Source: an uncultured Porphyromonadaceae bacterium
GTDB taxonomy: Bacteria > Bacteroidota > Bacteroidia > Bacteroidales > Muribaculaceae
DNA length: 57,320 nt
Direction: 5' to 3'
NCBI GenBank assembly: GCA_947573485.1
Contig: CANPGB010000021.1
Coordinates: forward strand, 1-57,320
The notes under the pieces are model-generated. The model was not told the DNA's origin, did no database searches, and worked only from the letters and a program-made list of their open reading frames with translations. Numbering within the stretch: the first letter of the stretch is position 1; every line of letters begins with the position of its first letter. This document shows, piece after piece, positions 1-57,320 of this stretch. A program made the translations under genes and the position numbers.

Positions 1-89
1 TAGTTACTGGAAAAGTTCACCGCCTCTGTCTTTCTTATTAACAATTCAGAGTGTAATTGTTAACTCTTAATCTCGTCTGCAAAGGTAAA

Positions 90-121
90 AGTTACTGGCT
101 TAATCAGCGTCTTTCAGACGC
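90..121 (+). repeat. Fragment of palindromic intergenic repeat family
   Basis: The sequence GTTACTGG-C-TTAATCAGCG followed by the hairpin GCGTCT-TTC-AGACGC matches the right end of the larger elements at 25107-25320 and 51287-51528, which read GTTACTGGTTAATCAGCG or similar followed by GCGTCC/GGACGC-type hairpins. Only this end is present, so it is a truncated or solo copy. Confidence 0.55.
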
Positions 122-146
122 ATTTATACCTCTGTAGCCCCTTTAA

Positions 147-199
147 CTCCCCCGGAGGGGGTCATAGCTCGTTAACCGGGGGTGCAGCCCCCGGAACAG
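147..199 (+). repeat. Palindromic repeat, left copy flanking abi
   Basis: Consists of a C5GGAG5-type palindrome (147-161), a spacer ending in ATAGCTCGTTAACC, and a GGGGG-TGCA-CCCCC hairpin. The reverse complement of the first two parts, with one indel and a base change, occurs at 1201-1231, so the abi gene lies between inverted copies. Confidence 0.6.
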
Positions 200-348
200 C
201 CCACAAAGCCAATGCGTGGAGGTGCGGTACAACAATTTCCGCGCCATTCCCGGCATTAAATATAATTACACACATTGGTCGTACCTTCAAAGCCACGTTT
301 TCCAGAACATGGTTATTCGGCTATTCCCATTGGTATAGGCTTGACAAC

Positions 349-1017
349 TTATATATTTGAGATCTTCTCAAAAATGGAATACGGACATATTCCTGTCCCC
401 CAAAATAATCGCTTGTGGTCATATCCAAGGAAATGCACATATTTCTTAATAAGTTCGAGATTGGCTTTACAATATGACAGATCGACCTCTCCATTTATAT
501 TAAAACAGATAGCCTCGTGATGAGCAATCCGATTTCTGAATGACTTGATTTCTTGTAGCTCATTAAAAATTGGGCGTTGAGCCAATCCGTGTGTCCTGTT
601 CGGAAATATCTGTAATAATGTGTTTCCTCCTCCGCGATAAGGTAATCTATTAAAAAGGTAAGTCCAGAAGCCAAACGTCACGGAGGACACAAGACGGTCA
701 TTAGAATATCTGCCATGCCGTCTTAGTTCAGTGGCAGTCCTCATTATCTCGTGACATTGAGGGGCTGAAGAAAGCATACATCCTTCAGCACACTGATTGA
801 TAATCCAATCGTTGTCAGCGAAATGTGTTTGATAATGGCAATTTATTGCATTACGAAGTACTACCTCAAAGACATTGAGAATACCATAAAACTTTTGACA
901 AAGTTTTACGTTCTGCCTATAGAGCGTCAAGGCCTTGGTCTTATTGCCTCCACATGCCGCCAAATATCGGTTCAGCCTTGCCGGCGAAAAAGCATTTTCG
1001 TAGTCTTCGTAATTCAT
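349..1017 (-). CDS. Abi_2 / AbiF-like HEPN-domain protein
   Basis: A 222-residue cytoplasmic protein of the Abi_2 (AbiD/AbiF-like) group, whose members act in abortive infection against phages. Visible features are an N-terminal helical part with FEVVLRNAINCH (about residues 50-61) and a C-terminal KSFRNRIAHHEAIC segment. R161-N-R-I-A-H166 fits the R-x4-6-H signature of HEPN ribonucleases, so an RNA-cleaving toxin activity is the family-based expectation. It starts at an ATG with a TAATTTTG -7 box about 28 bases upstream (complement of 1045-1052). The gene is AT-richer than its surroundings: a hand count of 361-420 gives 25 G+C of 60, against about 40 of 60 in gltX. It lies between inverted palindromic repeats and beside a divergent structured RNA candidate. 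No protein antitoxin adjoins it. The family call is fairly sure; the activity is inferred. Confidence 0.8.
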   Translation of the reverse strand: MNYEDYENAFSPARLNRYLAACGGNKTKALTLYRQNVKLCQKFYGILNVFEVVLRNAINCHYQTHFADNDWIINQCAEGCMLSSAPQCHEIMRTATELRRHGRYSNDRLVSSVTFGFWTYLFNRLPYRGGGNTLLQIFPNRTHGLAQRPIFNELQEIKSFRNRIAHHEAICFNINGEVDLSYCKANLELIKKYVHFLGYDHKRLFWGTGICPYSIFEKISNI

Positions 1018-1040
1018 TTGCGAAATTTAACTTGTTCAGA

Positions 1041-1072
1041 TTTGCAAAATTACAAAAAAATACTTAACTTTG
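1041..1072 (+). promoter_or_regulatory. Promoter for a small RNA, divergent from abi
   Basis: TTTG at 1041-1044, a 20-base spacer and TAACTTTG at 1065-1072 match the Bacteroidetes consensus exactly. It points away from abi toward a region with no plus-strand gene, so the expected transcript begins near 1079. The abi -7 box lies within it on the other strand, so the two promoters overlap and may compete. Confidence 0.7.
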
Positions 1073-1078
1073 TAACGG

Positions 1079-1173
1079 AATCCCCCGAGTGTCCCTGTTG
1101 AAAGACAAACCTCGGGGTTTAGTTTTTACCCCGATAGCCATTGATAAAGTCCAGCTATTGGGGTTTGTTTTTG
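1079..1173 (+). ncRNA. Candidate structured small RNA with two tandem hairpin units
   Basis: Downstream of a consensus promoter lie two consecutive units of about 45 bases. Unit 1 (1083-1128) pairs CCCCGAG with CTCGGGG, with an inner TGTC/GACA pairing, and ends in TTTAGTTTTT. Unit 2 (1129-1173) pairs CCCCGATAGC with GCTATTGGGG (one wobble) and ends in TTTGTTTTT. Both loops carry TTGA followed by AAAG. The units therefore look like diverged tandem repeats, each ending like an intrinsic terminator. No reading frame is present. The location beside an Abi_2/HEPN gene suggests an RNA antitoxin or guide-like partner, but that is inference; a leaderless terminator pair is the dull alternative. Confidence 0.55.
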
Positions 1174-1184
1174 ATGATTTCCAC

Positions 1185-1232
1185 GGGCGGCAAGCGCCCG
1201 CGGTTAACGAGCTATTCCCCCTCCGGGGGAGG
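1185..1232 (-). repeat. Palindromic repeat, right copy flanking abi
   Basis: Holds a GGGCG/CGCCC hairpin (1185-1200), then CGGTTAACGAGCTAT and a CCCCCTCCGGGGGAG palindrome. The last two parts are the reverse complement of 147-177, so this is an inverted partner of the left copy. Confidence 0.6.
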
Positions 1233-1285
1233 CGTGGCTTGTACCGCGTTCATCTACACGTGGCTTACTTCCCTACTATCGCTTT

Positions 1286-2038
1286 TCACCCCTCGCACTC
1301 CTGCTTTATGTAGTGGTGGGCGGCGGTGCACTCGTGCAGGGTGCGGTCGACTATTATATGGCGGTTGGCCATGCCTGCTATGGCCGACATCTCGTGGCTC
1401 ACCAGGAGCACGGTGGTGTGTGTGGCGAGGTCGGCGATAATGCGGTAGAGGCGCTCCTCGAAGTGCTTGTCGATGTAGCTCAGGGGCTCATCGAGGACGA
1501 GCACGGGCGGGCGACTCACTATGGCGCGGCCGAAGAGCACACGCTGCAGCTGACCACCCGAGAGGCGACCTATGGGGCGCGACGCCAGGTCTTCGAGGTC
1601 GATAAGCCGCAGAGCCTCGGCTACGCGGGCGGCTTTTTCGTCGGCAGGCATGCTGCGGTAGGCCAGGAGCCCCGACATCACCACCTCGCCTACGGTAATG
1701 GGGAAGTGGGCGTCGACGCTGTTTTTCTGCGGCAGGTAGCCGAAGGGCGGTGGCGTGGCAGTAGGCTTGCCGTCGGCACCGTAGAAGCGGAGGCTGCCCT
1801 GCGTGGGTTTGAGCAGGCGCAGTATGATGCGTAGCAGCGTTGTCTTGCCTCCGCCGTTGGGGCCGGTAATTGCCATAAAGTCGCCCCGGTCAACCGTAAG
1901 GTTCACATTATCGAGCACAATGCGGTCGTCGCGACGGAAACTGAGGTCGCAGAGCGAGAGCAATGGCGTGCGACCGGCGTCGTGGTGGTGGTCGCAGGCC
2001 GAGCAGCGGCAAGTAGCGTTATGGCCGGGAGAGTTCAT
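1286..2038 (-). CDS. znuC: Metal ABC transporter ATP-binding protein (ZnuC-like)
   Basis: ATPase subunit of a zinc/manganese importer, 250 residues from the chosen ATG. Walker A GPNGGGKTT, ABC signature LSGGQLQR, Walker B VLVLDEPLS and the switch histidine in VSHE are all intact. An earlier in-frame ATG exists at 2077, but starting at 2038 leaves a 20-base overlap with znuA, typical of translational coupling. The N-terminus before the ATPase fold is unusual: CRCSAC followed by DHHHD, a Cys/His cluster that could bind metal. The adjacent substrate-binding lipoprotein supports the role. No permease gene follows; downstream is the abi patch. Metal specificity cannot be read from the sequence. 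Confidence 0.88.
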   Translation of the reverse strand: MNSPGHNATCRCSACDHHHDAGRTPLLSLCDLSFRRDDRIVLDNVNLTVDRGDFMAITGPNGGGKTTLLRIILRLLKPTQGSLRFYGADGKPTATPPPFGYLPQKNSVDAHFPITVGEVVMSGLLAYRSMPADEKAARVAEALRLIDLEDLASRPIGRLSGGQLQRVLFGRAIVSRPPVLVLDEPLSYIDKHFEERLYRIIADLATHTTVLLVSHEMSAIAGMANRHIIVDRTLHECTAAHHYIKQECEG

Positions 2039-2867
2039 CGGCAATAAGATTGAATTGAGCTTCCCAGTCGTAGGCAAGCGGGTCGATTGTCACCAGACGC
2101 GAGCCTATGGCTTCGTTGAGGCTCTCGGCCTGACGCGAATCATACTCGCGCTGAAAGAAGAATACGGCCACCGAATCGGCCCGCGCACCGTCGATAATAT
2201 CGCGCAGCCGCCGAGCCGAAAGCTCCTTACCCTCCTGCCCCACTACTATCTGCCTGAGGCCGAAGTCGCGGGCGAAGTAAGAGAGCGAGGGATGCCATAC
2301 GGCAAAAGTGTGGTGAGGAGCGGTTGCGAGGCGGTCGGCGAGGGCTGCCTGCAGCGAGTCGAGCTTATTGTTGAGCGAGCCGAGGCGCGCTTTATAGACT
2401 TCGGCCTTGGCCGGATTGGCGGCGGCGAGAGCGTCGGCCATATTGGCGGCCATTATGCGCAGCCCCGAGGGCGAAGTCCAGAAATGCGGGTCGGGCGCAC
2501 CCTCGTGGCCATGGTTGTGGCCGGGATGATCGTGAGTGCCATAGACGGGCGTAACACCAAGCGAGGTATCGACGAAGCGCTTTCCGGCAGCCTCGCGCAG
2601 CTGCCCCTCGAAAGGCAGGGCGCCGGTGGCGAAGAACATATCGGCACGGTCGAGGGCTGCACGGCTTTCGAGGGTAGGCTCGAAAGTCTCGGGATTGGCT
2701 CCGCGGTCCATGAGCGTAACCACGCTCACACCCGAGTCGCAGAGCGCCTCAAGGATAGCGCGTTGCGGTTCTATGCTCACCACCAGGGTGTTTTCTGATG
2801 AGGAGCCTCGCGAGCACGATGCCGCCACGAGGGCAATCAAGGCTGTTATGAGCGCGAGCTTACGCAT
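2019..2867 (-). CDS. znuA: Metal ABC transporter substrate-binding lipoprotein (ZnuA-like)
   Basis: A 282-residue periplasmic metal-binding protein of the cluster A-I (ZnuA/TroA) family. A lipoprotein signal MRKLALITALIALVAASC precedes the mature protein, which fixes the start at 2867 rather than the upstream ATG. A His-rich loop (HDHPGHNHGHEG) sits before DPHFWTSP, and later WHPSLSYFARDFGL matches the second metal-ligand segment of the family. Such loops are typical of zinc-specific members. Its start overlaps the end of nfnB by 8 bases (ATGCGTAA) and its end overlaps znuC, so it is translated as part of the same operon. Confidence 0.9.
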   Translation of the reverse strand: MRKLALITALIALVAASCSRGSSSENTLVVSIEPQRAILEALCDSGVSVVTLMDRGANPETFEPTLESRAALDRADMFFATGALPFEGQLREAAGKRFVDTSLGVTPVYGTHDHPGHNHGHEGAPDPHFWTSPSGLRIMAANMADALAAANPAKAEVYKARLGSLNNKLDSLQAALADRLATAPHHTFAVWHPSLSYFARDFGLRQIVVGQEGKELSARRLRDIIDGARADSVAVFFFQREYDSRQAESLNEAIGSRLVTIDPLAYDWEAQFNLIADELSRP

Positions 2868-4326
2868 CGGCAAGGAGTTTTTCGGCCATAGAGGCGGCAG
2901 CCTTGCGCCCGTCGCCCATTGCAAGGATTACGGTAGCACCGCCACGCACAATGTCGCCCCCGGCAAAGATAAGCGGCATCGAGGACTGCATTGCTTCGTC
3001 AACGGCTATTGTTCCGCGGTTGGTTACGTTGAGTCCGTCGATAGAATCGGGGATAAGGGGGTTTGGCGATACGCCCACGCTCACAATAGCCTCGTCGATG
3101 TCGAGGGTTACGATGTCGCCTTCAACGGGCACAAAAGAGCGGCGTCCCGAGGCATCGGGCTCACCGAGCTCCATACGCTGCAGGCGCACACCGCACACAC
3201 GGCCCTTGTCGTCGCCTATATACTCCACGGGGTTGTGGAGGGTGAGGAACTCAACGCCCTCTTCGCGGGCATGGGCAATCTCTTCGATTCGCGCGGGCAT
3301 CTCGGCCTCGCTGCGGCGGTAGATAATCATTGCGCGCTCGGCACCCATGCGGCGGGCAGTACGCACCGAGTCCATGGCGGTGTTGCCGCCTCCGATGACG
3401 GCCACACGGCGCCCCTTGAGCACGGGAGTGTCGTAACCGGGGCGCCCGGCACCCATGAGGTTGATGCGGGTGAGGTATTCGTTGCTCGACATCACGCCCG
3501 AAAGCTCCTCGCCCGGTATGCCCATAAAGCGGGGCAGACCGGCACCGGAGGCCACGAAAATGCCCCGGAAGCCCATGTTGAGGAGGTCGTCGTAGCTCAG
3601 GGTCTTGCCGATAATGGTGTTGGCATGGAAGCGCACACCCATGGCGCGGAGGGTGTCGAGCTCGGCATCGACCACGCTGTTGGGCAGGCGGAACTCGGGG
3701 ATACCGTATTTGAGCACGCCGCCAATCTCGTGGAGAGCCTCGAATACGTCGACATCGAAGCCGCGGCGGCGCATGTCGCCTGCGAAAGAGAGCCCGGCAG
3801 GACCCGAACCGGCCACGGCAACGCGTATGCCGTTGTCCACGATTTCGGGAATCTTGGTATCGGCGCTGTCACGCTCGGCATCGGCGGCAAAGCGCTCAAG
3901 GTAGCCGATAGCCACAGGGGCTTTCTTCATCTTATTATATATGCAGCGGCTCTCGCACTGGCGTTCCTGCGGGCACACTCGGCCACAAACGGCGGGCAGG
4001 GCGCTGGTTTTGCGCAGTATGCGGGCGGCTTCGGGCAGGTCGCGCCGCTGTATATTCTTTATGAAATCGGGGATGGCGATATTCACGGGACAACCCTCGA
4101 TGCACGTAGGCGTGGGGCAATCGAGGCAACGGGTAGCCTCAAGCACGGCCTGCTCCTCGCTGAGGCCTTGGTTAACCTCGTCGTTATTGGTGATTCGGAA
4201 CTCGCCCGGGAGCATGGGCATTACGGCGCGGGGAATAGCCGTGCGCTCTTTGGCAGGCATTGCATCGCGCAACTCACGGCGCCATGCGGCGTCGCGACCC
4301 TCGTTCTTTTCCATTCTGTCGGTCAT
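2860..4326 (-). CDS. nfnB: NADPH-dependent glutamate synthase-like flavoprotein (NfnB/GltA type)
   Basis: A 488-residue protein of the glutamate synthase small-subunit family. The N-terminal region carries two cysteine clusters for [4Fe-4S] centres (CLDCPTPTCIEGCP and CGRVCPQERQCESRC, about residues 68-128), followed by a first nucleotide-binding motif AVAGSGPAGLSFAGD and a second VAVIGGGNTAMD. It lies 3 bases after the FAD/NAD-binding partner, the arrangement of NfnAB (ferredoxin:NADP transhydrogenase) and of SudAB. Nfn-type electron bifurcation between NADH, ferredoxin and NADPH is the likelier role, as the glutamate synthase large subunit is not nearby; the sequence alone does not separate the options. 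A second ATG four codons in is a possible start. Confidence 0.87.
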   Translation of the reverse strand: MTDRMEKNEGRDAAWRRELRDAMPAKERTAIPRAVMPMLPGEFRITNNDEVNQGLSEEQAVLEATRCLDCPTPTCIEGCPVNIAIPDFIKNIQRRDLPEAARILRKTSALPAVCGRVCPQERQCESRCIYNKMKKAPVAIGYLERFAADAERDSADTKIPEIVDNGIRVAVAGSGPAGLSFAGDMRRRGFDVDVFEALHEIGGVLKYGIPEFRLPNSVVDAELDTLRAMGVRFHANTIIGKTLSYDDLLNMGFRGIFVASGAGLPRFMGIPGEELSGVMSSNEYLTRINLMGAGRPGYDTPVLKGRRVAVIGGGNTAMDSVRTARRMGAERAMIIYRRSEAEMPARIEEIAHAREEGVEFLTLHNPVEYIGDDKGRVCGVRLQRMELGEPDASGRRSFVPVEGDIVTLDIDEAIVSVGVSPNPLIPDSIDGLNVTNRGTIAVDEAMQSSMPLIFAGGDIVRGGATVILAMGDGRKAAASMAEKLLADA

Positions 4327-4329
4327 ATA

Positions 4330-5127
4330 TTAATTAGTATAAGGGTCGTAAGCTTTCATTCGTGAAATCATCTCGTCGAAATCCACCTGGTGGGCGTCAA
4401 ACTCGGGGCCGTCGACGCACACAAAGCGGAGTTTTCCGCCAACGTGCACACGGCAGGCGCCGCACATGCCCGTGCCGTCGACCATAATGGTGTTGAGCGA
4501 GCATATGGTGGGCACCTCATATTTCTTGGTGAGTAGCGCCACGAATTTCATCATCACAGCAGGACCTATGGCCACAACCTCGGCCACATGCTCGCGCTGA
4601 ATCACTTCTTCAACGCCGGCCGTGACGAGACCCTTGCGGCCGGCAGAACCGTCGTCGGTCATTATGAGCACCTCGTCGCTGTATCGTGCGACCTCTTCCT
4701 GCAGTATAATGAGGTCTTTATTGCGTGCGGCAAGTACGCTCACCACGCGGTTGCCCGCTTCTTTGAAAGCCTTTATTATAGGCAGCAAAGGTGCCACGCC
4801 CACACCGCCTCCACAGCAGAGCACGGTGCCCTCGCGCTTGCCGACGGCTGTGGCGCGCCCAAGGGGGCCTACGAGGTCGTTGAAGCAATCGCCCGGCTCC
4901 AGGGCGCAGATTTTGCGGGTCGAGACACCCACTTCCTGCACCACAAGGGTTATGGTACCTGCGGCGACATCGGCATCGGCAATGGTCAGGGGTATGCGTT
5001 CGCCTCCCTGACCGGTGCGCACTATCACGAAGTGCCCCGGTTTGCGTGCTTTGGCAACTTCGGGGGCCTCTACCACGAGCTTTACAACGTGCTCGGAGAA
5101 ATGCGACTTCTCTATTATGCGGTTCAT
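4330..5127 (-). CDS. nfnA: Sulfide/dihydroorotate dehydrogenase-like FAD/NAD-binding subunit (NfnA type)
   Basis: A 265-residue ferredoxin-NADP reductase-fold protein. An N-terminal FAD barrel (RIPLTIAD near residue 48) is followed by the NAD domain with CCGGGVGVAPLLP, and a C-terminal [2Fe-2S] segment containing CSLNTIMVDGTGMCGAC and a later FVCVDG cysteine. This is the layout of NfnA, SudB and PyrK-like subunits. It is first in the operon nfnA-nfnB-znuA-znuC. A -7-like TAATTTTG lies at the complement of 5154-5161, about 27 bases upstream of the ATG, though no good -33 box is seen. A role as NADH-side partner of NfnB is inferred from pairing. Confidence 0.88.
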   Translation of the reverse strand: MNRIIEKSHFSEHVVKLVVEAPEVAKARKPGHFVIVRTGQGGERIPLTIADADVAAGTITLVVQEVGVSTRKICALEPGDCFNDLVGPLGRATAVGKREGTVLCCGGGVGVAPLLPIIKAFKEAGNRVVSVLAARNKDLIILQEEVARYSDEVLIMTDDGSAGRKGLVTAGVEEVIQREHVAEVVAIGPAVMMKFVALLTKKYEVPTICSLNTIMVDGTGMCGACRVHVGGKLRFVCVDGPEFDAHQVDFDEMISRMKAYDPYTN

Positions 5128-5196
5128 TTCTTTTTCTAAGGGGTTATTCCCGGCAAAATTAAGAAAAATTTATGGAAAGAGCTGCCGCCCGGGCAT

Positions 5197-5233
5197 AAAA
5201 AAAGCCGCCTCCGGCCATAAGACCGAAGGCGGC
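5197..5233 (-). terminator. Intrinsic terminator after the 5266-6951 gene
   Basis: On the minus strand, GCCGCCTTCGG pairs with CCGGAGGCGGC (one wobble) around a short loop and is followed by seven T residues. It follows the secreted-protein gene ending at 5266 and separates it from nfnA. Confidence 0.85.
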
Positions 5234-5265
5234 GAAGCATATTAGGGGGAAATTAGGAGTCTCTC

Positions 5266-6951
5266 TTATTTTACGAGAACCTTGCTTACGCTGCTGCCCT
5301 GACGACGGATGTAGATGCCGTTTTCGGGGTTGGCAACGCGGATGCCCTGGAGGTTGAAGTATTCAACGGGAGCGTTTTCAGAGGCTTCAACAGCAGCTAC
5401 AGCGCTTGAGCCGTCGAGGAGGTAGAGGCTGGGGAGGTTGAATGCGCCTTCTTCAACACCGTTGAGGTTAGCGGGAGCGATGTTGGTGAAGAAAGTGCCT
5501 TCGGTGCCCTGAGTCTGGCTAACGGTGCACTCGGTGAGCACGTTCACGATAGTAGCCTTGCCTTCGGCGCTGAGCTCGATAGTCCAGTAGCAGCCTTCGT
5601 TTACAGTGGTGTAGATCTGGAACGAAGTGAGGTGCTCGTCGTCCATACCGAGGAAACGGTCGAAGCAGTCAACGAGGGTGTAGCCTTCATCTGTCTTGGT
5701 GATAGTCACAGCGTAATCTTTGGGAGCGGTGATGTTGTTGCCGTCAACGGTCACGTTCTTGTCGGTAAGACCGAAGCGGCCGTAAGAGAGCGATTCAGCG
5801 ATGTTCGAGCCTGCCTTGCCGTCGATAGCGAAGAGGTATTTGCCGTCGGTCATAGTGGTGGCGAGGGCATACTTGGCTGTTTCAACGGTGGGGGTGGGAG
5901 GTGTCACACCTTCGCCTTCACCGGCGATGATGAGGTTGCGGATTTCCCAGGTGTCGGCGCCTGCGGCAGACGAACCGTATTTGAACGCGAGCTGGATTTT
6001 CTTGCCGTCGTAAGCCTTGAGGTCGATGTCGCCGGAGTTAGCGAAAGTCCATGCACCGGCAGTAGGCCAAGTGGGGATAGTGAGTTCGGTCCAGGCAGTA
6101 GCACCTTCTTCACGCACGAGGAACTTGCAGAGCTCCTTGAGGGTGGTCTGGAACTTGGCAGCGTGCTCGAACGAAGCGCTTACGTTGGTCATCTTGCTAA
6201 GGTCGATAACGGGCGAGATAGCGTAAGCCTCGGTAGCGTATGCCACGTTGTTCACGTAAGCACCCGCGTTGAGATAACCTGCACCGTCATAGGTCCGCCA
6301 GTTCCATACATAAGTAAGGCCTTCGGGAAGAGTGCCGTTGTCGATAGTCCAACCCGACTGGAGTTCTGCGTCAGAAGAAGCGAGGTAGGTGATCGAGGTC
6401 TTGTCGGAGGGGGTGGGGTCTACCGAGCCGCCTTCGCCGGTGGTGATAGTGATTTCGGTGATGCGGTAGCTACCGGTAGCGGTAACTGTGATTTTGTTAG
6501 CGGCGCCTGTCCATGTGGTAGCGCTTGCCGTGGTGCATGTCCATGTGCCGTTGTCTACGGTCCAGGCAGCGTTAGCCTTGCCGTTAGAGCCCTTGGTGGT
6601 GATTTCGGTCATGGTCACACCTTCGGGGGCGGTGATTGTCATGGAAGTGCCGGCATAGATACGGATAGTCTTCTGCTGGTTAGCTGCGATACTTGTAGCG
6701 TAATAGTAAGCAGGAGCCGAAGTAGCACTGGTGTTTGTGGTGGTGAACGAGAAAGTGAAGTCGCCGAGTTTGAGCGATTCGAGGGGCTGATAGTGGGCGG
6801 CAGCCTGAACAGAGCCGTCGTCTTTCTTCACTTCTTCGATGAAAGTGCCCTGGACGTCGGCAGCATCGTCGACATTGATGGTCACAGTTTCAGCATAGCT
6901 GCTGAATGAGAGAGCCGCAGCTCCTGCGAGGGTGAGTAAAAGTTTTTTCAT
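5266..6951 (-). CDS. Secreted multidomain protein with choice-of-anchor module and C-terminal EYFNLQG tag
   Basis: A 561-residue exported protein with no enzymatic motif. It starts at the ATG beginning MKKLLLTLAGAAALSFSSYA, a signal peptidase I-type signal; the upstream ATG at 6981 would precede the signal. Residues about 20-185 form a Thr/Ser-rich beta domain. Residues about 195-350 are a choice-of-anchor-J-like (MAM-like) domain nearly 80% identical in DNA to the end of the 11094-12848 gene. Residues about 360-520 resemble the insert domain of the 12864-15875 protein. The end, EYFNLQGIRVANP followed by a basic tail, is a compact sorting-type tag shared with the M6 protease at 34698. It lies 33 bases after the nuclease gene on the same strand, so they are likely cotranscribed. 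Role: surface binding is a guess. Confidence 0.8.
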   Translation of the reverse strand: MKKLLLTLAGAAALSFSSYAETVTINVDDAADVQGTFIEEVKKDDGSVQAAAHYQPLESLKLGDFTFSFTTTNTSATSAPAYYYATSIAANQQKTIRIYAGTSMTITAPEGVTMTEITTKGSNGKANAAWTVDNGTWTCTTASATTWTGAANKITVTATGSYRITEITITTGEGGSVDPTPSDKTSITYLASSDAELQSGWTIDNGTLPEGLTYVWNWRTYDGAGYLNAGAYVNNVAYATEAYAISPVIDLSKMTNVSASFEHAAKFQTTLKELCKFLVREEGATAWTELTIPTWPTAGAWTFANSGDIDLKAYDGKKIQLAFKYGSSAAGADTWEIRNLIIAGEGEGVTPPTPTVETAKYALATTMTDGKYLFAIDGKAGSNIAESLSYGRFGLTDKNVTVDGNNITAPKDYAVTITKTDEGYTLVDCFDRFLGMDDEHLTSFQIYTTVNEGCYWTIELSAEGKATIVNVLTECTVSQTQGTEGTFFTNIAPANLNGVEEGAFNLPSLYLLDGSSAVAAVEASENAPVEYFNLQGIRVANPENGIYIRRQGSSVSKVLVK

Positions 6952-6984
6952 ATACGTATAATTAGATAATGATAGATTCACGCG

Positions 6985-8034
6985 TTATTTGTTTACGTAT
7001 CGGCGGAGGAAAATCTCGGTGGGGAAGTGGTCGGAGTATCCGCCGAGGTAAGAGCCTGCCGAGTAGGTACGCTTGGGTGCGCCCTGCAGGGTGCCTTCGG
7101 TAGCGAAGAGGAAGGGGAAATTGAGCACCTTGGCCTGATAGAAGCTCCAGTCGGTGTCGCGCTCGGGTTTCACGAGGTTGCCCGAAAGCATAATTTGGTC
7201 GAAGAGGTTCCACGAGCCCTTATAGGCGAGGGTGCCTGTGCCACTCTCAAGAATATCCCAGAAGGGGTTGTAGAAGTCGTGGGGGCCGACTTTGTCGGCT
7301 TTACGCTGTGCACCTATGATTTTTGCGCAAGATTTATCCATGGGGTCGTCGTTGAGGTCGCCCATTATTATCACGCCGATATTGGGGTCGATGCGCCAGA
7401 GCGAGTCGGCAATGCTCTTCGAGAGCTCGGCGGCAGCCACACGGTTGGGCTCCGATTTCTCCTGACCGCCCAGACGCGAGGGCCAGTGGTTAACGATAAC
7501 AGCCACACGCTGCCCCATGAGCGAGCCTACGACGCACATCTGGTCGCGGGTGCGGAACGAGAGAGCTGTGAGGCGGTGATTGGTCACGTTCTCAAGTTTG
7601 AAGAAGCGGGGGTTATAGAGGAGGCCGACGTCTACGCCGCGGGCATCGGGCGAATCGTGGTGCACAACCTGGAGGTTCCAAGGCTTGAGTTCGGGCTGAT
7701 TAACGACATCTTCCATCACCGAGCGGTTCTCGATTTCTGAAACGCCCACGATAGCAGGGCCGTAGGGCGTGGTCTTGCCCGTGAAGTGCGATATCGCGTA
7801 GGCAAGGTTATGGACTTTCTCCCAGTACTTGCGGCCGTCCCACTGGCGCTGGCCGCCGGGCGTGAACTCAATGTCGCGCCCCTCGGGGTTGTTGGGGATA
7901 GTGTCGAAGAGGTTCTCCCAGTTGTAGAATGCTATGCCCACAGCCTGACCGCGACGGCCACCCTGAGCAAAGAGAGAATCAGAAGCGATGAGCGCAAAGA
8001 GCGCCAACGCGATAACAAGTATATTTTTTTTCAT
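6985..8034 (-). CDS. Secreted endonuclease/exonuclease/phosphatase-family protein
   Basis: A 349-residue metal-dependent phosphoesterase with a cleaved signal peptide (to about residue 23, ...DSLFAQ). Family motifs appear in order: FYNWENLFD, GVSEIEN (metal-binding Glu), NHWPSRLGG (catalytic His), GDLNDDP (the GDxND motif) and YSDHFP at the end (SDH). All key residues are present, so it should be active on nucleic acid or another phosphodiester outside the cytoplasm. It is divergent from a TonB receptor and two DUF5689 lipoproteins, some of which carry OB-fold-like domains, so an extracellular DNA or nucleotide role is the contextual inference. A TACATTTG -7-like box lies at the complement of 8073-8080 without a clear -33. 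Confidence 0.88.
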   Translation of the reverse strand: MKKNILVIALALFALIASDSLFAQGGRRGQAVGIAFYNWENLFDTIPNNPEGRDIEFTPGGQRQWDGRKYWEKVHNLAYAISHFTGKTTPYGPAIVGVSEIENRSVMEDVVNQPELKPWNLQVVHHDSPDARGVDVGLLYNPRFFKLENVTNHRLTALSFRTRDQMCVVGSLMGQRVAVIVNHWPSRLGGQEKSEPNRVAAAELSKSIADSLWRIDPNIGVIIMGDLNDDPMDKSCAKIIGAQRKADKVGPHDFYNPFWDILESGTGTLAYKGSWNLFDQIMLSGNLVKPERDTDWSFYQAKVLNFPFLFATEGTLQGAPKRTYSAGSYLGGYSDHFPTEIFLRRYVNK

Positions 8035-8213
8035 AGAAGTATTCGCTTGCGCGGAAAAAGGTGTTTTCGGTGCAAATGTAGCAATTTTTTTTCACACATG
8101 CCCCGCCCCGCCTTGCAAAAATGCCTGCCCTATGCTGCACAACATAATTTTAACACTCGGCGGGAGGGCGAATTGTTAAAATCAGAGGCGTGTTGATAAA
8201 TATAAGTATTCGA

Positions 8214-8246
8214 CTTGCATAATTTGTAGATTTTTCACTAATTTTG
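8214..8246 (+). promoter_or_regulatory. Promoter of the TonB receptor operon
   Basis: CTTG at 8214-8217 (one base off TTTG), a 21-base spacer and TAATTTTG at 8239-8246. The predicted transcript starts near 8253, giving a leader of about 47 bases before the receptor ATG. Confidence 0.55.
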
Positions 8247-8299
8247 ACCGATATTTCATAACTCCGCCTAAATCATATCGTATAACATAAACCTTAACA

Positions 8300-11077
8300 A
8301 TGAAAGCAAGACTGATTCTAATGTTACTGCTGGCTTCGGTGTTCCCGTCGCTGCCGCTTGCTGCCGCAACCCTCACGGGCGTTGTGGTCAACGGCACATC
8401 GGGCAGCCCGATCAACGGTGCCACGGTGATGCTGCGCGACAACAACGTGCAGGCTACCACAAACTTCAACGGACAGTTCCGGCTGGACGTCCCCGACAAC
8501 AGCGACGCCTACCTCACCGTAGTGTGCGACGGCTACACACCCTTCGGCCTCGACATCAACGTTGGCCGCGGCACGGTGAACGCCGGTGAAATACGCCTCA
8601 TGCCTGCCACCGACGCAAGCACAGAGTTTTTCAGCGACTACGAGGACCTCACCTTTGAAGACACTCTCTTCGACGACGACGAGGGCTCGGGCCAGAGCGT
8701 AGCCTCGCTTTCGGGCGCTACCAACAACATCTATTATAATACGGCCTCGTATAACTTCGGCCCCATGTACTTCCGCTACCGCGGCCTCGACAACCAGTAC
8801 CAGAGCGTGTATATCAACGGTCTGCGCATGAACGACCTCGTGCGAGGCTCGTTCAGCTTCTCCACCCTCCTGGGTATGACCAGCCGCGCCTTCCGCAACA
8901 AAACCACCTCGATAGGCATGGACGCCTCGGCCTACGGCTTCGGCGACATCGGCGGCAGCGTGAACTACAACACCACCACCGACCTCTATGCCCCCGGCTT
9001 CAACGGTTCTGTGGCCTTCACAAACTCGAACTATATGCTCCGCGCCATGGCCACCTACTCAACCGGCCTCAACAAGCACGGCTGGGCATTTACACTCAGC
9101 GCTATAGGCCGATATGCAAAAGAAGGCGTGGTAGAAGGCACTTTCTATAACTCGGCAGGCCTCTTCGGCTCTATCGAGAAAGTGTTCAACAAAGAGAACT
9201 CGCTCACTCTTACCTTCTTCGGAGGCCCCACTCAGCGCGCCACAGGCCGCCCCACAGTGCAGGAAGCCTACGACCTCGCAGGCAGCAACCTCTACAACCC
9301 CGACTGGGGCTACCAGGACGGCAAAAAGCGCTCGTCGCGCATCACCGAGACCTTCGACCCCACCGTTATCCTCAACTGGCTCTACAAGAAAGACCAGACG
9401 GTGCTCAACACCTCGGCAGGCTTCCGCTCGGTGTACTACAACCGCACCGCTCTCAACTACTTCAACGCCTCTGACCCCAACCCCTCGTACTACAAATACC
9501 TCCCCTCGTACTTCCGCAGCCGCGACGACGAGGCCGCCGCAGAGCTCTACACCGACCTCTGGCTCAACGACGAATCGTTCCGCCAGATCAACTGGGATAA
9601 CCTCTACGACATCAACTACCTCAACAACGCCGAGAACGAGCTCCTGCCCGAAGACCAGAAAATCGGCTCGTCGTACATCATGGAGAACCGCATCAACCAC
9701 CAGCTCGTGGGCATGTTCAACTCCTATATCAACACCCGCCTCAACAGCGTGATGAGCCTCCAGGCAGGCGTATCGTTCAACTACACCCGCAGCTCAAACT
9801 ACAAAACTATCCGCGACCTCCTCGGCGGCGAATTCTGGATCGACATCGACCCCTTCTCCAAGCGTGAGCAGGCTATCATGCCCGACAACCTCCAGAACGA
9901 CCTCGAGAACCCCAACCGCCGCGTCAAAGAAGGCGACCGCTTCGGTTATGACTACGACATCCACGCCCTCCGCGCCGAAGGCTGGCTGCAGAACGTGATC
10001 AACCTGCCCAAGTGGGATATCAACTACGGCCTCCAGATAAGCTACACCCAGTACCAGCGCGACGGCAAGATGATGAACGGCCGCGCTCCCCGCAACTCAA
10101 AAGGCAAGAGCGAGATGCTCCGCTTCGACAACGTTGCCTTTAAAGCCGGTGCTACCTACAAGCTCGACGGCCGCAACCAGTTTGCAGCCCACATCGACTA
10201 CGGCACACGCGCACCGCTCTTCGACCAGGTGTTCGTAGCACCCCGTATCAAAAACGACATCGTGAAAGGCGTTGAGAACGAACGCGACTTCTCGGCCGAC
10301 CTCTCGTATATGTGGAACTACCGCCGTTTCCGCGGTTCTATCACCGGTTTCTACACCGACGTCAACAACGCTATCGAGCGCAACGGTTTCTACGACGACG
10401 ACTACCAGACCTATGCCAACTACATCCTCACCGGCGTACACCGCGTGTACAAGGGCGTAGAGCTCGGCATGGCATACAAAATCACCCCCTCTATCACTGC
10501 AACCTTCGCAGGCCAGTACTCGCGCTTCCAGTACAAGGGCAACCCCGAGGGCACACGCTCTTTTGAGAACAACATGAGCCCCGACACCACCCAGACCGTT
10601 TACCTCAACAACTACTACTTGGGCTCAACCCCGCAGTACTGCGCCAACATAGGCGTTGACTACGCTGCGCCCAAAAACTGGTTCTTCAACGTGAACTGCA
10701 CATGGCAGGGCGACGCCTACGTAAACCTCTCGCCCCGCTACCACGAGGCACTCCCCAACCTCTGGGAAGAGTTCGGCGGCAGCTACGAGGAACTCGAGGC
10801 AAAGGTACGCGAGCTCTCAGGCCAGGATAAGATCAAGAACGCGTTCACTCTCAACGCTTCTATCGGCAAGATGATATACATCAACCGTAACCTGAGCCTC
10901 AACATCAACCTCAACCTCAACAACATCCTCAACAACAAGAACATCGTAACCTACGCTTACCAGCAGGGCCGCCTCCGCACCGACGGCAGCACACCCTACG
11001 ACAACAGCCTCTATCCCAACCGCTACACCTATGCGCAGGGATTCAGAATGTATCTCAACGTAGGCATCCGCTTCTAA
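8300..11077 (+). CDS. TonB-dependent outer membrane receptor with carboxypeptidase-regulatory-like domain
   Basis: A 925-residue outer membrane receptor. A signal peptide (to about residue 23, ...LPLAAA) leads into a CarboxypepD_reg-like domain with TLTGVVVNGTSGSPINGATV, then an acidic stretch with many Asp/Glu, a plug domain with FRYRGLDNQYQSVYINGLRM, and a long beta-barrel ending in the aromatic ...YLNVGIRF typical of barrel C-termini. It is shorter than SusC proteins and no SusD follows; instead two DUF5689 lipoproteins follow, the first 16 bases downstream. It should import a ligand across the outer membrane using TonB energy. The neighbouring nuclease suggests a nucleic-acid-derived or phosphorylated ligand, but the substrate cannot be read from the sequence. 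Confidence 0.9.
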   Translation: MKARLILMLLLASVFPSLPLAAATLTGVVVNGTSGSPINGATVMLRDNNVQATTNFNGQFRLDVPDNSDAYLTVVCDGYTPFGLDINVGRGTVNAGEIRLMPATDASTEFFSDYEDLTFEDTLFDDDEGSGQSVASLSGATNNIYYNTASYNFGPMYFRYRGLDNQYQSVYINGLRMNDLVRGSFSFSTLLGMTSRAFRNKTTSIGMDASAYGFGDIGGSVNYNTTTDLYAPGFNGSVAFTNSNYMLRAMATYSTGLNKHGWAFTLSAIGRYAKEGVVEGTFYNSAGLFGSIEKVFNKENSLTLTFFGGPTQRATGRPTVQEAYDLAGSNLYNPDWGYQDGKKRSSRITETFDPTVILNWLYKKDQTVLNTSAGFRSVYYNRTALNYFNASDPNPSYYKYLPSYFRSRDDEAAAELYTDLWLNDESFRQINWDNLYDINYLNNAENELLPEDQKIGSSYIMENRINHQLVGMFNSYINTRLNSVMSLQAGVSFNYTRSSNYKTIRDLLGGEFWIDIDPFSKREQAIMPDNLQNDLENPNRRVKEGDRFGYDYDIHALRAEGWLQNVINLPKWDINYGLQISYTQYQRDGKMMNGRAPRNSKGKSEMLRFDNVAFKAGATYKLDGRNQFAAHIDYGTRAPLFDQVFVAPRIKNDIVKGVENERDFSADLSYMWNYRRFRGSITGFYTDVNNAIERNGFYDDDYQTYANYILTGVHRVYKGVELGMAYKITPSITATFAGQYSRFQYKGNPEGTRSFENNMSPDTTQTVYLNNYYLGSTPQYCANIGVDYAAPKNWFFNVNCTWQGDAYVNLSPRYHEALPNLWEEFGGSYEELEAKVRELSGQDKIKNAFTLNASIGKMIYINRNLSLNINLNLNNILNNKNIVTYAYQQGRLRTDGSTPYDNSLYPNRYTYAQGFRMYLNVGIRF

Positions 11078-11093
11078 TCTCTCAAAATTAGCA

Positions 11094-12848
11094 ATGATGA
11101 AACACACCTTATTATATATACCCGCTGCCGCCCTCGCACTCTCGGCAGCCCTCGCAAGCTGCGACGACAATTTCACGCACCCGCCGGTGATTATGCCTCC
11201 GTGTGTCGACGTCGTGCCTAACGCGACTATCGCCGACATAAAGGCCGACTACTGGGGCAACCTCGGCTCGCCCACAGAAATCGGCTATAAAGAGAATGGC
11301 GACACTATTATCTTCACCGGCCGCGTGTGCTCGTCCGACGAGACAGGCAACATCTACAAGAGCCTCGTTATACAGACGGTAGACGAAAACGGTGAGCAGC
11401 TCGCCATCAACTTCTCGGTGAACAGCTACGACATCTATCAGCTCTTCCCCATTGGCCAGGAGGTGGCAGTGTATGCCAGCGGCCTTTCTATAGGCGGTTA
11501 CCGCAACCTGCTGCAGTTCGGTGCCGTAAGCGGCAGCGAGATGACCTTTATGGATCCCGAGCTCTTCAAGGCCCACGTCATCCGCAACCATATGCCTCTC
11601 CCCGAGCCCGCCAAGATCGACACCACAGTAACCACTATCCCCGAAGTAATCGCCGCCAAGAGCGACAACGCACAGCTCCAGCGCTGGCAGAGCCGCCTCA
11701 TCCGCATCAACGACGTAAGCTGGGTAGAAGCCGGTCAGCCTTTCGCAGGCAGCTCTTCAGTGAGCCGCTACATCACCGACGCCGACGGCAACCGCCTTGT
11801 GGTGCGCAACAGCTCGTACGCATCGTTCAAAAATGAGATTATCCCCGGCGGAACAGGTTCTGTAACCGCCATCCTCAGCTATTACAACAACGACTGGCAG
11901 CTGCTGCTCAACGGCACCGACGGCCTCGAAGGCTTCACTCCCATCGAACCCGTCGCTCCCGTCGACCCCGCAGGCGCAGGTACTGCCGACGACCCCTACA
12001 ACGTATCGCGTGCTCTCGAAATCATTGCCAGCGGAAGCATACCCGCCGAGAACGTGTACATGAAGGGTATTATCACTGCAGTGAGCGAAATCGACACCTC
12101 GTTCGGTAACGCAACCTACACCATCGCCGACCAGGAAATGGGCGAAGGCCTCATCATCTTCCGTGGCTACTGGCTCAACGGTGAGAAATTCACCTCCACC
12201 GACCAGCTTGCCAAGGGTGCCGAAGTTATAGTTTACGGCAAAATGATGTCGTACAACGGCACTCCCGAAGTTGCTCAGGGCAACCAGCTCTACTCCTACA
12301 ACGGCACCACAGGCAACACTCCCGCACCCGAACCTACTCCCGACCCCACTCCCGCAGGCACCACTCTCTACTCCATGCTTGGCGAAAGCCTTACCGAGCT
12401 CCCCGCCGACTGGACTATCGACGACGGCACACTGCCCGAGGGTCTCACCTACATCTGGTCGTGGAAAGTGTACCAGAACGCAGGCTACCTCAACGCCAGC
12501 GCTTTCCTCGGCAGCGCCTTTGCCTCGGAGGCATACGCTATTTCGCCCGTGATCGACCTCACCGGCGTCACCGGAGCAGGTGCCAACTTCGACCATGCCG
12601 CCAAATTCCAGACCACCCTCCTCGAGCTCTGCGGCTTCGCCGTGCGTGAGGAAGGCGCAACAGAGTGGACTGCTCTCAAAGTGCCCACCTGGCCTGCCGC
12701 CGGAGCATGGACATTTGCCAACTCGGGCAACATCGACCTCTCGGCCTACGACGGCAAAAAGATTCAGGTGGCATTCAAATACGGCTCGACAGCCGCAGGT
12801 GCCGACACCTGGGAAATCAAAAACCTCGCCATTACAGGCACAAAATAA
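11094..12848 (+). CDS. DUF5689 surface lipoprotein with C-terminal choice-of-anchor module
   Basis: A 584-residue lipoprotein (lipobox near LAAL-A-S-C, Cys about residue 23). The N-terminal half is a DUF5689 domain (IADIKADYWG, GRVCSSDETGNIYKSLVI, about residues 40-280). The middle (about 295-405) has a GTADDPYNVSRALE start and an OB-fold-like domain of the kind seen in exported nucleases and nucleic-acid binders. After a short Pro-rich linker with repeated PTPDPTP, the end is a choice-of-anchor-like domain highly similar to part of the 5266-6951 protein. It sits between the TonB receptor and a second DUF5689 protein. By position it may play the surface-capture part that SusD plays with SusC; this is inference. 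Confidence 0.82.
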   Translation: MMKHTLLYIPAAALALSAALASCDDNFTHPPVIMPPCVDVVPNATIADIKADYWGNLGSPTEIGYKENGDTIIFTGRVCSSDETGNIYKSLVIQTVDENGEQLAINFSVNSYDIYQLFPIGQEVAVYASGLSIGGYRNLLQFGAVSGSEMTFMDPELFKAHVIRNHMPLPEPAKIDTTVTTIPEVIAAKSDNAQLQRWQSRLIRINDVSWVEAGQPFAGSSSVSRYITDADGNRLVVRNSSYASFKNEIIPGGTGSVTAILSYYNNDWQLLLNGTDGLEGFTPIEPVAPVDPAGAGTADDPYNVSRALEIIASGSIPAENVYMKGIITAVSEIDTSFGNATYTIADQEMGEGLIIFRGYWLNGEKFTSTDQLAKGAEVIVYGKMMSYNGTPEVAQGNQLYSYNGTTGNTPAPEPTPDPTPAGTTLYSMLGESLTELPADWTIDDGTLPEGLTYIWSWKVYQNAGYLNASAFLGSAFASEAYAISPVIDLTGVTGAGANFDHAAKFQTTLLELCGFAVREEGATEWTALKVPTWPAAGAWTFANSGNIDLSAYDGKKIQVAFKYGSTAAGADTWEIKNLAITGTK

Positions 12849-12863
12849 TTCACTCCAAGAAGC

Positions 12864-15800
12864 ATGAAAACTTTCAAGAATTATATCATGGGCTCGGCCG
12901 TTCTGGCCGCCTTGGCACTCGGCTTCTCGGCCTGCCAGGACGATGTGGACGACCCCGCTTTCAACATACCCAAGGCTTCGGTGGAGCCTAACACCACGAT
13001 TCTCGAGCTCAAAGAGAAATTCTGGAGCGACGACACCAACTACGCCAAAACCATAGTTGATGAAGAAGACCCCGAACACCGCTATATTATCCACGGCCGC
13101 GTAATTTCGTCGGACGAGGAAGGCAACGTGTTCAAAAGCCTCGTCATTGCCGACGAAACCGCCGCCCTCGCCTTCTCTATCGACCAGTATAACCTCTACC
13201 TCAACTACCGCGTTGGCCAGGACATCGTGCTCGACGTCACCGGCATGGACATAGGTAAATATGCAGGTCTGCAGCAGATAGGCCGCAAATCGTGGTACGA
13301 GAACGGCAGCACATGGCAGGTATCGTTCATGTCGCTGCAGTACTTCCAGCAGTACGCGCAGCTCGACGGACTGCCCGACCGCACGGCTGTCGACACTTTG
13401 GTGATGAACACCTTCGCCGACATCGCCCAGCAGACCCCCGAGAACCTCCGCAAATATCAGAGCCAGCTCGTGCGCTTCAACAACGTCACCTTCACCGAAG
13501 GCGGCCAGCGCACCCTCTCGGTTTACCACAGCAGCGAGAACGCCGACCAGAACACCACTATCCAGGACCGCAACAACTCGACCCTCACAGTGCGTACGTC
13601 GGGCTACAGCACCTTCTTCAACATCATCCTCCCCACCGACCCCGTCGACATCGTAGGTATCCTCAGCTACTACAACAGCGCTTGGCAGCTTATCTTGATT
13701 GACGGCGACGGCATCATCCCCGTGGGCGAGCGTCCCGGCGCCAAAGAGAACCCCTACACCGTTGAGCAGGCTATCGAGACCCAGGCCTCGGGCATCCAGG
13801 CCAACGGCTGGATCAAGGGCTACATCGTCGGTGCAGTGGCTCCCGAAGTTGAGACCGTAAGCTCTAACGACGACATCCAGTGGGAAGCTCCTACTATCCT
13901 CGACAACACCCTCGTAATAGCAGGCTCGGCTACAGAAAACGACTGGAGCAAGTGCCTCGTCATCACCCTCCCCTCGGGCTCGAAACTCCAGGAAGTGGGC
14001 AACCTCTCAAGCAACCCTGCCAACCTCGGCAAGGAAATCCTCGTGCTCGGAAACCTCGCCGAGAACTTCGGCACCTACGGTATCACCGGCAACACCGGCA
14101 CCGTGGCCGAGTTTGAAATCGAAGGCGTGGAAGTAGGCGGTGGCGAGCTCACCGATGGCGACGGCTCGGAAACAAACCCCTACAACGTAGCTCAGATTGT
14201 GGCAATGAACCCCACAAGCACCACGGCAGCCGTTGCAACCGGCGTCTGGGTCAAGGGTTACATCGTAGGCTCAATGCCCACAGGCGGTAGCTCCACTACC
14301 CTCTCGGGCACCAACTTCAGCACTGCCGACGCAGCCACCACCAACCTCGTGCTCGGCCCCACCCCCGACTGCACCGACTACACCAAGTGCATCGGCGTCC
14401 AGCTCCCCATTGCCATGCGCGACCAGCTCGCACTTGCCAACCAGCCCGGCAACCTCGGCAAGGAACTTGCCGTCAAGGGCGACATCATGAAGTACTGCGG
14501 CGGCCCCGGCGTGAAGAACCTCACCGAGAACAAGTTCGAGGGCGGCAGCGACACCCCTGTAACTCCTCCCGTTTCGGGCGACGTTCCTGAAGGTGCAGGC
14601 ACCGACGCCAGCCCCTACAACGTTGCACAGATCCGTGGCCTCAACCCCACCAGCACCACCGAAGCAGTGGCAAGCGGCGTATGGGCCAAGGGCTACATCG
14701 TAGGCTCGATGCCCACAGGCGGCACCTCCACTACCCTCTCGGGTGCCAACTTCAGCACTGCCGACGCAGCCACCACAAACCTCGTGCTCGGCCCCACGGC
14801 ATCGTGCACCGACCCCAACCAGTGCATAACCGTACAGCTCCCCACAGGCTCAGTGCGTACCGCCCTCAACCTTGCCGACAACCCCGGCAACCTCGGCAAG
14901 CTCGTGGCACTCAAGGGCGATGTAATGAAGTACTGCGGCGCAGCAGGCCTCAAGAACGTTGCTGAGTACGTGTTCGACGGCGATACCCCCGTCACTCCTT
15001 CGAACGTCACCTTCACCAAGGCCTCGGCCGTGACAGCAGGCGGCGCATATGTGCTCGTTGCCAACAACAAGTACAGCGCCAACTTCGACAAGCAGTACGG
15101 CTATATGGCTGCCACCGATTTCACCGGCAGCACCTCTTTCGAGGCTCCCGCGAGCGCAGCCCTCACCTTCTCGGCAGTCAGCGGCGGTTATAACATCACC
15201 ACCTCGGCAGGCAAGTTCCTCGGTGCTAAAGACGGTTACAACACCTTCGACACCACCGACGACAGCGCTGCCAACCGCGTATGGACCGTTACCACCAACG
15301 CCGACGGCACGTTCACAATCACCAACGTCGGAACCGGCAAGGTAATCTACCAGGATCCGCAGTTCGGCTCCTTCGGTTGCTACACCCCCGCCGATGCCGC
15401 CTCTACCTATGTGCTGCCCATGCTCTACACAAGCGGAGCCGGCGACACCCCTGTCAACCCCGAACCTCCCACACCTTCGGGTCCTTGGGGCGACATACCA
15501 GCCGGTGAAGGCACAGAGGCCTCGCCCTACAACGTCGACCAGCTCGTGGGCCTCAACCCCACAAGCACAACTGAGGCTGTTGCCAGCGGCATCTTCGTCA
15601 CAGGTTACATTGTAGGCTACATGCCCTCGTCGACCATAGCCAACGTTACCTTCTCGGCCGACGGCGCCGTGGCCACAAACCTCGTTATCGGCCCCACCGC
15701 CGACTGCACCGACACCTCCAAGCTCGTTGCCGTGCAGCTTCCCACCAAAATCCGCCCCACTCTCTCGCTCAAAGAGGTTCCTGCCAACCTCGGCAAGAAA

Positions 15801-15875
15801 GTGACCCTCAAGGGCGACGTGATGAAGTACTGCAACGGCCCCGGCCTTAAAAACACTTCGGAGGCTATCTTCTAA
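12864..15875 (+). CDS. DUF5689 lipoprotein with four OB-fold-like (DUF6359-type) repeats
   Basis: A 1003-residue lipoprotein (MKTFKNYIMGSAVLAALALG, then ...FSAC near residue 24). A DUF5689 domain occupies about residues 35-285 and is related to the preceding gene's. Four repeats of about 130 residues follow, each opening with a G.GT..NPYNV-like segment and carrying VKGYIVG and GxLGKxxxxKGD motifs: about 289-421, 431-561, 576-708 and 880-1003. Repeats 2 and 3 are near-identical over long stretches. Between repeats 3 and 4 is a different beta domain (about 712-860) resembling one in the 5266-6951 protein. I recognise the repeat as DUF6359-like from memory. No catalytic residues are apparent; binding of nucleic acid or another polymer is plausible only by fold and context. 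It is last in the operon, before a strong terminator. Confidence 0.8.
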   Translation: MKTFKNYIMGSAVLAALALGFSACQDDVDDPAFNIPKASVEPNTTILELKEKFWSDDTNYAKTIVDEEDPEHRYIIHGRVISSDEEGNVFKSLVIADETAALAFSIDQYNLYLNYRVGQDIVLDVTGMDIGKYAGLQQIGRKSWYENGSTWQVSFMSLQYFQQYAQLDGLPDRTAVDTLVMNTFADIAQQTPENLRKYQSQLVRFNNVTFTEGGQRTLSVYHSSENADQNTTIQDRNNSTLTVRTSGYSTFFNIILPTDPVDIVGILSYYNSAWQLILIDGDGIIPVGERPGAKENPYTVEQAIETQASGIQANGWIKGYIVGAVAPEVETVSSNDDIQWEAPTILDNTLVIAGSATENDWSKCLVITLPSGSKLQEVGNLSSNPANLGKEILVLGNLAENFGTYGITGNTGTVAEFEIEGVEVGGGELTDGDGSETNPYNVAQIVAMNPTSTTAAVATGVWVKGYIVGSMPTGGSSTTLSGTNFSTADAATTNLVLGPTPDCTDYTKCIGVQLPIAMRDQLALANQPGNLGKELAVKGDIMKYCGGPGVKNLTENKFEGGSDTPVTPPVSGDVPEGAGTDASPYNVAQIRGLNPTSTTEAVASGVWAKGYIVGSMPTGGTSTTLSGANFSTADAATTNLVLGPTASCTDPNQCITVQLPTGSVRTALNLADNPGNLGKLVALKGDVMKYCGAAGLKNVAEYVFDGDTPVTPSNVTFTKASAVTAGGAYVLVANNKYSANFDKQYGYMAATDFTGSTSFEAPASAALTFSAVSGGYNITTSAGKFLGAKDGYNTFDTTDDSAANRVWTVTTNADGTFTITNVGTGKVIYQDPQFGSFGCYTPADAASTYVLPMLYTSGAGDTPVNPEPPTPSGPWGDIPAGEGTEASPYNVDQLVGLNPTSTTEAVASGIFVTGYIVGYMPSSTIANVTFSADGAVATNLVIGPTADCTDTSKLVAVQLPTKIRPTLSLKEVPANLGKKVTLKGDVMKYCNGPGLKNTSEAIF
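14155..14988 (+). repeat. Near-identical tandem domain repeats 2 and 3 in DNA
   Basis: The blocks at about 14155-14545 and 14590-14988 encode repeats 2 and 3 of the lipoprotein. Long stretches, for example around 14250-14365 against 14692-14805, differ at only scattered bases. This implies a recent duplication or ongoing homogenisation and makes copy-number change by recombination likely. Confidence 0.75.
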
Positions 15876-15898
15876 GCCTTACCCATAATACTTTAAAA

Positions 15899-15937
15899 CC
15901 CCGCCTGCCGACAACGGCAGGCGGGGTCTTAATTTTT
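15899..15937 (+). terminator. Strong bidirectional terminator
   Basis: A perfect 12-bp stem CCCCGCCTGCCG/CGGCAGGCGGGG with an ACAA loop, followed by TCTTAATTTTT on the plus strand. It lies between the converging DUF5689 operon and the ABM gene; the other side is preceded by AAAA, so it can serve both. Confidence 0.9.
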
Positions 15938-15951
15938 GCTTTAAGAAGCGA

Positions 15952-16227
15952 TTACATCTCGAAAGATTCGAGCTTCATCTCGGCCAGCGAGTGCATTATG
16001 GCCACCTCGCGCACGAACACGTCGGAAGCGCTGTGAGCGTCGAGGGCAGCCTCATCGCGCCACGTCTCGCATATCATGAGCACATCGGGGCGGGTGGCGC
16101 TTTCAAAAATATCGTAGGCCACGCAGCCGTCCTGGGCAAGCGAGGCTTCGGTGAGGCGGCGGGCTGCGGCGAGAACTTCGTCGCGATTGGCGGCCTCGAC
16201 CTTTATAAAGCAGTTGAGTCGTAACAT
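15952..16227 (-). CDS. Antibiotic biosynthesis monooxygenase (ABM)-domain protein
   Basis: A 91-residue ferredoxin-like small protein of the ABM/YgiN family. It shows the family's pattern: an N-terminal strand (LNCFIKVEAANRDEVLAAA), a central GCVAYDIFES and ICETWRDEAALDAH, and a C-terminal strand. Members dimerise and act as cofactor-free quinol monooxygenases or as haem or stress proteins; no decisive residue settles which. It is monocistronic, with a TACCTTTG -7-like box at the complement of 16255-16262. Confidence 0.8.
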   Translation of the reverse strand: MLRLNCFIKVEAANRDEVLAAARRLTEASLAQDGCVAYDIFESATRPDVLMICETWRDEAALDAHSASDVFVREVAIMHSLAEMKLESFEM

Positions 16228-16346
16228 ATAAGTGGTTTTTTAATGTTGGTTGCACAAAGGTAATCAAATTTATGGTGCGTCGGTTTATAAAATGAGGCGA
16301 AGAGACTCTTTTGGTTCACAGAGGTAGCAAAATTGGGCGTAAAAAA

Positions 16347-16377
16347 GCCTTTTAATGCAATAAAATGCGCTAAAGGC
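16347..16377. other. Hairpin in the ABM-queF intergenic region
   Basis: GCCTTTTAATGCA at 16347-16359 can pair imperfectly with TGCGCTAAAGGC at 16366-16377, between two divergent promoters. There is no reading frame. It could be a protein-binding or transcript structure; I see no match to a known riboswitch. Confidence 0.25.
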
Positions 16378-16396
16378 CAAAAAAAGTTTAGTTTTT

Positions 16397-16427
16397 TTTG
16401 TGGGGCGAAGTTTTTTTTGTATGTTTG
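16397..16427 (+). promoter_or_regulatory. Promoter of queF-queC
   Basis: TTTG at 16397-16400, a 19-base spacer and TATGTTTG at 16420-16427 match the consensus exactly. The leader of about 63 bases contains a small hairpin, GCAAG/CTTGC at about 16439-16454. Confidence 0.75.
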
Positions 16428-16496
16428 CCGAATAATTGGCAAGCAAAGACTTGCAAAATGCTCTAACTCTGTATTTCAAAGCTATTCCAAAAGAAA

Positions 16497-16970
16497 ATGC
16501 CACGACTTCCGGAAGACCTTAAAGGATGCTCGCTCCTCGGAAACCAAGGAGTGAAATACCCCTCTACCTACGCCCCCGAGATGCTTGAGACCTTCGAGAA
16601 CAAGCATCCCGAGAACGACTACATCGTTACGTTCGAATGCCCCGAATTTACCTCGCTCTGCCCCAAGACCGGGCAGCCCGACTTCGGCAAAATCATAATA
16701 AACTATATTCCCGACCGCCTCATGGTGGAAAGCAAGAGCCTCAAGCTATACCTCTTCAGTTTCCGCAACCACGGCGACTTCCACGAAGACTGCGTGAATA
16801 TAATAATGAAAGACCTCGCCGCACTTATGAAGCCCCGCTACATCGAGGTGCGCGGCATATTCATGCCCCGAGGCGGTATTTCGATAATTCCATTCGCCAA
16901 CAGCGGCGATGAGGCTCACCAGGCTCTCGTCAAAGAGCGGCTCGCGGCTTCGTTCCCCCTCAACCTCTGA
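16497..16970 (+). CDS. queF: NADPH-dependent 7-cyano-7-deazaguanine reductase (preQ0 reductase)
   Basis: QueF reduces the nitrile of preQ0 to the amine preQ1 in queuosine synthesis. At 157 residues it is the short, single-domain (type I) form. The catalytic cysteine lies in [12 protein letters not shown] (Cys-55), which forms the thioimide with the substrate, and [20 protein letters not shown] carries the substrate-binding Glu and the type-specific motif. queC follows after 5 bases, so successive steps of preQ0 formation and reduction are coexpressed. queD and queE are not in the window. Confidence 0.95.
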
Positions 16971-16975
16971 TTACT

Positions 16976-17647
16976 ATGGCAGCAAAACCACGTAAAAACG
17001 CACTTATGGTGCTCTCAGGTGGCATGGACTCTGTGACCATGCTCCACGAATACGCCGCAGAGATTGACCTCGCCGTGAATTTCTCCTACGGCTCAAACCA
17101 CAACCTCCGCGAGCTCGAGTGCGCACGCGCCCACTGCGCCGAGCTCGGCATTGAGCTGGTGGAAATCGACCTCTCGTTCATCGGCAAATATTTCCACAGC
17201 TCACTCCTCGAAGGCCCCGAGGCTATCCCCGAGGGAGAGTATGACTTCGACAACATGAAGAGCACCGTGGTGCCTTTCCGCAACGGCATCATGCTTGCCG
17301 CCGCCGCAGGCCTCGCCGAGAGCCACGGCCTCGAGGTGCTCATGATAGCCAACCACTCGGGCGACCATGCCCTCTACCCCGACTGCCGCCAGAGCTTTAT
17401 CGACGCCATGAGCCGCGCCGTGCAGGAAGGTACCTACGAAGGCATTACTATCAAAGCCCCCTACACCCTCCTCTCAAAAGCCGACATCGCCCTGCGCGGT
17501 AAGCGCCTCGGCATCGACTACTCTACCACCTACTCGTGCTACCGCGGCCTCGAAAAGCACTGCGGCAAGTGCGGAACATGCCTCGAACGACGCCAGGCAC
17601 TGGCCGACGCAGGCATAACCGATACCACCGAATACGAAGACGATTAA
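16976..17647 (+). CDS. queC: 7-cyano-7-deazaguanine synthase (QueC)
   Basis: Converts 7-carboxy-7-deazaguanine to preQ0 using ATP and ammonia. The 223-residue protein has the PP-loop VLSGGMDSV near the N-terminus and a C-terminal zinc site CYRGLEKHCGKCGTC, both diagnostic. It lies 5 bases after queF. Length is normal for the family. Confidence 0.95.
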   Translation: MAAKPRKNALMVLSGGMDSVTMLHEYAAEIDLAVNFSYGSNHNLRELECARAHCAELGIELVEIDLSFIGKYFHSSLLEGPEAIPEGEYDFDNMKSTVVPFRNGIMLAAAAGLAESHGLEVLMIANHSGDHALYPDCRQSFIDAMSRAVQEGTYEGITIKAPYTLLSKADIALRGKRLGIDYSTTYSCYRGLEKHCGKCGTCLERRQALADAGITDTTEYEDD

Positions 17648-17706
17648 CCACCGTCGCCGCTATAATACAATCCTTATTAATCAACTAATTCAAACCAGTA
17701 AAGTCC

Positions 17707-17883
17707 ATGGACGCACTCATCAACTCAATCCACACCGCTTACGAGGCATTCCGTGCCGACGCAGCTCTCCAGGCAGAAAAATGCAACAAGGCAGCCGGCA
17801 CCCGTGCCCGCAAGGCCTCGCTCGAACTCGAGAAACTCATGAAAGAATTCCGCAAAGCTTCTCTCGAGGCTTCCAAGAAATAA
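17707..17883 (+). CDS. Histone H1-like protein (Hc1 type), 58 residues
   Basis: A short Lys/Arg/Ala-rich protein, MDALINSIHTAYEAFRADAA followed by a segment with NKAAGTRARKASLELEKLMKEFRK and a basic end. From memory it matches the small 'histone H1' proteins found across Bacteroides, in which NKAAGTRARKAS is highly conserved; their job in DNA compaction is presumed. It is predicted to be mainly helical. The start is an ATG with no strong purine box. A terminator follows 18 bases after the stop, so it ends its transcript. Confidence 0.85.
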   Translation: MDALINSIHTAYEAFRADAALQAEKCNKAAGTRARKASLELEKLMKEFRKASLEASKK

Positions 17884-17901
17884 TCTTTCGCTCCTCACAT
17901 C

Positions 17902-17937
17902 AAGAGGCTGTGCCCCGGGCGCAGCCTCTTCGCTTTT
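17902..17937 (+). terminator. Terminator after the histone H1-like gene
   Basis: AAGAGGCTGTGCCC pairs with GGGCGCAGCCTCTT (one T-G wobble) and is followed by CGCTTTT. The T-rich end overlaps the -33 position of the next promoter. Confidence 0.8.
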
Positions 17938-17964
17938 ATAAGTGCGGAATTTTATGTACTTTTG
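17934..17964 (+). promoter_or_regulatory. Promoter of the ThiE-like envelope operon
   Basis: TTTT at 17934-17937 stands where TTTG is expected, with a 19-base spacer and a good TACTTTTG at 17957-17964. The start codon at 17992 is 27 bases downstream of the box. Confidence 0.55.
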
Positions 17965-17991
17965 CAACTCAAAATAATACTACCGACAACC

Positions 17992-18558
17992 ATGTTGCAA
18001 GTCCTTATACGCACAAACGAAAACTACTCTCCCGCCGAAATGGCGCAAATGGCAATAGAGGCCGGAGCCGCATGGCTCGTGCTCGACTTTGAAGCCGACG
18101 CCATTACCCGCGACACCCTCGCCGACATCGCAGCCATATGCCGCGAGGCAGGCGTGATGCTCACCATTGTCAACGACATGAATACCGCCCGCGAGCTCGG
18201 GCTCCACGGCGTGTTCATCACCGACCCGGAAATCTCGCCCGTAAAGGTGCGCGACGAACTCGGCCCCGAAGCCATCATCGGCGCAATGGCAGGCACACCC
18301 GATGCCGCCGCCACCCTCGAGCGCGCCGACATCGACTATGTAGCCCTCGACGCCCGTCTCGATGCCCCCGAGGCACTCATTGCAGCCCTACGCGGAGCCG
18401 GCAGCGAGATAGCCGTCGTGGCATATCGCCCCGGCATGAAGCTCTCTCCCGACGATGCCGCAGCTCTCCTCGCACAAGGCTTCTCGGGCATATGCGGCGC
18501 CGACCGCGCTTTCGACACTCCCGACCCCGTTGAAGCTATAAAGGCTCTGCTTAAATAA
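17992..18558 (+). CDS. ThiE/TenI-like TIM-barrel protein
   Basis: A 188-residue barrel protein related to thiamine-phosphate synthase. VNDMNTARELGLHGVFITDPEISP corresponds to the ThiE segment usually reading INDR...GADGVHLGQEDLP, and GPEAIIGAMAGT to the following strand. The charged substrate residues of true ThiE (such as the HLGQ segment and the later phosphate-binding lysine region) are not preserved, so thiamine synthesis is doubtful; a TenI-like or unrelated role is possible. The start was moved to the ATG at 17992, which leaves the -7 box upstream. It leads an operon with membrane and LPS genes 9 bases downstream. Confidence 0.6.
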   Translation: MLQVLIRTNENYSPAEMAQMAIEAGAAWLVLDFEADAITRDTLADIAAICREAGVMLTIVNDMNTARELGLHGVFITDPEISPVKVRDELGPEAIIGAMAGTPDAAATLERADIDYVALDARLDAPEALIAALRGAGSEIAVVAYRPGMKLSPDDAAALLAQGFSGICGADRAFDTPDPVEAIKALLK

Positions 18559-18567
18559 CACTCAGCT

Positions 18568-19614
18568 TTGGCCCGCGAACTATCGAAAACACTGTGGCGC
18601 ACCGTGCTGCCCCTCGCCCTCGGCATAGGGGTAGGCATATGGCTTTACCACAAGGATGTGGACACGGCCACACTGCGCTCCATAAACTTCGACGGGCGAA
18701 CCGTTGCCGGTCTTCTTCTCGCCCTGCTCTTCGTGGTGGGGCGTGACTTCGGGCTCGCATGGCGCTTCCACACCATAGCGGGCGGCGACCTCACATGGCG
18801 CCGTGCCGTGCGCACCGACATCATGTGCGCCTTCACCTCGGCAATCACTCCCTCGGTGGTCGGCGGCAGCGCCCTGGCCATTTTCTACCTCAACCGCGAG
18901 GGCATAAGCCTCGGGCGAGCCACCACACTCACCCTCACCACCCTCTTCCTCGACGAGCTCTTCTTCGTCATCTTCTGCCCCATAATAGTATTGGCAGTGC
19001 CCTGGGCCGACCTCTTCGGGAGCGTGGGCATAGCGGGCTCATCATCGCTGCTCATGGGCGGCATAGAGCTGGTTTTCTGGCTCGTATATGCCGGCATCTG
19101 TATATGGACTGCCATACTTTACTTTGCCATAATCGCCCGTCCGGCCACTGCCGCCCGCATCCTCGCGCGCCTTGCCTCGCACCGCTTCCTGCGCCGCTTC
19201 TCCGGCAAAATAAAGCGCACCGCGGCCAACATGGCTTCGACCTCAGAGTGGATCAAAGGCCGCTCGCGCCGCTGGTGGGCCGAGGTTTTCGGCGGCACAG
19301 TGCTCTCGTGGTTCTCGCGCTACTTTGTGGTCAACGCACTCTTCTGGGCCTTCGTGCCTGCGGCGCATCCGCTGCTTGTCTTCGCCCGCCAGTGCGTGGT
19401 GTGGGTAGTGCTCATGGTGAGCCCGACGCCCGGTGGCAGCGGCATAAGCGAGTGGCTCTTCGCAAACTACTACGGCGACCTCATCGGCAACCTCGGCGTG
19501 GCCGCTGTGCTCGCCCTTGTGTGGCGAATTTTCAGCTACTACATATATCTGGTGGCGGGCTGTGCCCTCCTTCCCGGATACTTCAATAAATCCTCTGAAA
19601 AAACCGACTTATGA
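18568..19614 (+). CDS. Flippase-like / LPG synthase transmembrane-region family protein
   Basis: A 348-residue integral membrane protein of the UPF0104 (lysylphosphatidylglycerol synthase TM region) family, which includes bacterial flippase-like and polyprenyl-linked-lipid proteins. About eight membrane segments are visible, with the conserved FTSAITPSVVGGSALAIF and MVSPTPGGSGISEWLF motifs. The start is a TTG, 9 bases after the previous stop; no ATG is near. Its end overlaps the next gene by 4 bases (ATGA). Function: likely lipid or lipid-linked precursor handling, not established for this subgroup. Confidence 0.82.
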   Translation: MARELSKTLWRTVLPLALGIGVGIWLYHKDVDTATLRSINFDGRTVAGLLLALLFVVGRDFGLAWRFHTIAGGDLTWRRAVRTDIMCAFTSAITPSVVGGSALAIFYLNREGISLGRATTLTLTTLFLDELFFVIFCPIIVLAVPWADLFGSVGIAGSSSLLMGGIELVFWLVYAGICIWTAILYFAIIARPATAARILARLASHRFLRRFSGKIKRTAANMASTSEWIKGRSRRWWAEVFGGTVLSWFSRYFVVNALFWAFVPAAHPLLVFARQCVVWVVLMVSPTPGGSGISEWLFANYYGDLIGNLGVAAVLALVWRIFSYYIYLVAGCALLPGYFNKSSEKTDL

Positions 19615-20966
19615 AAAACGCTCTCCGCCTCCTGTGCGCCGTCATGCTCATGTTTGTGGCCGCCGTAAATTTGCGGGCCGAAACCGGCGGCACGGTATTC
19701 GTGATTCCCATTGAAACGGAAATCGACAACAGCGCCTTCCACCACTTCCGCCGCGCCATGGCACAGGCCGAGAACACCGGCGCCAACATGCTGGTGCTCC
19801 GCCTCAACACCTACGGAGGCGCACTCGACGCCGCCGACTCTATCCGCACAGCCTTGCTCAGGGCCACCTTGCCCACTGTGGCTTTTGTCGATGTCAACGC
19901 CGCCTCGGCAGGCGCCCTCATTGCCCTTGCCTGCGACAGCGTATATATGGCTCCCGGAGCAAGCATGGGTTCCGCAACGGTGGTGAACGGTGCCGGTGAA
20001 CCACTGCCCGAGAAATACCAGTCGTATATGAGCACCATTATGCGCGCCACCGCCGAGCACCACGGGCGCCGAACGGTGGGCGACAGCACTGTGTGGCGCC
20101 GCGACCCCGCTATCGCCGCATCGATGGTAAACCCCACAGAGTCGGTGTCGCTCACAGGCTCACAGGCCCTTGAGTGCGGCTATGCCGACGGTATTGCCGC
20201 CAACCTCGGCGAGGTGCTCGCCGACCTCGATATGGCTGGCGCGCGTGTCGAAACTTACCAAAGCAACCTCTCCGACGACCTTCTCGGCTTCCTCTCCAAC
20301 GCCGCCATACGCGCCATACTCGTAATGCTTATTCTCGGCGGCATATACATGGAGATGCACACCCCCGGTCTTGGCGTAGCCGCAGCAGTGGCAACCGTCG
20401 CAACGGTGCTCTACTTCATACCCATGTTTGTGGGCGGAGCCGTCCCCGCCTGGGTGCTTATCGCCTTTATAGCGGGCGTGGTGCTCATAGCCCTGGAGAT
20501 ATTCGTAGTGCCGGGCTTCGGCGTATGCGGCATATCGGGCATAATAGCCATAGCGGCCTCGCTCGTCGGCGGCATCATGGCCAACGATGCCGTGACGGGC
20601 ATTGACCTCGGCTCTCTCGGCTCATCGCTCGCCATTGTGGGCATAGGCACCGTACTGGCCGTGGCCGCCATATGGTACCTGACATCATCGCACGGCCCCG
20701 AGTGCTTCCGCAAGCACTCCGAGCTCATGACAGAGCTCTCGAACGCCGACGGCTTCATAGGCGTCGACATGACTCCGGCGAAATACATCGGGCAGCACGC
20801 CACTACCATAACCGTACTGCGCCCCGCCGGCAAGATTGAGATTGGCGACAAAGTTTTCGACGCCGTTTCCACCGGCGAATTTATACAGCCTCACCGCAAT
20901 GTAAAAATCGTGCGCTACGAAAACGCACAGCTCTACGTTACCGAAACAGAAAATCATGAAGCATAA
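19611..20966 (+). CDS. NfeD-family membrane-bound serine protease (ClpP-class)
   Basis: A 451-residue long-form NfeD protein. A signal peptide (to about residue 23) is followed by a ClpP-like protease domain: LRLNTYGGALDAADSIR, then DVNAASAGALIALACD with the nucleophile Ser. Four or so membrane helices (about 225-360) include the NfeD core, and a C-terminal OB-like soluble domain follows (LRPAGKIEIGDKVFDAVS). Such proteins act on stomatin-like partners and membrane protein quality; no stomatin gene is next to it. It overlaps the genes on both sides (4 and 11 bases). Confidence 0.87.
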   Translation: MKNALRLLCAVMLMFVAAVNLRAETGGTVFVIPIETEIDNSAFHHFRRAMAQAENTGANMLVLRLNTYGGALDAADSIRTALLRATLPTVAFVDVNAASAGALIALACDSVYMAPGASMGSATVVNGAGEPLPEKYQSYMSTIMRATAEHHGRRTVGDSTVWRRDPAIAASMVNPTESVSLTGSQALECGYADGIAANLGEVLADLDMAGARVETYQSNLSDDLLGFLSNAAIRAILVMLILGGIYMEMHTPGLGVAAAVATVATVLYFIPMFVGGAVPAWVLIAFIAGVVLIALEIFVVPGFGVCGISGIIAIAASLVGGIMANDAVTGIDLGSLGSSLAIVGIGTVLAVAAIWYLTSSHGPECFRKHSELMTELSNADGFIGVDMTPAKYIGQHATTITVLRPAGKIEIGDKVFDAVSTGEFIQPHRNVKIVRYENAQLYVTETENHEA

Positions 20967-21714
20967 ATTCTTAGCACTTATACCTGCGCGCTACGCATCG
21001 ACGCGCTTCCCCGGCAAACCGCTGGCAATGCTCGGCGACAAACCCGTTATCGAACACGTATACCGCCGTGTGGCCGCCGTCATGCCCGACCTCGCAGTGG
21101 CTACCGACGACGAGCGCATCTTCAAGGCCGTCGAGGCTTTCGGGGGCCGCGCCGTGATGACCTCCGACACCCACCGCAGCGGCACCGACCGCTGCCTTGA
21201 GGCATACCGCGCCTTAGGCTCCGATGCCGACATCGTTATCAACGTACAGGGCGACGAACCCTTTATCGATGCCTCGCAGCTCGACTCGCTCAAAGCCTGC
21301 TTCGACGACCCCGAGGTAAAGATTGCCTCACTCGCCCGCCCCTTCGACAAAGACCGCGGCTTCGACGCCCTCTTCGACCCCAACACCGTGAAGGTGGTAA
21401 TGGACAGCGCGATGAACGCCCTCTACTTCTCGCGCTCAATAATACCCTACGTGCGCAACTACGACTGGAAACAGTGGCTCGAGCACGCCTCTTTCCACAC
21501 CCACGTAGGTCTCTACGGCTACCGTGCCTCTACCCTGGCCGAGCTTTGCGCACTGCCGCAGAGCCCGCTGGAGATTGCTGAATCGCTCGAGCAGCTCAGG
21601 TGGCTCGGAGCCGGTTACCGCATACGCATGGCTCTGACCGACCGCACAAACTTCGGAATCGACACCCCCGCCGACCTCGAGGCCGCAAACGAATACCTCG
21701 CCTCGCAGCAATGA
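20956..21714 (+). CDS. kdsB: 3-deoxy-manno-octulosonate cytidylyltransferase (CMP-Kdo synthetase)
   Basis: Activates Kdo with CTP to CMP-Kdo, the donor used by WaaA (present at 28865) for the inner LPS core. At 252 residues it has the signature LIPARYASTRFPGKPLAMLG, a TDDERI segment and VINVQGDEPFI, all canonical. Its stop overlaps the next ATG by 4 bases and its start overlaps the NfeD gene. Confidence 0.95.
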   Translation: MKHKFLALIPARYASTRFPGKPLAMLGDKPVIEHVYRRVAAVMPDLAVATDDERIFKAVEAFGGRAVMTSDTHRSGTDRCLEAYRALGSDADIVINVQGDEPFIDASQLDSLKACFDDPEVKIASLARPFDKDRGFDALFDPNTVKVVMDSAMNALYFSRSIIPYVRNYDWKQWLEHASFHTHVGLYGYRASTLAELCALPQSPLEIAESLEQLRWLGAGYRIRMALTDRTNFGIDTPADLEAANEYLASQQ

Positions 21715-22979
21715 ACCGCTCCACCCCACCGCCCGTAAAACCTTTCGGGCCTCTTACGATTCCCGACGAAACGGTTGAAGTCCTTCCCAATGGCATAACC
21801 CTCCACCACGTGAGCGGCGGCGAGCAACCCGTGTGCAGCATATCGGTGTTTTTCCCCGGAGGCATCGCCGAGTATGGCGACATGTCTCCCCGCATCATGC
21901 TCTCTACCATGGCCGACGGCGCACGTGACTTTGCCGACGGCGAGCTTGCCCGCTTGCTCGACTTCAACGGCGTGCGCATCGGCAGCCTCGTACACGGCCA
22001 CTGGAGCACCCTGCGCATGGCAATGCTCACCCACCGTGCCCCCGAGGTGCTCCCGCTGCTCAAAGCCATAATCACAGCACCACTCTTCCCCGATGAGCGC
22101 GTGGAGGTCGAGAAAATGGCTATGGCAGCGCGCCTTGAAACAGCTCTGGCAAACGTCGCCACCCTGGCCGACATGCAGTTCGACACCCTCATCATGGGCG
22201 AAGGTCACCCCTTGGCACAGCGCATAGACCCCGAAGCAGCCCGCGCCGTAAGCCGCGGCAGTATTGTGGATTTGCACCGCAGCATGCTCGCCCCCGCAGG
22301 CATGCACGTGTTTGTGGCCGGACTCCTCGACGACGCCCTCCTCGACGCCATACGCTTCACCTTCGCTTCTATCAGCGGCAACACAGTCGTGCCGGAGAGC
22401 ATCCTCATACCCAACACTGCCGCCCCCGCAGGAACACAAGCCGTTGATGCCACCGACTCGCTCCAAAGCGCCATTGCCACAGGCATGCCCGCCATAGCCC
22501 GCAGCCACCCCGACTACATACCCCTGCGCCTCACCGCCATGGCACTCGGCGGCTACTTCGGCAGCCGGCTCATGACAAACATACGCGAGGAAAAAGGCCT
22601 CACCTACGGCATAAGCGCCTTTCTTGCAGGGTCGCAGGAAGGCTCCTACATTAAGATTGCCGCCCGTTGCGACAAAAGCTACACCGCCACCGTAATCGAC
22701 GAAATCAAGGCCGAGCTCGAACGCATGGCCTCCAATCCGCCCGAAGGCGAAGAGCTCGAACGTGTGCGCCTCCACGCCGCAAGCTCGCTTGCCGAGACCC
22801 TCGACTCACCACTGGCGATAATAGGCTACCACGCCAACCGCCTCACCATAGGCACCCCCGCCGACTACTTCAACGCCCAGCAGCGCGCCATAGCCGAACT
22901 CACACCCGAGCTTATCGCGCGCATGTCAGCACAGTACCTGCGCCCCGACGAGCTCCGCACCGCAATTGCAGGCGCGTAG
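21711..22979 (+). CDS. M16-family peptidase homologue lacking the zinc motif
   Basis: A 422-residue protein with the two-domain M16 fold. The segment where active subunits have HxxEH reads [21 protein letters not shown] and has neither the histidines nor the glutamate, so it is predicted inactive in zinc catalysis. The C-terminal half keeps the R/Y motif, [15 protein letters not shown]. In two-subunit bacterial M16 enzymes one chain carries HxxEH and the other R/Y, so this could be the noncatalytic chain, but no partner lies next to it. No signal peptide is visible. It is the last gene of the envelope operon, with an ATGA overlap to kdsB. Confidence 0.82.
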
Positions 22980-23100
22980 AAAATTGCAAGAATTATCGCA
23001 GCCCTTGCAACACATTTTCACATTTAAGGCTCCGATAATTCAAAAATTTTTGCTTACTTTGCAGTCTGAAAACTTAACACTAACAGACACTCACAACAAT

Positions 23101-24750
23101 ATGAAAAAAAGCGCATTACAAAAAGCCCGCGCAAACTATCAGCCCAAGTTGCCGATAGCCCTCCAGGGTCCCGTTAAAGTGGTTGAAGGCCGCCCCACCG
23201 AGTCGGTAGCCGACCAGGAAGCTATCCGTAACCTCTTCCCCAACACCTACGGTCTGCCCGAAATCCGTTTCGAGAAGAACAGCGCTCCCGCTCCCGGCAA
23301 GCCCATTAACGTAGGCGTTATCCTCTCCGGCGGCCAGGCTCCCGGCGGTCACAACGTGATCAGCGGCCTCTTCGACGGTATCAAGAAAATTCATCGCGAC
23401 AGCCGCCTCTTCGGCTTCCTCATGGGCCCCGGCGGTCTCGTAGAGCACAAATACATCGAGCTCACAGCTCCTATCATCGACGAATACCGCAACACCGGCG
23501 GCTTCGACATCATCGGCTCAGGCCGCACAAAACTCGAGAAGAAAGAGCAGTTCGACAAAGGCCTCGAAATCCTCAACGAACTCGGCATCAAGGCTCTCGT
23601 TATCATCGGTGGCGACGACTCCAACACCAACGCCGCTATCCTCGCCGAATACTACAAGGAAAAGAACACCGGTATTCAGGTAATCGGCTGCCCCAAGACT
23701 ATCGACGGCGACCTCAAGAACGACGTTATCGAAACTTCTTTCGGCTTCGACACCGCTACAAAAGTATACTCCGAAGTTATCGGCAACATACAGCGCGACT
23801 GCAACTCTGCCAAGAAATACTGGCACTTCATCAAACTCATGGGCCGCTCCGCAAGCCACATCGCCCTTGAGTGCGCGCTTCAGACCCAGCCCAACATCTG
23901 CCTCGTATCCGAAGAAATCGAAGAGCGCAACATGAGCCTCAACGACATCATCGACTACATTGCAGGCATCGTAACCTCGCGCGCTGCCGACGGCAACAAC
24001 TTCGGCACCGTACTCATCCCCGAAGGCCTCATCGAGTTCATCCCCGAAATCAAGCGCCTCATCGCCGAGCTCAACGAGCTCCTCGGCGCCAACAAAGACA
24101 AGGTTGCAGGCATGAACGAAGAGCAGCTCACCGAGTTTATCCTCGCCAACCTCGCTCCCGAGAACGTGGCTACCCTCAAAAACCTCCCCGAAGGCGTGGC
24201 ACGCCAGCTCATGCTCGACCGCGACCCCCACGGCAACGTGCAGGTTTCACTCATCGAGACCGAGAAACTCATCAGCGGCATGGTGGCTGAAAAGCTCGCC
24301 GCTTCTGAAGAATTCAAGGCTGCCGGCGGCAAATTCTCGCCCCTCCACCACTTCTTCGGCTACGAAGGTCGCTGCGCCGACCCCTCGAACTTCGACGCCG
24401 ACTACTGCTACTCGCTCGGCTTCAACGCCGCAGCTCTCATTAACGCAGGCGTAACAGGCTATATGTCGTCGATCCGCAACCTCGTGAAGCCCGCCGTACA
24501 GTGGATTCCCGGTGGTATACCTATCACTATGATGATGAACATCGAGCGCCGCAATGCCGAAGACAAGCCCGTGATACAAAAAGCTCTCGTCCGCCTCGAC
24601 GGCAAACCCTTCCAGAAATTTGCCTCGCAGCGCGACACCTGGGCTCACAACACCTGCTACATCTACCCCGGCCCCATACAGTACTTCGGCCCCGCTGAAG
24701 TATGCGACCAGCCCTCGATGACCCTCAAATACGAGCACGAGAACAAGTAA
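23101..24750 (+). CDS. pfp: Diphosphate--fructose-6-phosphate 1-phosphotransferase
   Basis: PPi-dependent phosphofructokinase, the glycolytic enzyme common in Bacteroidales. The start is the ATG beginning [14 protein letters not shown] (23101), not an upstream one. The 549-residue length fits the long, plant-like clade. Motifs: [17 protein letters not shown] (PPi site), GGDDSNTNA in place of the ATP-enzyme's GGDGS, and [11 protein letters not shown] weak TTACTTTG box lies at 23054-23061. It stands alone and ends in a good terminator. Confidence 0.95.
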
Positions 24751-24780
24751 ACATCAACCCTTCTAATATTCAGCTTGCAA

Positions 24781-24818
24781 AAGCGGCACCGCCTCACCCG
24801 GCGATGCCGCTTTTTTTT
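24781..24818 (+). terminator. Terminator of pfp
   Basis: A 13-bp stem (AAGCGGCACCGCC against GGCGATGCCGCTT, one mismatch) with a 6-base loop, followed by eight T residues. Confidence 0.9.
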
Positions 24819-24916
24819 GCTTCCAAGATTATCCTCCCATCCCGGATAGGTCTCTTCATGTTAAGCCCGAGATGATGCTAAACACAAGTAGAATAGGCGC
24901 TTACAGAGATATGAAT

Positions 24917-25095
24917 GAGGGGGTTGCAGAACTTCGTGTGATACGTCTATATTTTCTAAAATTCGAAAACTGTAGGGACATGCCTTTGGCATGTAAAGGT
25001 CAGGTAATCAAAGCAGAATCAATCTAACATGCCAAAGGCATGTCCCTACATCGACCCTCGAGATTTTGCACCGTTTGATGTTCTGCAACACCCTC
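24917..25095. repeat. MITE-like nested inverted repeat
   Basis: Outer arms of 16 bases (24917-24932 and 25080-25095, 15 of 16 matching) enclose perfect 24-base arms at 24971-24994 and 25027-25050. Each inner arm itself contains the palindrome ACATGCC-TTT-GGCATGT. No reading frame is inside and no clear target duplication is visible at the borders. Confidence 0.75.
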
Positions 25096-25106
25096 TGATT
25101 AATTTC

Positions 25107-25320
25107 GTAACCCCGTACGCCGAAGCTTGCGGAGGCGTGCGGGGTAAGCAATACCACAGGGCATGGCGTCCGCATGGACGCCGATTAAAAATGTAAGGCG
25201 TTGATTCTCATCTTAATCAGCGTCCTACCGGACGCTTTAGCGAGTGTCGTTCAGCCCCGCACGCCTGCGCTAAAGCTACGGCGTACGGGGTTACTGGTTA
25301 ATCAGCGTCCTGCCGGACGC
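25107..25320. repeat. Long palindromic intergenic element, copy 1
   Basis: Begins with AACCCCGTACGCC...GGCGTGCGGGG, contains a GGCGTCCGCATGGACGCC hairpin and ends with the reverse complement of the first part, GGGGTTACTGGTTAATCAGC and a GCGTCC/GGACGC hairpin. The same arrangement recurs at 34390-34672 and 51287-51528. Confidence 0.7.
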
Positions 25321-25338
25321 GCTGTCGTAGCGAGCATC

Positions 25339-27168
25339 TCACCGCGCCAGCCGTTTGCGGCCGTTCACAATATAGATGTGGCCGGGCACCATGCGCTCCA
25401 CCTTGCGCCCGTTGAGGTCGTAGATGCCCGTGCAGCGGTCGGTGTCGGGCTCTACCCGCACGCCGTCGAGGCCGGCGACATCGTCGTCAAACATCAGGCG
25501 CACCTTGGTGGCTGCCGAAGCCTCGCCGATGTTGAGCCATGCACGGTTGGCGAGGAGTTCGGTGCCGTCGGCAAGACGGTAGAAACCCACTTCTCCGTTG
25601 GTCTCTCCGAGGATGCGTATGCTGCTGTTGGCAGTCGCCTTTGTCTCGGTGTCGAGCTGGTAGGAGCCTTGCAGGGCATTAACCTTGGCTATCTCAGCGG
25701 CCTGCGCCTCGAGTTCATCGCTCGGGAGGAGAGGCAGCAGGCGGTTGGCAGGCTCGGGCACATCGGCGTGGCCAATGGTATAGTAAGCTGTGAGGTCGAT
25801 TACCGTGGGGCTCTTGAGGAGCACGGGAGTATGCGGGGGCACGATACCGTCGTCGAGGCGTGTAAGCACGGCGATTTTCTCATTGGCATCGCCCCAAAGC
25901 TCCGACACATAGTAGGCTTCAACGCCGTCGGGAGCGTAGCATTGGTAGGGGAAAGCCGTGTACATGGTCGACCAATAGCCACCGTCGTGCCACATGCTTT
26001 CGTCGGGGAAAGCTGCAAACCAGTTGGTGTCGATATGCTCTTCGTCTACGGCGAGAATGTGGAGGTCGTCGAAAGTATCGGAATTGTTCTTCTTCACGGC
26101 AGGAGAATCCTCACCCCATAAATATTTAAAAGCAAGATAGGTGGAGCCCACTTGCCCAAGCAGATGATACTGATTCTCGTTAGCTCCGCTCCAGGTTATT
26201 TTCATAGGTTTGCCCTCTGCGTAGCCCTTCATATGGTCGTTGGCTACCACCCCCTGGGCACTGAGGCGGATGTCGGTCATGACATCGGTTTTCTGATTGC
26301 TGTAGTTCTTGGAGTTGGCTTCATTGAGCGTGCCTTCCACATAAATAATGATGCCGGGGTCGCCGTAGGCATTATTCTTAGCCCCGTTTGAATAACCATA
26401 ATAGAAGTGGAGCGGATGGCTGAACCACACAAGGTCGGGGGCACAGCTCGTTTCATTCATGTTAAAGTCTATATCCTGATTCCCGACAACTTTCACATAA
26501 TCATTGAACATATTGGCGCAGCGGTAGTAGCCCGTGCCGTGCAACTGCCCCGGGCGCAGGCTCCAGCGGGCCTCAAGATCGAGTTCGCGGTCGATAGTGA
26601 ACTCGGTGTACTTCTTCTCGCTGAAAAGATTGCCGTCCTGGTCATACCAGCCGTCGAAACCGTAAGCCATATTCACCTGGCCTTCAATGGTCCATGGCTG
26701 TTGGGTGTTGATATTTATCTTTTGACCAAGCTTATTGGCAACGCTGCTTATGGTAACTGTAGCCCAATCCGATTTTACCGTTACATAAGGAAAATTATCG
26801 GCAAAGCGCCCGGTGAGACTTACCGTAGTTGGTTTAGTCTCATCAGTGCTACCGGCTGAAAGAGTATGCGTATAGTTTTGCTCTTCCGACAGCTTCGAGT
26901 TTCCGTCATACCACCCGAGGAAAACCTTGCCCTCATTGGGTTGCGCATAGAAGTAATAGGTGTGGTCGGTCGATTCGCTACTGTGAGTCACAGTATTAGT
27001 GCTTCCGTATTCAGGAGTGGAGGTGGCAGTTGTGCTCACGTAAACTTTACCCACACCGCTCGCGGTTGCGGTAGCCTTGGAGTAATAGGTTTTGCTGGCC
27101 GCAAAGGCCTCGCCTGAGGCTAAAAGCAGGAACAGACATGCAAGGATTCTGAGTAATGATTTTGGCAT
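25339..27168 (-). CDS. Secreted InlB B-repeat-like surface protein
   Basis: A 609-residue exported protein (signal to about residue 23, ...SGEAFA). Two Listeria-Bacteroides (InlB B) type repeats are visible: GKVFLGWYDGNSKLSEEQNY and GFDGWYDQDGNLFSEKKY (about residues 80-200), the beta-grasp module common on Bacteroidales surfaces. The middle and end have no recognised motif. The C-terminus, YDLNGRKVERMVPGHIYIVN plus a basic tail, is a shorter relative of the EYFNLQG tags in two other genes here. A TATTTTTG box lies at the complement of 27195-27202. Role unknown; it converges on pfp. Confidence 0.78.
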   Translation of the reverse strand: MPKSLLRILACLFLLLASGEAFAASKTYYSKATATASGVGKVYVSTTATSTPEYGSTNTVTHSSESTDHTYYFYAQPNEGKVFLGWYDGNSKLSEEQNYTHTLSAGSTDETKPTTVSLTGRFADNFPYVTVKSDWATVTISSVANKLGQKININTQQPWTIEGQVNMAYGFDGWYDQDGNLFSEKKYTEFTIDRELDLEARWSLRPGQLHGTGYYRCANMFNDYVKVVGNQDIDFNMNETSCAPDLVWFSHPLHFYYGYSNGAKNNAYGDPGIIIYVEGTLNEANSKNYSNQKTDVMTDIRLSAQGVVANDHMKGYAEGKPMKITWSGANENQYHLLGQVGSTYLAFKYLWGEDSPAVKKNNSDTFDDLHILAVDEEHIDTNWFAAFPDESMWHDGGYWSTMYTAFPYQCYAPDGVEAYYVSELWGDANEKIAVLTRLDDGIVPPHTPVLLKSPTVIDLTAYYTIGHADVPEPANRLLPLLPSDELEAQAAEIAKVNALQGSYQLDTETKATANSSIRILGETNGEVGFYRLADGTELLANRAWLNIGEASAATKVRLMFDDDVAGLDGVRVEPDTDRCTGIYDLNGRKVERMVPGHIYIVNGRKRLAR

Positions 27169-27270
27169 ATATGGTTAGGAATTAATGGTTTGAGCAAAAA
27201 TACGCATAATTTTTACCCCCCCCGTTTTTTAACACACTTTAACGCAGTGTAAATCGTATTATACCATTAT

Positions 27271-27301
27271 TTTGCCGCCTCGCCCTTTTTTTGTAATTTT
27301 G
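27271..27301 (+). promoter_or_regulatory. Promoter of gltX-waaA
   Basis: TTTG at 27271-27274, 19 bases, TAATTTTG at 27294-27301: an exact consensus, with the gltX ATG 26 bases downstream. Confidence 0.75.
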
Positions 27302-27326
27302 CGTGATTAATAAGAAAACGAAAGAA

Positions 27327-28868
27327 ATGGCCACTACAGAACGTGAAGTGCGCGTGCGATTTGCACCGTCGCCCACCGGCCCCCTCCACATCGGCGGGGT
27401 GCGTACTGCTCTCTATAACTACCTCTTTGCCCGTCAGCACGGCGGCAAAATGATTCTCCGCATCGAAGACACTGATTCGCAGCGCTTTGTGCCCGGCGCC
27501 GAAGACTATATCAACGAGGCTCTCGCATGGCTCGGCATCGGCATCGACGAAGGCGTGCGCGAAGGCGGCCCCTACGGCCCCTACAAGCAGAGCGAACGCC
27601 GCGACATCTACCGCGAGCACGTGAAGATGCTCCTCGATGCCGGCAAGGCTTACATTGCTTTCGACACCCCCGCCGAACTCGACGCCCAGCGTGCCGAAAT
27701 TGCCAATTTCCAGTATGATGCCTCTACCCGCGGGCTTATGCGCAACTCCCTCACCCTCGCACCCGAAGAGGTGGAGCGCCTCATTGCCGACGGCGCACAG
27801 TATGTGGTGCGCTTCAAGGTTGAGCCCGGCCGCGACGTGGCTGTCGACGACCTTATCCGCGGTCGTGTGACAATCAAGAGCGACATCCTCGACGATAAAG
27901 TGCTCTACAAGAGCGCCGACGACCTCCCCACCTACCACCTCGCCAACATCGTCGACGACCACCTGATGAAAATCACGCACGTTATCCGCGGTGAGGAATG
28001 GCTCCCCTCGGCTCCCCTCCACGTACTCCTCTACGAGGCTTTCGGCTGGAGCGACACAGCACCCTCTTTCGTGCACCTGCCCCTGCTGCTCAAACCCGAC
28101 GGCAAAGGCAAGCTCAGCAAGCGCGACGGCGACCGCCTCGGCTTCCCTGTGTTCCCCCTCGAGTGGCACGACCCCAAGAGCGGCGAGACATCGTCGGGCT
28201 ACCGTGAGAGCGGCTACCTCCCCGAGGCCGTTGTCAACTTCCTCGCCCTCCTCGGCTGGAACCCCGGCGACGACACCGAAGTGATGTCGATGGCCGAACT
28301 CATCGAGAAATTCTCGCTCGACCACTGCTCTAAAGCAGGTGCTAAATTCGCCTTCGAGAAAGGCAAGTGGTTCAACCACACTTATCTTCAGAACCTCGAC
28401 GACGCCCGTCTTGCCGAGCTTTTCAAGCCCGTGCTCAAGGCCCACGGCATCGACCCCGCCGCTTTCAGCGACGAATATATTACCGCAGCCGTAGCGCTCG
28501 TCAAGAGCCGCATCAACTTTGTGCGCGACCTTTGGGATAACGCCCGCTTCTTCTTCGAAGCCCCCGAGAGCTACGACGCCAAGGCTGTGAAAAAACGCTG
28601 GTCGGAGCAGATGCCCGCCATAATGACAGCCCTCGCCGACAAGCTCGCCACCGAAGCCGACTTCAAAGGCACTGCCCTCGAACCCTCGGTGCTCGGCTGG
28701 ATTGAAGAGAACGGCTACCACCTTGGCAATGTGATGAATGCCTTCCGCCTCACCGTTGTTGGCGAGTGCAAAGGCCCGCACATGTTCGACATCACCGACC
28801 TCCTCGGCCGTGACGAGACTGTGCGCCGCATCCGTGCCGGTGTCGAACGAATCGTTCCCGCTGAATGA
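27327..28868 (+). CDS. gltX: Glutamyl-tRNA synthetase
   Basis: Class I synthetase, 513 residues, charging tRNA-Glu. The HIGH-type motif [20 protein letters not shown] and the KMSKS-type [11 protein letters not shown] are both present. The start is the ATG beginning MATTEREV; a GTG 24 bases upstream is less likely because it abuts the -7 box. The stop overlaps waaA by 4 bases (ATGA), coupling translation to LPS core synthesis. Confidence 0.95.
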
Positions 28869-30160
28869 ACGCGGCCTACAACGCTGCCATAGCCCTCTAC
28901 AAGGGGGCTGCACGCCTGGCGGCGCTGAGCTCGCCCAAGGTGCGCCATATGCTCCACGGCCAGTGCGAGACGCAGGCGCGCCTTGCGCGTTTCCGTGCCG
29001 AAATGGCTCCCGACGGCTTCGACGTATGGTTCCATGCGGCCTCTCTCGGCGAGTTCGAGCAGGCTCGTCCCCTTATCGAGGCGCTCCTCGAGCATAAGCC
29101 GGGCACGCGCATACTGCTGTCGTTTTTCTCGCCCTCGGGCTATGAGGTGCGCTGCGACTACGACCCTCGCGTGGCCGTGGTATACATGCCCTTCGACACC
29201 CCCGAGGCTGTCGAGGCCTTCCTCGATGCCGCGGCTCCGCGCATGGCGATATTCGTAAAATATGAGTTCTGGGGCAACTACCTCAGCTCGCTCAAGCGCC
29301 GTGGTATAGCCACCTATATAATATCGGCCATTTTCCGTCCCGGGCAGATTTTCTTCAAGCCATGGGGCGGGATGTTCCGCCGCATGCTCGGCTGCTTCGA
29401 CCGCCTCTATGTGCAGGACGAACGCTCGCGCTCGCTCCTGGCAAGTGCCGGAGTCGACGCCGTGACCGTAGCAGGCGACACCCGCTTCGACCGCGTGACG
29501 GCAATCCGTGCCAAGGGGCGCGACATTGCCGAGGTGCAGTGCTTCCTCAATGCCTCACCTGGCGCCCCCGTGCTCGTGGCAGGCAGCAGTTGGGAGCGCG
29601 ACGAAGACGTGTATGTGCCCTGGCTCCGCAACCATCCCGAGGTACGCGCCATAATAGCTCCACACGAGTTCGACAAAGACCGGCTCTCGGCCATGCGCCG
29701 CCGCCTCGGCACCGACGAGACCATGCTTCTGAGCGACTTCAAGCGCATCTGCGACGCCTCGCCCGAAGGCGCTGCGAAGGTAGCCTCCAAGCTCCGCTAT
29801 ATAATAATCGACTGCTTCGGTCTCCTGAGCAGCCTTTACCGCTACGCCGACGTCGCTTATATCGGCGGCGGTTTCGGCGCGGGCATACACAACATCAACG
29901 AGGCCGCCGTCTACGGCATACCCGTGGTATTCGGCCCGCGTCATAAGAAATTCAACGAGGCTGCCGACCTCATTGCCTGCGGCGGCGGGTTCTGCGTGAC
30001 CGACGCCGCAGGCACCGGCAGCACTCTTTCACGCCTCTTCTCCGACGCCGACGGCCGCCGGGCCGCCGGGAAGGCTGCAGGAAACTACATAAGCTCTCAC
30101 ATTGGCGCAACGGCCAAAATCATGACCGACATTTTCGGCATCGACATCACCTCTAAATAA
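28865..30160 (+). CDS. waaA: 3-deoxy-D-manno-octulosonic acid transferase
   Basis: Transfers Kdo from CMP-Kdo to lipid A. A 431-residue GT30 enzyme with [17 protein letters not shown] (catalytic Glu segment), [25 protein letters not shown], and the C-terminal [20 protein letters not shown] donor-binding motif. The N-terminal membrane anchor is weak but present ([16 protein letters not shown]). It works downstream of KdsB, whose gene is at 20956. It overlaps gltX by 4 bases and precedes the ArgC-like gene by 25. Confidence 0.94.
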
Positions 30161-30185
30161 CAAAAACTATCTTAAACTCCTCACC

Positions 30186-31088
30186 ATGATAAAAGCAGGT
30201 ATTTACGGCTCTTCGGCACTAATCGACCCCGTCAGAAAACAGTTGCTCAGGCTCTTGCTACGCCACCCCGACGTTGATCTGCGCGCCGTGGCATCGCCTG
30301 CGGGCAACACCGTGCCCATTGCCGAGCTTCACCCCGTGTATGCCGGCGAGACAGAGCTGCGCCTCGAGCGCGTGCTCAACCTCGACAAACTCGACCTGCT
30401 TTTCGTTATCGACGAGGAGAACCTCACCGACGAGATCATGGATAAATTCCACGCCGAGCCCGACTTCAAACTCATAGTGCTCGGTGAGTCGCCCAAGCTC
30501 AGAGCCACGCGCCCAGGCGAATTTGTCTACGGTCTGCCGGAATACTACCGCAAGGCACTTGTCCGCGGCGCACGCGCCGCTTTCGGCCCCCGTGCCGAGG
30601 CCATGCTCATAGAGCTTGCCCTGCTGCCACTGGCCAAACAGTCGCTCCTCGAGGGCGGCATAAGCATCGAAATGGCCACCAACCGCCCGCACACCCTTGC
30701 CGACGCCACTGCCGAAGCTGCCACTACGCTGCGCGAGGTTCAGCCGTCGTTCGAGGGCACGTTCACATCGTCGACACTCCCCGAAGCGCCCTACGACCGC
30801 CTCGACCTTGTGGCTCGCCTCAGCACGCCCCTCGCCCTCGAAGAGATAGAGCACATCTACGAAGAAGCCTACAGCGACCACGGTTTCGTGTACCTGCTGC
30901 CGGCCACAACACCTATCGAAGAAGACCTGCGCGGCAGCAACAAGTGCCTCATACAGCTGAGCAAGAGCGAAGGCACACTCACAGTGCGTGCAACCCTCGA
31001 CGCTCTCACCAAAGGCTGCACAGGCAACGCCGTGCACATCATGGACCTCATCTTCGGGCTCCACGAGCGCACAGGCTTGTCAATTTAA
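30186..31088 (+). CDS. ArgC-like protein lacking the catalytic cysteine
   Basis: A 300-residue homologue of N-acetyl-gamma-glutamyl-phosphate reductase. Matches include VYGLPEYYRKAL (ArgC: VYGLPEL), ELALLPLAK (ArgC: LALLPLAK) and the C-terminal KGCTGNAVHIMDLIFGLHERTGL (ArgC: KGAAGQAVQNMNLMFG). Where ArgC has NPGC the sequence is FGPRAE, aligning the nucleophile with Ala-137, and the N-terminal GxxGxxG dinucleotide motif is degraded to GIYGSSAL. It is therefore probably not a reductase. No frameshift or stop is visible, so it is kept as an intact gene under selection or recently decayed. It follows waaA and ends 3 bases from the converging gtrA. Confidence 0.75.
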   Translation: MIKAGIYGSSALIDPVRKQLLRLLLRHPDVDLRAVASPAGNTVPIAELHPVYAGETELRLERVLNLDKLDLLFVIDEENLTDEIMDKFHAEPDFKLIVLGESPKLRATRPGEFVYGLPEYYRKALVRGARAAFGPRAEAMLIELALLPLAKQSLLEGGISIEMATNRPHTLADATAEAATTLREVQPSFEGTFTSSTLPEAPYDRLDLVARLSTPLALEEIEHIYEEAYSDHGFVYLLPATTPIEEDLRGSNKCLIQLSKSEGTLTVRATLDALTKGCTGNAVHIMDLIFGLHERTGLSI

Positions 31089-31091
31089 TAT

Positions 31092-31523
31092 TTACTTAAA
31101 AGTAACGGTTCGGTTATACACGAAGTTGGCAAGGGTATACACCACATTGCCAAGCACCGTTGCTATGCCGTAACCCGAAATTACGATACCGGCGAGCATA
31201 AAGTCGTACTTGCCGAAATCGCTCTCGGTGAGCATCCACACAACGGCAAACTGCAGGGCGTAGCAGATAGCGAAGCCCACAAGGAACTTCAGGGCCTCAC
31301 GGCCATAGCCGCCCTTGGAGTGGAAAACCCACGATTTATTGCAGAGAAACGAGTTGGTAACGCCGCAGATATACCCCAAGGCGTTGCTCACATAGAGGTT
31401 CATGCCTAAAAATGACTTACACAGGTATATCACACCGAAGGTTACGAGAGTGTTGAGCACTCCCACCATGCAATATTTAATGAACTGGACAAGTTTCTCG
31501 GCTTTTTCAGGACTTATTTTCAT
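31092..31523 (-). CDS. GtrA-family membrane protein
   Basis: A 143-residue membrane protein with four hydrophobic segments and the GtrA signatures FIKYCMVGVLNTLVTFGVIY and the later LGNVVYTLANFVYNRTVTF. GtrA members move lipid-linked sugars or otherwise serve cell-surface polysaccharide pathways, usually beside a glycosyltransferase, which is absent here. The ATG at 31523 begins inside the end of the TRIC gene (17-base overlap), supporting coupling; an earlier ATG at 31544 is less likely. It is the last gene of the pheS operon. Confidence 0.85.
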   Translation of the reverse strand: MKISPEKAEKLVQFIKYCMVGVLNTLVTFGVIYLCKSFLGMNLYVSNALGYICGVTNSFLCNKSWVFHSKGGYGREALKFLVGFAICYALQFAVVWMLTESDFGKYDFMLAGIVISGYGIATVLGNVVYTLANFVYNRTVTFK

Positions 31524-32154
31524 CGGGCAAATCTTTAGGGTCAACTTTAAGGATAGGCAGCGACCAATGGTAGTGTACAGCCGCCACTCGTAGGCCTATC
31601 ACGGTAAGGCCGCAGCTCGCCTGCTGCAGGATAGGGCTCCCTGCCACAAGCATCACAAACCAGTACACCAGGCCTCCGGCAAGGCACGCCGTGGCATAGA
31701 TATCCTTGCGGAAAAAGAGGGGTTCCTCATTGATGAGAATATCGCGGATCACGCCACCGAACGAGCCGGTTATTATGCCCATGGCTATCGCCACCCAAGC
31801 AGGGAATCCGGCGGCAAAACTCTTCTCTATACCAACCACCACAAAAAGTGCAAGGCCTATGGCGTCGAAGATAAAGAGCGTGCGCATGCCTTTGACAAGG
31901 GCTTTGCGGAAAACTATAACCGTAATAAGCGAGAGCGCCGTCACCGAAAGGTACATCCACGACTGCATCCAGAAAACCGGTATGCCGAGCAGGAGGTCGC
32001 GAAGCGTGCCGCCGCCAATGGCTGTCACGAGGCCCACGATATATGCACCGAACCAATCGAAACTCTTGGCCGCCGCAAGACGTATGCCCGAGATCGCGAA
32101 AGCTATGGTGCCGAGCACCTCGATAATAAATATGAAGAGGTTGGAGTCTTCCAT
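31507..32154 (-). CDS. TRIC-family trimeric intracellular cation channel-like protein (YicG)
   Basis: A 215-residue membrane protein, formerly UPF0126, with seven predicted helices made of two repeats. Each repeat carries a glycine-rich RD motif: AIGGGTLRDLLLG and GSFGGVIRDILIN. Prokaryotic members are trimeric cation channels. It lies 3 bases after nth and overlaps gtrA. Physiological ion and role are not readable from the sequence. Confidence 0.88.
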   Translation of the reverse strand: MEDSNLFIFIIEVLGTIAFAISGIRLAAAKSFDWFGAYIVGLVTAIGGGTLRDLLLGIPVFWMQSWMYLSVTALSLITVIVFRKALVKGMRTLFIFDAIGLALFVVVGIEKSFAAGFPAWVAIAMGIITGSFGGVIRDILINEEPLFFRKDIYATACLAGGLVYWFVMLVAGSPILQQASCGLTVIGLRVAAVHYHWSLPILKVDPKDLPDENKS

Positions 32155-32157
32155 TTC

Positions 32158-32868
32158 TCAGTTTTTATCGCCGTCGTTACGGTTCTCTCCTGCCATACTG
32201 CGGGTGCGCTCGAGCGCCCTCGCCTCGGCCTTGACCTCGGCCTGGCGGTGGCGGCAGATGTCGGCAAGGAAGCAGCCCTCGCACATGGGTTTGCGAGCCT
32301 TGCACACATAGCGGCCGTGGAGTATGAGCCAGTGGTGAGCCTTGGCAATGAGCTCTTCGGGAATATTGCCGGTGAGCTTCTTCTCGGTGCTCAGAGGGTT
32401 GCGGCTGCGGGTTGTGAGCCCTATGCGCTCGGCCACTCGGAACACGTGGGTGTCGACGGCCATGGCAGGGTGGTTGAAAATCACCGAGAGTATTACGTTG
32501 GCAGTCTTGCGCCCAACGCCGGGCAGGCTCATGAGGCTGTCGATGTCGGCGGGGATCTCTCCGCCGAAGTCCTCGGTAAGCTTGCGCGCCATGCCCATGA
32601 GCGACTTGGTCTTGTTATTGGGGTAGGAGCACGACTTTATGAGCGCGAAGATGTCGTCGGCCGACGCTTTGGCAAGGTCGGCAGCAGTAGGATAAGCCTC
32701 AAAGAGAGCGGGCGTTATCATATTCACGCGCTTGTCGGTGCACTGCGCCGAGAGTATCACTGCCACGAGCAACTGATAGGGGTTTTCGTAGTGCAGCTCG
32801 GTCTTGGGCGAGGGCATCTCGGCGGCGAAGCGCTCGATGACGGCTTTATAGCGGTCGGCCTGTTTCAT
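32158..32868 (-). CDS. nth: Endonuclease III
   Basis: DNA glycosylase/AP lyase for oxidised pyrimidines, 236 residues. The helix-hairpin-helix with LPGVGRKTANVILSV (catalytic Lys) is followed by VDTHVFRVAERIGL (catalytic Asp). The C-terminal [4Fe-4S] cluster has the exact C-x6-C-x2-C-x5-C spacing, CKARKPMCEGCFLADIC. It overlaps crcB by 4 bases (ATGA). Slightly longer than the E. coli enzyme at the C-terminus. Confidence 0.95.
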   Translation of the reverse strand: MKQADRYKAVIERFAAEMPSPKTELHYENPYQLLVAVILSAQCTDKRVNMITPALFEAYPTAADLAKASADDIFALIKSCSYPNNKTKSLMGMARKLTEDFGGEIPADIDSLMSLPGVGRKTANVILSVIFNHPAMAVDTHVFRVAERIGLTTRSRNPLSTEKKLTGNIPEELIAKAHHWLILHGRYVCKARKPMCEGCFLADICRHRQAEVKAEARALERTRSMAGENRNDGDKN

Positions 32869-33236
32869 GAGTTAAGTATTTTGTACATCAGCCAATAGGC
32901 AAGCGCGCACAGCAGGGGGCCTCCCACAGCCGACACCGACCAATAGAGTGCGGCATCGGCCCAGCGGGCATCGCGCACAAGGGCAATGAAGTCGAGCGAG
33001 AACGACGAGAAGGTGGTGAAACCGCCCAACAGCCCGGCCACAAGCAGGCGCGAGCACCATGCAGGCGCATTATAGTGGGTGAGCACAAGCCACAGGCAGC
33101 CTATAGCAAAGCTGCCTGCAAGATTGATTATCATGGTGCTGTGCCATGCCTGCAGAGGCACTATGCGCAGACTCTGGACGGCGACGCGCAGCATGGCGCC
33201 CAACATGCCGCCCAGCCCCACAAAAAGGTATTGCAT
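32865..33236 (-). CDS. crcB: Fluoride ion channel (CrcB/FluC)
   Basis: A 123-residue, four-helix membrane protein. The FluC signature GGFTTFSSFSLDFIAL and the earlier INLAGSFAIG (conserved Asn) are intact. Starting at the ATG at 33236 places the protein 20 bases after pheS; the longer frame back to 33281 would overlap pheS and add a non-membrane leader. A fluoride riboswitch is not seen, as expected for a gene inside the operon. A single FluC should form a dual-topology dimer. Confidence 0.9.
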   Translation of the reverse strand: MQYLFVGLGGMLGAMLRVAVQSLRIVPLQAWHSTMIINLAGSFAIGCLWLVLTHYNAPAWCSRLLVAGLLGGFTTFSSFSLDFIALVRDARWADAALYWSVSAVGGPLLCALAYWLMYKILNS

Positions 33237-33255
33237 GATAGCCGGGACGCTGATA

Positions 33256-34272
33256 TCAATGAGCTGCGGTGAACTCCTCAAGGAAACGGGTATCGTTCTC
33301 CGAGAAGAGGCGCAGGTCTTTAACGCGGTATTTGAGGTTGGTGATACGCTCTATGCCCATGCCGAGAGCGAAGCCGGAGTACTCCTTGGAGTCGATGCCG
33401 CAAGCCTCGAGCACGGCGGGGTCTACCATACCGCAGCCGAGAATCTCAACCCAGCCGGTGCCCTTGCAGAAAGAGCAGCCCTTACCGCCGCAGAGGTCGC
33501 AGCTGATATCCATTTCGGCCGAAGGCTCGGTGAAGGGGAAGTAGCTGGGGCGCAGACGGATTTCGGTCTGCGGGCCAAACATCTCGCGGGCAAAGTAAAG
33601 CAGCGTCTGGCGAAGGTCGGCAAAGGTTACGTTCTTATCCACATAGAGAGCCTCTACCTGGTGGAAGAAGCAGTGAGCGCGAGCCGAGATAGCCTCGTTG
33701 CGGTACACACGACCCGGGCAAATGATGCGGATAGGGGGCTTCTGCGATGTCATCACACGGGTCTGCACCGACGAGGTGTGTGTGCGCAGCAGCACGTCGG
33801 GCCGGCGACCGATGAAGAAAGTATCCTGCATATCGCGCGCAGGGTGGTCGGCTGCGAAGTTGAGCGACTCGAACACGTGCCAGTCGTCTTCCACCTCAGG
33901 GCCTTCGGCAATGGTGAAACCGAGGCGGCGGAAGATGTCGATAATCTGCTCACGCACGAGCGAGAGTGGGTGACGCGTACCCAGACGCACGGGAGCTGCC
34001 GTGCGGGTGAGGTCGAGCAGCGAGCTGTCGCCCTCGCCTTCGGCTGCATCGCGCAGGGCGTTGATGCGGTCGGTGGCAAAAGCCTTCAACTCGTTAAGGG
34101 CCTGACCTATCTCGCGCTTCTGCTCGGCAGGAACATTCCGGAAGTCGGCCATAAGGGCGTTGATAGCGCCTTTCTTACTGAGATACTTTATGCGGAGCGC
34201 CTCTACCTCGGCGGCATTGGCAGCGGAGGCAGCTTCAAGTTCGGCGCGTATTTCGTTGATTTTGTTTATCAT
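33256..34272 (-). CDS. pheS: Phenylalanyl-tRNA synthetase alpha subunit
   Basis: Class II synthetase catalytic subunit, 338 residues. After the N-terminal coiled arm, LGTRHPLSLVREQIIDIFRR, GPEVEDDWHVFESLNF and the class II motifs around RVYRNEAISARAHCFFHQVEALYVDK and GFALGMGIERITNLKY are present. It heads the operon pheS-crcB-nth-TRIC-gtrA; pheT is elsewhere. A TAAATTTG -7-like box is at the complement of 34296-34303. Confidence 0.95.
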   Translation of the reverse strand: MINKINEIRAELEAASAANAAEVEALRIKYLSKKGAINALMADFRNVPAEQKREIGQALNELKAFATDRINALRDAAEGEGDSSLLDLTRTAAPVRLGTRHPLSLVREQIIDIFRRLGFTIAEGPEVEDDWHVFESLNFAADHPARDMQDTFFIGRRPDVLLRTHTSSVQTRVMTSQKPPIRIICPGRVYRNEAISARAHCFFHQVEALYVDKNVTFADLRQTLLYFAREMFGPQTEIRLRPSYFPFTEPSAEMDISCDLCGGKGCSFCKGTGWVEILGCGMVDPAVLEACGIDSKEYSGFALGMGIERITNLKYRVKDLRLFSENDTRFLEEFTAAH

Positions 34273-34697
34273 CGCTTTGCTTGTCTTTCAAGCTGCAAAT
34301 TTACAAAAAATTCCCATATAAACAGCCGCACACCCACATAAATGCGAAGCTAAAAAAAGCAACCCTGCACAGGGCAGGGCTGCTTATAGCGTACGCCGGG
34401 ACGCAGATTAGCTTTAGCGTAGGCGTGCGGGGGCTGAGTGCCCATAGGTCATGGCGTCCTTACGGACGCGCGGCCAGGCAATGGGGTTCAACAAAAAGGG
34501 TATGCGGAGACATAAGTGCGCCTTGCAGATGGTTTTACACCTCCGTAGGCCGCTTATTTCTATGATGTTCTGCATAAGCCTCATGTCAAAACATCGAAAA
34601 ACCCCGCACGCCTTAGCTAAAGCTCGGGCGTACGGGGATTACGGGGATTATTCGGCGTCCTGACGGATGCGTTTCTTAATATCTTGACGTACTATCT
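34273..34697. other. 425-base intergenic region upstream of pheS with palindromic element
   Basis: Contains the pheS -7-like box near 34296 and, from about 34390 on, a diverged copy of the long palindromic intergenic element. No gene is recognisable; the short frames here are not supported. Confidence 0.6.
34390..34672. repeat. Long palindromic intergenic element, copy 2 (diverged)
   Basis: GCGTACGCCGGGACGC with AGGCGTGCGGGG, a GGCGTCCTTACGGACGC hairpin, and at the far end CCCCGCACGCC with GGGCGTACGGGG and GGCGTCCTGACGG. Same order as copies 1 and 3 but with more changes and unrelated filler in the middle. Confidence 0.6.
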
Positions 34698-37412
34698 TTA
34701 TTTGATGAGCACCTTGGTCACCGAGGAGCCCTGACGGCGGATGTAGACACCTGCCGCGGGATTGGCTACGGGCATACCCTGGAGGTTGAAGTACTCAACA
34801 GGGGCGTCGGCATCGACGGTTTCGGTTGTGATACCCGACGAAGCCGCATCGGTAACAGCCACGATATTCGAGGCCAGCGAGGCTGTACCCTCGGCGTCGA
34901 GAGCTTCAACGAAGAACCATGCGGTAGTGTGGTTGCCGCTCAGACTTGCAGTGTGGGTGGTGGTGTTGCCAACCTTCACGCCGTTGAAGTCGGGGTGAAC
35001 GCCGGTGGTCTTGGCAGATGTCATGATTTTAACATCGTCGAGAGCAACGTTACCGGTCTTCTTGGTGTAAACGAACTGTATCTGGTGCACCTCGGCAGCG
35101 GGCGTGACGGTAAACACTTTACCGTTCTTGTCGTACTGCTTGAGGTTGGTGATTTTCTCGATGAGAGTCCATGCGTCCGACGATGTGGCACGGCCGTTAA
35201 CGCTGAAGTAACCTACATTGTCAACACCGGCTCCGGCAAGGAAGAAGCTGAGCTCTTTCACGGCACCGTCGAAGAGCGGTGTGGTGAGCGTGCGGCCGTC
35301 GGCACCAAATTTGAGCGCGGGAGCCGACTCTCCGAAGTAACCTGTGGAGGTAGACTTATAGAGGTCGGTAACGGCGCCTGTCCATGTCCAGCCCTGCGGA
35401 ACGATTACTGCATAATCGCTGTCGCCGAAGTCGTTGCTTATGGTAGCCTCGCCGCCGTCGGTCTCTACCTGCACGGTAAGGCGGTAGTCAACGGCATTTT
35501 TCACGGGAGCCCACTCGAAAGTAATGGTGCCGTCGAGGGCGCGTTTTGCCGATATTGCAGTGGGGCGCAGATATTTGAAAGCCACCTCGGGAGTGGTGAC
35601 AGAGGCTTCTTCGGAGGTCTCCGACACACGGCTGCCGACAGTGGCGGCTATTGTGGCAAAATATTCGGTAGTGCCTTCTACCCCGCTGATAACGAGCTTG
35701 GTCACGTTGCCCGTGTTGAAGTCGGAATATTCGGCGAAAGGTACTTTGGTATCGCCGCTGCGGGTGTAGAGATTGAAGCGGTAGCCGGTTGCGTGGGGCA
35801 CAGCCTCCCAGGTGGCGGTTATAGTGCCGTCTTCAGCAGCTACAAGCACGGGAGCGGCGGGAGTTTCGAGGTCGAAGTTACCGCCGGCTACGTTGAAGTA
35901 AATGACGCCGTTGGTCTCGGCAATCTCGGTGATAGGCAGGTCAATAGCCTTTCCTGCCCACGATTTGAGGGCGGGATTGGTGGTGGAGGTGAACGATGTC
36001 ACGTTCTTGCCACCGGGGAAGGGGTAGCCGGTTTTGTCGAAACTGCTGGGCGCGCCGCTTGCCTCTACAATATCAACATACTGGTGGTTCTGGGTGTTGT
36101 TCACCTCATTGTTGTCCCATACGCTCTGCACGAAGTCAACGTGCCAGATGAGCATGCCATGCCAGGGGATGTATTCATCCCAACCTGTGAGCTGACGGTT
36201 TTCGAGAAGGAAGAACTCTGTAGTCTTCTCGGTGGGTATCAGGTAGCAGGTGTTCGATTTCTGAATCTCTTCAAGAGCTACCGACTCGGGGCCGTCGAGA
36301 ACTATGGGGTCGAGCCAGCCCATGGCGTTGCGCTCGAAAGCGCTGTAGGCAGGCGGCGTGCGGCCGTTGTTGTTATAGGGGCCGTAGTCGAGCACACTAT
36401 AGGAGTCAGGGGTGTAATAGGCTGTCTGGTAAGGGTCGTCGGTATGATAGAGGTCGGGCAGACCCATTACATGCGAGAACTCGTGCACGAAAGTGCCTAT
36501 AGGCGCGGGGGTGTTGTCGTACTCCCACTCGTTTACGCAGCAGTAGCCCGAGAGCGTCTTGCCGTTGTATATCGGAGCGTTTTTCTCCGGGATATTCCAT
36601 GCGTGGGGCCATACCGATTCTTCAGGGCCGCCACTGGCCTCGCCCATACCGGCGTAGACAACGAAAACATTGTCAACGTAGCCGTCGTTATCCAAGTCGT
36701 ACTGCGAGAAGTCTATTTGATTCTGGAGCTGTGCGGCAGCTTCGGCAGCCATTTCCTCGGGATGCTGATCATCGCCATAACGGTCATTACCACCGTAGTA
36801 ACTGCGTTTGTTCTTGAGCGTTACAGGACCGTAGACATCAAAGGTGGGATCAAACTTACCGTTCGACTGGTCAAGGAAATAATCGCGCACCGAGCCTGTG
36901 CCCTTATACTCCGAGAAGCCTTCTTTGTTAAAGAGGTCTTTGAAATACTGCTCAGGGTTGGGGGTGGTGAATTTTACATCGGAATACTCCACGAGGAACA
37001 CTAAGCAGCGCACTTTGCCGGTGCGGGGATAATTGCCGGTGAAGAGGCCGAGCCCGTTCTGCGCTGCCACACGCGAGGGTGCGTTGCGGCGAATCTTGCG
37101 GGTTTCGTTGCGGCGTGCCTTGAAAGCGCGGGTGAAGTCGCTGAGGTCGGCGGCTGCAGCCTCCGAGGCTACCGTTGTAATGGCACCGTTGGCGCCGACG
37201 GTAGCATAGCGAAGATAACCCTCGGCATCGCTGATCATGGGTTTGTTGTCTTTCGACAGATAATAGTGCCCTGACTCGTCACCAACGAGCTGCACCTCAA
37301 TAACAGAACCGTCGGGCTGCGTAAAATTACGGAAGCCGCGTTTGGCAGGCACGGCATTCGCCACGAATACCGCCGCCATGGCTGCTAAAAAGAATGATGA
37401 AAGTCTTTTCAT
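34698..37412 (-). CDS. Secreted M6-family metalloprotease with EYFNLQG C-terminal tag
   Basis: A 904-residue secreted zinc protease of the immune-inhibitor A (M6) family. The start at 37412 gives MKRLSSFFLAAMAAVFVANA, a signal peptide. A propeptide-like region is followed by the catalytic domain with HEFSHVMGLPD (HExxHxxGxxD). Beyond it lie jelly-roll and fibronectin-type III-like modules (about residues 540-870). The end, EYFNLQGMPVANP and a basic tail, matches the tag on the 5266-6951 protein. A TAATTTTG box lies at the complement of 37460-37467. Likely degrades host or dietary protein or surface proteins; substrate unknown. Confidence 0.9.
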   Translation of the reverse strand: MKRLSSFFLAAMAAVFVANAVPAKRGFRNFTQPDGSVIEVQLVGDESGHYYLSKDNKPMISDAEGYLRYATVGANGAITTVASEAAAADLSDFTRAFKARRNETRKIRRNAPSRVAAQNGLGLFTGNYPRTGKVRCLVFLVEYSDVKFTTPNPEQYFKDLFNKEGFSEYKGTGSVRDYFLDQSNGKFDPTFDVYGPVTLKNKRSYYGGNDRYGDDQHPEEMAAEAAAQLQNQIDFSQYDLDNDGYVDNVFVVYAGMGEASGGPEESVWPHAWNIPEKNAPIYNGKTLSGYCCVNEWEYDNTPAPIGTFVHEFSHVMGLPDLYHTDDPYQTAYYTPDSYSVLDYGPYNNNGRTPPAYSAFERNAMGWLDPIVLDGPESVALEEIQKSNTCYLIPTEKTTEFFLLENRQLTGWDEYIPWHGMLIWHVDFVQSVWDNNEVNNTQNHQYVDIVEASGAPSSFDKTGYPFPGGKNVTSFTSTTNPALKSWAGKAIDLPITEIAETNGVIYFNVAGGNFDLETPAAPVLVAAEDGTITATWEAVPHATGYRFNLYTRSGDTKVPFAEYSDFNTGNVTKLVISGVEGTTEYFATIAATVGSRVSETSEEASVTTPEVAFKYLRPTAISAKRALDGTITFEWAPVKNAVDYRLTVQVETDGGEATISNDFGDSDYAVIVPQGWTWTGAVTDLYKSTSTGYFGESAPALKFGADGRTLTTPLFDGAVKELSFFLAGAGVDNVGYFSVNGRATSSDAWTLIEKITNLKQYDKNGKVFTVTPAAEVHQIQFVYTKKTGNVALDDVKIMTSAKTTGVHPDFNGVKVGNTTTHTASLSGNHTTAWFFVEALDAEGTASLASNIVAVTDAASSGITTETVDADAPVEYFNLQGMPVANPAAGVYIRRQGSSVTKVLIK

Positions 37413-37516
37413 TAGTGTTGATTGGTTTGACTTAATAGCCCCTCGCGGAGCAAAACATGCAAAATTAGTTTTTTCTATCGACAATCGCAATATTATTATC
37501 TACAAACAGGCATATT

Positions 37517-39478
37517 TTATCTCCAAAATTCCATATACACAGGCTCCACAGCCAGCTTACGGCACGCAATGCCCCTCGAAGAGCACTCACGGAGCACTTC
37601 GGCGGCCACCTCGGGCCGCGCGGCAGGCGACAGCACCACCGTGGCCGCAGGGTACCGCCGAGCATAAGGAGCGAAGGCGCCGCGGAACCGTCGGCCTATG
37701 TAAATAATATCGGTCTCGGAGAAATCGGCGGCATCGCTGTCTCTATCGGGGAAGAGAATATTGCAGCCACCGACACTCATCACATGCGGCAGCTCCATGG
37801 CCGCGCAGAACCGCACACTGTCGGGGCGCCCGCTCTCCATAAACCGCGTGAAAACAGGGTTGAAGCGAGGCGTGCCACCGCCGTCGAGGCCATACACTAT
37901 GGCATTTCCGGCTCCCGAGATATAAAGATTGGCGCCGTAGCGGTCGCCGTCGAAAACAATGCGGGTACTTTCGACCGGAGTCTCGCAACCTGTGCACATC
38001 AAGGCAATGGCGCACACTGCTGCCGCCACCCCGCGTGTGCGAGGCGCGTGCAGGTGCAGCAGACAGCCGAGCGCTGCGAGCGCCACGCAAAGGCATGCCA
38101 CCGTCAGCGTTCCCGCCCCAAGCGTAAGAGTTGAGTCGGCAGCGAGCGGTGCCGTGTCTTCGAGCGCACGCTCTATAGTCATTGCAAGCTTATCGCTCAG
38201 AGTTATAAGCGGTTGAACTACCACGCCCGTATGCCAAAGGGCTGCCGCCAATGCGCCTCCCACCATAAACACGGGAAACACCAGGCAAGCAAGAGCGTTG
38301 GCAGGAATCGAAAAGAAAGTAATATAACCGAACCATGCGAGCACCACGGGCAAGGTTGACATCATGACTACCGCAGGCACCACGACAACCGCGGCGAGCT
38401 TATGGGCAAAGCGGTAGCGCCGAGGCACAGGGTTGAGCGCCACCCCGAAGCACAGCAGACCGCCCACGGCGGCAAAAGACAGCTGCAAGCCCGCCGAGAA
38501 GAGGCTGTAGGGGTCGAGAAGCAGAACGGCAGTAAGGGCTACGCACAGCGAGTTGGCGGGGGCGCGCCCACGCTGAAGCATCATGGCAAGGTAAATGGCC
38601 GTTATCATCACGGCGGCTCGCAGCACAGGCGCGGTCGCTCCCACGGCAAGAGCATACACCCACACCACGGCTATAATCAGCCAGCCACGCCGACGTCCCT
38701 GTCTGAGAAAGCGCAAGGGATAAAGGAGGATTGCGAGCACCGCCGCCACCACGCCCACATGAAAACCGCTCACACACAGCAGGTGAGATATGCCTGCGCT
38801 GCGGAACGAGGCCTTGAGGTCGGCAGGGGCGTCGGAAGCGCCCAGGCACGAGGCAACAAGCATCCGCGAAGCCTCGGGCGAGAGCGGCGAGGCATATATG
38901 GCTTCGGCAAGGCGCGTGCGCCACCCGGCAAAAAGGAAGCGGAGCGACGGCGAGTGACCCGTGACGCGTATATCGAGAGGTTCTGCGAGCGCCGTGGCCG
39001 AAATCCTTGAGGCACGCATACCGGCAAGGTGCATGCGCATGCCCGGAATGGCCTCATGGCGCATGGCAGGCATTAGGTGCGCCTTGAAATTCACGCTGTC
39101 GCCTGCCGACAGGCGCGGCAGAATATCTGTCACGGTGAGAGCCACACGCAGGCCCCGGGGAGAATCGAGGCTTACCGTCACCCGTTGCGACGACGCCCCG
39201 GGAGCGAGCTCCTCCACTACCCCGCTCCACCGCTCCGAGGTCGCATCTCCGAGGTCGGCGGGAGCGAGCCACCACGCCCGTAGCGCTACAATAAGAAATA
39301 CCCCGCAGGCGACGCGCATCGCCCCGGGGTATGTTCGATATATTACTATGATAAAGGCTATTACACATACCGCCAAACCAAACTCCGGCACACCTGCACC
39401 ACAAGTGAGCAGCGTGGCTCCCACAGCGGCTCCGGCAGGAGAGAGTGCGGGCAGGCGATTGGCGGCAGCCGGAGGCAC
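37517..39478 (-). CDS. comEC: ComEC/Rec2-family competence channel protein lacking the metallo-lactamase domain
   Basis: A 653-residue membrane protein for DNA uptake. N-terminal hydrophobic helices flank a DUF4131/OB-like domain (about 80-180), followed by the Competence domain with SFRSAGISHLLCVSGFHVGVV and many helices (to about 490). The C-terminal metallo-beta-lactamase domain of full ComEC is not recognisable; about 130 residues without its HxHxDH motif replace it. It starts with GTG abutting the yeiH stop and is last in the PASTA operon. Natural competence in this organism is unproven. Confidence 0.82.
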   Translation of the reverse strand: MPPAAANRLPALSPAGAAVGATLLTCGAGVPEFGLAVCVIAFIIVIYRTYPGAMRVACGVFLIVALRAWWLAPADLGDATSERWSGVVEELAPGASSQRVTVSLDSPRGLRVALTVTDILPRLSAGDSVNFKAHLMPAMRHEAIPGMRMHLAGMRASRISATALAEPLDIRVTGHSPSLRFLFAGWRTRLAEAIYASPLSPEASRMLVASCLGASDAPADLKASFRSAGISHLLCVSGFHVGVVAAVLAILLYPLRFLRQGRRRGWLIIAVVWVYALAVGATAPVLRAAVMITAIYLAMMLQRGRAPANSLCVALTAVLLLDPYSLFSAGLQLSFAAVGGLLCFGVALNPVPRRYRFAHKLAAVVVVPAVVMMSTLPVVLAWFGYITFFSIPANALACLVFPVFMVGGALAAALWHTGVVVQPLITLSDKLAMTIERALEDTAPLAADSTLTLGAGTLTVACLCVALAALGCLLHLHAPRTRGVAAAVCAIALMCTGCETPVESTRIVFDGDRYGANLYISGAGNAIVYGLDGGGTPRFNPVFTRFMESGRPDSVRFCAAMELPHVMSVGGCNILFPDRDSDAADFSETDIIYIGRRFRGAFAPYARRYPAATVVLSPAARPEVAAEVLRECSSRGIACRKLAVEPVYMEFWR

Positions 39479-40417
39479 TTAGGCTACGGTATTGAGCACC
39501 ACCGCAAGCGAGGAGATGCTTATCACAATCCACAGTGCCACAGCCTGCAGCAGCGGTTTCACGCCAACCTGCTTGATTGACGAGAGCGAGAGCGAGGCGC
39601 CGATAAAGAACAGCGTGAGCACCATGCCGCGCTTGGCAATCCAAACCATAGCTGTCACAAACCACTCGGGAAGAGGCACGTAGGTGTTGACCACCATGGC
39701 AAGCACGAAGATGAAGATAAACCAGGGAATTGAAATCTTGGCGGTTTTATCGCGGAAGATAAACATCGTCACAAATGCCAAAGGTATAATCCACAGGGCA
39801 CGGGTGAGCTTGATGAGGGTGGCAATCTGCAGTGCCTCCTCGCCGTAAATCTCACCGGCACCTACCACCGACGACGTATCGTGGATAGCAATGGCTGCCC
39901 ATGTGCCGAACTGGTGCTGCGTCATGTCGAGCAGATGCCCCAGCGGGGGGAAGATGAAGAGGCCCAATGAGTTGAGTATGAAGATAACACCCAACGACAC
40001 GGCCATTTCATTTTCGTCGGCCTTAAGCACCGGTCCGACAGCGGCAATAGCGCTGCCGCCGCAGATTGCCGTGCCCGACGATATCAGGTAGGAGGTCTTG
40101 CGGTTGATATGCAGCCAGTAGCCGATGAGCACGCCGAGGCACATCACGCCAACCACCGAGACAACAGTGAAAAGCATACCCTCGGAGCCCGATTTAAGCG
40201 ACTCGTTGAGGTTCATGTTGAAACCGAGGCACACTACGGCCACCTGAAGAAGATATTTCGAGGTTTTCTTGTTAAACTTCGGGCAGGGGTTCGGGAATAT
40301 GAACGCGAAAATAAGACCGCACAAAAGGGCTACGGGCGCCGATATCTGCGGCAGGCCGAAACTCGCAAAGGGGAAGAGTATCAGCGCGATAATAATTATG
40401 TAGATAATTTTTGCCAT
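39479..40417 (-). CDS. YeiH-family putative sulfate exporter
   Basis: A 312-residue membrane protein with about ten helices, from the MAKIIYIIIIALILFPFASF start (upstream frame is not credible). Family segments are KYLLQVAVVCLGFNMNL, GTAICGGSAIAAVGPVLKA and AIHDTSSVVGAG. The sulfate-export assignment for the family is tentative; substrate unknown. It lies 7 bases after aroE and directly abuts comEC. Confidence 0.85.
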   Translation of the reverse strand: MAKIIYIIIIALILFPFASFGLPQISAPVALLCGLIFAFIFPNPCPKFNKKTSKYLLQVAVVCLGFNMNLNESLKSGSEGMLFTVVSVVGVMCLGVLIGYWLHINRKTSYLISSGTAICGGSAIAAVGPVLKADENEMAVSLGVIFILNSLGLFIFPPLGHLLDMTQHQFGTWAAIAIHDTSSVVGAGEIYGEEALQIATLIKLTRALWIIPLAFVTMFIFRDKTAKISIPWFIFIFVLAMVVNTYVPLPEWFVTAMVWIAKRGMVLTLFFIGASLSLSSIKQVGVKPLLQAVALWIVISISSLAVVLNTVA

Positions 40418-40424
40418 AAAGCAA

Positions 40425-41219
40425 TTAATTTGGTTTTTCTGATTTACGCCATATTTCGAGCGAGGCAAGAGCCTGGTTATGAAGCATATCGAGCCCGTTT
40501 TTGGTCTTGGCGCCACGCTCGGCGGCAAGAGCCATAAGGCGTGTCTCGGCAGGATTGTACACAAGGTCGTGCACCATGCACCAGGGGCCGAGAAGATTGG
40601 CCGGGAAAGGAGGCGCACCTGTCACATCCGGGTAAGTGCCTGCGGGTGTGGCATTTATAACCAGCGGATTGGCTGCAAGAAGAGCCGCGTCGATGTCGCC
40701 GTAGCCTATGGTATCAGCACCCTTCTTAGCGCGCGAAACACATATAGCCTTGACGCCAAGCTTGTCAAGAGCCGCAACTACGGCCTTCGAAGCGCCGCCG
40801 GTGCCGAGCACGAGCGCGCCCTGGCCGGGCTGAAGGCGCTCCACCATAGGCGCCACGCTGCGGGCAAAGCCCTCGACATCGGTGTTATAGCCGTGCAAGG
40901 CAAGCACCGCGCCGCTATCGGAGCGCTCCACCACCACGGTGTTGACGGCGCCGGCACGCTCAGCTTCGGGGCTTATGCTGTCGAGAAAAGGTATAATAGC
41001 CTCTTTATAAGGGGCGGTAACATTGAAGCCCTTGAGGCATGGGTTGAGCAGAAGCAGGGTGTAGAGAGCCTGCGGTGAGAGTTCGGGGAGGTCGAAGTTG
41101 TCGTAGGAGCAAGTGCTGTTCTCCCGCGCGAAAAGCTCTGTGAAAAAAGCTTTTGACTGTGAGTGGCCCAGAGGGTGGCCGATAAGCCCGTAGTCGGTGG
41201 TTGAAAGCCTGTCGTTCAT
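40425..41219 (-). CDS. aroE: Shikimate dehydrogenase
   Basis: NADPH-dependent reduction of 3-dehydroshikimate, 264 residues. YGLIGHPLGHSQSKAFF and GFNVTAPYKEAIIPFL (substrate Lys) and the dinucleotide motif VLGTGGASKAVVAAL are canonical. The ATG at 41219 overlaps the rluD stop by 4 bases, favouring it over the upstream frame. Confidence 0.94.
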   Translation of the reverse strand: MNDRLSTTDYGLIGHPLGHSQSKAFFTELFARENSTCSYDNFDLPELSPQALYTLLLLNPCLKGFNVTAPYKEAIIPFLDSISPEAERAGAVNTVVVERSDSGAVLALHGYNTDVEGFARSVAPMVERLQPGQGALVLGTGGASKAVVAALDKLGVKAICVSRAKKGADTIGYGDIDAALLAANPLVINATPAGTYPDVTGAPPFPANLLGPWCMVHDLVYNPAETRLMALAAERGAKTKNGLDMLHNQALASLEIWRKSEKPN

Positions 41220-42289
41220 TTTTTTGATGATGAATAAACACGCCACTTATCGACGAGCGCCTGCATATCGGCAGGAACGGGAGCGGTGAAGAACATTTCC
41301 TCGCCCGTTTCGGGATGCCTGAACCCGAGCGTGCGGGCGTGCAGAGCCTGTCGTGGACAAATGTCGAAACAATTCTTGATAAACGCCTGGTAAGTTGATG
41401 AGTTCACCCCGCGCAGAATCTTGTCGCCGCCATAGCGGGCATCGTTGAACAAGGGGTGCCCGAGCGAACGCATATGCACGCGTATCTGGTGCGTGCGCCC
41501 CGTTTCGAGCACACATTTAACCACCGACACATGCCCGAGATTCTCGGTGGTGCTGTAGTGTGTCACGGCGCGCTTTCCTTCGGGGCCGTCGAGGGGGAAG
41601 GTGGTCATCTGCAGGCGGTCCTTGGGGTTGCGGCCTATATTCGTCGCCACAGTCCCGTCGGCAGGGTCGGGGCAACCCCACACCACAGCCATGTATTCGC
41701 GCTTGGTGGTCTTGTTGAAGAACTGGCGGCCGAGGTCGGTCTTGGCATCGGGAGTCTTGGCCACCACGAGCAGGCCCGACGTATCTTTATCTATGCGGTG
41801 TACCAGGCCTAAGCGGGGGTCATTGACATCATAGTCGGGAGTATCGCGGAAATGCCACGCCAGAGCGTTGACGAGCGTGCCGTCGTAGTTGCCGTGCCCG
41901 GGGTGCACAACCAGCCCCGCAGGCTTGTTGACAACCAGCACATAGCGGTCCTCATATACAATATCGAGCGGAATATCCTGAGCCACAACCTCAAACTCGT
42001 AGCGCGGGCGGTCCATAACCACCTGCACCACATCAAGCGGCTTCACGCGGTAGTTGCTCTTCACAGCCTTGCCATTGACAAGGATACACCCCGCCTCGGC
42101 AGCCTGCTGCACACGGTTGCGCGACGATTTCTGCAGGCGCGTGACAAGGAATTTATCCACGCGCAGCAGCTCCTGGCCCTTGTCGGCCACGAAGCGGAAA
42201 TGCTCGAAGAGCTCGCGCCCGTCGATTTCTATCGCCGCACCGGCCTCGCCGCCGTCGAGCTCGTCGTCTTCAATAATATCTTCCGCCAT
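41216..42289 (-). CDS. rluD: RluD-family large-subunit rRNA pseudouridine synthase
   Basis: A 357-residue protein with an N-terminal S4 domain (RVDKFLVTRLQKSSRNRVQQA) and a pseudouridine synthase domain with the catalytic Asp in GLVHRIDKDTSGLLVVAKT. RluA/C/D cannot be told apart with certainty; length and S4 domain fit RluD-like. It follows the PASTA gene by 2 bases and overlaps aroE. Confidence 0.92.
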   Translation of the reverse strand: MAEDIIEDDELDGGEAGAAIEIDGRELFEHFRFVADKGQELLRVDKFLVTRLQKSSRNRVQQAAEAGCILVNGKAVKSNYRVKPLDVVQVVMDRPRYEFEVVAQDIPLDIVYEDRYVLVVNKPAGLVVHPGHGNYDGTLVNALAWHFRDTPDYDVNDPRLGLVHRIDKDTSGLLVVAKTPDAKTDLGRQFFNKTTKREYMAVVWGCPDPADGTVATNIGRNPKDRLQMTTFPLDGPEGKRAVTHYSTTENLGHVSVVKCVLETGRTHQIRVHMRSLGHPLFNDARYGGDKILRGVNSSTYQAFIKNCFDICPRQALHARTLGFRHPETGEEMFFTAPVPADMQALVDKWRVYSSSKK

Positions 42290-42291
42290 GA

Positions 42292-42906
42292 TTATTCGGC
42301 ATTGTCGAAAGCGTCGTCCACAAACTCGTCGATACTGTCGGGCTCCTCAGCCACAGGGCCGTTGCCCACAGTGAGAGTCACCGTCGAGGTCACAGGTATC
42401 ACTGAGCCTACCGAAAGCGGTGTATCGCCATAGCGGGCGCCGACCACGAGGTCAACGAACTCCGACGGCACATGCTCAAGCCGGATGTCGGTAATGCCTA
42501 TGCCGCGGAGATACGACATAGCCTGGCGCGACGACACATTGCCCGTCAAAGGCATCGAGATAGTAACCTGCTTGGGCGAGAAAGCCGTGATTGTGGTATA
42601 CACCTGGCGGCCGCGCTTGACCACAGCTCCCGCCTTGGGCCACGACTCCACAACGGTGCCGGGAGCCATGCTCCGGTCGTAGATAGAGTCAGAAATCTCT
42701 ATCGTGAGATCGTTGGCGGCGAGTATGGCCTGAGCCTCGCCATAGCTGCGGTGCTTTATGTCGGGCACTATGGCAGTTGACCCGTGCTCGGTCCAGCTGT
42801 CAAGGAAAAGAAGGGTGCCCCACAGCAAGAGCAGTCCAAGCACTGCCATTGCCAGTATATTGGTCAACAAGGGGTGACGCTTGAAAAATTTCAGTATCTT
42901 CGACAT
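42292..42906 (-). CDS. PASTA-domain membrane protein
   Basis: A 204-residue protein with a membrane helix at about 13-33 and three PASTA-like domains of about 65 residues: one beginning VPDIKHRSYGEAQAILAAND, a second around VTISMPLTGNVSSRQAMSYL, and a shorter third before an acidic tail. PASTA modules bind peptidoglycan fragments or beta-lactams, normally on kinases or penicillin-binding proteins; here no catalytic domain is attached. It heads the operon, and its start lies directly at the predicted transcript start. Confidence 0.85.
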   Translation of the reverse strand: MSKILKFFKRHPLLTNILAMAVLGLLLLWGTLLFLDSWTEHGSTAIVPDIKHRSYGEAQAILAANDLTIEISDSIYDRSMAPGTVVESWPKAGAVVKRGRQVYTTITAFSPKQVTISMPLTGNVSSRQAMSYLRGIGITDIRLEHVPSEFVDLVVGARYGDTPLSVGSVIPVTSTVTLTVGNGPVAEEPDSIDEFVDDAFDNAE

Positions 42907-42913
42907 AACTCCG

Positions 42914-42944
42914 CAAAATTAGATAAAATCCACAATATGGCAAA
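42914..42944 (-). promoter_or_regulatory. Promoter of the PASTA-rluD-aroE-yeiH-comEC operon
   Basis: On the minus strand TTTG (42944-42941), 19 bases, TAATTTTG (42921-42914). The transcript should start near 42907, next to the ATG at 42906, so the mRNA is nearly leaderless. Confidence 0.75.
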
Positions 42945-43256
42945 ATTTTGCCCGCCCGCAGATTTTAAGTTTATGCAATTACAGTGTAGCTACGCTCGGC
43001 TCCTGCGCACGATTCACAAACAACAAATCTGCAGCATGCTTGAGCTTCCTACTTACGTACTCACTCATCGTGGCGCTCGGTTGGAGCGCCCCGAATCTCA
43101 ATTCCTCATTGCTTCCCGGCTCCAAGCTCGCGCATCCGACCCCTAACAAAATGAATAAAATGTTACACTAATTTACACTCCACACCCGCCGTATTAGCGA
43201 TAATGTGTAAAATTTGGCACTATTGTCGTTTTATTCCAAAAAATATAGTAAGATAT

Positions 43257-43287
43257 TTTGCAGTTTCATTTCTTTTGCCTATATTTG
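43257..43287 (+). promoter_or_regulatory. Promoter of the C10 protease-serpin pair
   Basis: TTTG at 43257-43260, 19 bases, TATATTTG at 43280-43287, exact consensus; leader about 21 bases. Confidence 0.75.
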
Positions 43288-43314
43288 CTGCGTACCAACA
43301 AAATAATACCTGTT

Positions 43315-44574
43315 ATGAAAAAACTAATGTTCATGACTCTGCTTTTTGCGGTAGCCTGTACGAACGAGGCTATCGTGCCGCCGGAAGCGGCCAAGCAGAC
43401 CAACCAAAGTTCGATTCGCTCACGAGAGGAAGCTGTTGAAATAGCTCTCAATCTCGCCGAAGCCACAGCTGAATCACGTGGCTCAAAACCTTCTGTTGCC
43501 AGTGTAGAAGTTATAGGAAGCAGCAATTCGCGCTCCTCTTCCGACACTTTAATCTACGCTGTAAACTATGCCGACGACAAAGGCTTCGTCCTCGTATCGT
43601 CGTCCTACGCCACCGAATCCGTTCTCGGATACACTGACAACGGCACTTACGATGCTGAAAGAGCTTCTCAAAATGACGGATTCAGCTTTTTCTTAGAAAA
43701 TGCTAAGAGTTATGTTCTTGCTTCGAAAGACTCCATAGGTTCCACTATCATCCCTAATCCAAGTGGCTCGTTTACCACACGAACTGAACTCGAAAATGTC
43801 TTAACTACAAAGTGGGGGCAGCATTATCCTGAAGGCATATATTGCCCCAATAAGGTGTCTGGTTGTGTTCAGACCGCCTTCATGCAAATAATGGCTTTCC
43901 TCGAACAGCCAGGCTCGATTGCACTGACATACCCGGATAGAGATTGTGAAGGCCAGTCTTTCCGCTGGTCTGAAATAAAAAAACATGTCACTTCAGTCGG
44001 ATATCATGATACATATATGACCAACCTTCACCTTAGGAACTGCGGAACAGACAAAGACCACCATGAAGCATTGGGGCGCTTAGGGCGTGAATTGGGGTAT
44101 CGAAATCAAGCAAAATACAATTTCAATGTGGATGAAGACAAAAATTCCACATCTGCCGCAACTTCATACGCTTATGACAAACTGGTCGAGATACTTCCGA
44201 ACGCAGGTTTTACCAGCTATAAAGCATATGACGGTAACGCAATGATATTATCAGCGATGCAAGGTACATATAAAAGCAAACGAGGTATTGCTTGCATTGC
44301 CGGCCAATTAGAAGATGATATTACCATAGGACATACATGGTTGTGCGACGGTGTTATCTTAATTGAAGAGACTAAACAAGGCTTTGTTATTGGGGGAGAA
44401 TTCAAAACATTTGTTACCTCAACCTACTATTTCCACTACAACTGGGGTTATTGCGGAACCTATGACGGTTTTTTCCTCCAAGATGTCTTTAATCCCGAAA
44501 AATCAACCACTCCCCCATCTAAAGCCAACTACAATAAGTTAATTCACTATTTTGTTGTAGGTCCTAAAAAATAA
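43315..44574 (+). CDS. C10-family (streptopain-like) cysteine protease lipoprotein
   Basis: A 419-residue papain-fold protease of the SpeB/Bfp family. A lipoprotein signal (MKKLMFMTLLFAVAC) and a Spi-type propeptide (about 30-125, with SREEAVEIALNLAE and VLVSSSYATESVLGYTDNG) precede the catalytic domain. The nucleophile lies in SGCVQTAFMQIMAF (Cys-184) and the catalytic His in IGHTWLCDG (His-340); HYNWGYCGTYDGFF gives the conserved Trp segment. All key residues are kept. Tethering to the membrane is unusual for the family but predicted by the lipobox. The DNA is AT-richer (26 G+C of 60 at 44161-44220), suggesting transfer. A serpin gene follows after 6 bases. Confidence 0.9.
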   Translation: MKKLMFMTLLFAVACTNEAIVPPEAAKQTNQSSIRSREEAVEIALNLAEATAESRGSKPSVASVEVIGSSNSRSSSDTLIYAVNYADDKGFVLVSSSYATESVLGYTDNGTYDAERASQNDGFSFFLENAKSYVLASKDSIGSTIIPNPSGSFTTRTELENVLTTKWGQHYPEGIYCPNKVSGCVQTAFMQIMAFLEQPGSIALTYPDRDCEGQSFRWSEIKKHVTSVGYHDTYMTNLHLRNCGTDKDHHEALGRLGRELGYRNQAKYNFNVDEDKNSTSAATSYAYDKLVEILPNAGFTSYKAYDGNAMILSAMQGTYKSKRGIACIAGQLEDDITIGHTWLCDGVILIEETKQGFVIGGEFKTFVTSTYYFHYNWGYCGTYDGFFLQDVFNPEKSTTPPSKANYNKLIHYFVVGPKK

Positions 44575-44580
44575 AACGTT

Positions 44581-45792
44581 ATGAAAAAACTACTAATCAT
44601 TTTCAGCACCCTTGCAGCGTTGATTGCTATCAGCGCCTGCTCCAACGGAGAGCCTGCCGAGATAGTCCCGCAGAAGCTCGAGTTGACCATAACAGAGAGC
44701 CGCGCAGCGCAGGATGTAAACGGTTTCGGAATAGAGTTTTTCAGGGAAATAAGTCTCGTAAAACCAACTAATGTTCTTGTTTCACCGCTTAGCGCTGCCG
44801 CCGCAACATCGATGTTGGCCAACGGGCTCGACGACGGATGTGCAGCCCAGATCACAGGCACGCTCGGCTGCGAAAGCCTCGATGCGCTGAACTCGCTCAA
44901 CAGCAAGATGCTCAAGGTACTACCCTATGTCGACCCTGCTGTTACTATAGGCCTTGCCAATGGTGCGTGGTATCAGAAAGGCTACACCTTGCGCCCGGAG
45001 TTTCAAAATACTCTTACAGACACTTACGCTACCGATATCTTTGCAGCAAACATACCTACCGAAGAAACAAGAACAGACATCAACAGGTGGGTCAACGCTA
45101 AGACAAAGGGGCTTATAACCAATTTTCTCGAGCAGAAATTAGACGTATTCAATAATCTCTTTTTAGTCAATGCCTTGTACTTAAGCGCACCATGGTCAAA
45201 GCCGTTTAAAGAATCAAATACCACGACAGAGGTTTTCCATGGATTATATCATGAGAGCAAAGTGGAAATGATGCACCGCGAAGGAGATGATTTGATATAT
45301 ATTGATGAATTTGAAAAATTCTCCGCAGTAAGAAGAAGTTTCGGCAACGGCAAATTTCATATTACAATGATTCTTCCGGCCGAAGATGTAGATATTAAGT
45401 CATTTATCAAGGATTGTGACTTTACATCCGTTCTTTCCGGCAAGTACTCTGAGGCGTTACTAAACCTTAGCTTCCCTAAATTTAAAATAGAACCCGAAGA
45501 AATGAAAATAACCGAAGTTTTGCAGAGTCTTGGCATGGAATTCCTCGCCGACCCTGTTGACACACGTTTTTTCACAGAAGCTGCTACCGCCACTTTCAAT
45601 ATAATGCAGAAAGCTACTATTGAGTTCTCTGAAAAGGAAGTAAAGGCCGCTGCCGCCACAGGCGTGGCAATGCAAGGAGCGAATCGTGCACCAATTCCTA
45701 TAACTGTTACCTTCGACCGCCCCTTCGTATTCTTTATAAATGAAGCCACAAGCGGCACATGCCTCTTTGCAGGCAAAGTAGTTGATTTATAA
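44581..45792 (+). CDS. Serpin-family protease inhibitor lipoprotein
   Basis: A 403-residue serpin with a lipoprotein signal (MKKLLIIFSTLAALIAISAC). Family features include LVSPLSAAAATSMLANGLDD, NALYLSAPWSKPF, and the reactive loop from about residue 351, EKEVKAAAATGVAMQGANRA, followed by the PFVFFI strand. The small-residue hinge AAAAT is kept, so loop insertion and inhibition are likely. Hinge positions have Val and Lys instead of the usual Thr and Glu, and the loop is a few residues longer than in antitrypsin, so the cleavage site cannot be fixed. Directly coupled to a C10 protease gene, it is probably that protease's inhibitor or protector; inference only. Confidence 0.88.
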   Translation: MKKLLIIFSTLAALIAISACSNGEPAEIVPQKLELTITESRAAQDVNGFGIEFFREISLVKPTNVLVSPLSAAAATSMLANGLDDGCAAQITGTLGCESLDALNSLNSKMLKVLPYVDPAVTIGLANGAWYQKGYTLRPEFQNTLTDTYATDIFAANIPTEETRTDINRWVNAKTKGLITNFLEQKLDVFNNLFLVNALYLSAPWSKPFKESNTTTEVFHGLYHESKVEMMHREGDDLIYIDEFEKFSAVRRSFGNGKFHITMILPAEDVDIKSFIKDCDFTSVLSGKYSEALLNLSFPKFKIEPEEMKITEVLQSLGMEFLADPVDTRFFTEAATATFNIMQKATIEFSEKEVKAAAATGVAMQGANRAPIPITVTFDRPFVFFINEATSGTCLFAGKVVDL

Positions 45793-45817
45793 GATCTGAT
45801 ATACGCGCTAACATGGG

Positions 45818-45855
45818 TCAGGCAGGCCTTGGAGAATTTTCTCCGGCCTGCCTGA
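45818..45855. terminator. Hairpin between converging serpin and menB genes
   Basis: TCAGGCAGGCC pairs with GGCCTGCCTGA, and the loop adds GGAGA/TCTCC, making a strong two-part stem. No long T-run follows on either strand, so it is a terminator by position more than by sequence. Confidence 0.7.
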
Positions 45856-45874
45856 ATCAGTATCTTAGCGTGGC

Positions 45875-46693
45875 TTATCCCGGGAACTGGGGGAACTTGT
45901 CAAAGTCGGGGTCGCGCTTCTCAAGGAAGGCCTGGGCGCCCTCCTGAGCCTCGTCCATGAGGTAGTACATCAGGGTTGCATCGCCTGCAAACTCCATGAG
46001 GCCGTGCTGGCCGTCGAGCTCGGCGTTGAGGGCGCGCTTTATCATGCGCACGGCAAAGGGGCTGCGCTTTATTATCGTCTGACACCACTCCACAACCTCG
46101 TCTTCGAGGCGGTCGAAGGGCACAACCTTATTAATCATGCCCATTTCGAGGGCCTCGGCGGCGGTATACTGGCGGCAGAGGAACCATATCTCGCGCGCTT
46201 TCTTCTGACCCACGCAGCGGGCGAGGTACGACGAGCCGAAACCGGCGTCGAAACTGCCCACCTTGGGGCCCGTCTGGCCGAAGCGTGCGTTCTCGGAGGC
46301 TATAGAGAGGTCGCATACAACCTGCAGCACGTTGCCGCCGCCAATGGCATAGCCGTTGACCATGGCTATCACGGGCTTCACGAGCGAGCGTATAGCCTTG
46401 TGTATGTCGAGCACGTTGAGGCGGGGTGTGCCGTCGGAGTCGCGGTAGCCGCCGCGCGATTTATAGTGCTGGTCGCCGCCCGAGCAGAAAGCCTTGTCGC
46501 CGGCGCCGGTGAGCACCACCACGCGCACGGCAGGGGTATAGCGGCAGTAGTCGAGGGCGTCGAGAATCTCCTTGTTTGTCTGAGGGCGGAAAGCATTATA
46601 AACCTCAGGGCGATTGATTGTTATCTTCGCTATACCCTCGTAGAACTCGAAGAGTATGTCGGTGTATTCTTTAATAGTGGTCCAGTTACGCAT
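45875..46693 (-). CDS. menB: 1,4-dihydroxy-2-naphthoyl-CoA synthase
   Basis: Crotonase-fold enzyme of menaquinone synthesis, 272 residues. [23 protein letters not shown] in the oxyanion-forming segment, [17 protein letters not shown] and the C-terminal KFPQF are typical of MenB. It lies 3 bases after menD, in operon. Other men genes are not in the window. Confidence 0.94.
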
Positions 46694-46696
46694 GTT

Positions 46697-48262
46697 TCAG
46701 AATAATTTTTTGGCATCGCCCGCAGCCACTTTCAAGTGTAGCACGGCGGGCGAACCTGTATGTTTTACAAACGTGTCAATTTCAGTATAATAAGCAAAGC
46801 CATAGGCAGCTGCGAGGGCTTCGAGGGGGAAGCGCGGGGGCGCCACGAAGAAGCTCTCGCACTCGGCGAGGTCGCGTGTGGTGCCAACGGCACGGAATAT
46901 ATCGCCGCCGCCATTGTCGAGCACCACCATTTTAAACGAATCGGGTACGCCGCGGAGTGCGAAGGCGGCAAGGTCGTAGGAGGCGCTCATGTCGCCCGAA
47001 ACGAAGAGCACGGGGCGCTCCGAGGCCATGGCATAGCCTATGGCGGTGCTCGTGGAGCCGTCGATGCCGCTCACCCCGCGGTTGCACTCCACGCGCGCCG
47101 CGGCAGGAAAATCGAGGAGCTGGGCATAGCGCACCGACGAGCCGTTGCTGAAATGGAAGTCAGCCCCGGGCATAGCATCGACAAGCCGCTGCAATTCGGC
47201 AGCCACCCCTGTGCGGGGCGCGGCGGCGAGAGCCTGCCGCCAGGCGGCAACAAAGGCCGTTTGTGGTGCGAGGTGCCCGTCAAGAGCCTCAAAGAAGGCT
47301 GCGGGCTCGCAATCAAGAGCGGTGTCGAGGGCAAAAAAGGTATCTACAAGGCAATCATCGGCACCAACAGAGATATGTCGGATGCCATGCTGCCTGCGCA
47401 GCCATGCCTTGAGCCGCCCCGACACGAGGCTACCGCCTATGCTCACCACTATATCCGGTTTTTCGCGGGTGTCGAAAGAAAGCCCCTTGGGGAAGTCGGA
47501 GATAAAGCCCCGCAGATTAGACTGCGCCTCGGCAAAAACCACGGCCTTACCGTCGCGGGCAAGGCGATGCAGAACATCGTTCAGGCAAGGGTCGGGAGCA
47601 AGGTCACCGGCAACGACGAGCACTCGCGCCGAAGGCTCTATCCCCGCAAGAACAGCGGCGAAGTCATAGCCTGCAACCGGCGTTTCGGCAAATATACGGC
47701 GGCACTCGGCGGGCACAGTCACCTCGGCAAGAGGCGTGAGCGGCGCATCGAGCTGCATGTTGATATGCACTGGGCCGGGAATACGCCCTACCGCCGCTGC
47801 AATTACCTCGTTCATAAGGCGGTTGGCAAGGCGCAGATAGCGCGGCGAGCGCTCATCGGCGATATCGACGGAGTGACGCACAACGGCGTCGAGGGCATGA
47901 GCCTGACGTATGGTCTGACTGTCGCGCTGGTCAACAAGGTCGGCGGGGCGGTCGGCGGTGACGGCAATCAGTGGCACTCGGCGGTAGTAGGCTTCGGCAA
48001 GGGCGGGCGCGTAGTTGAGAGGCGCCGTGCCGGAGGTGCACACAAGAGCCACAGGCTCGCCCGTAGCAAGAGCCATGCCAAGGCCAACGAAGGCTGCGGA
48101 GCGCTCGTCGATAACGGTTTGCAATGCGAAATCGCCGCTGCGACTGAGGGCCACCGTAACAGGGGCGCAGCGCGAGCCCGGCGACACCACGGCGCGACGC
48201 ACACCGTAGGCCTTGAGTAGCCCGGCGAGAAGCTGCACTGTGGGTTTGTCTATACTTTCCAT
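46697..48262 (-). CDS. menD: SEPHCHC synthase (MenD)
   Basis: Thiamine-diphosphate enzyme joining isochorismate and 2-oxoglutarate, 521 residues. SPGSRCAPVTVALS, DERSAAFVGLGMALATG (catalytic Glu), and the ThDP-binding GDMSASYDLAAF are seen. Slightly shorter than the E. coli protein, usual for Bacteroidales. It leads the menD-menB operon. Confidence 0.93.
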   Translation of the reverse strand: MESIDKPTVQLLAGLLKAYGVRRAVVSPGSRCAPVTVALSRSGDFALQTVIDERSAAFVGLGMALATGEPVALVCTSGTAPLNYAPALAEAYYRRVPLIAVTADRPADLVDQRDSQTIRQAHALDAVVRHSVDIADERSPRYLRLANRLMNEVIAAAVGRIPGPVHINMQLDAPLTPLAEVTVPAECRRIFAETPVAGYDFAAVLAGIEPSARVLVVAGDLAPDPCLNDVLHRLARDGKAVVFAEAQSNLRGFISDFPKGLSFDTREKPDIVVSIGGSLVSGRLKAWLRRQHGIRHISVGADDCLVDTFFALDTALDCEPAAFFEALDGHLAPQTAFVAAWRQALAAAPRTGVAAELQRLVDAMPGADFHFSNGSSVRYAQLLDFPAAARVECNRGVSGIDGSTSTAIGYAMASERPVLFVSGDMSASYDLAAFALRGVPDSFKMVVLDNGGGDIFRAVGTTRDLAECESFFVAPPRFPLEALAAAYGFAYYTEIDTFVKHTGSPAVLHLKVAAGDAKKLF

Positions 48263-48292
48263 GAAGTTGTCCTAAAAGGCCGATTGAGTTAA

Positions 48293-48324
48293 CAAAGTTA
48301 GTGCATTTTTGTTATAAATGCAAA
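48293..48324 (-). promoter_or_regulatory. Promoter of menD-menB
   Basis: On the minus strand TTTG (48324-48321), 20 bases, TAACTTTG (48300-48293); the ATG follows about 30 bases downstream. Exact consensus. Confidence 0.75.
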
Positions 48325-48335
48325 GACTTCACACT

Positions 48336-49541
48336 ATGCAACGATTCACACTATTCATCACCGCGCTCATAGCATCAGCTATAATAGGCTATGCAACAGA
48401 GCCTTGCCCGAGCATCGCAGCCGCCACGAGCGACAGCGCCACGGTCGGCGTCGACTCGTTGCAGTCCGTGGCGCCAAAGCCCAAAGGCCTCAAAGGTTTC
48501 ATTAATAAAATAATAAATTATTTCGACGACGCCAACAAGCCCAAGGAAAACAAAAAATTCGATTTCAGCGTAATCGGCGGACCCCACTACTCCACCGACA
48601 CCAAATTCGGCATAGGCCTCGTTGCCGCCGGGCTCTACCGCACCAACATGGCCGACACCGTGACGCCGCCCTCCGACGTGGCAGTGTACCTCGACGCTAC
48701 CACAAGTATGTTTTTCAAGCTCGGCATAAAGGGCAACCACATAATGCCCAACGACAGCCGGCGCCTGAGCTACGACGTGAATTTCTCGTCGGTGGCAACT
48801 AAGTTCTGGGGCATAGGCTACGACATGAACATCAACGACGACAACGAATCGAAATACAAATACCTCAACTCGCAGGCCGAGGTCAGCTTCGTGTGGCGAG
48901 TGGCCCCCTCGCTCTTCATAGGCCCTATAGCGACTTTCGACTACATCAATGGCCGCGACTTCCAGAAACCGTGGCTGTGGGACGGCGAGGATAAGCGCAC
49001 CTTCAACTTCGGAGCCGGGTTCACCGTGCAATACGACACACGCGATTTCCTCACCAACGCCTACAAAGGCATATATGTGCGCCTCGACCAGCGCTTCAAC
49101 CCGCGCTTCATGTTCAACCGCAACGCCTTCTCGCTCACCGAAATCGACCTCGCCTACTACCACCACGCGTGGCGCGACGCCGTAGTAGCCTTCCAGTTCC
49201 ACTCGCGCTTCACCTACGGCAACACCCCATGGGGTCTGCTCTCCACTCTCGGCGGCAGCTCTAATATGCGAGGCTACTTCGAAGGGCGCTACCGCGATAA
49301 ATCGGCAATGGACGTGTGCCTCGAGCTTCGCCAGCACATATGGCACCGCAACGGCATTGCCGTGTGGGTGGGGGCAGGCACCGTCTTTCCCAAGTTCTCG
49401 GCACTCCGCTGGAGCAAGGTGCTCCCCAACTACGGCATAGGCTACCGCTGGGAGTTCAAGAAAAGAGTAAACGTGCGTCTCGACCTCGGCTTCGGCCGTC
49501 ACCAGACCGGATTTATATTCAGTATCAATGAAGCTTTCTGA
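48336..49541 (+). CDS. BamA/TamA-like outer membrane barrel protein
   Basis: A 401-residue protein with a signal peptide (from the ATG beginning MQRFTLFITALIASAIIGY) and a membrane beta-barrel of the Omp85 superfamily. No POTRA domains are apparent: the signal is followed by about 65 residues and then barrel strands. The LGGSSNMRGYFEGRYRD segment matches the conserved RGY/F loop motif of Omp85 barrels. It ends in ...FIFSINEAF, an aromatic end. It overlaps the EptA-like gene by 14 bases, so the two are coupled. A role in inserting lipids or proteins is a guess. Confidence 0.82.
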   Translation: MQRFTLFITALIASAIIGYATEPCPSIAAATSDSATVGVDSLQSVAPKPKGLKGFINKIINYFDDANKPKENKKFDFSVIGGPHYSTDTKFGIGLVAAGLYRTNMADTVTPPSDVAVYLDATTSMFFKLGIKGNHIMPNDSRRLSYDVNFSSVATKFWGIGYDMNINDDNESKYKYLNSQAEVSFVWRVAPSLFIGPIATFDYINGRDFQKPWLWDGEDKRTFNFGAGFTVQYDTRDFLTNAYKGIYVRLDQRFNPRFMFNRNAFSLTEIDLAYYHHAWRDAVVAFQFHSRFTYGNTPWGLLSTLGGSSNMRGYFEGRYRDKSAMDVCLELRQHIWHRNGIAVWVGAGTVFPKFSALRWSKVLPNYGIGYRWEFKKRVNVRLDLGFGRHQTGFIFSINEAF

Positions 49542-51219
49542 CAAAAATATAACATCAGCGCGCCACACCGCCGCTACCCTGCTGCTGTGGTGCCTGCCCC
49601 TGCTGCTGCTCGTGCACTGCATAGCACTCGACATCACCGAGGTGCGCTACACAGCCGCCGAGCGGGCTGTCAACATTCTCGTGCCCGGGGGCGCCTACCT
49701 GCTCTTGCTCGCGCTCTGGCGCCGCAACGGCCTCACAGCCCTCTGCCTCATACCCGTAATGGTGCTCTGCGCCTTCCAGATAGTGCTGCTGTTCCTCTAC
49801 GGAGAGTCGATTATAGCGGTGGATATGTTCCTCAACGTAACCACCACCAACGCCCACGAGGCAGGCGAACTGCTCCGCAACCTCACCGGCGCCATTGCCG
49901 TGGTGCTCGTCATGTATGTTCCGGCGATAGTGGTCGCTGCAATAGCCATAGCACGCAAATCGACCCTCGGCTCAGCCAACCGCCGCGCAGGCCTCGCCAT
50001 TGGTTCGGCCATGCTTGTGGCCGGTATAGTGGTGGCTCTGGGCACTCCTGCCTATAAGCCGCAGAGAGTACTATTCCCCGTTAACGTAACCGCCAACATC
50101 TTCACCGCCGGTGAGCGCACCAAGGCCTCCGACGCCTATCTCGCAAGCTCGGAAGCCTACCGCTACGGCAGTCGTAGCACCCACCCCGACAGTCTCCCCG
50201 AAGTATATGTTCTCGTTATCGGCGAGACCTCCCGCGCCGACAACTGGCAGCTCAACGGCTACAGCCGTCCCACCAACCCGCGCCTCTCGCAGCGCAGCGG
50301 CCTGGTATCGTACACAAAGGCAATGTCGGAGAGCAACACAACTCACAAGAGCGTGCCTCTGCTCATGACGCAACTGGGCTGCGAGGACTTTGCCGACTCT
50401 ATCTACACCTCGCGCAGCGTGATCGACGCTTTCGATGAAGCGGGATACACCACCGCCTGGATTTCAAACCAGCAGCACAACGGCTCGCTTATCGACTTCT
50501 TCGGCAGCCGAGCCGACTCCACAACCTTCCTCGCCGACGACGGCGCCGACCACTACGACCTCGAGCTCTGCAGCCACCTGCGCAAGGCCATAACCGACGC
50601 CGCCGGGCAAAAACTCTTCGTGGTGCTCCACACCTACGGCTCACACTTCAACTACAAGGAACGCTACCCTGCCGAATTTAACCGCTTTACCCCTGACGAC
50701 TCCTCGCAAGCCTCCCCCGAAAACCGCCAAGGCCTCATCAACGCCTACGACAACGCCATACTTTACACCGACGCCGTGCTCGACAGCATCATCGGTACCT
50801 TAGCCGAAGCCCGATGCCCCGCATCGCTCGTATATCTGGCCGACCATGGCGAGGATATTTACGATGACTCGCGCGAGCGTTTCCTGCACGCCTCGCCTAC
50901 CCCCACCTACTGGCAGCTCCACGTGCCCATGCTCGTGTGGATGTCCAACTCTTACCGCGAGGCCTATCCGGAGAAATACGCCCAAGCCTGCAACCACGCC
51001 GACTGCAACGTGGCCTCAAGCCGCTCGGCTTTCCACACCCTCATGAGCCTCGCAGGTATCAACACAGGCGTCTACAAGCCTTGCGACGCCCTCACCGAAG
51101 CCTCTTTCGCAGAGCCACAACGCATGTACCTCAACGACTACAACGAGGGCCTGCCACTTGCCGACTCGGGTCTTCGCGAACCCGACTTCGAGCAAATGGC
51201 AGCCAAAGGGATTTTTTAG
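49528..51219 (+). CDS. Phosphoethanolamine transferase (EptA/CptA-type)
   Basis: Inner membrane enzyme, 563 residues, adding phosphoethanolamine to lipid A or LPS core. Five N-terminal helices (to about residue 176) are followed by a sulfatase-fold domain with VIGETSRADNWQLNGYSRPT (Thr-234 as nucleophile), SESNTTHKSVPLLMT and LADHGEDIYDD (metal ligands). Conserved features suggest activity. Such modification lowers surface charge and gives polymyxin resistance; the target here is inferred. The lack of SusD-like partners and the barrel upstream point to envelope work. Confidence 0.87.
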   Translation: MKLSDKNITSARHTAATLLLWCLPLLLLVHCIALDITEVRYTAAERAVNILVPGGAYLLLLALWRRNGLTALCLIPVMVLCAFQIVLLFLYGESIIAVDMFLNVTTTNAHEAGELLRNLTGAIAVVLVMYVPAIVVAAIAIARKSTLGSANRRAGLAIGSAMLVAGIVVALGTPAYKPQRVLFPVNVTANIFTAGERTKASDAYLASSEAYRYGSRSTHPDSLPEVYVLVIGETSRADNWQLNGYSRPTNPRLSQRSGLVSYTKAMSESNTTHKSVPLLMTQLGCEDFADSIYTSRSVIDAFDEAGYTTAWISNQQHNGSLIDFFGSRADSTTFLADDGADHYDLELCSHLRKAITDAAGQKLFVVLHTYGSHFNYKERYPAEFNRFTPDDSSQASPENRQGLINAYDNAILYTDAVLDSIIGTLAEARCPASLVYLADHGEDIYDDSRERFLHASPTPTYWQLHVPMLVWMSNSYREAYPEKYAQACNHADCNVASSRSAFHTLMSLAGINTGVYKPCDALTEASFAEPQRMYLNDYNEGLPLADSGLREPDFEQMAAKGIF

Positions 51220-51286
51220 TTAGGAGTTAGGGGTTAGGAGTGAGGGGTTGCATATAACACTCTGCCTCAGCAAGATATTTCTGCTC

Positions 51287-51528
51287 GTCCGTCAGGACGA
51301 CGATTAATCCCGTAACCCCGTACGCCGGAGCTTTAGCGGAGGCGTGCGGGGACAGAGATAATAGCCACTAAGGCGTCCGCATGGACGCCGATTAAGATGA
51401 TACTCAACGCCTTACAATTATAATCGGTGTCCTGTCGGACGCCCCCGCGTTTGATAGGACTAACCCCGCACGCCTCCGCTAAAGCTTCGGCGTACGGGGT
51501 TACGGGATTAATCAACGTCCTGTCGGAC
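51287..51528. repeat. Long palindromic intergenic element, copy 3
   Basis: The best preserved copy: arms 51287-51351 and 51464-51528, each 65 bases, are reverse complements with four differences. The middle (51352-51463) contains GGCGTCCGCATGGACGCC and a second hairpin. Arms run from GTCC...GGAC hairpins through GATTAATCCCGTAACCCCG to GGCGTGCGGGG. Confidence 0.85.
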
Positions 51529-51531
51529 GTT

Positions 51532-51563
51532 ACTTTTGACTTCTGACTTTTGACTTTTGACTT
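51532..51563. repeat. TTTTGAC short tandem repeats
   Basis: About four 7-base units of the form TTTTGAC (one reads TTCTGAC), directly after the palindromic element and next to a palindrome over the Dabb stop codon (AAGTCTGAG-AAT-CTCAGACTT, 51564-51584). Confidence 0.7.
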
Positions 51564-51576
51564 AAGTCTGAGAATC

Positions 51577-51873
51577 TCAGACTTCGTAGTCAACGCATGT
51601 GCGTCCGGCTAATGCGGGCTTAATGATAGCCACGCAGGCAAGGTGTGCGGGAGCTGCGGAGTAAGTCTCAAGGTCGGCATAGTTATCGCAGAGCGCGGTG
51701 AGGGCAATGTGCCAGTTTCCGGCCGCAGGGCCGTCGTTGATGCCTACCTCTACCGATTTTAGTTCGGGGAGTTGGGCGGGGAGTGCCTCTATAGCGGCTT
51801 TGAAACGCGCGGCGAGGTCGGCGCGGGTGGCCTCGTCGACGTCGAGGCGGAACATTACAATGTGCTTTACCAT
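51577..51873 (-). CDS. Dabb (stress-responsive alpha/beta barrel) domain protein
   Basis: A 98-residue dimeric ferredoxin-like protein: MVKHIVMFRL, then GPAAGNWHIALTALCDNYADL and a final HLACVAIIKPAL. The pattern is diagnostic of the Dabb family; function is unknown in most members. Its start is 3 bases after the rodA stop (51877), so it is likely the last gene of the shape operon. A palindrome overlaps its stop codon. Confidence 0.85.
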   Translation of the reverse strand: MVKHIVMFRLDVDEATRADLAARFKAAIEALPAQLPELKSVEVGINDGPAAGNWHIALTALCDNYADLETYSAAPAHLACVAIIKPALAGRTCVDYEV

Positions 51874-51876
51874 AGT

Positions 51877-53313
51877 TTAATAAGATAGAACGTTTTTACG
51901 CGAGGCATCGAGCTTCAACAGTATGAACAGAAGTATGGTGAAGCCCCAGAGCGAGGAGCCTCCGTAGCTGAAGAAGGGCAAAGGTATGCCTATCACAGGG
52001 CAAAGCCCTATGACCATGCCTATGTTTATGCAGAAATGAAAGATGAAATACGATGCCACGCAGTAGGCGTAGACGCGCCCGAAAGTGGTAGGCTGGCGCT
52101 CGCCTATGGCAAGCACACGCAGTATAAGGGCAAGGAAAAGGAGGGTGACAATCATGGCGCCCACGAAACCCTCTTCTTCGCCTATGGTGCAGAAAATAAA
52201 GTCGGTGTGTTGCTCGGGCACATATTTCAGCTTGGTCTGGGTGCCGTTGAGGAAGCCTTTGCCGAAGAAACCGCCCGAGCCAATGGCAATTTTCGACTGG
52301 TTCACGTTATATCCGGCATTGCGCAGGTCTTCCACAATGCCGAGAGCCACCTGAATACGCAGCTTCTGGTGCGGCTGGAGCTTGTCGAAAGCCATGTTCA
52401 CCGAGAAGAGGAAGGCCACCGAGAGCACGGCTGTAGCGGCGGCAACGTAGAGCTTTGGGCGGCGGCAGCGTATGGCTTCCACCACCACATAGATGCAGGC
52501 CACACCTATTATGCCGAGGTTGATAGCCAATGTAGGTGGAGTGATTCCGGCGAGGTCAAGGCCATACTCTGTGAGCCCGGCCACGGCAAAACCTATGAAG
52601 AGGTTGCGCGCTATCTCGTAGCGCCGCGAGTACATCATGCCCATGGCCGTCATAACAAGCATTATCATCAGGAAGACTATGAACTCACCCGTGGGAATAC
52701 CGAGTATCATGGTCTCGGTGTACTTGATAGCCACCACGAAAATCACCACGGCGAAAAGCGCAGCAAAGAGCACGAGGCCGCTCATGCCCTCGCGGTAAAG
52801 CACAAAGAAGAGAGCCATGAAAGTCAGCGCCGAGCCGGTCTCGTTCTGCAGCAGGATGAGCACTATAGGCACCACTATTATACCCACGGCCTTCACATAG
52901 TTGCCAATCTTGGCGTTGAGGTCGAAGTGGTAGCTGCTGAACAACTTCGCCAAGGCGAGTGCCGTGGCAAATTTGGCAAACTCGGCAGGCTGCAAGCTCA
53001 TCGAGCCGAAGGTTATCCACGAGCGCGAGCCCTTGATGTCGTGCGCAAGGAATGGCGTGACTGCCAACAATATAAGCACAGCTATATATATCGGGTAAGC
53101 ATAGGTCTCATACATGCGCGAGTCAATGAGCAGAATCACAAGACCCAAAGCCAGCGAGAGGCCTATCCAGCGCAACTGCTTGCCCGAGAACTCGGTGGCG
53201 GCAAACATCGAGGCATTGTCGAAGTCGTAGCTCGCCGCATAGATGCTCACCATGCCTGCGAGCACCATTATAAGATATATTATAACAGTGGGCCAGTCGA
53301 GGTTGCGGAACAT
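51877..53313 (-). CDS. rodA: Rod-shape peptidoglycan polymerase RodA
   Basis: SEDS-family glycosyltransferase, 478 residues, working with PBP2 in side-wall growth. About ten or more helices with GSRSWITFGSMSLQPAEFAKFATAL (the conserved Asp/Glu loop region), and VIGIPLPFFSYGGSSL near the C-terminus. The ATG at 53313 leaves a 10-base gap to mrdA; an ATG at 53346 would overlap mrdA by 23 bases and is less like other RodA starts. Confidence 0.93.
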   Translation of the reverse strand: MFRNLDWPTVIIYLIMVLAGMVSIYAASYDFDNASMFAATEFSGKQLRWIGLSLALGLVILLIDSRMYETYAYPIYIAVLILLAVTPFLAHDIKGSRSWITFGSMSLQPAEFAKFATALALAKLFSSYHFDLNAKIGNYVKAVGIIVVPIVLILLQNETGSALTFMALFFVLYREGMSGLVLFAALFAVVIFVVAIKYTETMILGIPTGEFIVFLMIMLVMTAMGMMYSRRYEIARNLFIGFAVAGLTEYGLDLAGITPPTLAINLGIIGVACIYVVVEAIRCRRPKLYVAAATAVLSVAFLFSVNMAFDKLQPHQKLRIQVALGIVEDLRNAGYNVNQSKIAIGSGGFFGKGFLNGTQTKLKYVPEQHTDFIFCTIGEEEGFVGAMIVTLLFLALILRVLAIGERQPTTFGRVYAYCVASYFIFHFCINIGMVIGLCPVIGIPLPFFSYGGSSLWGFTILLFILLKLDASRKNVLSY

Positions 53314-53323
53314 CGACGCCGGG

Positions 53324-55183
53324 TCATTTCTTCTTGGCAGGGGCATAGAAAATCGACGATTTAAGCATTTGCTCTTCCATATATTTACGCTCGGGAGCTA
53401 TGGTGCCCGTAAGGTATTTCTCCATTACAAGACTGCCAATAGGCACACCGTAGGTGGCACCCCAGCCGCCGTTCTCCACATACACCGCCACGGCGATTTT
53501 GGGCTCGTGATAAGGCGCGAAGCCCATGAAGGCGGAGTGGTCTTTGCCGTGGGGGTTTTGGGCGGTACCCGTCTTGCCGCACACCTCTATTCCCGGTATG
53601 GCTGCGCGGCGGCATGTGCCTCCTGTCACGGCCATGCGCATACCCTCGGCGACGTCGTCGTAGTGGTGGGCGTCGATAGTAGGCCTGCGCACCTCAAGAA
53701 TTTCGGAGGGCATAACGGTATCCTGGATAGCTTTTACAACATGGGGCGTGATAAAGTGGCCGCGGTTGGCTATGGTGGCACCGAGGTTGGTAATCTGCAG
53801 CGGCGTGGCAAGAATCTCGCCCTGCCCTATCGCCACCGAGATTATGGTGTTGGCGCTCCAATGCCCCTCGGAGTAGAATTTATCGTAGAATTTGGCGTTG
53901 GGAATAAATCCGCGGCTCTCGCTGGGCAGGTCGATGCCGAGCTTGTAGCCGTAGCCCATGGATACCAAGTGGTTTTTCCAAATTTCGAATGCCTTGGCCG
54001 AGGAGCCGTATTTGCTACGGCGGTCAATCATGGCCTTGAAACCCCAGCAGAAGAAAGCGTTGCACGAGGTTTGCAGCGCAGGCTTCAGTGGCAGGGGTGA
54101 GGCATGGCCGTGGCAGCCCACACGCAAGCCGCCGCTGATGTAGCCGTGCGAGCAAGGGTAGGTGGTGTGCAGGTCTATGATACCCTCCTGCAGGAAGATC
54201 AGGCCCTGGGTAGGCTTGAAAGTGGAGCCCGGGGGATATGTGCCCATGAGGGCGCGGTCGAAGAGCGGCCACGTCTCGTCCTGCACAAGCTTGCGGTAAT
54301 TCTTGCCACGCTCGCGGCCAACGAGCAGCGTGGGGTCGTAGTTGGGCATCGACACCATGCAGAGCACCTCGCCAGTCTCGGGCTCTATGGCCACAACGGC
54401 GCCGCGTTTGCCCACCATGAGCGATTCGGCGTACTGCTGCAGCTTTATGTCGAGACTCAGTCGTATGTCACGCCCCGAAATGGGCTCGACGTCGTGGGCA
54501 CCGTCCTCATAGCGGCCCTGGATACGTCCGCGGGCATCACGTATGAGAATCTCCGTACCCTTCACGCCTCTGAGATAAGCCTCATAGCTCTTCTCTATGC
54601 CGAGGTCGCCGGTATAGTCGCCGGGAGCATAATAGTCGTCGCGGTCGATGTCGGCCTGCGATACCTCGCGTATGTTACCTAACACATTTGCCGCCGTGGG
54701 GTGGTTATACTGGCGCAGAATCCTCTTCTGTATGAAGAAGCCGGGGAAGCGGTAGAGCTTCTCCTGCAGGCGCCCGTAGTCCTGCGCCGACAGCTGCGCT
54801 ATGAGGCGCTGCGGCGTATACGACGAATAGCCCGGGTTCATGCGCTTGTCTTTCATATCCACAAAGCGCTTGTCGAGCTGCTCGCGGGTAATGTTGAGTG
54901 TAGCGCAGAAATCGAGGGTGTCGAAAGGCTGCACATCGCGCGGGATGAGCATGACGTCGTAGGCAGGCTGGTTGAAAACCACGAGTTCGCCGTTGCGGTC
55001 GTATATAAGGCCACGCGAGGGGTAGACGGTCTTTTTCAGGAAAGCGTTGGAGTCGGCCGAACGCTTATATTTCTCATCGGCGAGCTGCAGGTCGAAGAGC
55101 CTCACCAGATAGATGAGGGCAATAAGCACCACAAAGCCGCCTATTATATATTTTCTTTTTTCGAGATTGTAGTTTTTACGCAC
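53324..55183 (-). CDS. mrdA: Penicillin-binding protein 2
   Basis: Class B transpeptidase, 619 residues. One N-terminal helix (about 11-30), a dimerisation/pedestal domain, and the transpeptidase with PPGSTFKP (Ser-320, SxxK) and GKTGTAQNP (KTG). It partners with RodA, encoded next. The gene precedes rodA and follows mreD by 45 bases. Confidence 0.95.
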   Translation of the reverse strand: MRKNYNLEKRKYIIGGFVVLIALIYLVRLFDLQLADEKYKRSADSNAFLKKTVYPSRGLIYDRNGELVVFNQPAYDVMLIPRDVQPFDTLDFCATLNITREQLDKRFVDMKDKRMNPGYSSYTPQRLIAQLSAQDYGRLQEKLYRFPGFFIQKRILRQYNHPTAANVLGNIREVSQADIDRDDYYAPGDYTGDLGIEKSYEAYLRGVKGTEILIRDARGRIQGRYEDGAHDVEPISGRDIRLSLDIKLQQYAESLMVGKRGAVVAIEPETGEVLCMVSMPNYDPTLLVGRERGKNYRKLVQDETWPLFDRALMGTYPPGSTFKPTQGLIFLQEGIIDLHTTYPCSHGYISGGLRVGCHGHASPLPLKPALQTSCNAFFCWGFKAMIDRRSKYGSSAKAFEIWKNHLVSMGYGYKLGIDLPSESRGFIPNAKFYDKFYSEGHWSANTIISVAIGQGEILATPLQITNLGATIANRGHFITPHVVKAIQDTVMPSEILEVRRPTIDAHHYDDVAEGMRMAVTGGTCRRAAIPGIEVCGKTGTAQNPHGKDHSAFMGFAPYHEPKIAVAVYVENGGWGATYGVPIGSLVMEKYLTGTIAPERKYMEEQMLKSSIFYAPAKKK

Positions 55184-55228
55184 GGAGTCCGGGTGTGTGG
55201 GAGGAGTTTGGGAGGGAGAAAACAGCTA

Positions 55229-55744
55229 CTATGTGTCGCGGCGCCGCATGGTGAGGCAGTCGAGGGCGTAGAGCACCACAAAGGTGTAGGCCGACGAGGC
55301 CGCTATGCGCAGTATCAGAAGCTTGAAGCTGAAAAACTGGAAAGCCTCTACCGTGAACAGCATGGCAGTATAGGCCAATACCATGGTTATCATATACTTC
55401 ATATACGCCGCATGACCCATGGTCACCGACGAGGGGCTGCGCGAGGCAAGGTCATCGTCGAGCGACACGTAGAGGTGGAAGAGCGGCTTGCGCGCAAAGG
55501 CAAGTATGGTGCAGCACAGGGCGTTGACGCCGGGTGTGTCGCAGAACACGTCGAGGAAGAAGCCCGCCAGGAAGCCGAGGAGAGTCGAGAGGTTCGTTCC
55601 CACGGTCACGGGCAGACTTATTATAAGGTAGAGAAACACCAAGGGCACGGCCACGTTGAAGAGTATGGCGTGGTCGAAGACTATTGCCTGTGCCGGAATA
55701 AGCAATATGAAAGCCAGGGCGTATTTTATAGCATATTTAGTCAT
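55229..55744 (-). CDS. mreD: Rod shape-determining protein MreD
   Basis: A 171-residue membrane protein with five to six helices, in the fixed place between mreC and mrdA. The ATG at 55744 (MTKYAIKYALAFILL) lies 4 bases after mreC; the longer frame to 55789 would overlap mreC. The GFLAGFFLDVFCDTPGVNAL segment fits MreD. Confidence 0.88.
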   Translation of the reverse strand: MTKYAIKYALAFILLIPAQAIVFDHAILFNVAVPLVFLYLIISLPVTVGTNLSTLLGFLAGFFLDVFCDTPGVNALCCTILAFARKPLFHLYVSLDDDLASRSPSSVTMGHAAYMKYMITMVLAYTAMLFTVEAFQFFSFKLLILRIAASSAYTFVVLYALDCLTMRRRDT

Positions 55745-55748
55745 GGTC

Positions 55749-56618
55749 TCAATTGCCGAAGGGGTTCTTTTTAGAGTCGTTTTCCTCACCGGCGCTGAGT
55801 GCCCTTATCTCGTCGGCATGGTTGTTCACCACCACCTGAACATTGCTCAGGGTGGTGAAGTCGGCAAGCAGCCTCACGCGCAGGGTGAAGAAGTTCTGGT
55901 TCTTGTCGGTGTCGTCGTCGAGCACCACACCCACGGGGAGACCCGGAGGGAACACCGCCGAGTAGCCGCTGGTCACAATAGTGTCGCCAACCTTGAACAC
56001 CGTGTGGCGCGGCAGCTCCTCGAGCACGGCCTCGGTGGGGTTCTTGCCGTCCCACACGAGCGAGCCGAAGTAGTCGCTGCGCTTGATCTTGCACGAGAGC
56101 CTGAAATGCGGGTTGAGGAGCGAGATAACACGCGCCGAGTGGGTACCCACATTGCTCACGATGCCCACCACGCCGTTGCGGTCTATCACACCGAGCTCGG
56201 GGCGCACACCGTCGGCACTCCCCTTGTTCACGGTAAGGTAGTTATAGGGGCGCGCGATTGAGTTGTTTATCACATGCGCCACTATAAACGAGAAGGGAGG
56301 CACGCCGCTGTCGGGCACGAGCGTATCGGTGAAAGCGGCCTCGCGCAGGGCGTCGAGGTTCTCCTCAAGGGCAGCGATGCGGGCCTGCAGCTCGGCATTG
56401 TTGCGGTTGAGGTCCTCGTTGATTTCGTGCAGGTTGAAGTACGAGGTAACGTTGTTGGCACTCTTGTAGGCCGTCGAGGCGAGCTTTCCGGCCGACGTTA
56501 TATACACATGCTGCCTGTAAGGGTCGTCACGGAAAAGCAGCATGCAGCTTATCACCACGAAAAACGTGAAGACAAACCACTTGCTGTTTTTAACAATAAA
56601 GCTGAAAAGCTCGTTCAC
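55749..56618 (-). CDS. mreC: Rod shape-determining protein MreC
   Basis: A 289-residue bitopic protein of the elongasome: one N-terminal helix (about 12-28), a coiled coil (about 60-95, NRNNAELQARIAALEENLDA), and the beta-rich MreC domain with VNKGSADGVRPELGVID and NGVVGIVSNVG. It starts with GTG, 15 bases after mreB. Confidence 0.93.
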   Translation of the reverse strand: MNELFSFIVKNSKWFVFTFFVVISCMLLFRDDPYRQHVYITSAGKLASTAYKSANNVTSYFNLHEINEDLNRNNAELQARIAALEENLDALREAAFTDTLVPDSGVPPFSFIVAHVINNSIARPYNYLTVNKGSADGVRPELGVIDRNGVVGIVSNVGTHSARVISLLNPHFRLSCKIKRSDYFGSLVWDGKNPTEAVLEELPRHTVFKVGDTIVTSGYSAVFPPGLPVGVVLDDDTDKNQNFFTLRVRLLADFTTLSNVQVVVNNHADEIRALSAGEENDSKKNPFGN

Positions 56619-56633
56619 CTTTCCGGGCCGCTA

Positions 56634-57320
56634 TCAGCGGATAAGGAATGAGAAACGGTGAATGTTCTTTAGTGCCACGCCCGTACCCTTGGCCACGCAA
56701 AGCAGGGGGTCGTCGGCGATATGGAACTGGATGCCGATCTTATCGATGAGGCGCTTGTCGAGGCCACGCAGGAGCGCACCGCCACCGGCGAGGTAGATAC
56801 CGTTCTTCACGATGTCGGCATAGAGCTCAGGGGGAGTCTGCTCAAGGGCGCTGAGCACGGCAGCCTCGATTTTGCTGATAGTCTTCTCGATGCAGTGGCA
56901 TATCTCCTGGTAGCTCACAGGCACCTCAAGGGGCAGCGCCGTCATAAGGTTGGGGCCGTGTACAACATAGTCTTCAGGCGGATTCTCAAGCTCGGTGAGG
57001 GCCGAACCCACGTGCATCTTGATTTGCTCGGCGGTGCGCACACCTACCTTAATATTATGCGCGCGACGCATGTGGTTGAGAATATCGTCGGTGAGGTCGT
57101 CGCCGGCCACCTGGATACTCTTGTTGCTCACGATACCGCCGAGCGAGATAACGGCGATTTCAGTAGTACCGCCACCTATGTCGACAATCATGTTGCCCTG
57201 CGGAGCCTCAACGTCCAGGCCGATACCGAGGGCGGCAGCCATAGGCTCGTGGATCATGTACACGTCGCGGCCGTCGGCGTGCTCCGAGGAGTCGCGCACG
57301 GCGCGCACCTCAACTTCGGT
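56634..57320 (-). CDS. mreB: Rod shape-determining protein MreB (C-terminal part)
   Basis: The window ends inside this gene; 228 residues of the C-terminal part are visible and the frame stays open to base 57320. TEVEVRAVRD..., VYMIHEPMAAALGIGLDVEA, IVDIGGGTTEIAVISLGG (the actin-fold phosphate 2 segment) and IYLAGGGALLRGLDKRL (adenosine motif) are diagnostic. It is the first gene of mreB-mreC-mreD-mrdA-rodA. Confidence 0.95.
   Translation of the reverse strand, partial: TEVEVRAVRDSSEHADGRDVYMIHEPMAAALGIGLDVEAPQGNMIVDIGGGTTEIAVISLGGIVSNKSIQVAGDDLTDDILNHMRRAHNIKVGVRTAEQIKMHVGSALTELENPPEDYVVHGPNLMTALPLEVPVSYQEICHCIEKTISKIEAAVLSALEQTPPELYADIVKNGIYLAGGGALLRGLDKRLIDKIGIQFHIADDPLLCVAKGTGVALKNIHRFSFLIR

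What the first reader, a model, noticed from the sequence alone, without database searches (positions are those of the whole stretch)
349..1173. Abi_2/HEPN gene beside a divergent two-unit structured RNA
A consensus promoter (1041-1072) drives a short RNA with no reading frame, made of two units of about 45 bases that share pairing ends (CCCCGA...GGGG), loop bases (TTGA, AAAG) and terminator-like tails. Tandem structured units next to an RNase-like toxin gene are what type III toxin-antitoxin RNAs look like, and recent work has reported AbiF-type HEPN proteins paired with noncoding RNA and linked to the origin of Cas13. Here the overlapping divergent promoters and the flanking repeats would make a compact mobile defence unit.
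Basis: partly seen in the sequence, partly recalled or inferred. Interest (0 to 1): 0.82.

Follow-up and report, generated by a model that had tools for sequence, protein, structure and literature searches.

The report
HEPN toxin-like gene with guard RNA
A gut-bacterium gene that looks like an RNA-cutting abortive-infection toxin sits back-to-back with a conserved 50-base hairpin RNA that probably keeps it in check, and similar hairpins turn up in phage sequences without such a gene, where they may disarm it.

Summary
The pairing is real. The gene at 349-1017(-) is a 222-aa Abi_2 protein with an invariant HEPN-type motif (R161/H166). Divergent from it, under a Bacteroides-type promoter, lies a ~50-nt self-terminating hairpin RNA (1079-1127). 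It accompanies 33 of 34 Bacteroidota-type relatives fetched, covaries strongly, and in five of these lies 3' of the gene instead, so it probably acts in trans. It matches no Rfam family, abiF (RF03085) included.

The second unit (1128-1173) is at best a diverged copy; most relatives have one unit. The flanking 'mobile' repeats belong to a dispersed repeat.

Beyond the window, Bacteroidales Abi_2 genes carry three RNA classes that track protein clades (26 of 26 loci in 393 genomes, one judged by eye). Class I and II hairpins also occur in phage contigs without a detectable abi gene, partly inside tRNA arrays and four times close together. This suggests RNA antitoxin mimicry.

Best reading: an AbiF-like toxin/RNA-antitoxin pair with a divergent single-hairpin RNA, a new variant of a known kind. 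Transcription, toxicity and neutralisation are untested; phage mimicry is inference, and remnants or terminators remain possible.

The parts
349..1017 (-). Abi_2-family (AbiD/F-like) protein, 222 aa, probable HEPN ribonuclease toxin
   Evidence: PF07751 26.1 bits; PADLOC PD-T4-5 39 bits and AbiD 16.4 bits; 33-sequence alignment
520..537 (-). RNRIAH motif (R161 to H166), HEPN R-x4-H type
   Evidence: R161, N162 and H166 invariant in the 33 aligned proteins
1041..1072 (+). promoter of the RNA: TTTG, 20 nt, TAACTTTG
   Evidence: sequence; TAnnTTTG just upstream in 54 of 55 gene-linked copies
1079..1127 (+). unit 1: conserved class I hairpin RNA with its own U-run terminator; start inferred from the promoter
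   Evidence: model R1 59.8 bits; covariation; fold
1093..1096 (+). CCCU side of the conserved internal loop, the proposed protein contact (inference)
   Evidence: CCCU with only single-letter exceptions in the aligned rows apart from the misaligned L190
1100..1103 (+). GAAA tetraloop (GNRA type)
   Evidence: fold; GNRA or UNCG type in many relatives
1128..1173 (+). unit 2: terminator-like hairpin, probable diverged second copy
   Evidence: 9.6 bits; L002 counterpart 15.5 bits; fold

Best explanation
A two-part toxin/RNA-antitoxin defence module of AbiF-like type. The Abi_2 protein is a HEPN ribonuclease (inferred). The divergent ~50-nt RNA folds into one hairpin whose conserved internal loop (CCCU opposite A-A or A-U), between a basal stem and a tetraloop-capped apical stem, binds the protein and holds it inactive (inferred). 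With its own promoter and terminator the RNA is made independently of the toxin gene and works in trans (inferred). Infection that lowers or disturbs the RNA would free the toxin (inferred). Shown here: conserved linkage, covarying structure, promoter and terminator signals, invariance of the motif, RNA class and protein clade going together, and RNA retained beside several broken toxin genes. Not shown: transcription, toxicity, neutralisation, anti-phage effect.
For: RNA beside 33 of 34 Bacteroidota-type relatives, in three relative positions. Covariation: 92.7% of cells paired, best slid version 45.5%, 75 double-changed cells against 23.5 +/- 3.9 shuffled. 54 of 55 gene-linked copies have TAnnTTTG upstream, 53 of 55 a T-run. 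26 of 26 Abi_2 loci in 393 order genomes have an RNA of one of three classes, and 9 of 10 newly fetched genus loci do. Class I and class II proteins are each one clade. Broken genes L035, L041, L047, L230 and L232 keep the RNA. The family's studied member is an RNA-neutralised toxin (PMC12373285, abstract and parts of the text).
Against: No expression, toxicity or binding data. The Pfam match is only just over the cut-off and the profile meets the solved AbiF (8vz6) only at E 0.024. RF03085 is not matched. The RNA also occurs without the gene. L033, a gene fragment, and the Actinomycetota relatives L036-L040 have no class I RNA. Structure prediction did not finish.
Confidence: 0.74

Rival explanations
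1. The RNA is a cofactor, guide or phage sensor needed for the HEPN enzyme's activity (a Cas13-crRNA-like role) rather than an antitoxin.
For: The family is described as the stock of Cas13, whose HEPN enzyme works with a structured RNA (PMC12373285 and PMC12737573, passages). Constant RNA-gene linkage fits either role.
Against: No variable guide part: the RNA is one hairpin plus a short tail. RNAs persist without the gene and beside broken genes, as expected of an antitoxin. Studied AbiF members are neutralised by their RNA (PMC12373285).
Confidence: 0.15
2. The hairpin is only a transcription terminator or intergenic punctuation.
For: Stem plus U-run is a terminator shape (53 of 55 copies). 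In the order scan 17 loci hit by the model look like ordinary terminators.
Against: A promoter lies directly in front of it (54 of 55). The loop is conserved far beyond terminator needs while the stems covary. 9 of 18 phage copies lack the T-run yet keep the loop.
Confidence: 0.04
3. The toxin-free copies in phages and genomes are neutral remnants, local terminators or parts of abi modules outside the fragment, not counter-defence decoys.
For: 9 of 18 phage copies keep a T-run. 10 of 16 class I phage places have no tRNA match nearby by ARAGORN or Rfam, the latter run on only some of the loci. The two nearest named huge phages lack a clear class I copy (0 matches; 20.3 bits). Contigs may be fragments, and their hosts are unknown. 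L123 carries RNA and abi gene together.
Against: Stem sequences differ between contigs while internal loop and tetraloops persist. Class I and II hairpins lie within about 210 nt in four contexts. No Abi_2 gene in 22 of 23 records.
Confidence: 0.4

Closest known systems
AbiF with RCd22 in C. difficile (PMC12373285; abstract, two result sections and part 1 of the discussion read)
   Same: Abi_2 protein with an RNxxxH HEPN motif beside a small structured RNA that neutralises it there; two RNA motifs in RCd22
   Different: There the RNA lies upstream on the same strand, is partly co-transcribed with the gene and matches RF03085; here it is divergent and unmatched by RF03085, and model R1 does not match the phiC2 abiF RNA (best 5.4 bits)
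PbAbiF with its RNA, PDB 8vz6 (described in PMC12373285 and PMC12737573, passages; primary paper not seen)
   Same: HEPN protein of the Abi family with a bound RNA antitoxin; the profile aligns over residues 70-220
Type III toxin-antitoxin systems such as ToxIN, and pseudo-ToxI of phage PhiTE (PMC3475682, abstract and outline seen)
   Same: RNA neutralises an endoribonuclease; a phage can carry an RNA mimic
   Different: There the antitoxin is a repeat array; here one divergent hairpin and an unrelated protein family
abiF sRNA of cyanophage S-CREM1 (PMC9964418, five passages seen)
   Same: An Abi-type RNA in a lytic phage genome
   Different: RF03085 type; the passages propose no decoy role and no set of classes

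Membership tests
Abi_2 protein family (PF07751) | score above the curated cut-off | tested here: met
   26.1 against 25.6 bits, a narrow pass
HEPN ribonucleases | conserved R-x4-6-H motif | tested here: met
   R161/H166 invariant in 33 aligned proteins
HEPN ribonucleases | four-helix HEPN fold | tested here: inconclusive
   structure job accepted but not finished; sequence match to 8vz6 only E 0.024
abiF RNA (Rfam RF03085) | covariance-model match | tested here: not met
   no match at E up to 10 in window 900-1300 nor at E up to 5 in ten loci; the model does find the phiC2 RNA
AbiF operon as studied in C. difficile | RNA upstream on the same strand as the gene | tested here: not met
   divergent in the window; of 33 relatives 28 divergent, 4 convergent 3', 1 downstream on the same strand
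Type III TA (ToxIN-like) | tandem-repeat RNA antitoxin preceding the toxin gene | tested here: not met
   one hairpin plus a weak second unit, divergent
Type III TA (ToxIN-like) | toxin of the ToxN family | tested here: not met
   Pfam scan at E up to 1 lists only Abi_2 and a sub-cut-off UxuA
Toxin with RNA antitoxin (functional class) | toxicity neutralised by the RNA | not testable with these tools
   needs expression and binding assays
Cas13 systems | repeat-spacer array beside the gene | tested here: not met
   no such array among repeats of window 1-1400

The most novel reading that the evidence does not exclude
Phages, several on contigs over 100 kb, carry small hairpin RNAs, often within or next to tRNA clusters, that mimic the RNA antitoxins of different Abi_2 HEPN subfamilies (class I and class II close together; class III in a tRNA array): a multi-target RNA counter-defence. 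The bacterial module in the window belongs to the system they target.
Probability: 0.5. Interest if true: 0.88.

Novelty: new variant of a known kind. Interest (0 to 1): 0.68.

Why it matters
It extends RNA-partnered HEPN toxins, the proposed stock of Cas13, to a clade found across Bacteroidota with mostly divergent, single-hairpin RNAs, and shows three RNA classes matched to protein clades, a natural set for studying how HEPN-RNA specificity evolves. If the phage copies are decoys, phage tRNA arrays double as anti-defence RNA arrays, and a simple RNA scan would predict which Abi_2 defences a phage can escape. Both claims are directly testable in laboratory strains.

Tried and rejected
Rejected: a module bounded by its own inverted repeats (dispersed repeat). 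Rejected: membership in RF03085. Rejected: order-scan hits without the loop motif as real copies: 17 loci (L053-L058, L060-L070) read by eye as ordinary terminators. L059 (29.8 bits, GCCGCUG, among phage-like genes) was left undecided and not counted; five further rows had no locus and were not looked at.

Led nowhere: the two named huge phages nearest to some tRNA-array contigs (LR756500, LR745206) show no clear class I copy (0 matches; one of 20.3 bits) and no Abi_2. Lactococcal phage sk1, cited as holding a region that protects phage 712 from AbiF (title seen in two reference lists), has no RF03085 match. Host assignment of five phage contigs gave distant or no matches. Literature searches (open-access PMC only) listed no paper that I could see reporting these RNA classes or such phage arrays, but I opened only six papers, and the primary Cas13-origin paper was not seen.

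Dropped before counts: L036-L040 (Actinomycetota) are outside the 34; genus rows G445, G449 and G454 had no locus and were not examined; class II phage places were chosen by eye from the scored list (18 of 59 contigs, 13 distinct places), ambiguous rows left out.

Full report
WHAT IS THERE. The gene at 349-1017 (minus strand) encodes 222 aa matching Pfam Abi_2 (26.1 bits, cut-off 25.6) and the PADLOC models PD-T4-5 (39 bits) and AbiD (16.4 bits). R161, N162 and H166 are invariant in the 33 aligned proteins. On the other strand 1041-1072 has the Bacteroides promoter form (TTTG, 20 nt, TAnnTTTG; consensus recalled). The stretch 1076-1174 folds at -34.2 kcal/mol against -21.75 +/- 3.29 for shuffles. 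Unit 1 (1079-1127) and unit 2 (1128-1174) each fold better than their shuffles.

THE RNA IS A CONSERVED PARTNER. A scan of bacterial genomes gave 39 related loci. Of the 34 that are Bacteroidota-type (L002-L035; L002 is titled Lachnospiraceae), 33 carry the RNA: 32 read, and L035 found by the model. The miss is L033, a gene fragment. The RNA is upstream and divergent in 28, 3' and convergent in 4 (L024, L025, L026, L028), and downstream on the same strand in 1 (L035). L030 has a second copy on the other side of the gene. Changing position while staying linked argues for a trans-acting RNA rather than a leader (inference). The five Actinomycetota relatives (L036-L040) have no class I RNA.

STRUCTURE. 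Two alignments made without structure, 33 sequences and a broader 39 with subtypes, phage copies and plasmids, support one hairpin: a basal stem of up to 9 pairs, an internal loop of 5' CCCU opposite A-A or A-U, and an apical stem that in many members ends in a GNRA or UNCG-type loop. On the 33: 86.5% of cells paired, best slid version 50.7%. On the 39: 92.7%, best slid version 45.5%, 7 of 11 pairs with double changes, 75 double-changed cells against 23.5 +/- 3.9 shuffled. The pair next to the loop is U-A in 26 rows, C-G in 12 and unpaired in 1. The 39 were picked by me, partly with the motif, which favours the core but not the variable stem. L190 is misaligned and was kept. Of 55 gene-linked copies in 54 loci given, 54 have TAnnTTTG just upstream, 49 also a TTG at the right distance, and 53 a T-run.

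UNIT 2. It scores 9.6 bits. The counterpart in the closest relative, L002, scores 15.5 bits and keeps CCCUG...CAAGC, the loop of the GC subtype. It is best read as a second copy that has lost the loop in this genome; it may serve as a terminator.

A SET OF RNAS MATCHED TO PROTEIN CLADES. In 393 genomes of the order, 21 have an Abi_2 gene found by the profile: 28 rows, 26 separate loci. Each has an RNA of one of three designs nearby: 24 by pattern, 1 by a looser pattern, 1 by eye at the edge of a printed flank. Class I 8; class II (AAGCCUCU...GUAA) 4; class III (UUCCUCUCCC...UGAUGAA) 14, one of them decayed. Classes II and III were defined on these loci, so this is description, not a blind test. 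A fresher test is the genus scan (15 of 49 genomes): of 10 newly fetched loci, 8 carry class I by the model built earlier and 1 class III by pattern; the tenth begins 5 nt from a contig end. In a tree of 69 proteins the 43 class I and the 4 class II proteins are each one clade (100/97 and 100/96). The 14 class III proteins are not, because a plasmid protein labelled 'other' nests among them; its flank then matched the class III pattern. Class II shares AAGCCUCU with the RF03085 consensus printed, so the classes may form one superfamily (inference).

RNA WITHOUT TOXIN. The order scan gave RNA matches in 33 of 393 genomes. By sequence, 12 carry the loop motif: 7 beside an Abi_2 gene (L041's is truncated; L047's has a stop inside) and 5 with none within the fetched flank nor by profile in the genome (L052 has only 137 nt on one side). 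Viral contig L139 carries two RNAs like the pair flanking the gene in L030, with no abi gene between them or in the record. Gene-broken loci L035, L230 and L232 keep the RNA. An antitoxin could leave such traces (inference).

PHAGE COPIES. Pattern scans of viral contigs gave 74 (GUCCCUG type), 22 (GCCCCUG type) and, for a scrambled core, 16 contigs. Features outside the pattern separate real from chance: CCC in register in 10 of 74, 4 of 22 and 0 of 16; a paired apical stem with GNRA/UNCG loop in 12 of 74, 4 of 22 and 0 of 16 (near-identical contigs are counted singly). The scrambled core contains a CpG, gave fewer hits and is an imperfect control. With two further scans and L282 I count 17 distinct phage contexts without an abi gene found, plus L123 with one. 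Whole-record searches found no Abi_2 in 20 of 21 records (PF07751) and 22 of 23 (profile A2); records may be fragments.

MORE THAN ONE CLASS IN PHAGES. A class II scan gave 59 contigs; 18, in 13 distinct places, show both helices by my reading, and no Abi_2 was found in one locus fetched for each place. Four contexts (L122, L213, L214, L282) hold class I and class II within about 210 nt. By ARAGORN 4 of 16 class I, 8 of 13 class II and 1 of 3 class III places lie within 300 nt of a tRNA. L214 also has an Rfam tRNA match between its hairpins, and L213 two just under the gathering score. A class III scan gave 9 contigs, 5 with an abi gene or part of one. Of 18 class I phage copies only 4 have the promoter and 9 a T-run, so many look like parts of larger transcripts kept for their loop (inference).

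MECHANISM. By analogy with AbiF-RCd22, where the protein is toxic and the RNA binds and neutralises it (PMC12373285: abstract, two result sections and part of the discussion read), I propose a HEPN RNase held by a dedicated hairpin RNA. The phage copies would be decoys, as shown for pseudo-ToxI against ToxIN (PMC3475682, abstract). Against this: no experiment; frequent orphans; unknown hosts of the phage contigs; nearest named huge phages without a clear copy; no RF03085 in phage sk1; only 4 of 16 class I places near an ARAGORN tRNA.

MOBILITY. The inverted repeats around the module belong to a dispersed repeat (21 matches). The gene is patchy (15 of 49 genomes in the genus) and lies on plasmids of Phocaeicola, Riemerella, Hymenobacter and Chryseobacterium with the RNA beside it, so it does move, but there is no sign that it moves by these repeats.

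VERDICT. It is a new variant of the AbiF kind. The larger surprise, outside the window, is the set of phage-borne hairpins, whose decoy role is a testable inference.

Noticed in passing
L211 647-2002; L216 7034-7551; L083 10376-10568; L213 4617-4925; L214 1690-1915; L122 12381-12640: Phage tRNA arrays or tRNA neighbourhoods holding Abi_2-type hairpins, some with two classes close together.
   Followed up: partly
L100 10363-12108; L211 4500-6140: TROVE/Ro60-like genes next to the tandem class I units (L100, my reading of the protein) and inside the tRNA array (L211; one named match is annotated TROVE). A link to the RNAs is unknown.
   Followed up: no
L214 3190-3605: A GOLLD RNA (288 bits) in the same phage contig as a class I and a class II hairpin.
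   Followed up: no
L175, L176, L179, upstream of the abi gene: Another conserved divergent stretch (GTCGA...TGGCCCCACTGGC...TCGAC) in viral contigs, perhaps a fourth RNA class (by eye).
   Followed up: no
L036-L038, upstream of the abi gene: Actinomycetota Abi_2 relatives share a different divergent hairpin ending in a T-run (by eye).
   Followed up: no
L190 2422-3630: The Riemerella plasmid copy of the module lies next to an IS4351-like transposase and a predicted ermF gene; described only.
   Followed up: no
window 147-185 and 1178-1231: Members of a dispersed palindromic repeat with 21 matches in this genome.
   Followed up: partly
L043, L044, L048, L050, L052: Toxin-free class I RNAs in genomes of the order, 3 of 5 with the promoter motif.
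   Followed up: partly
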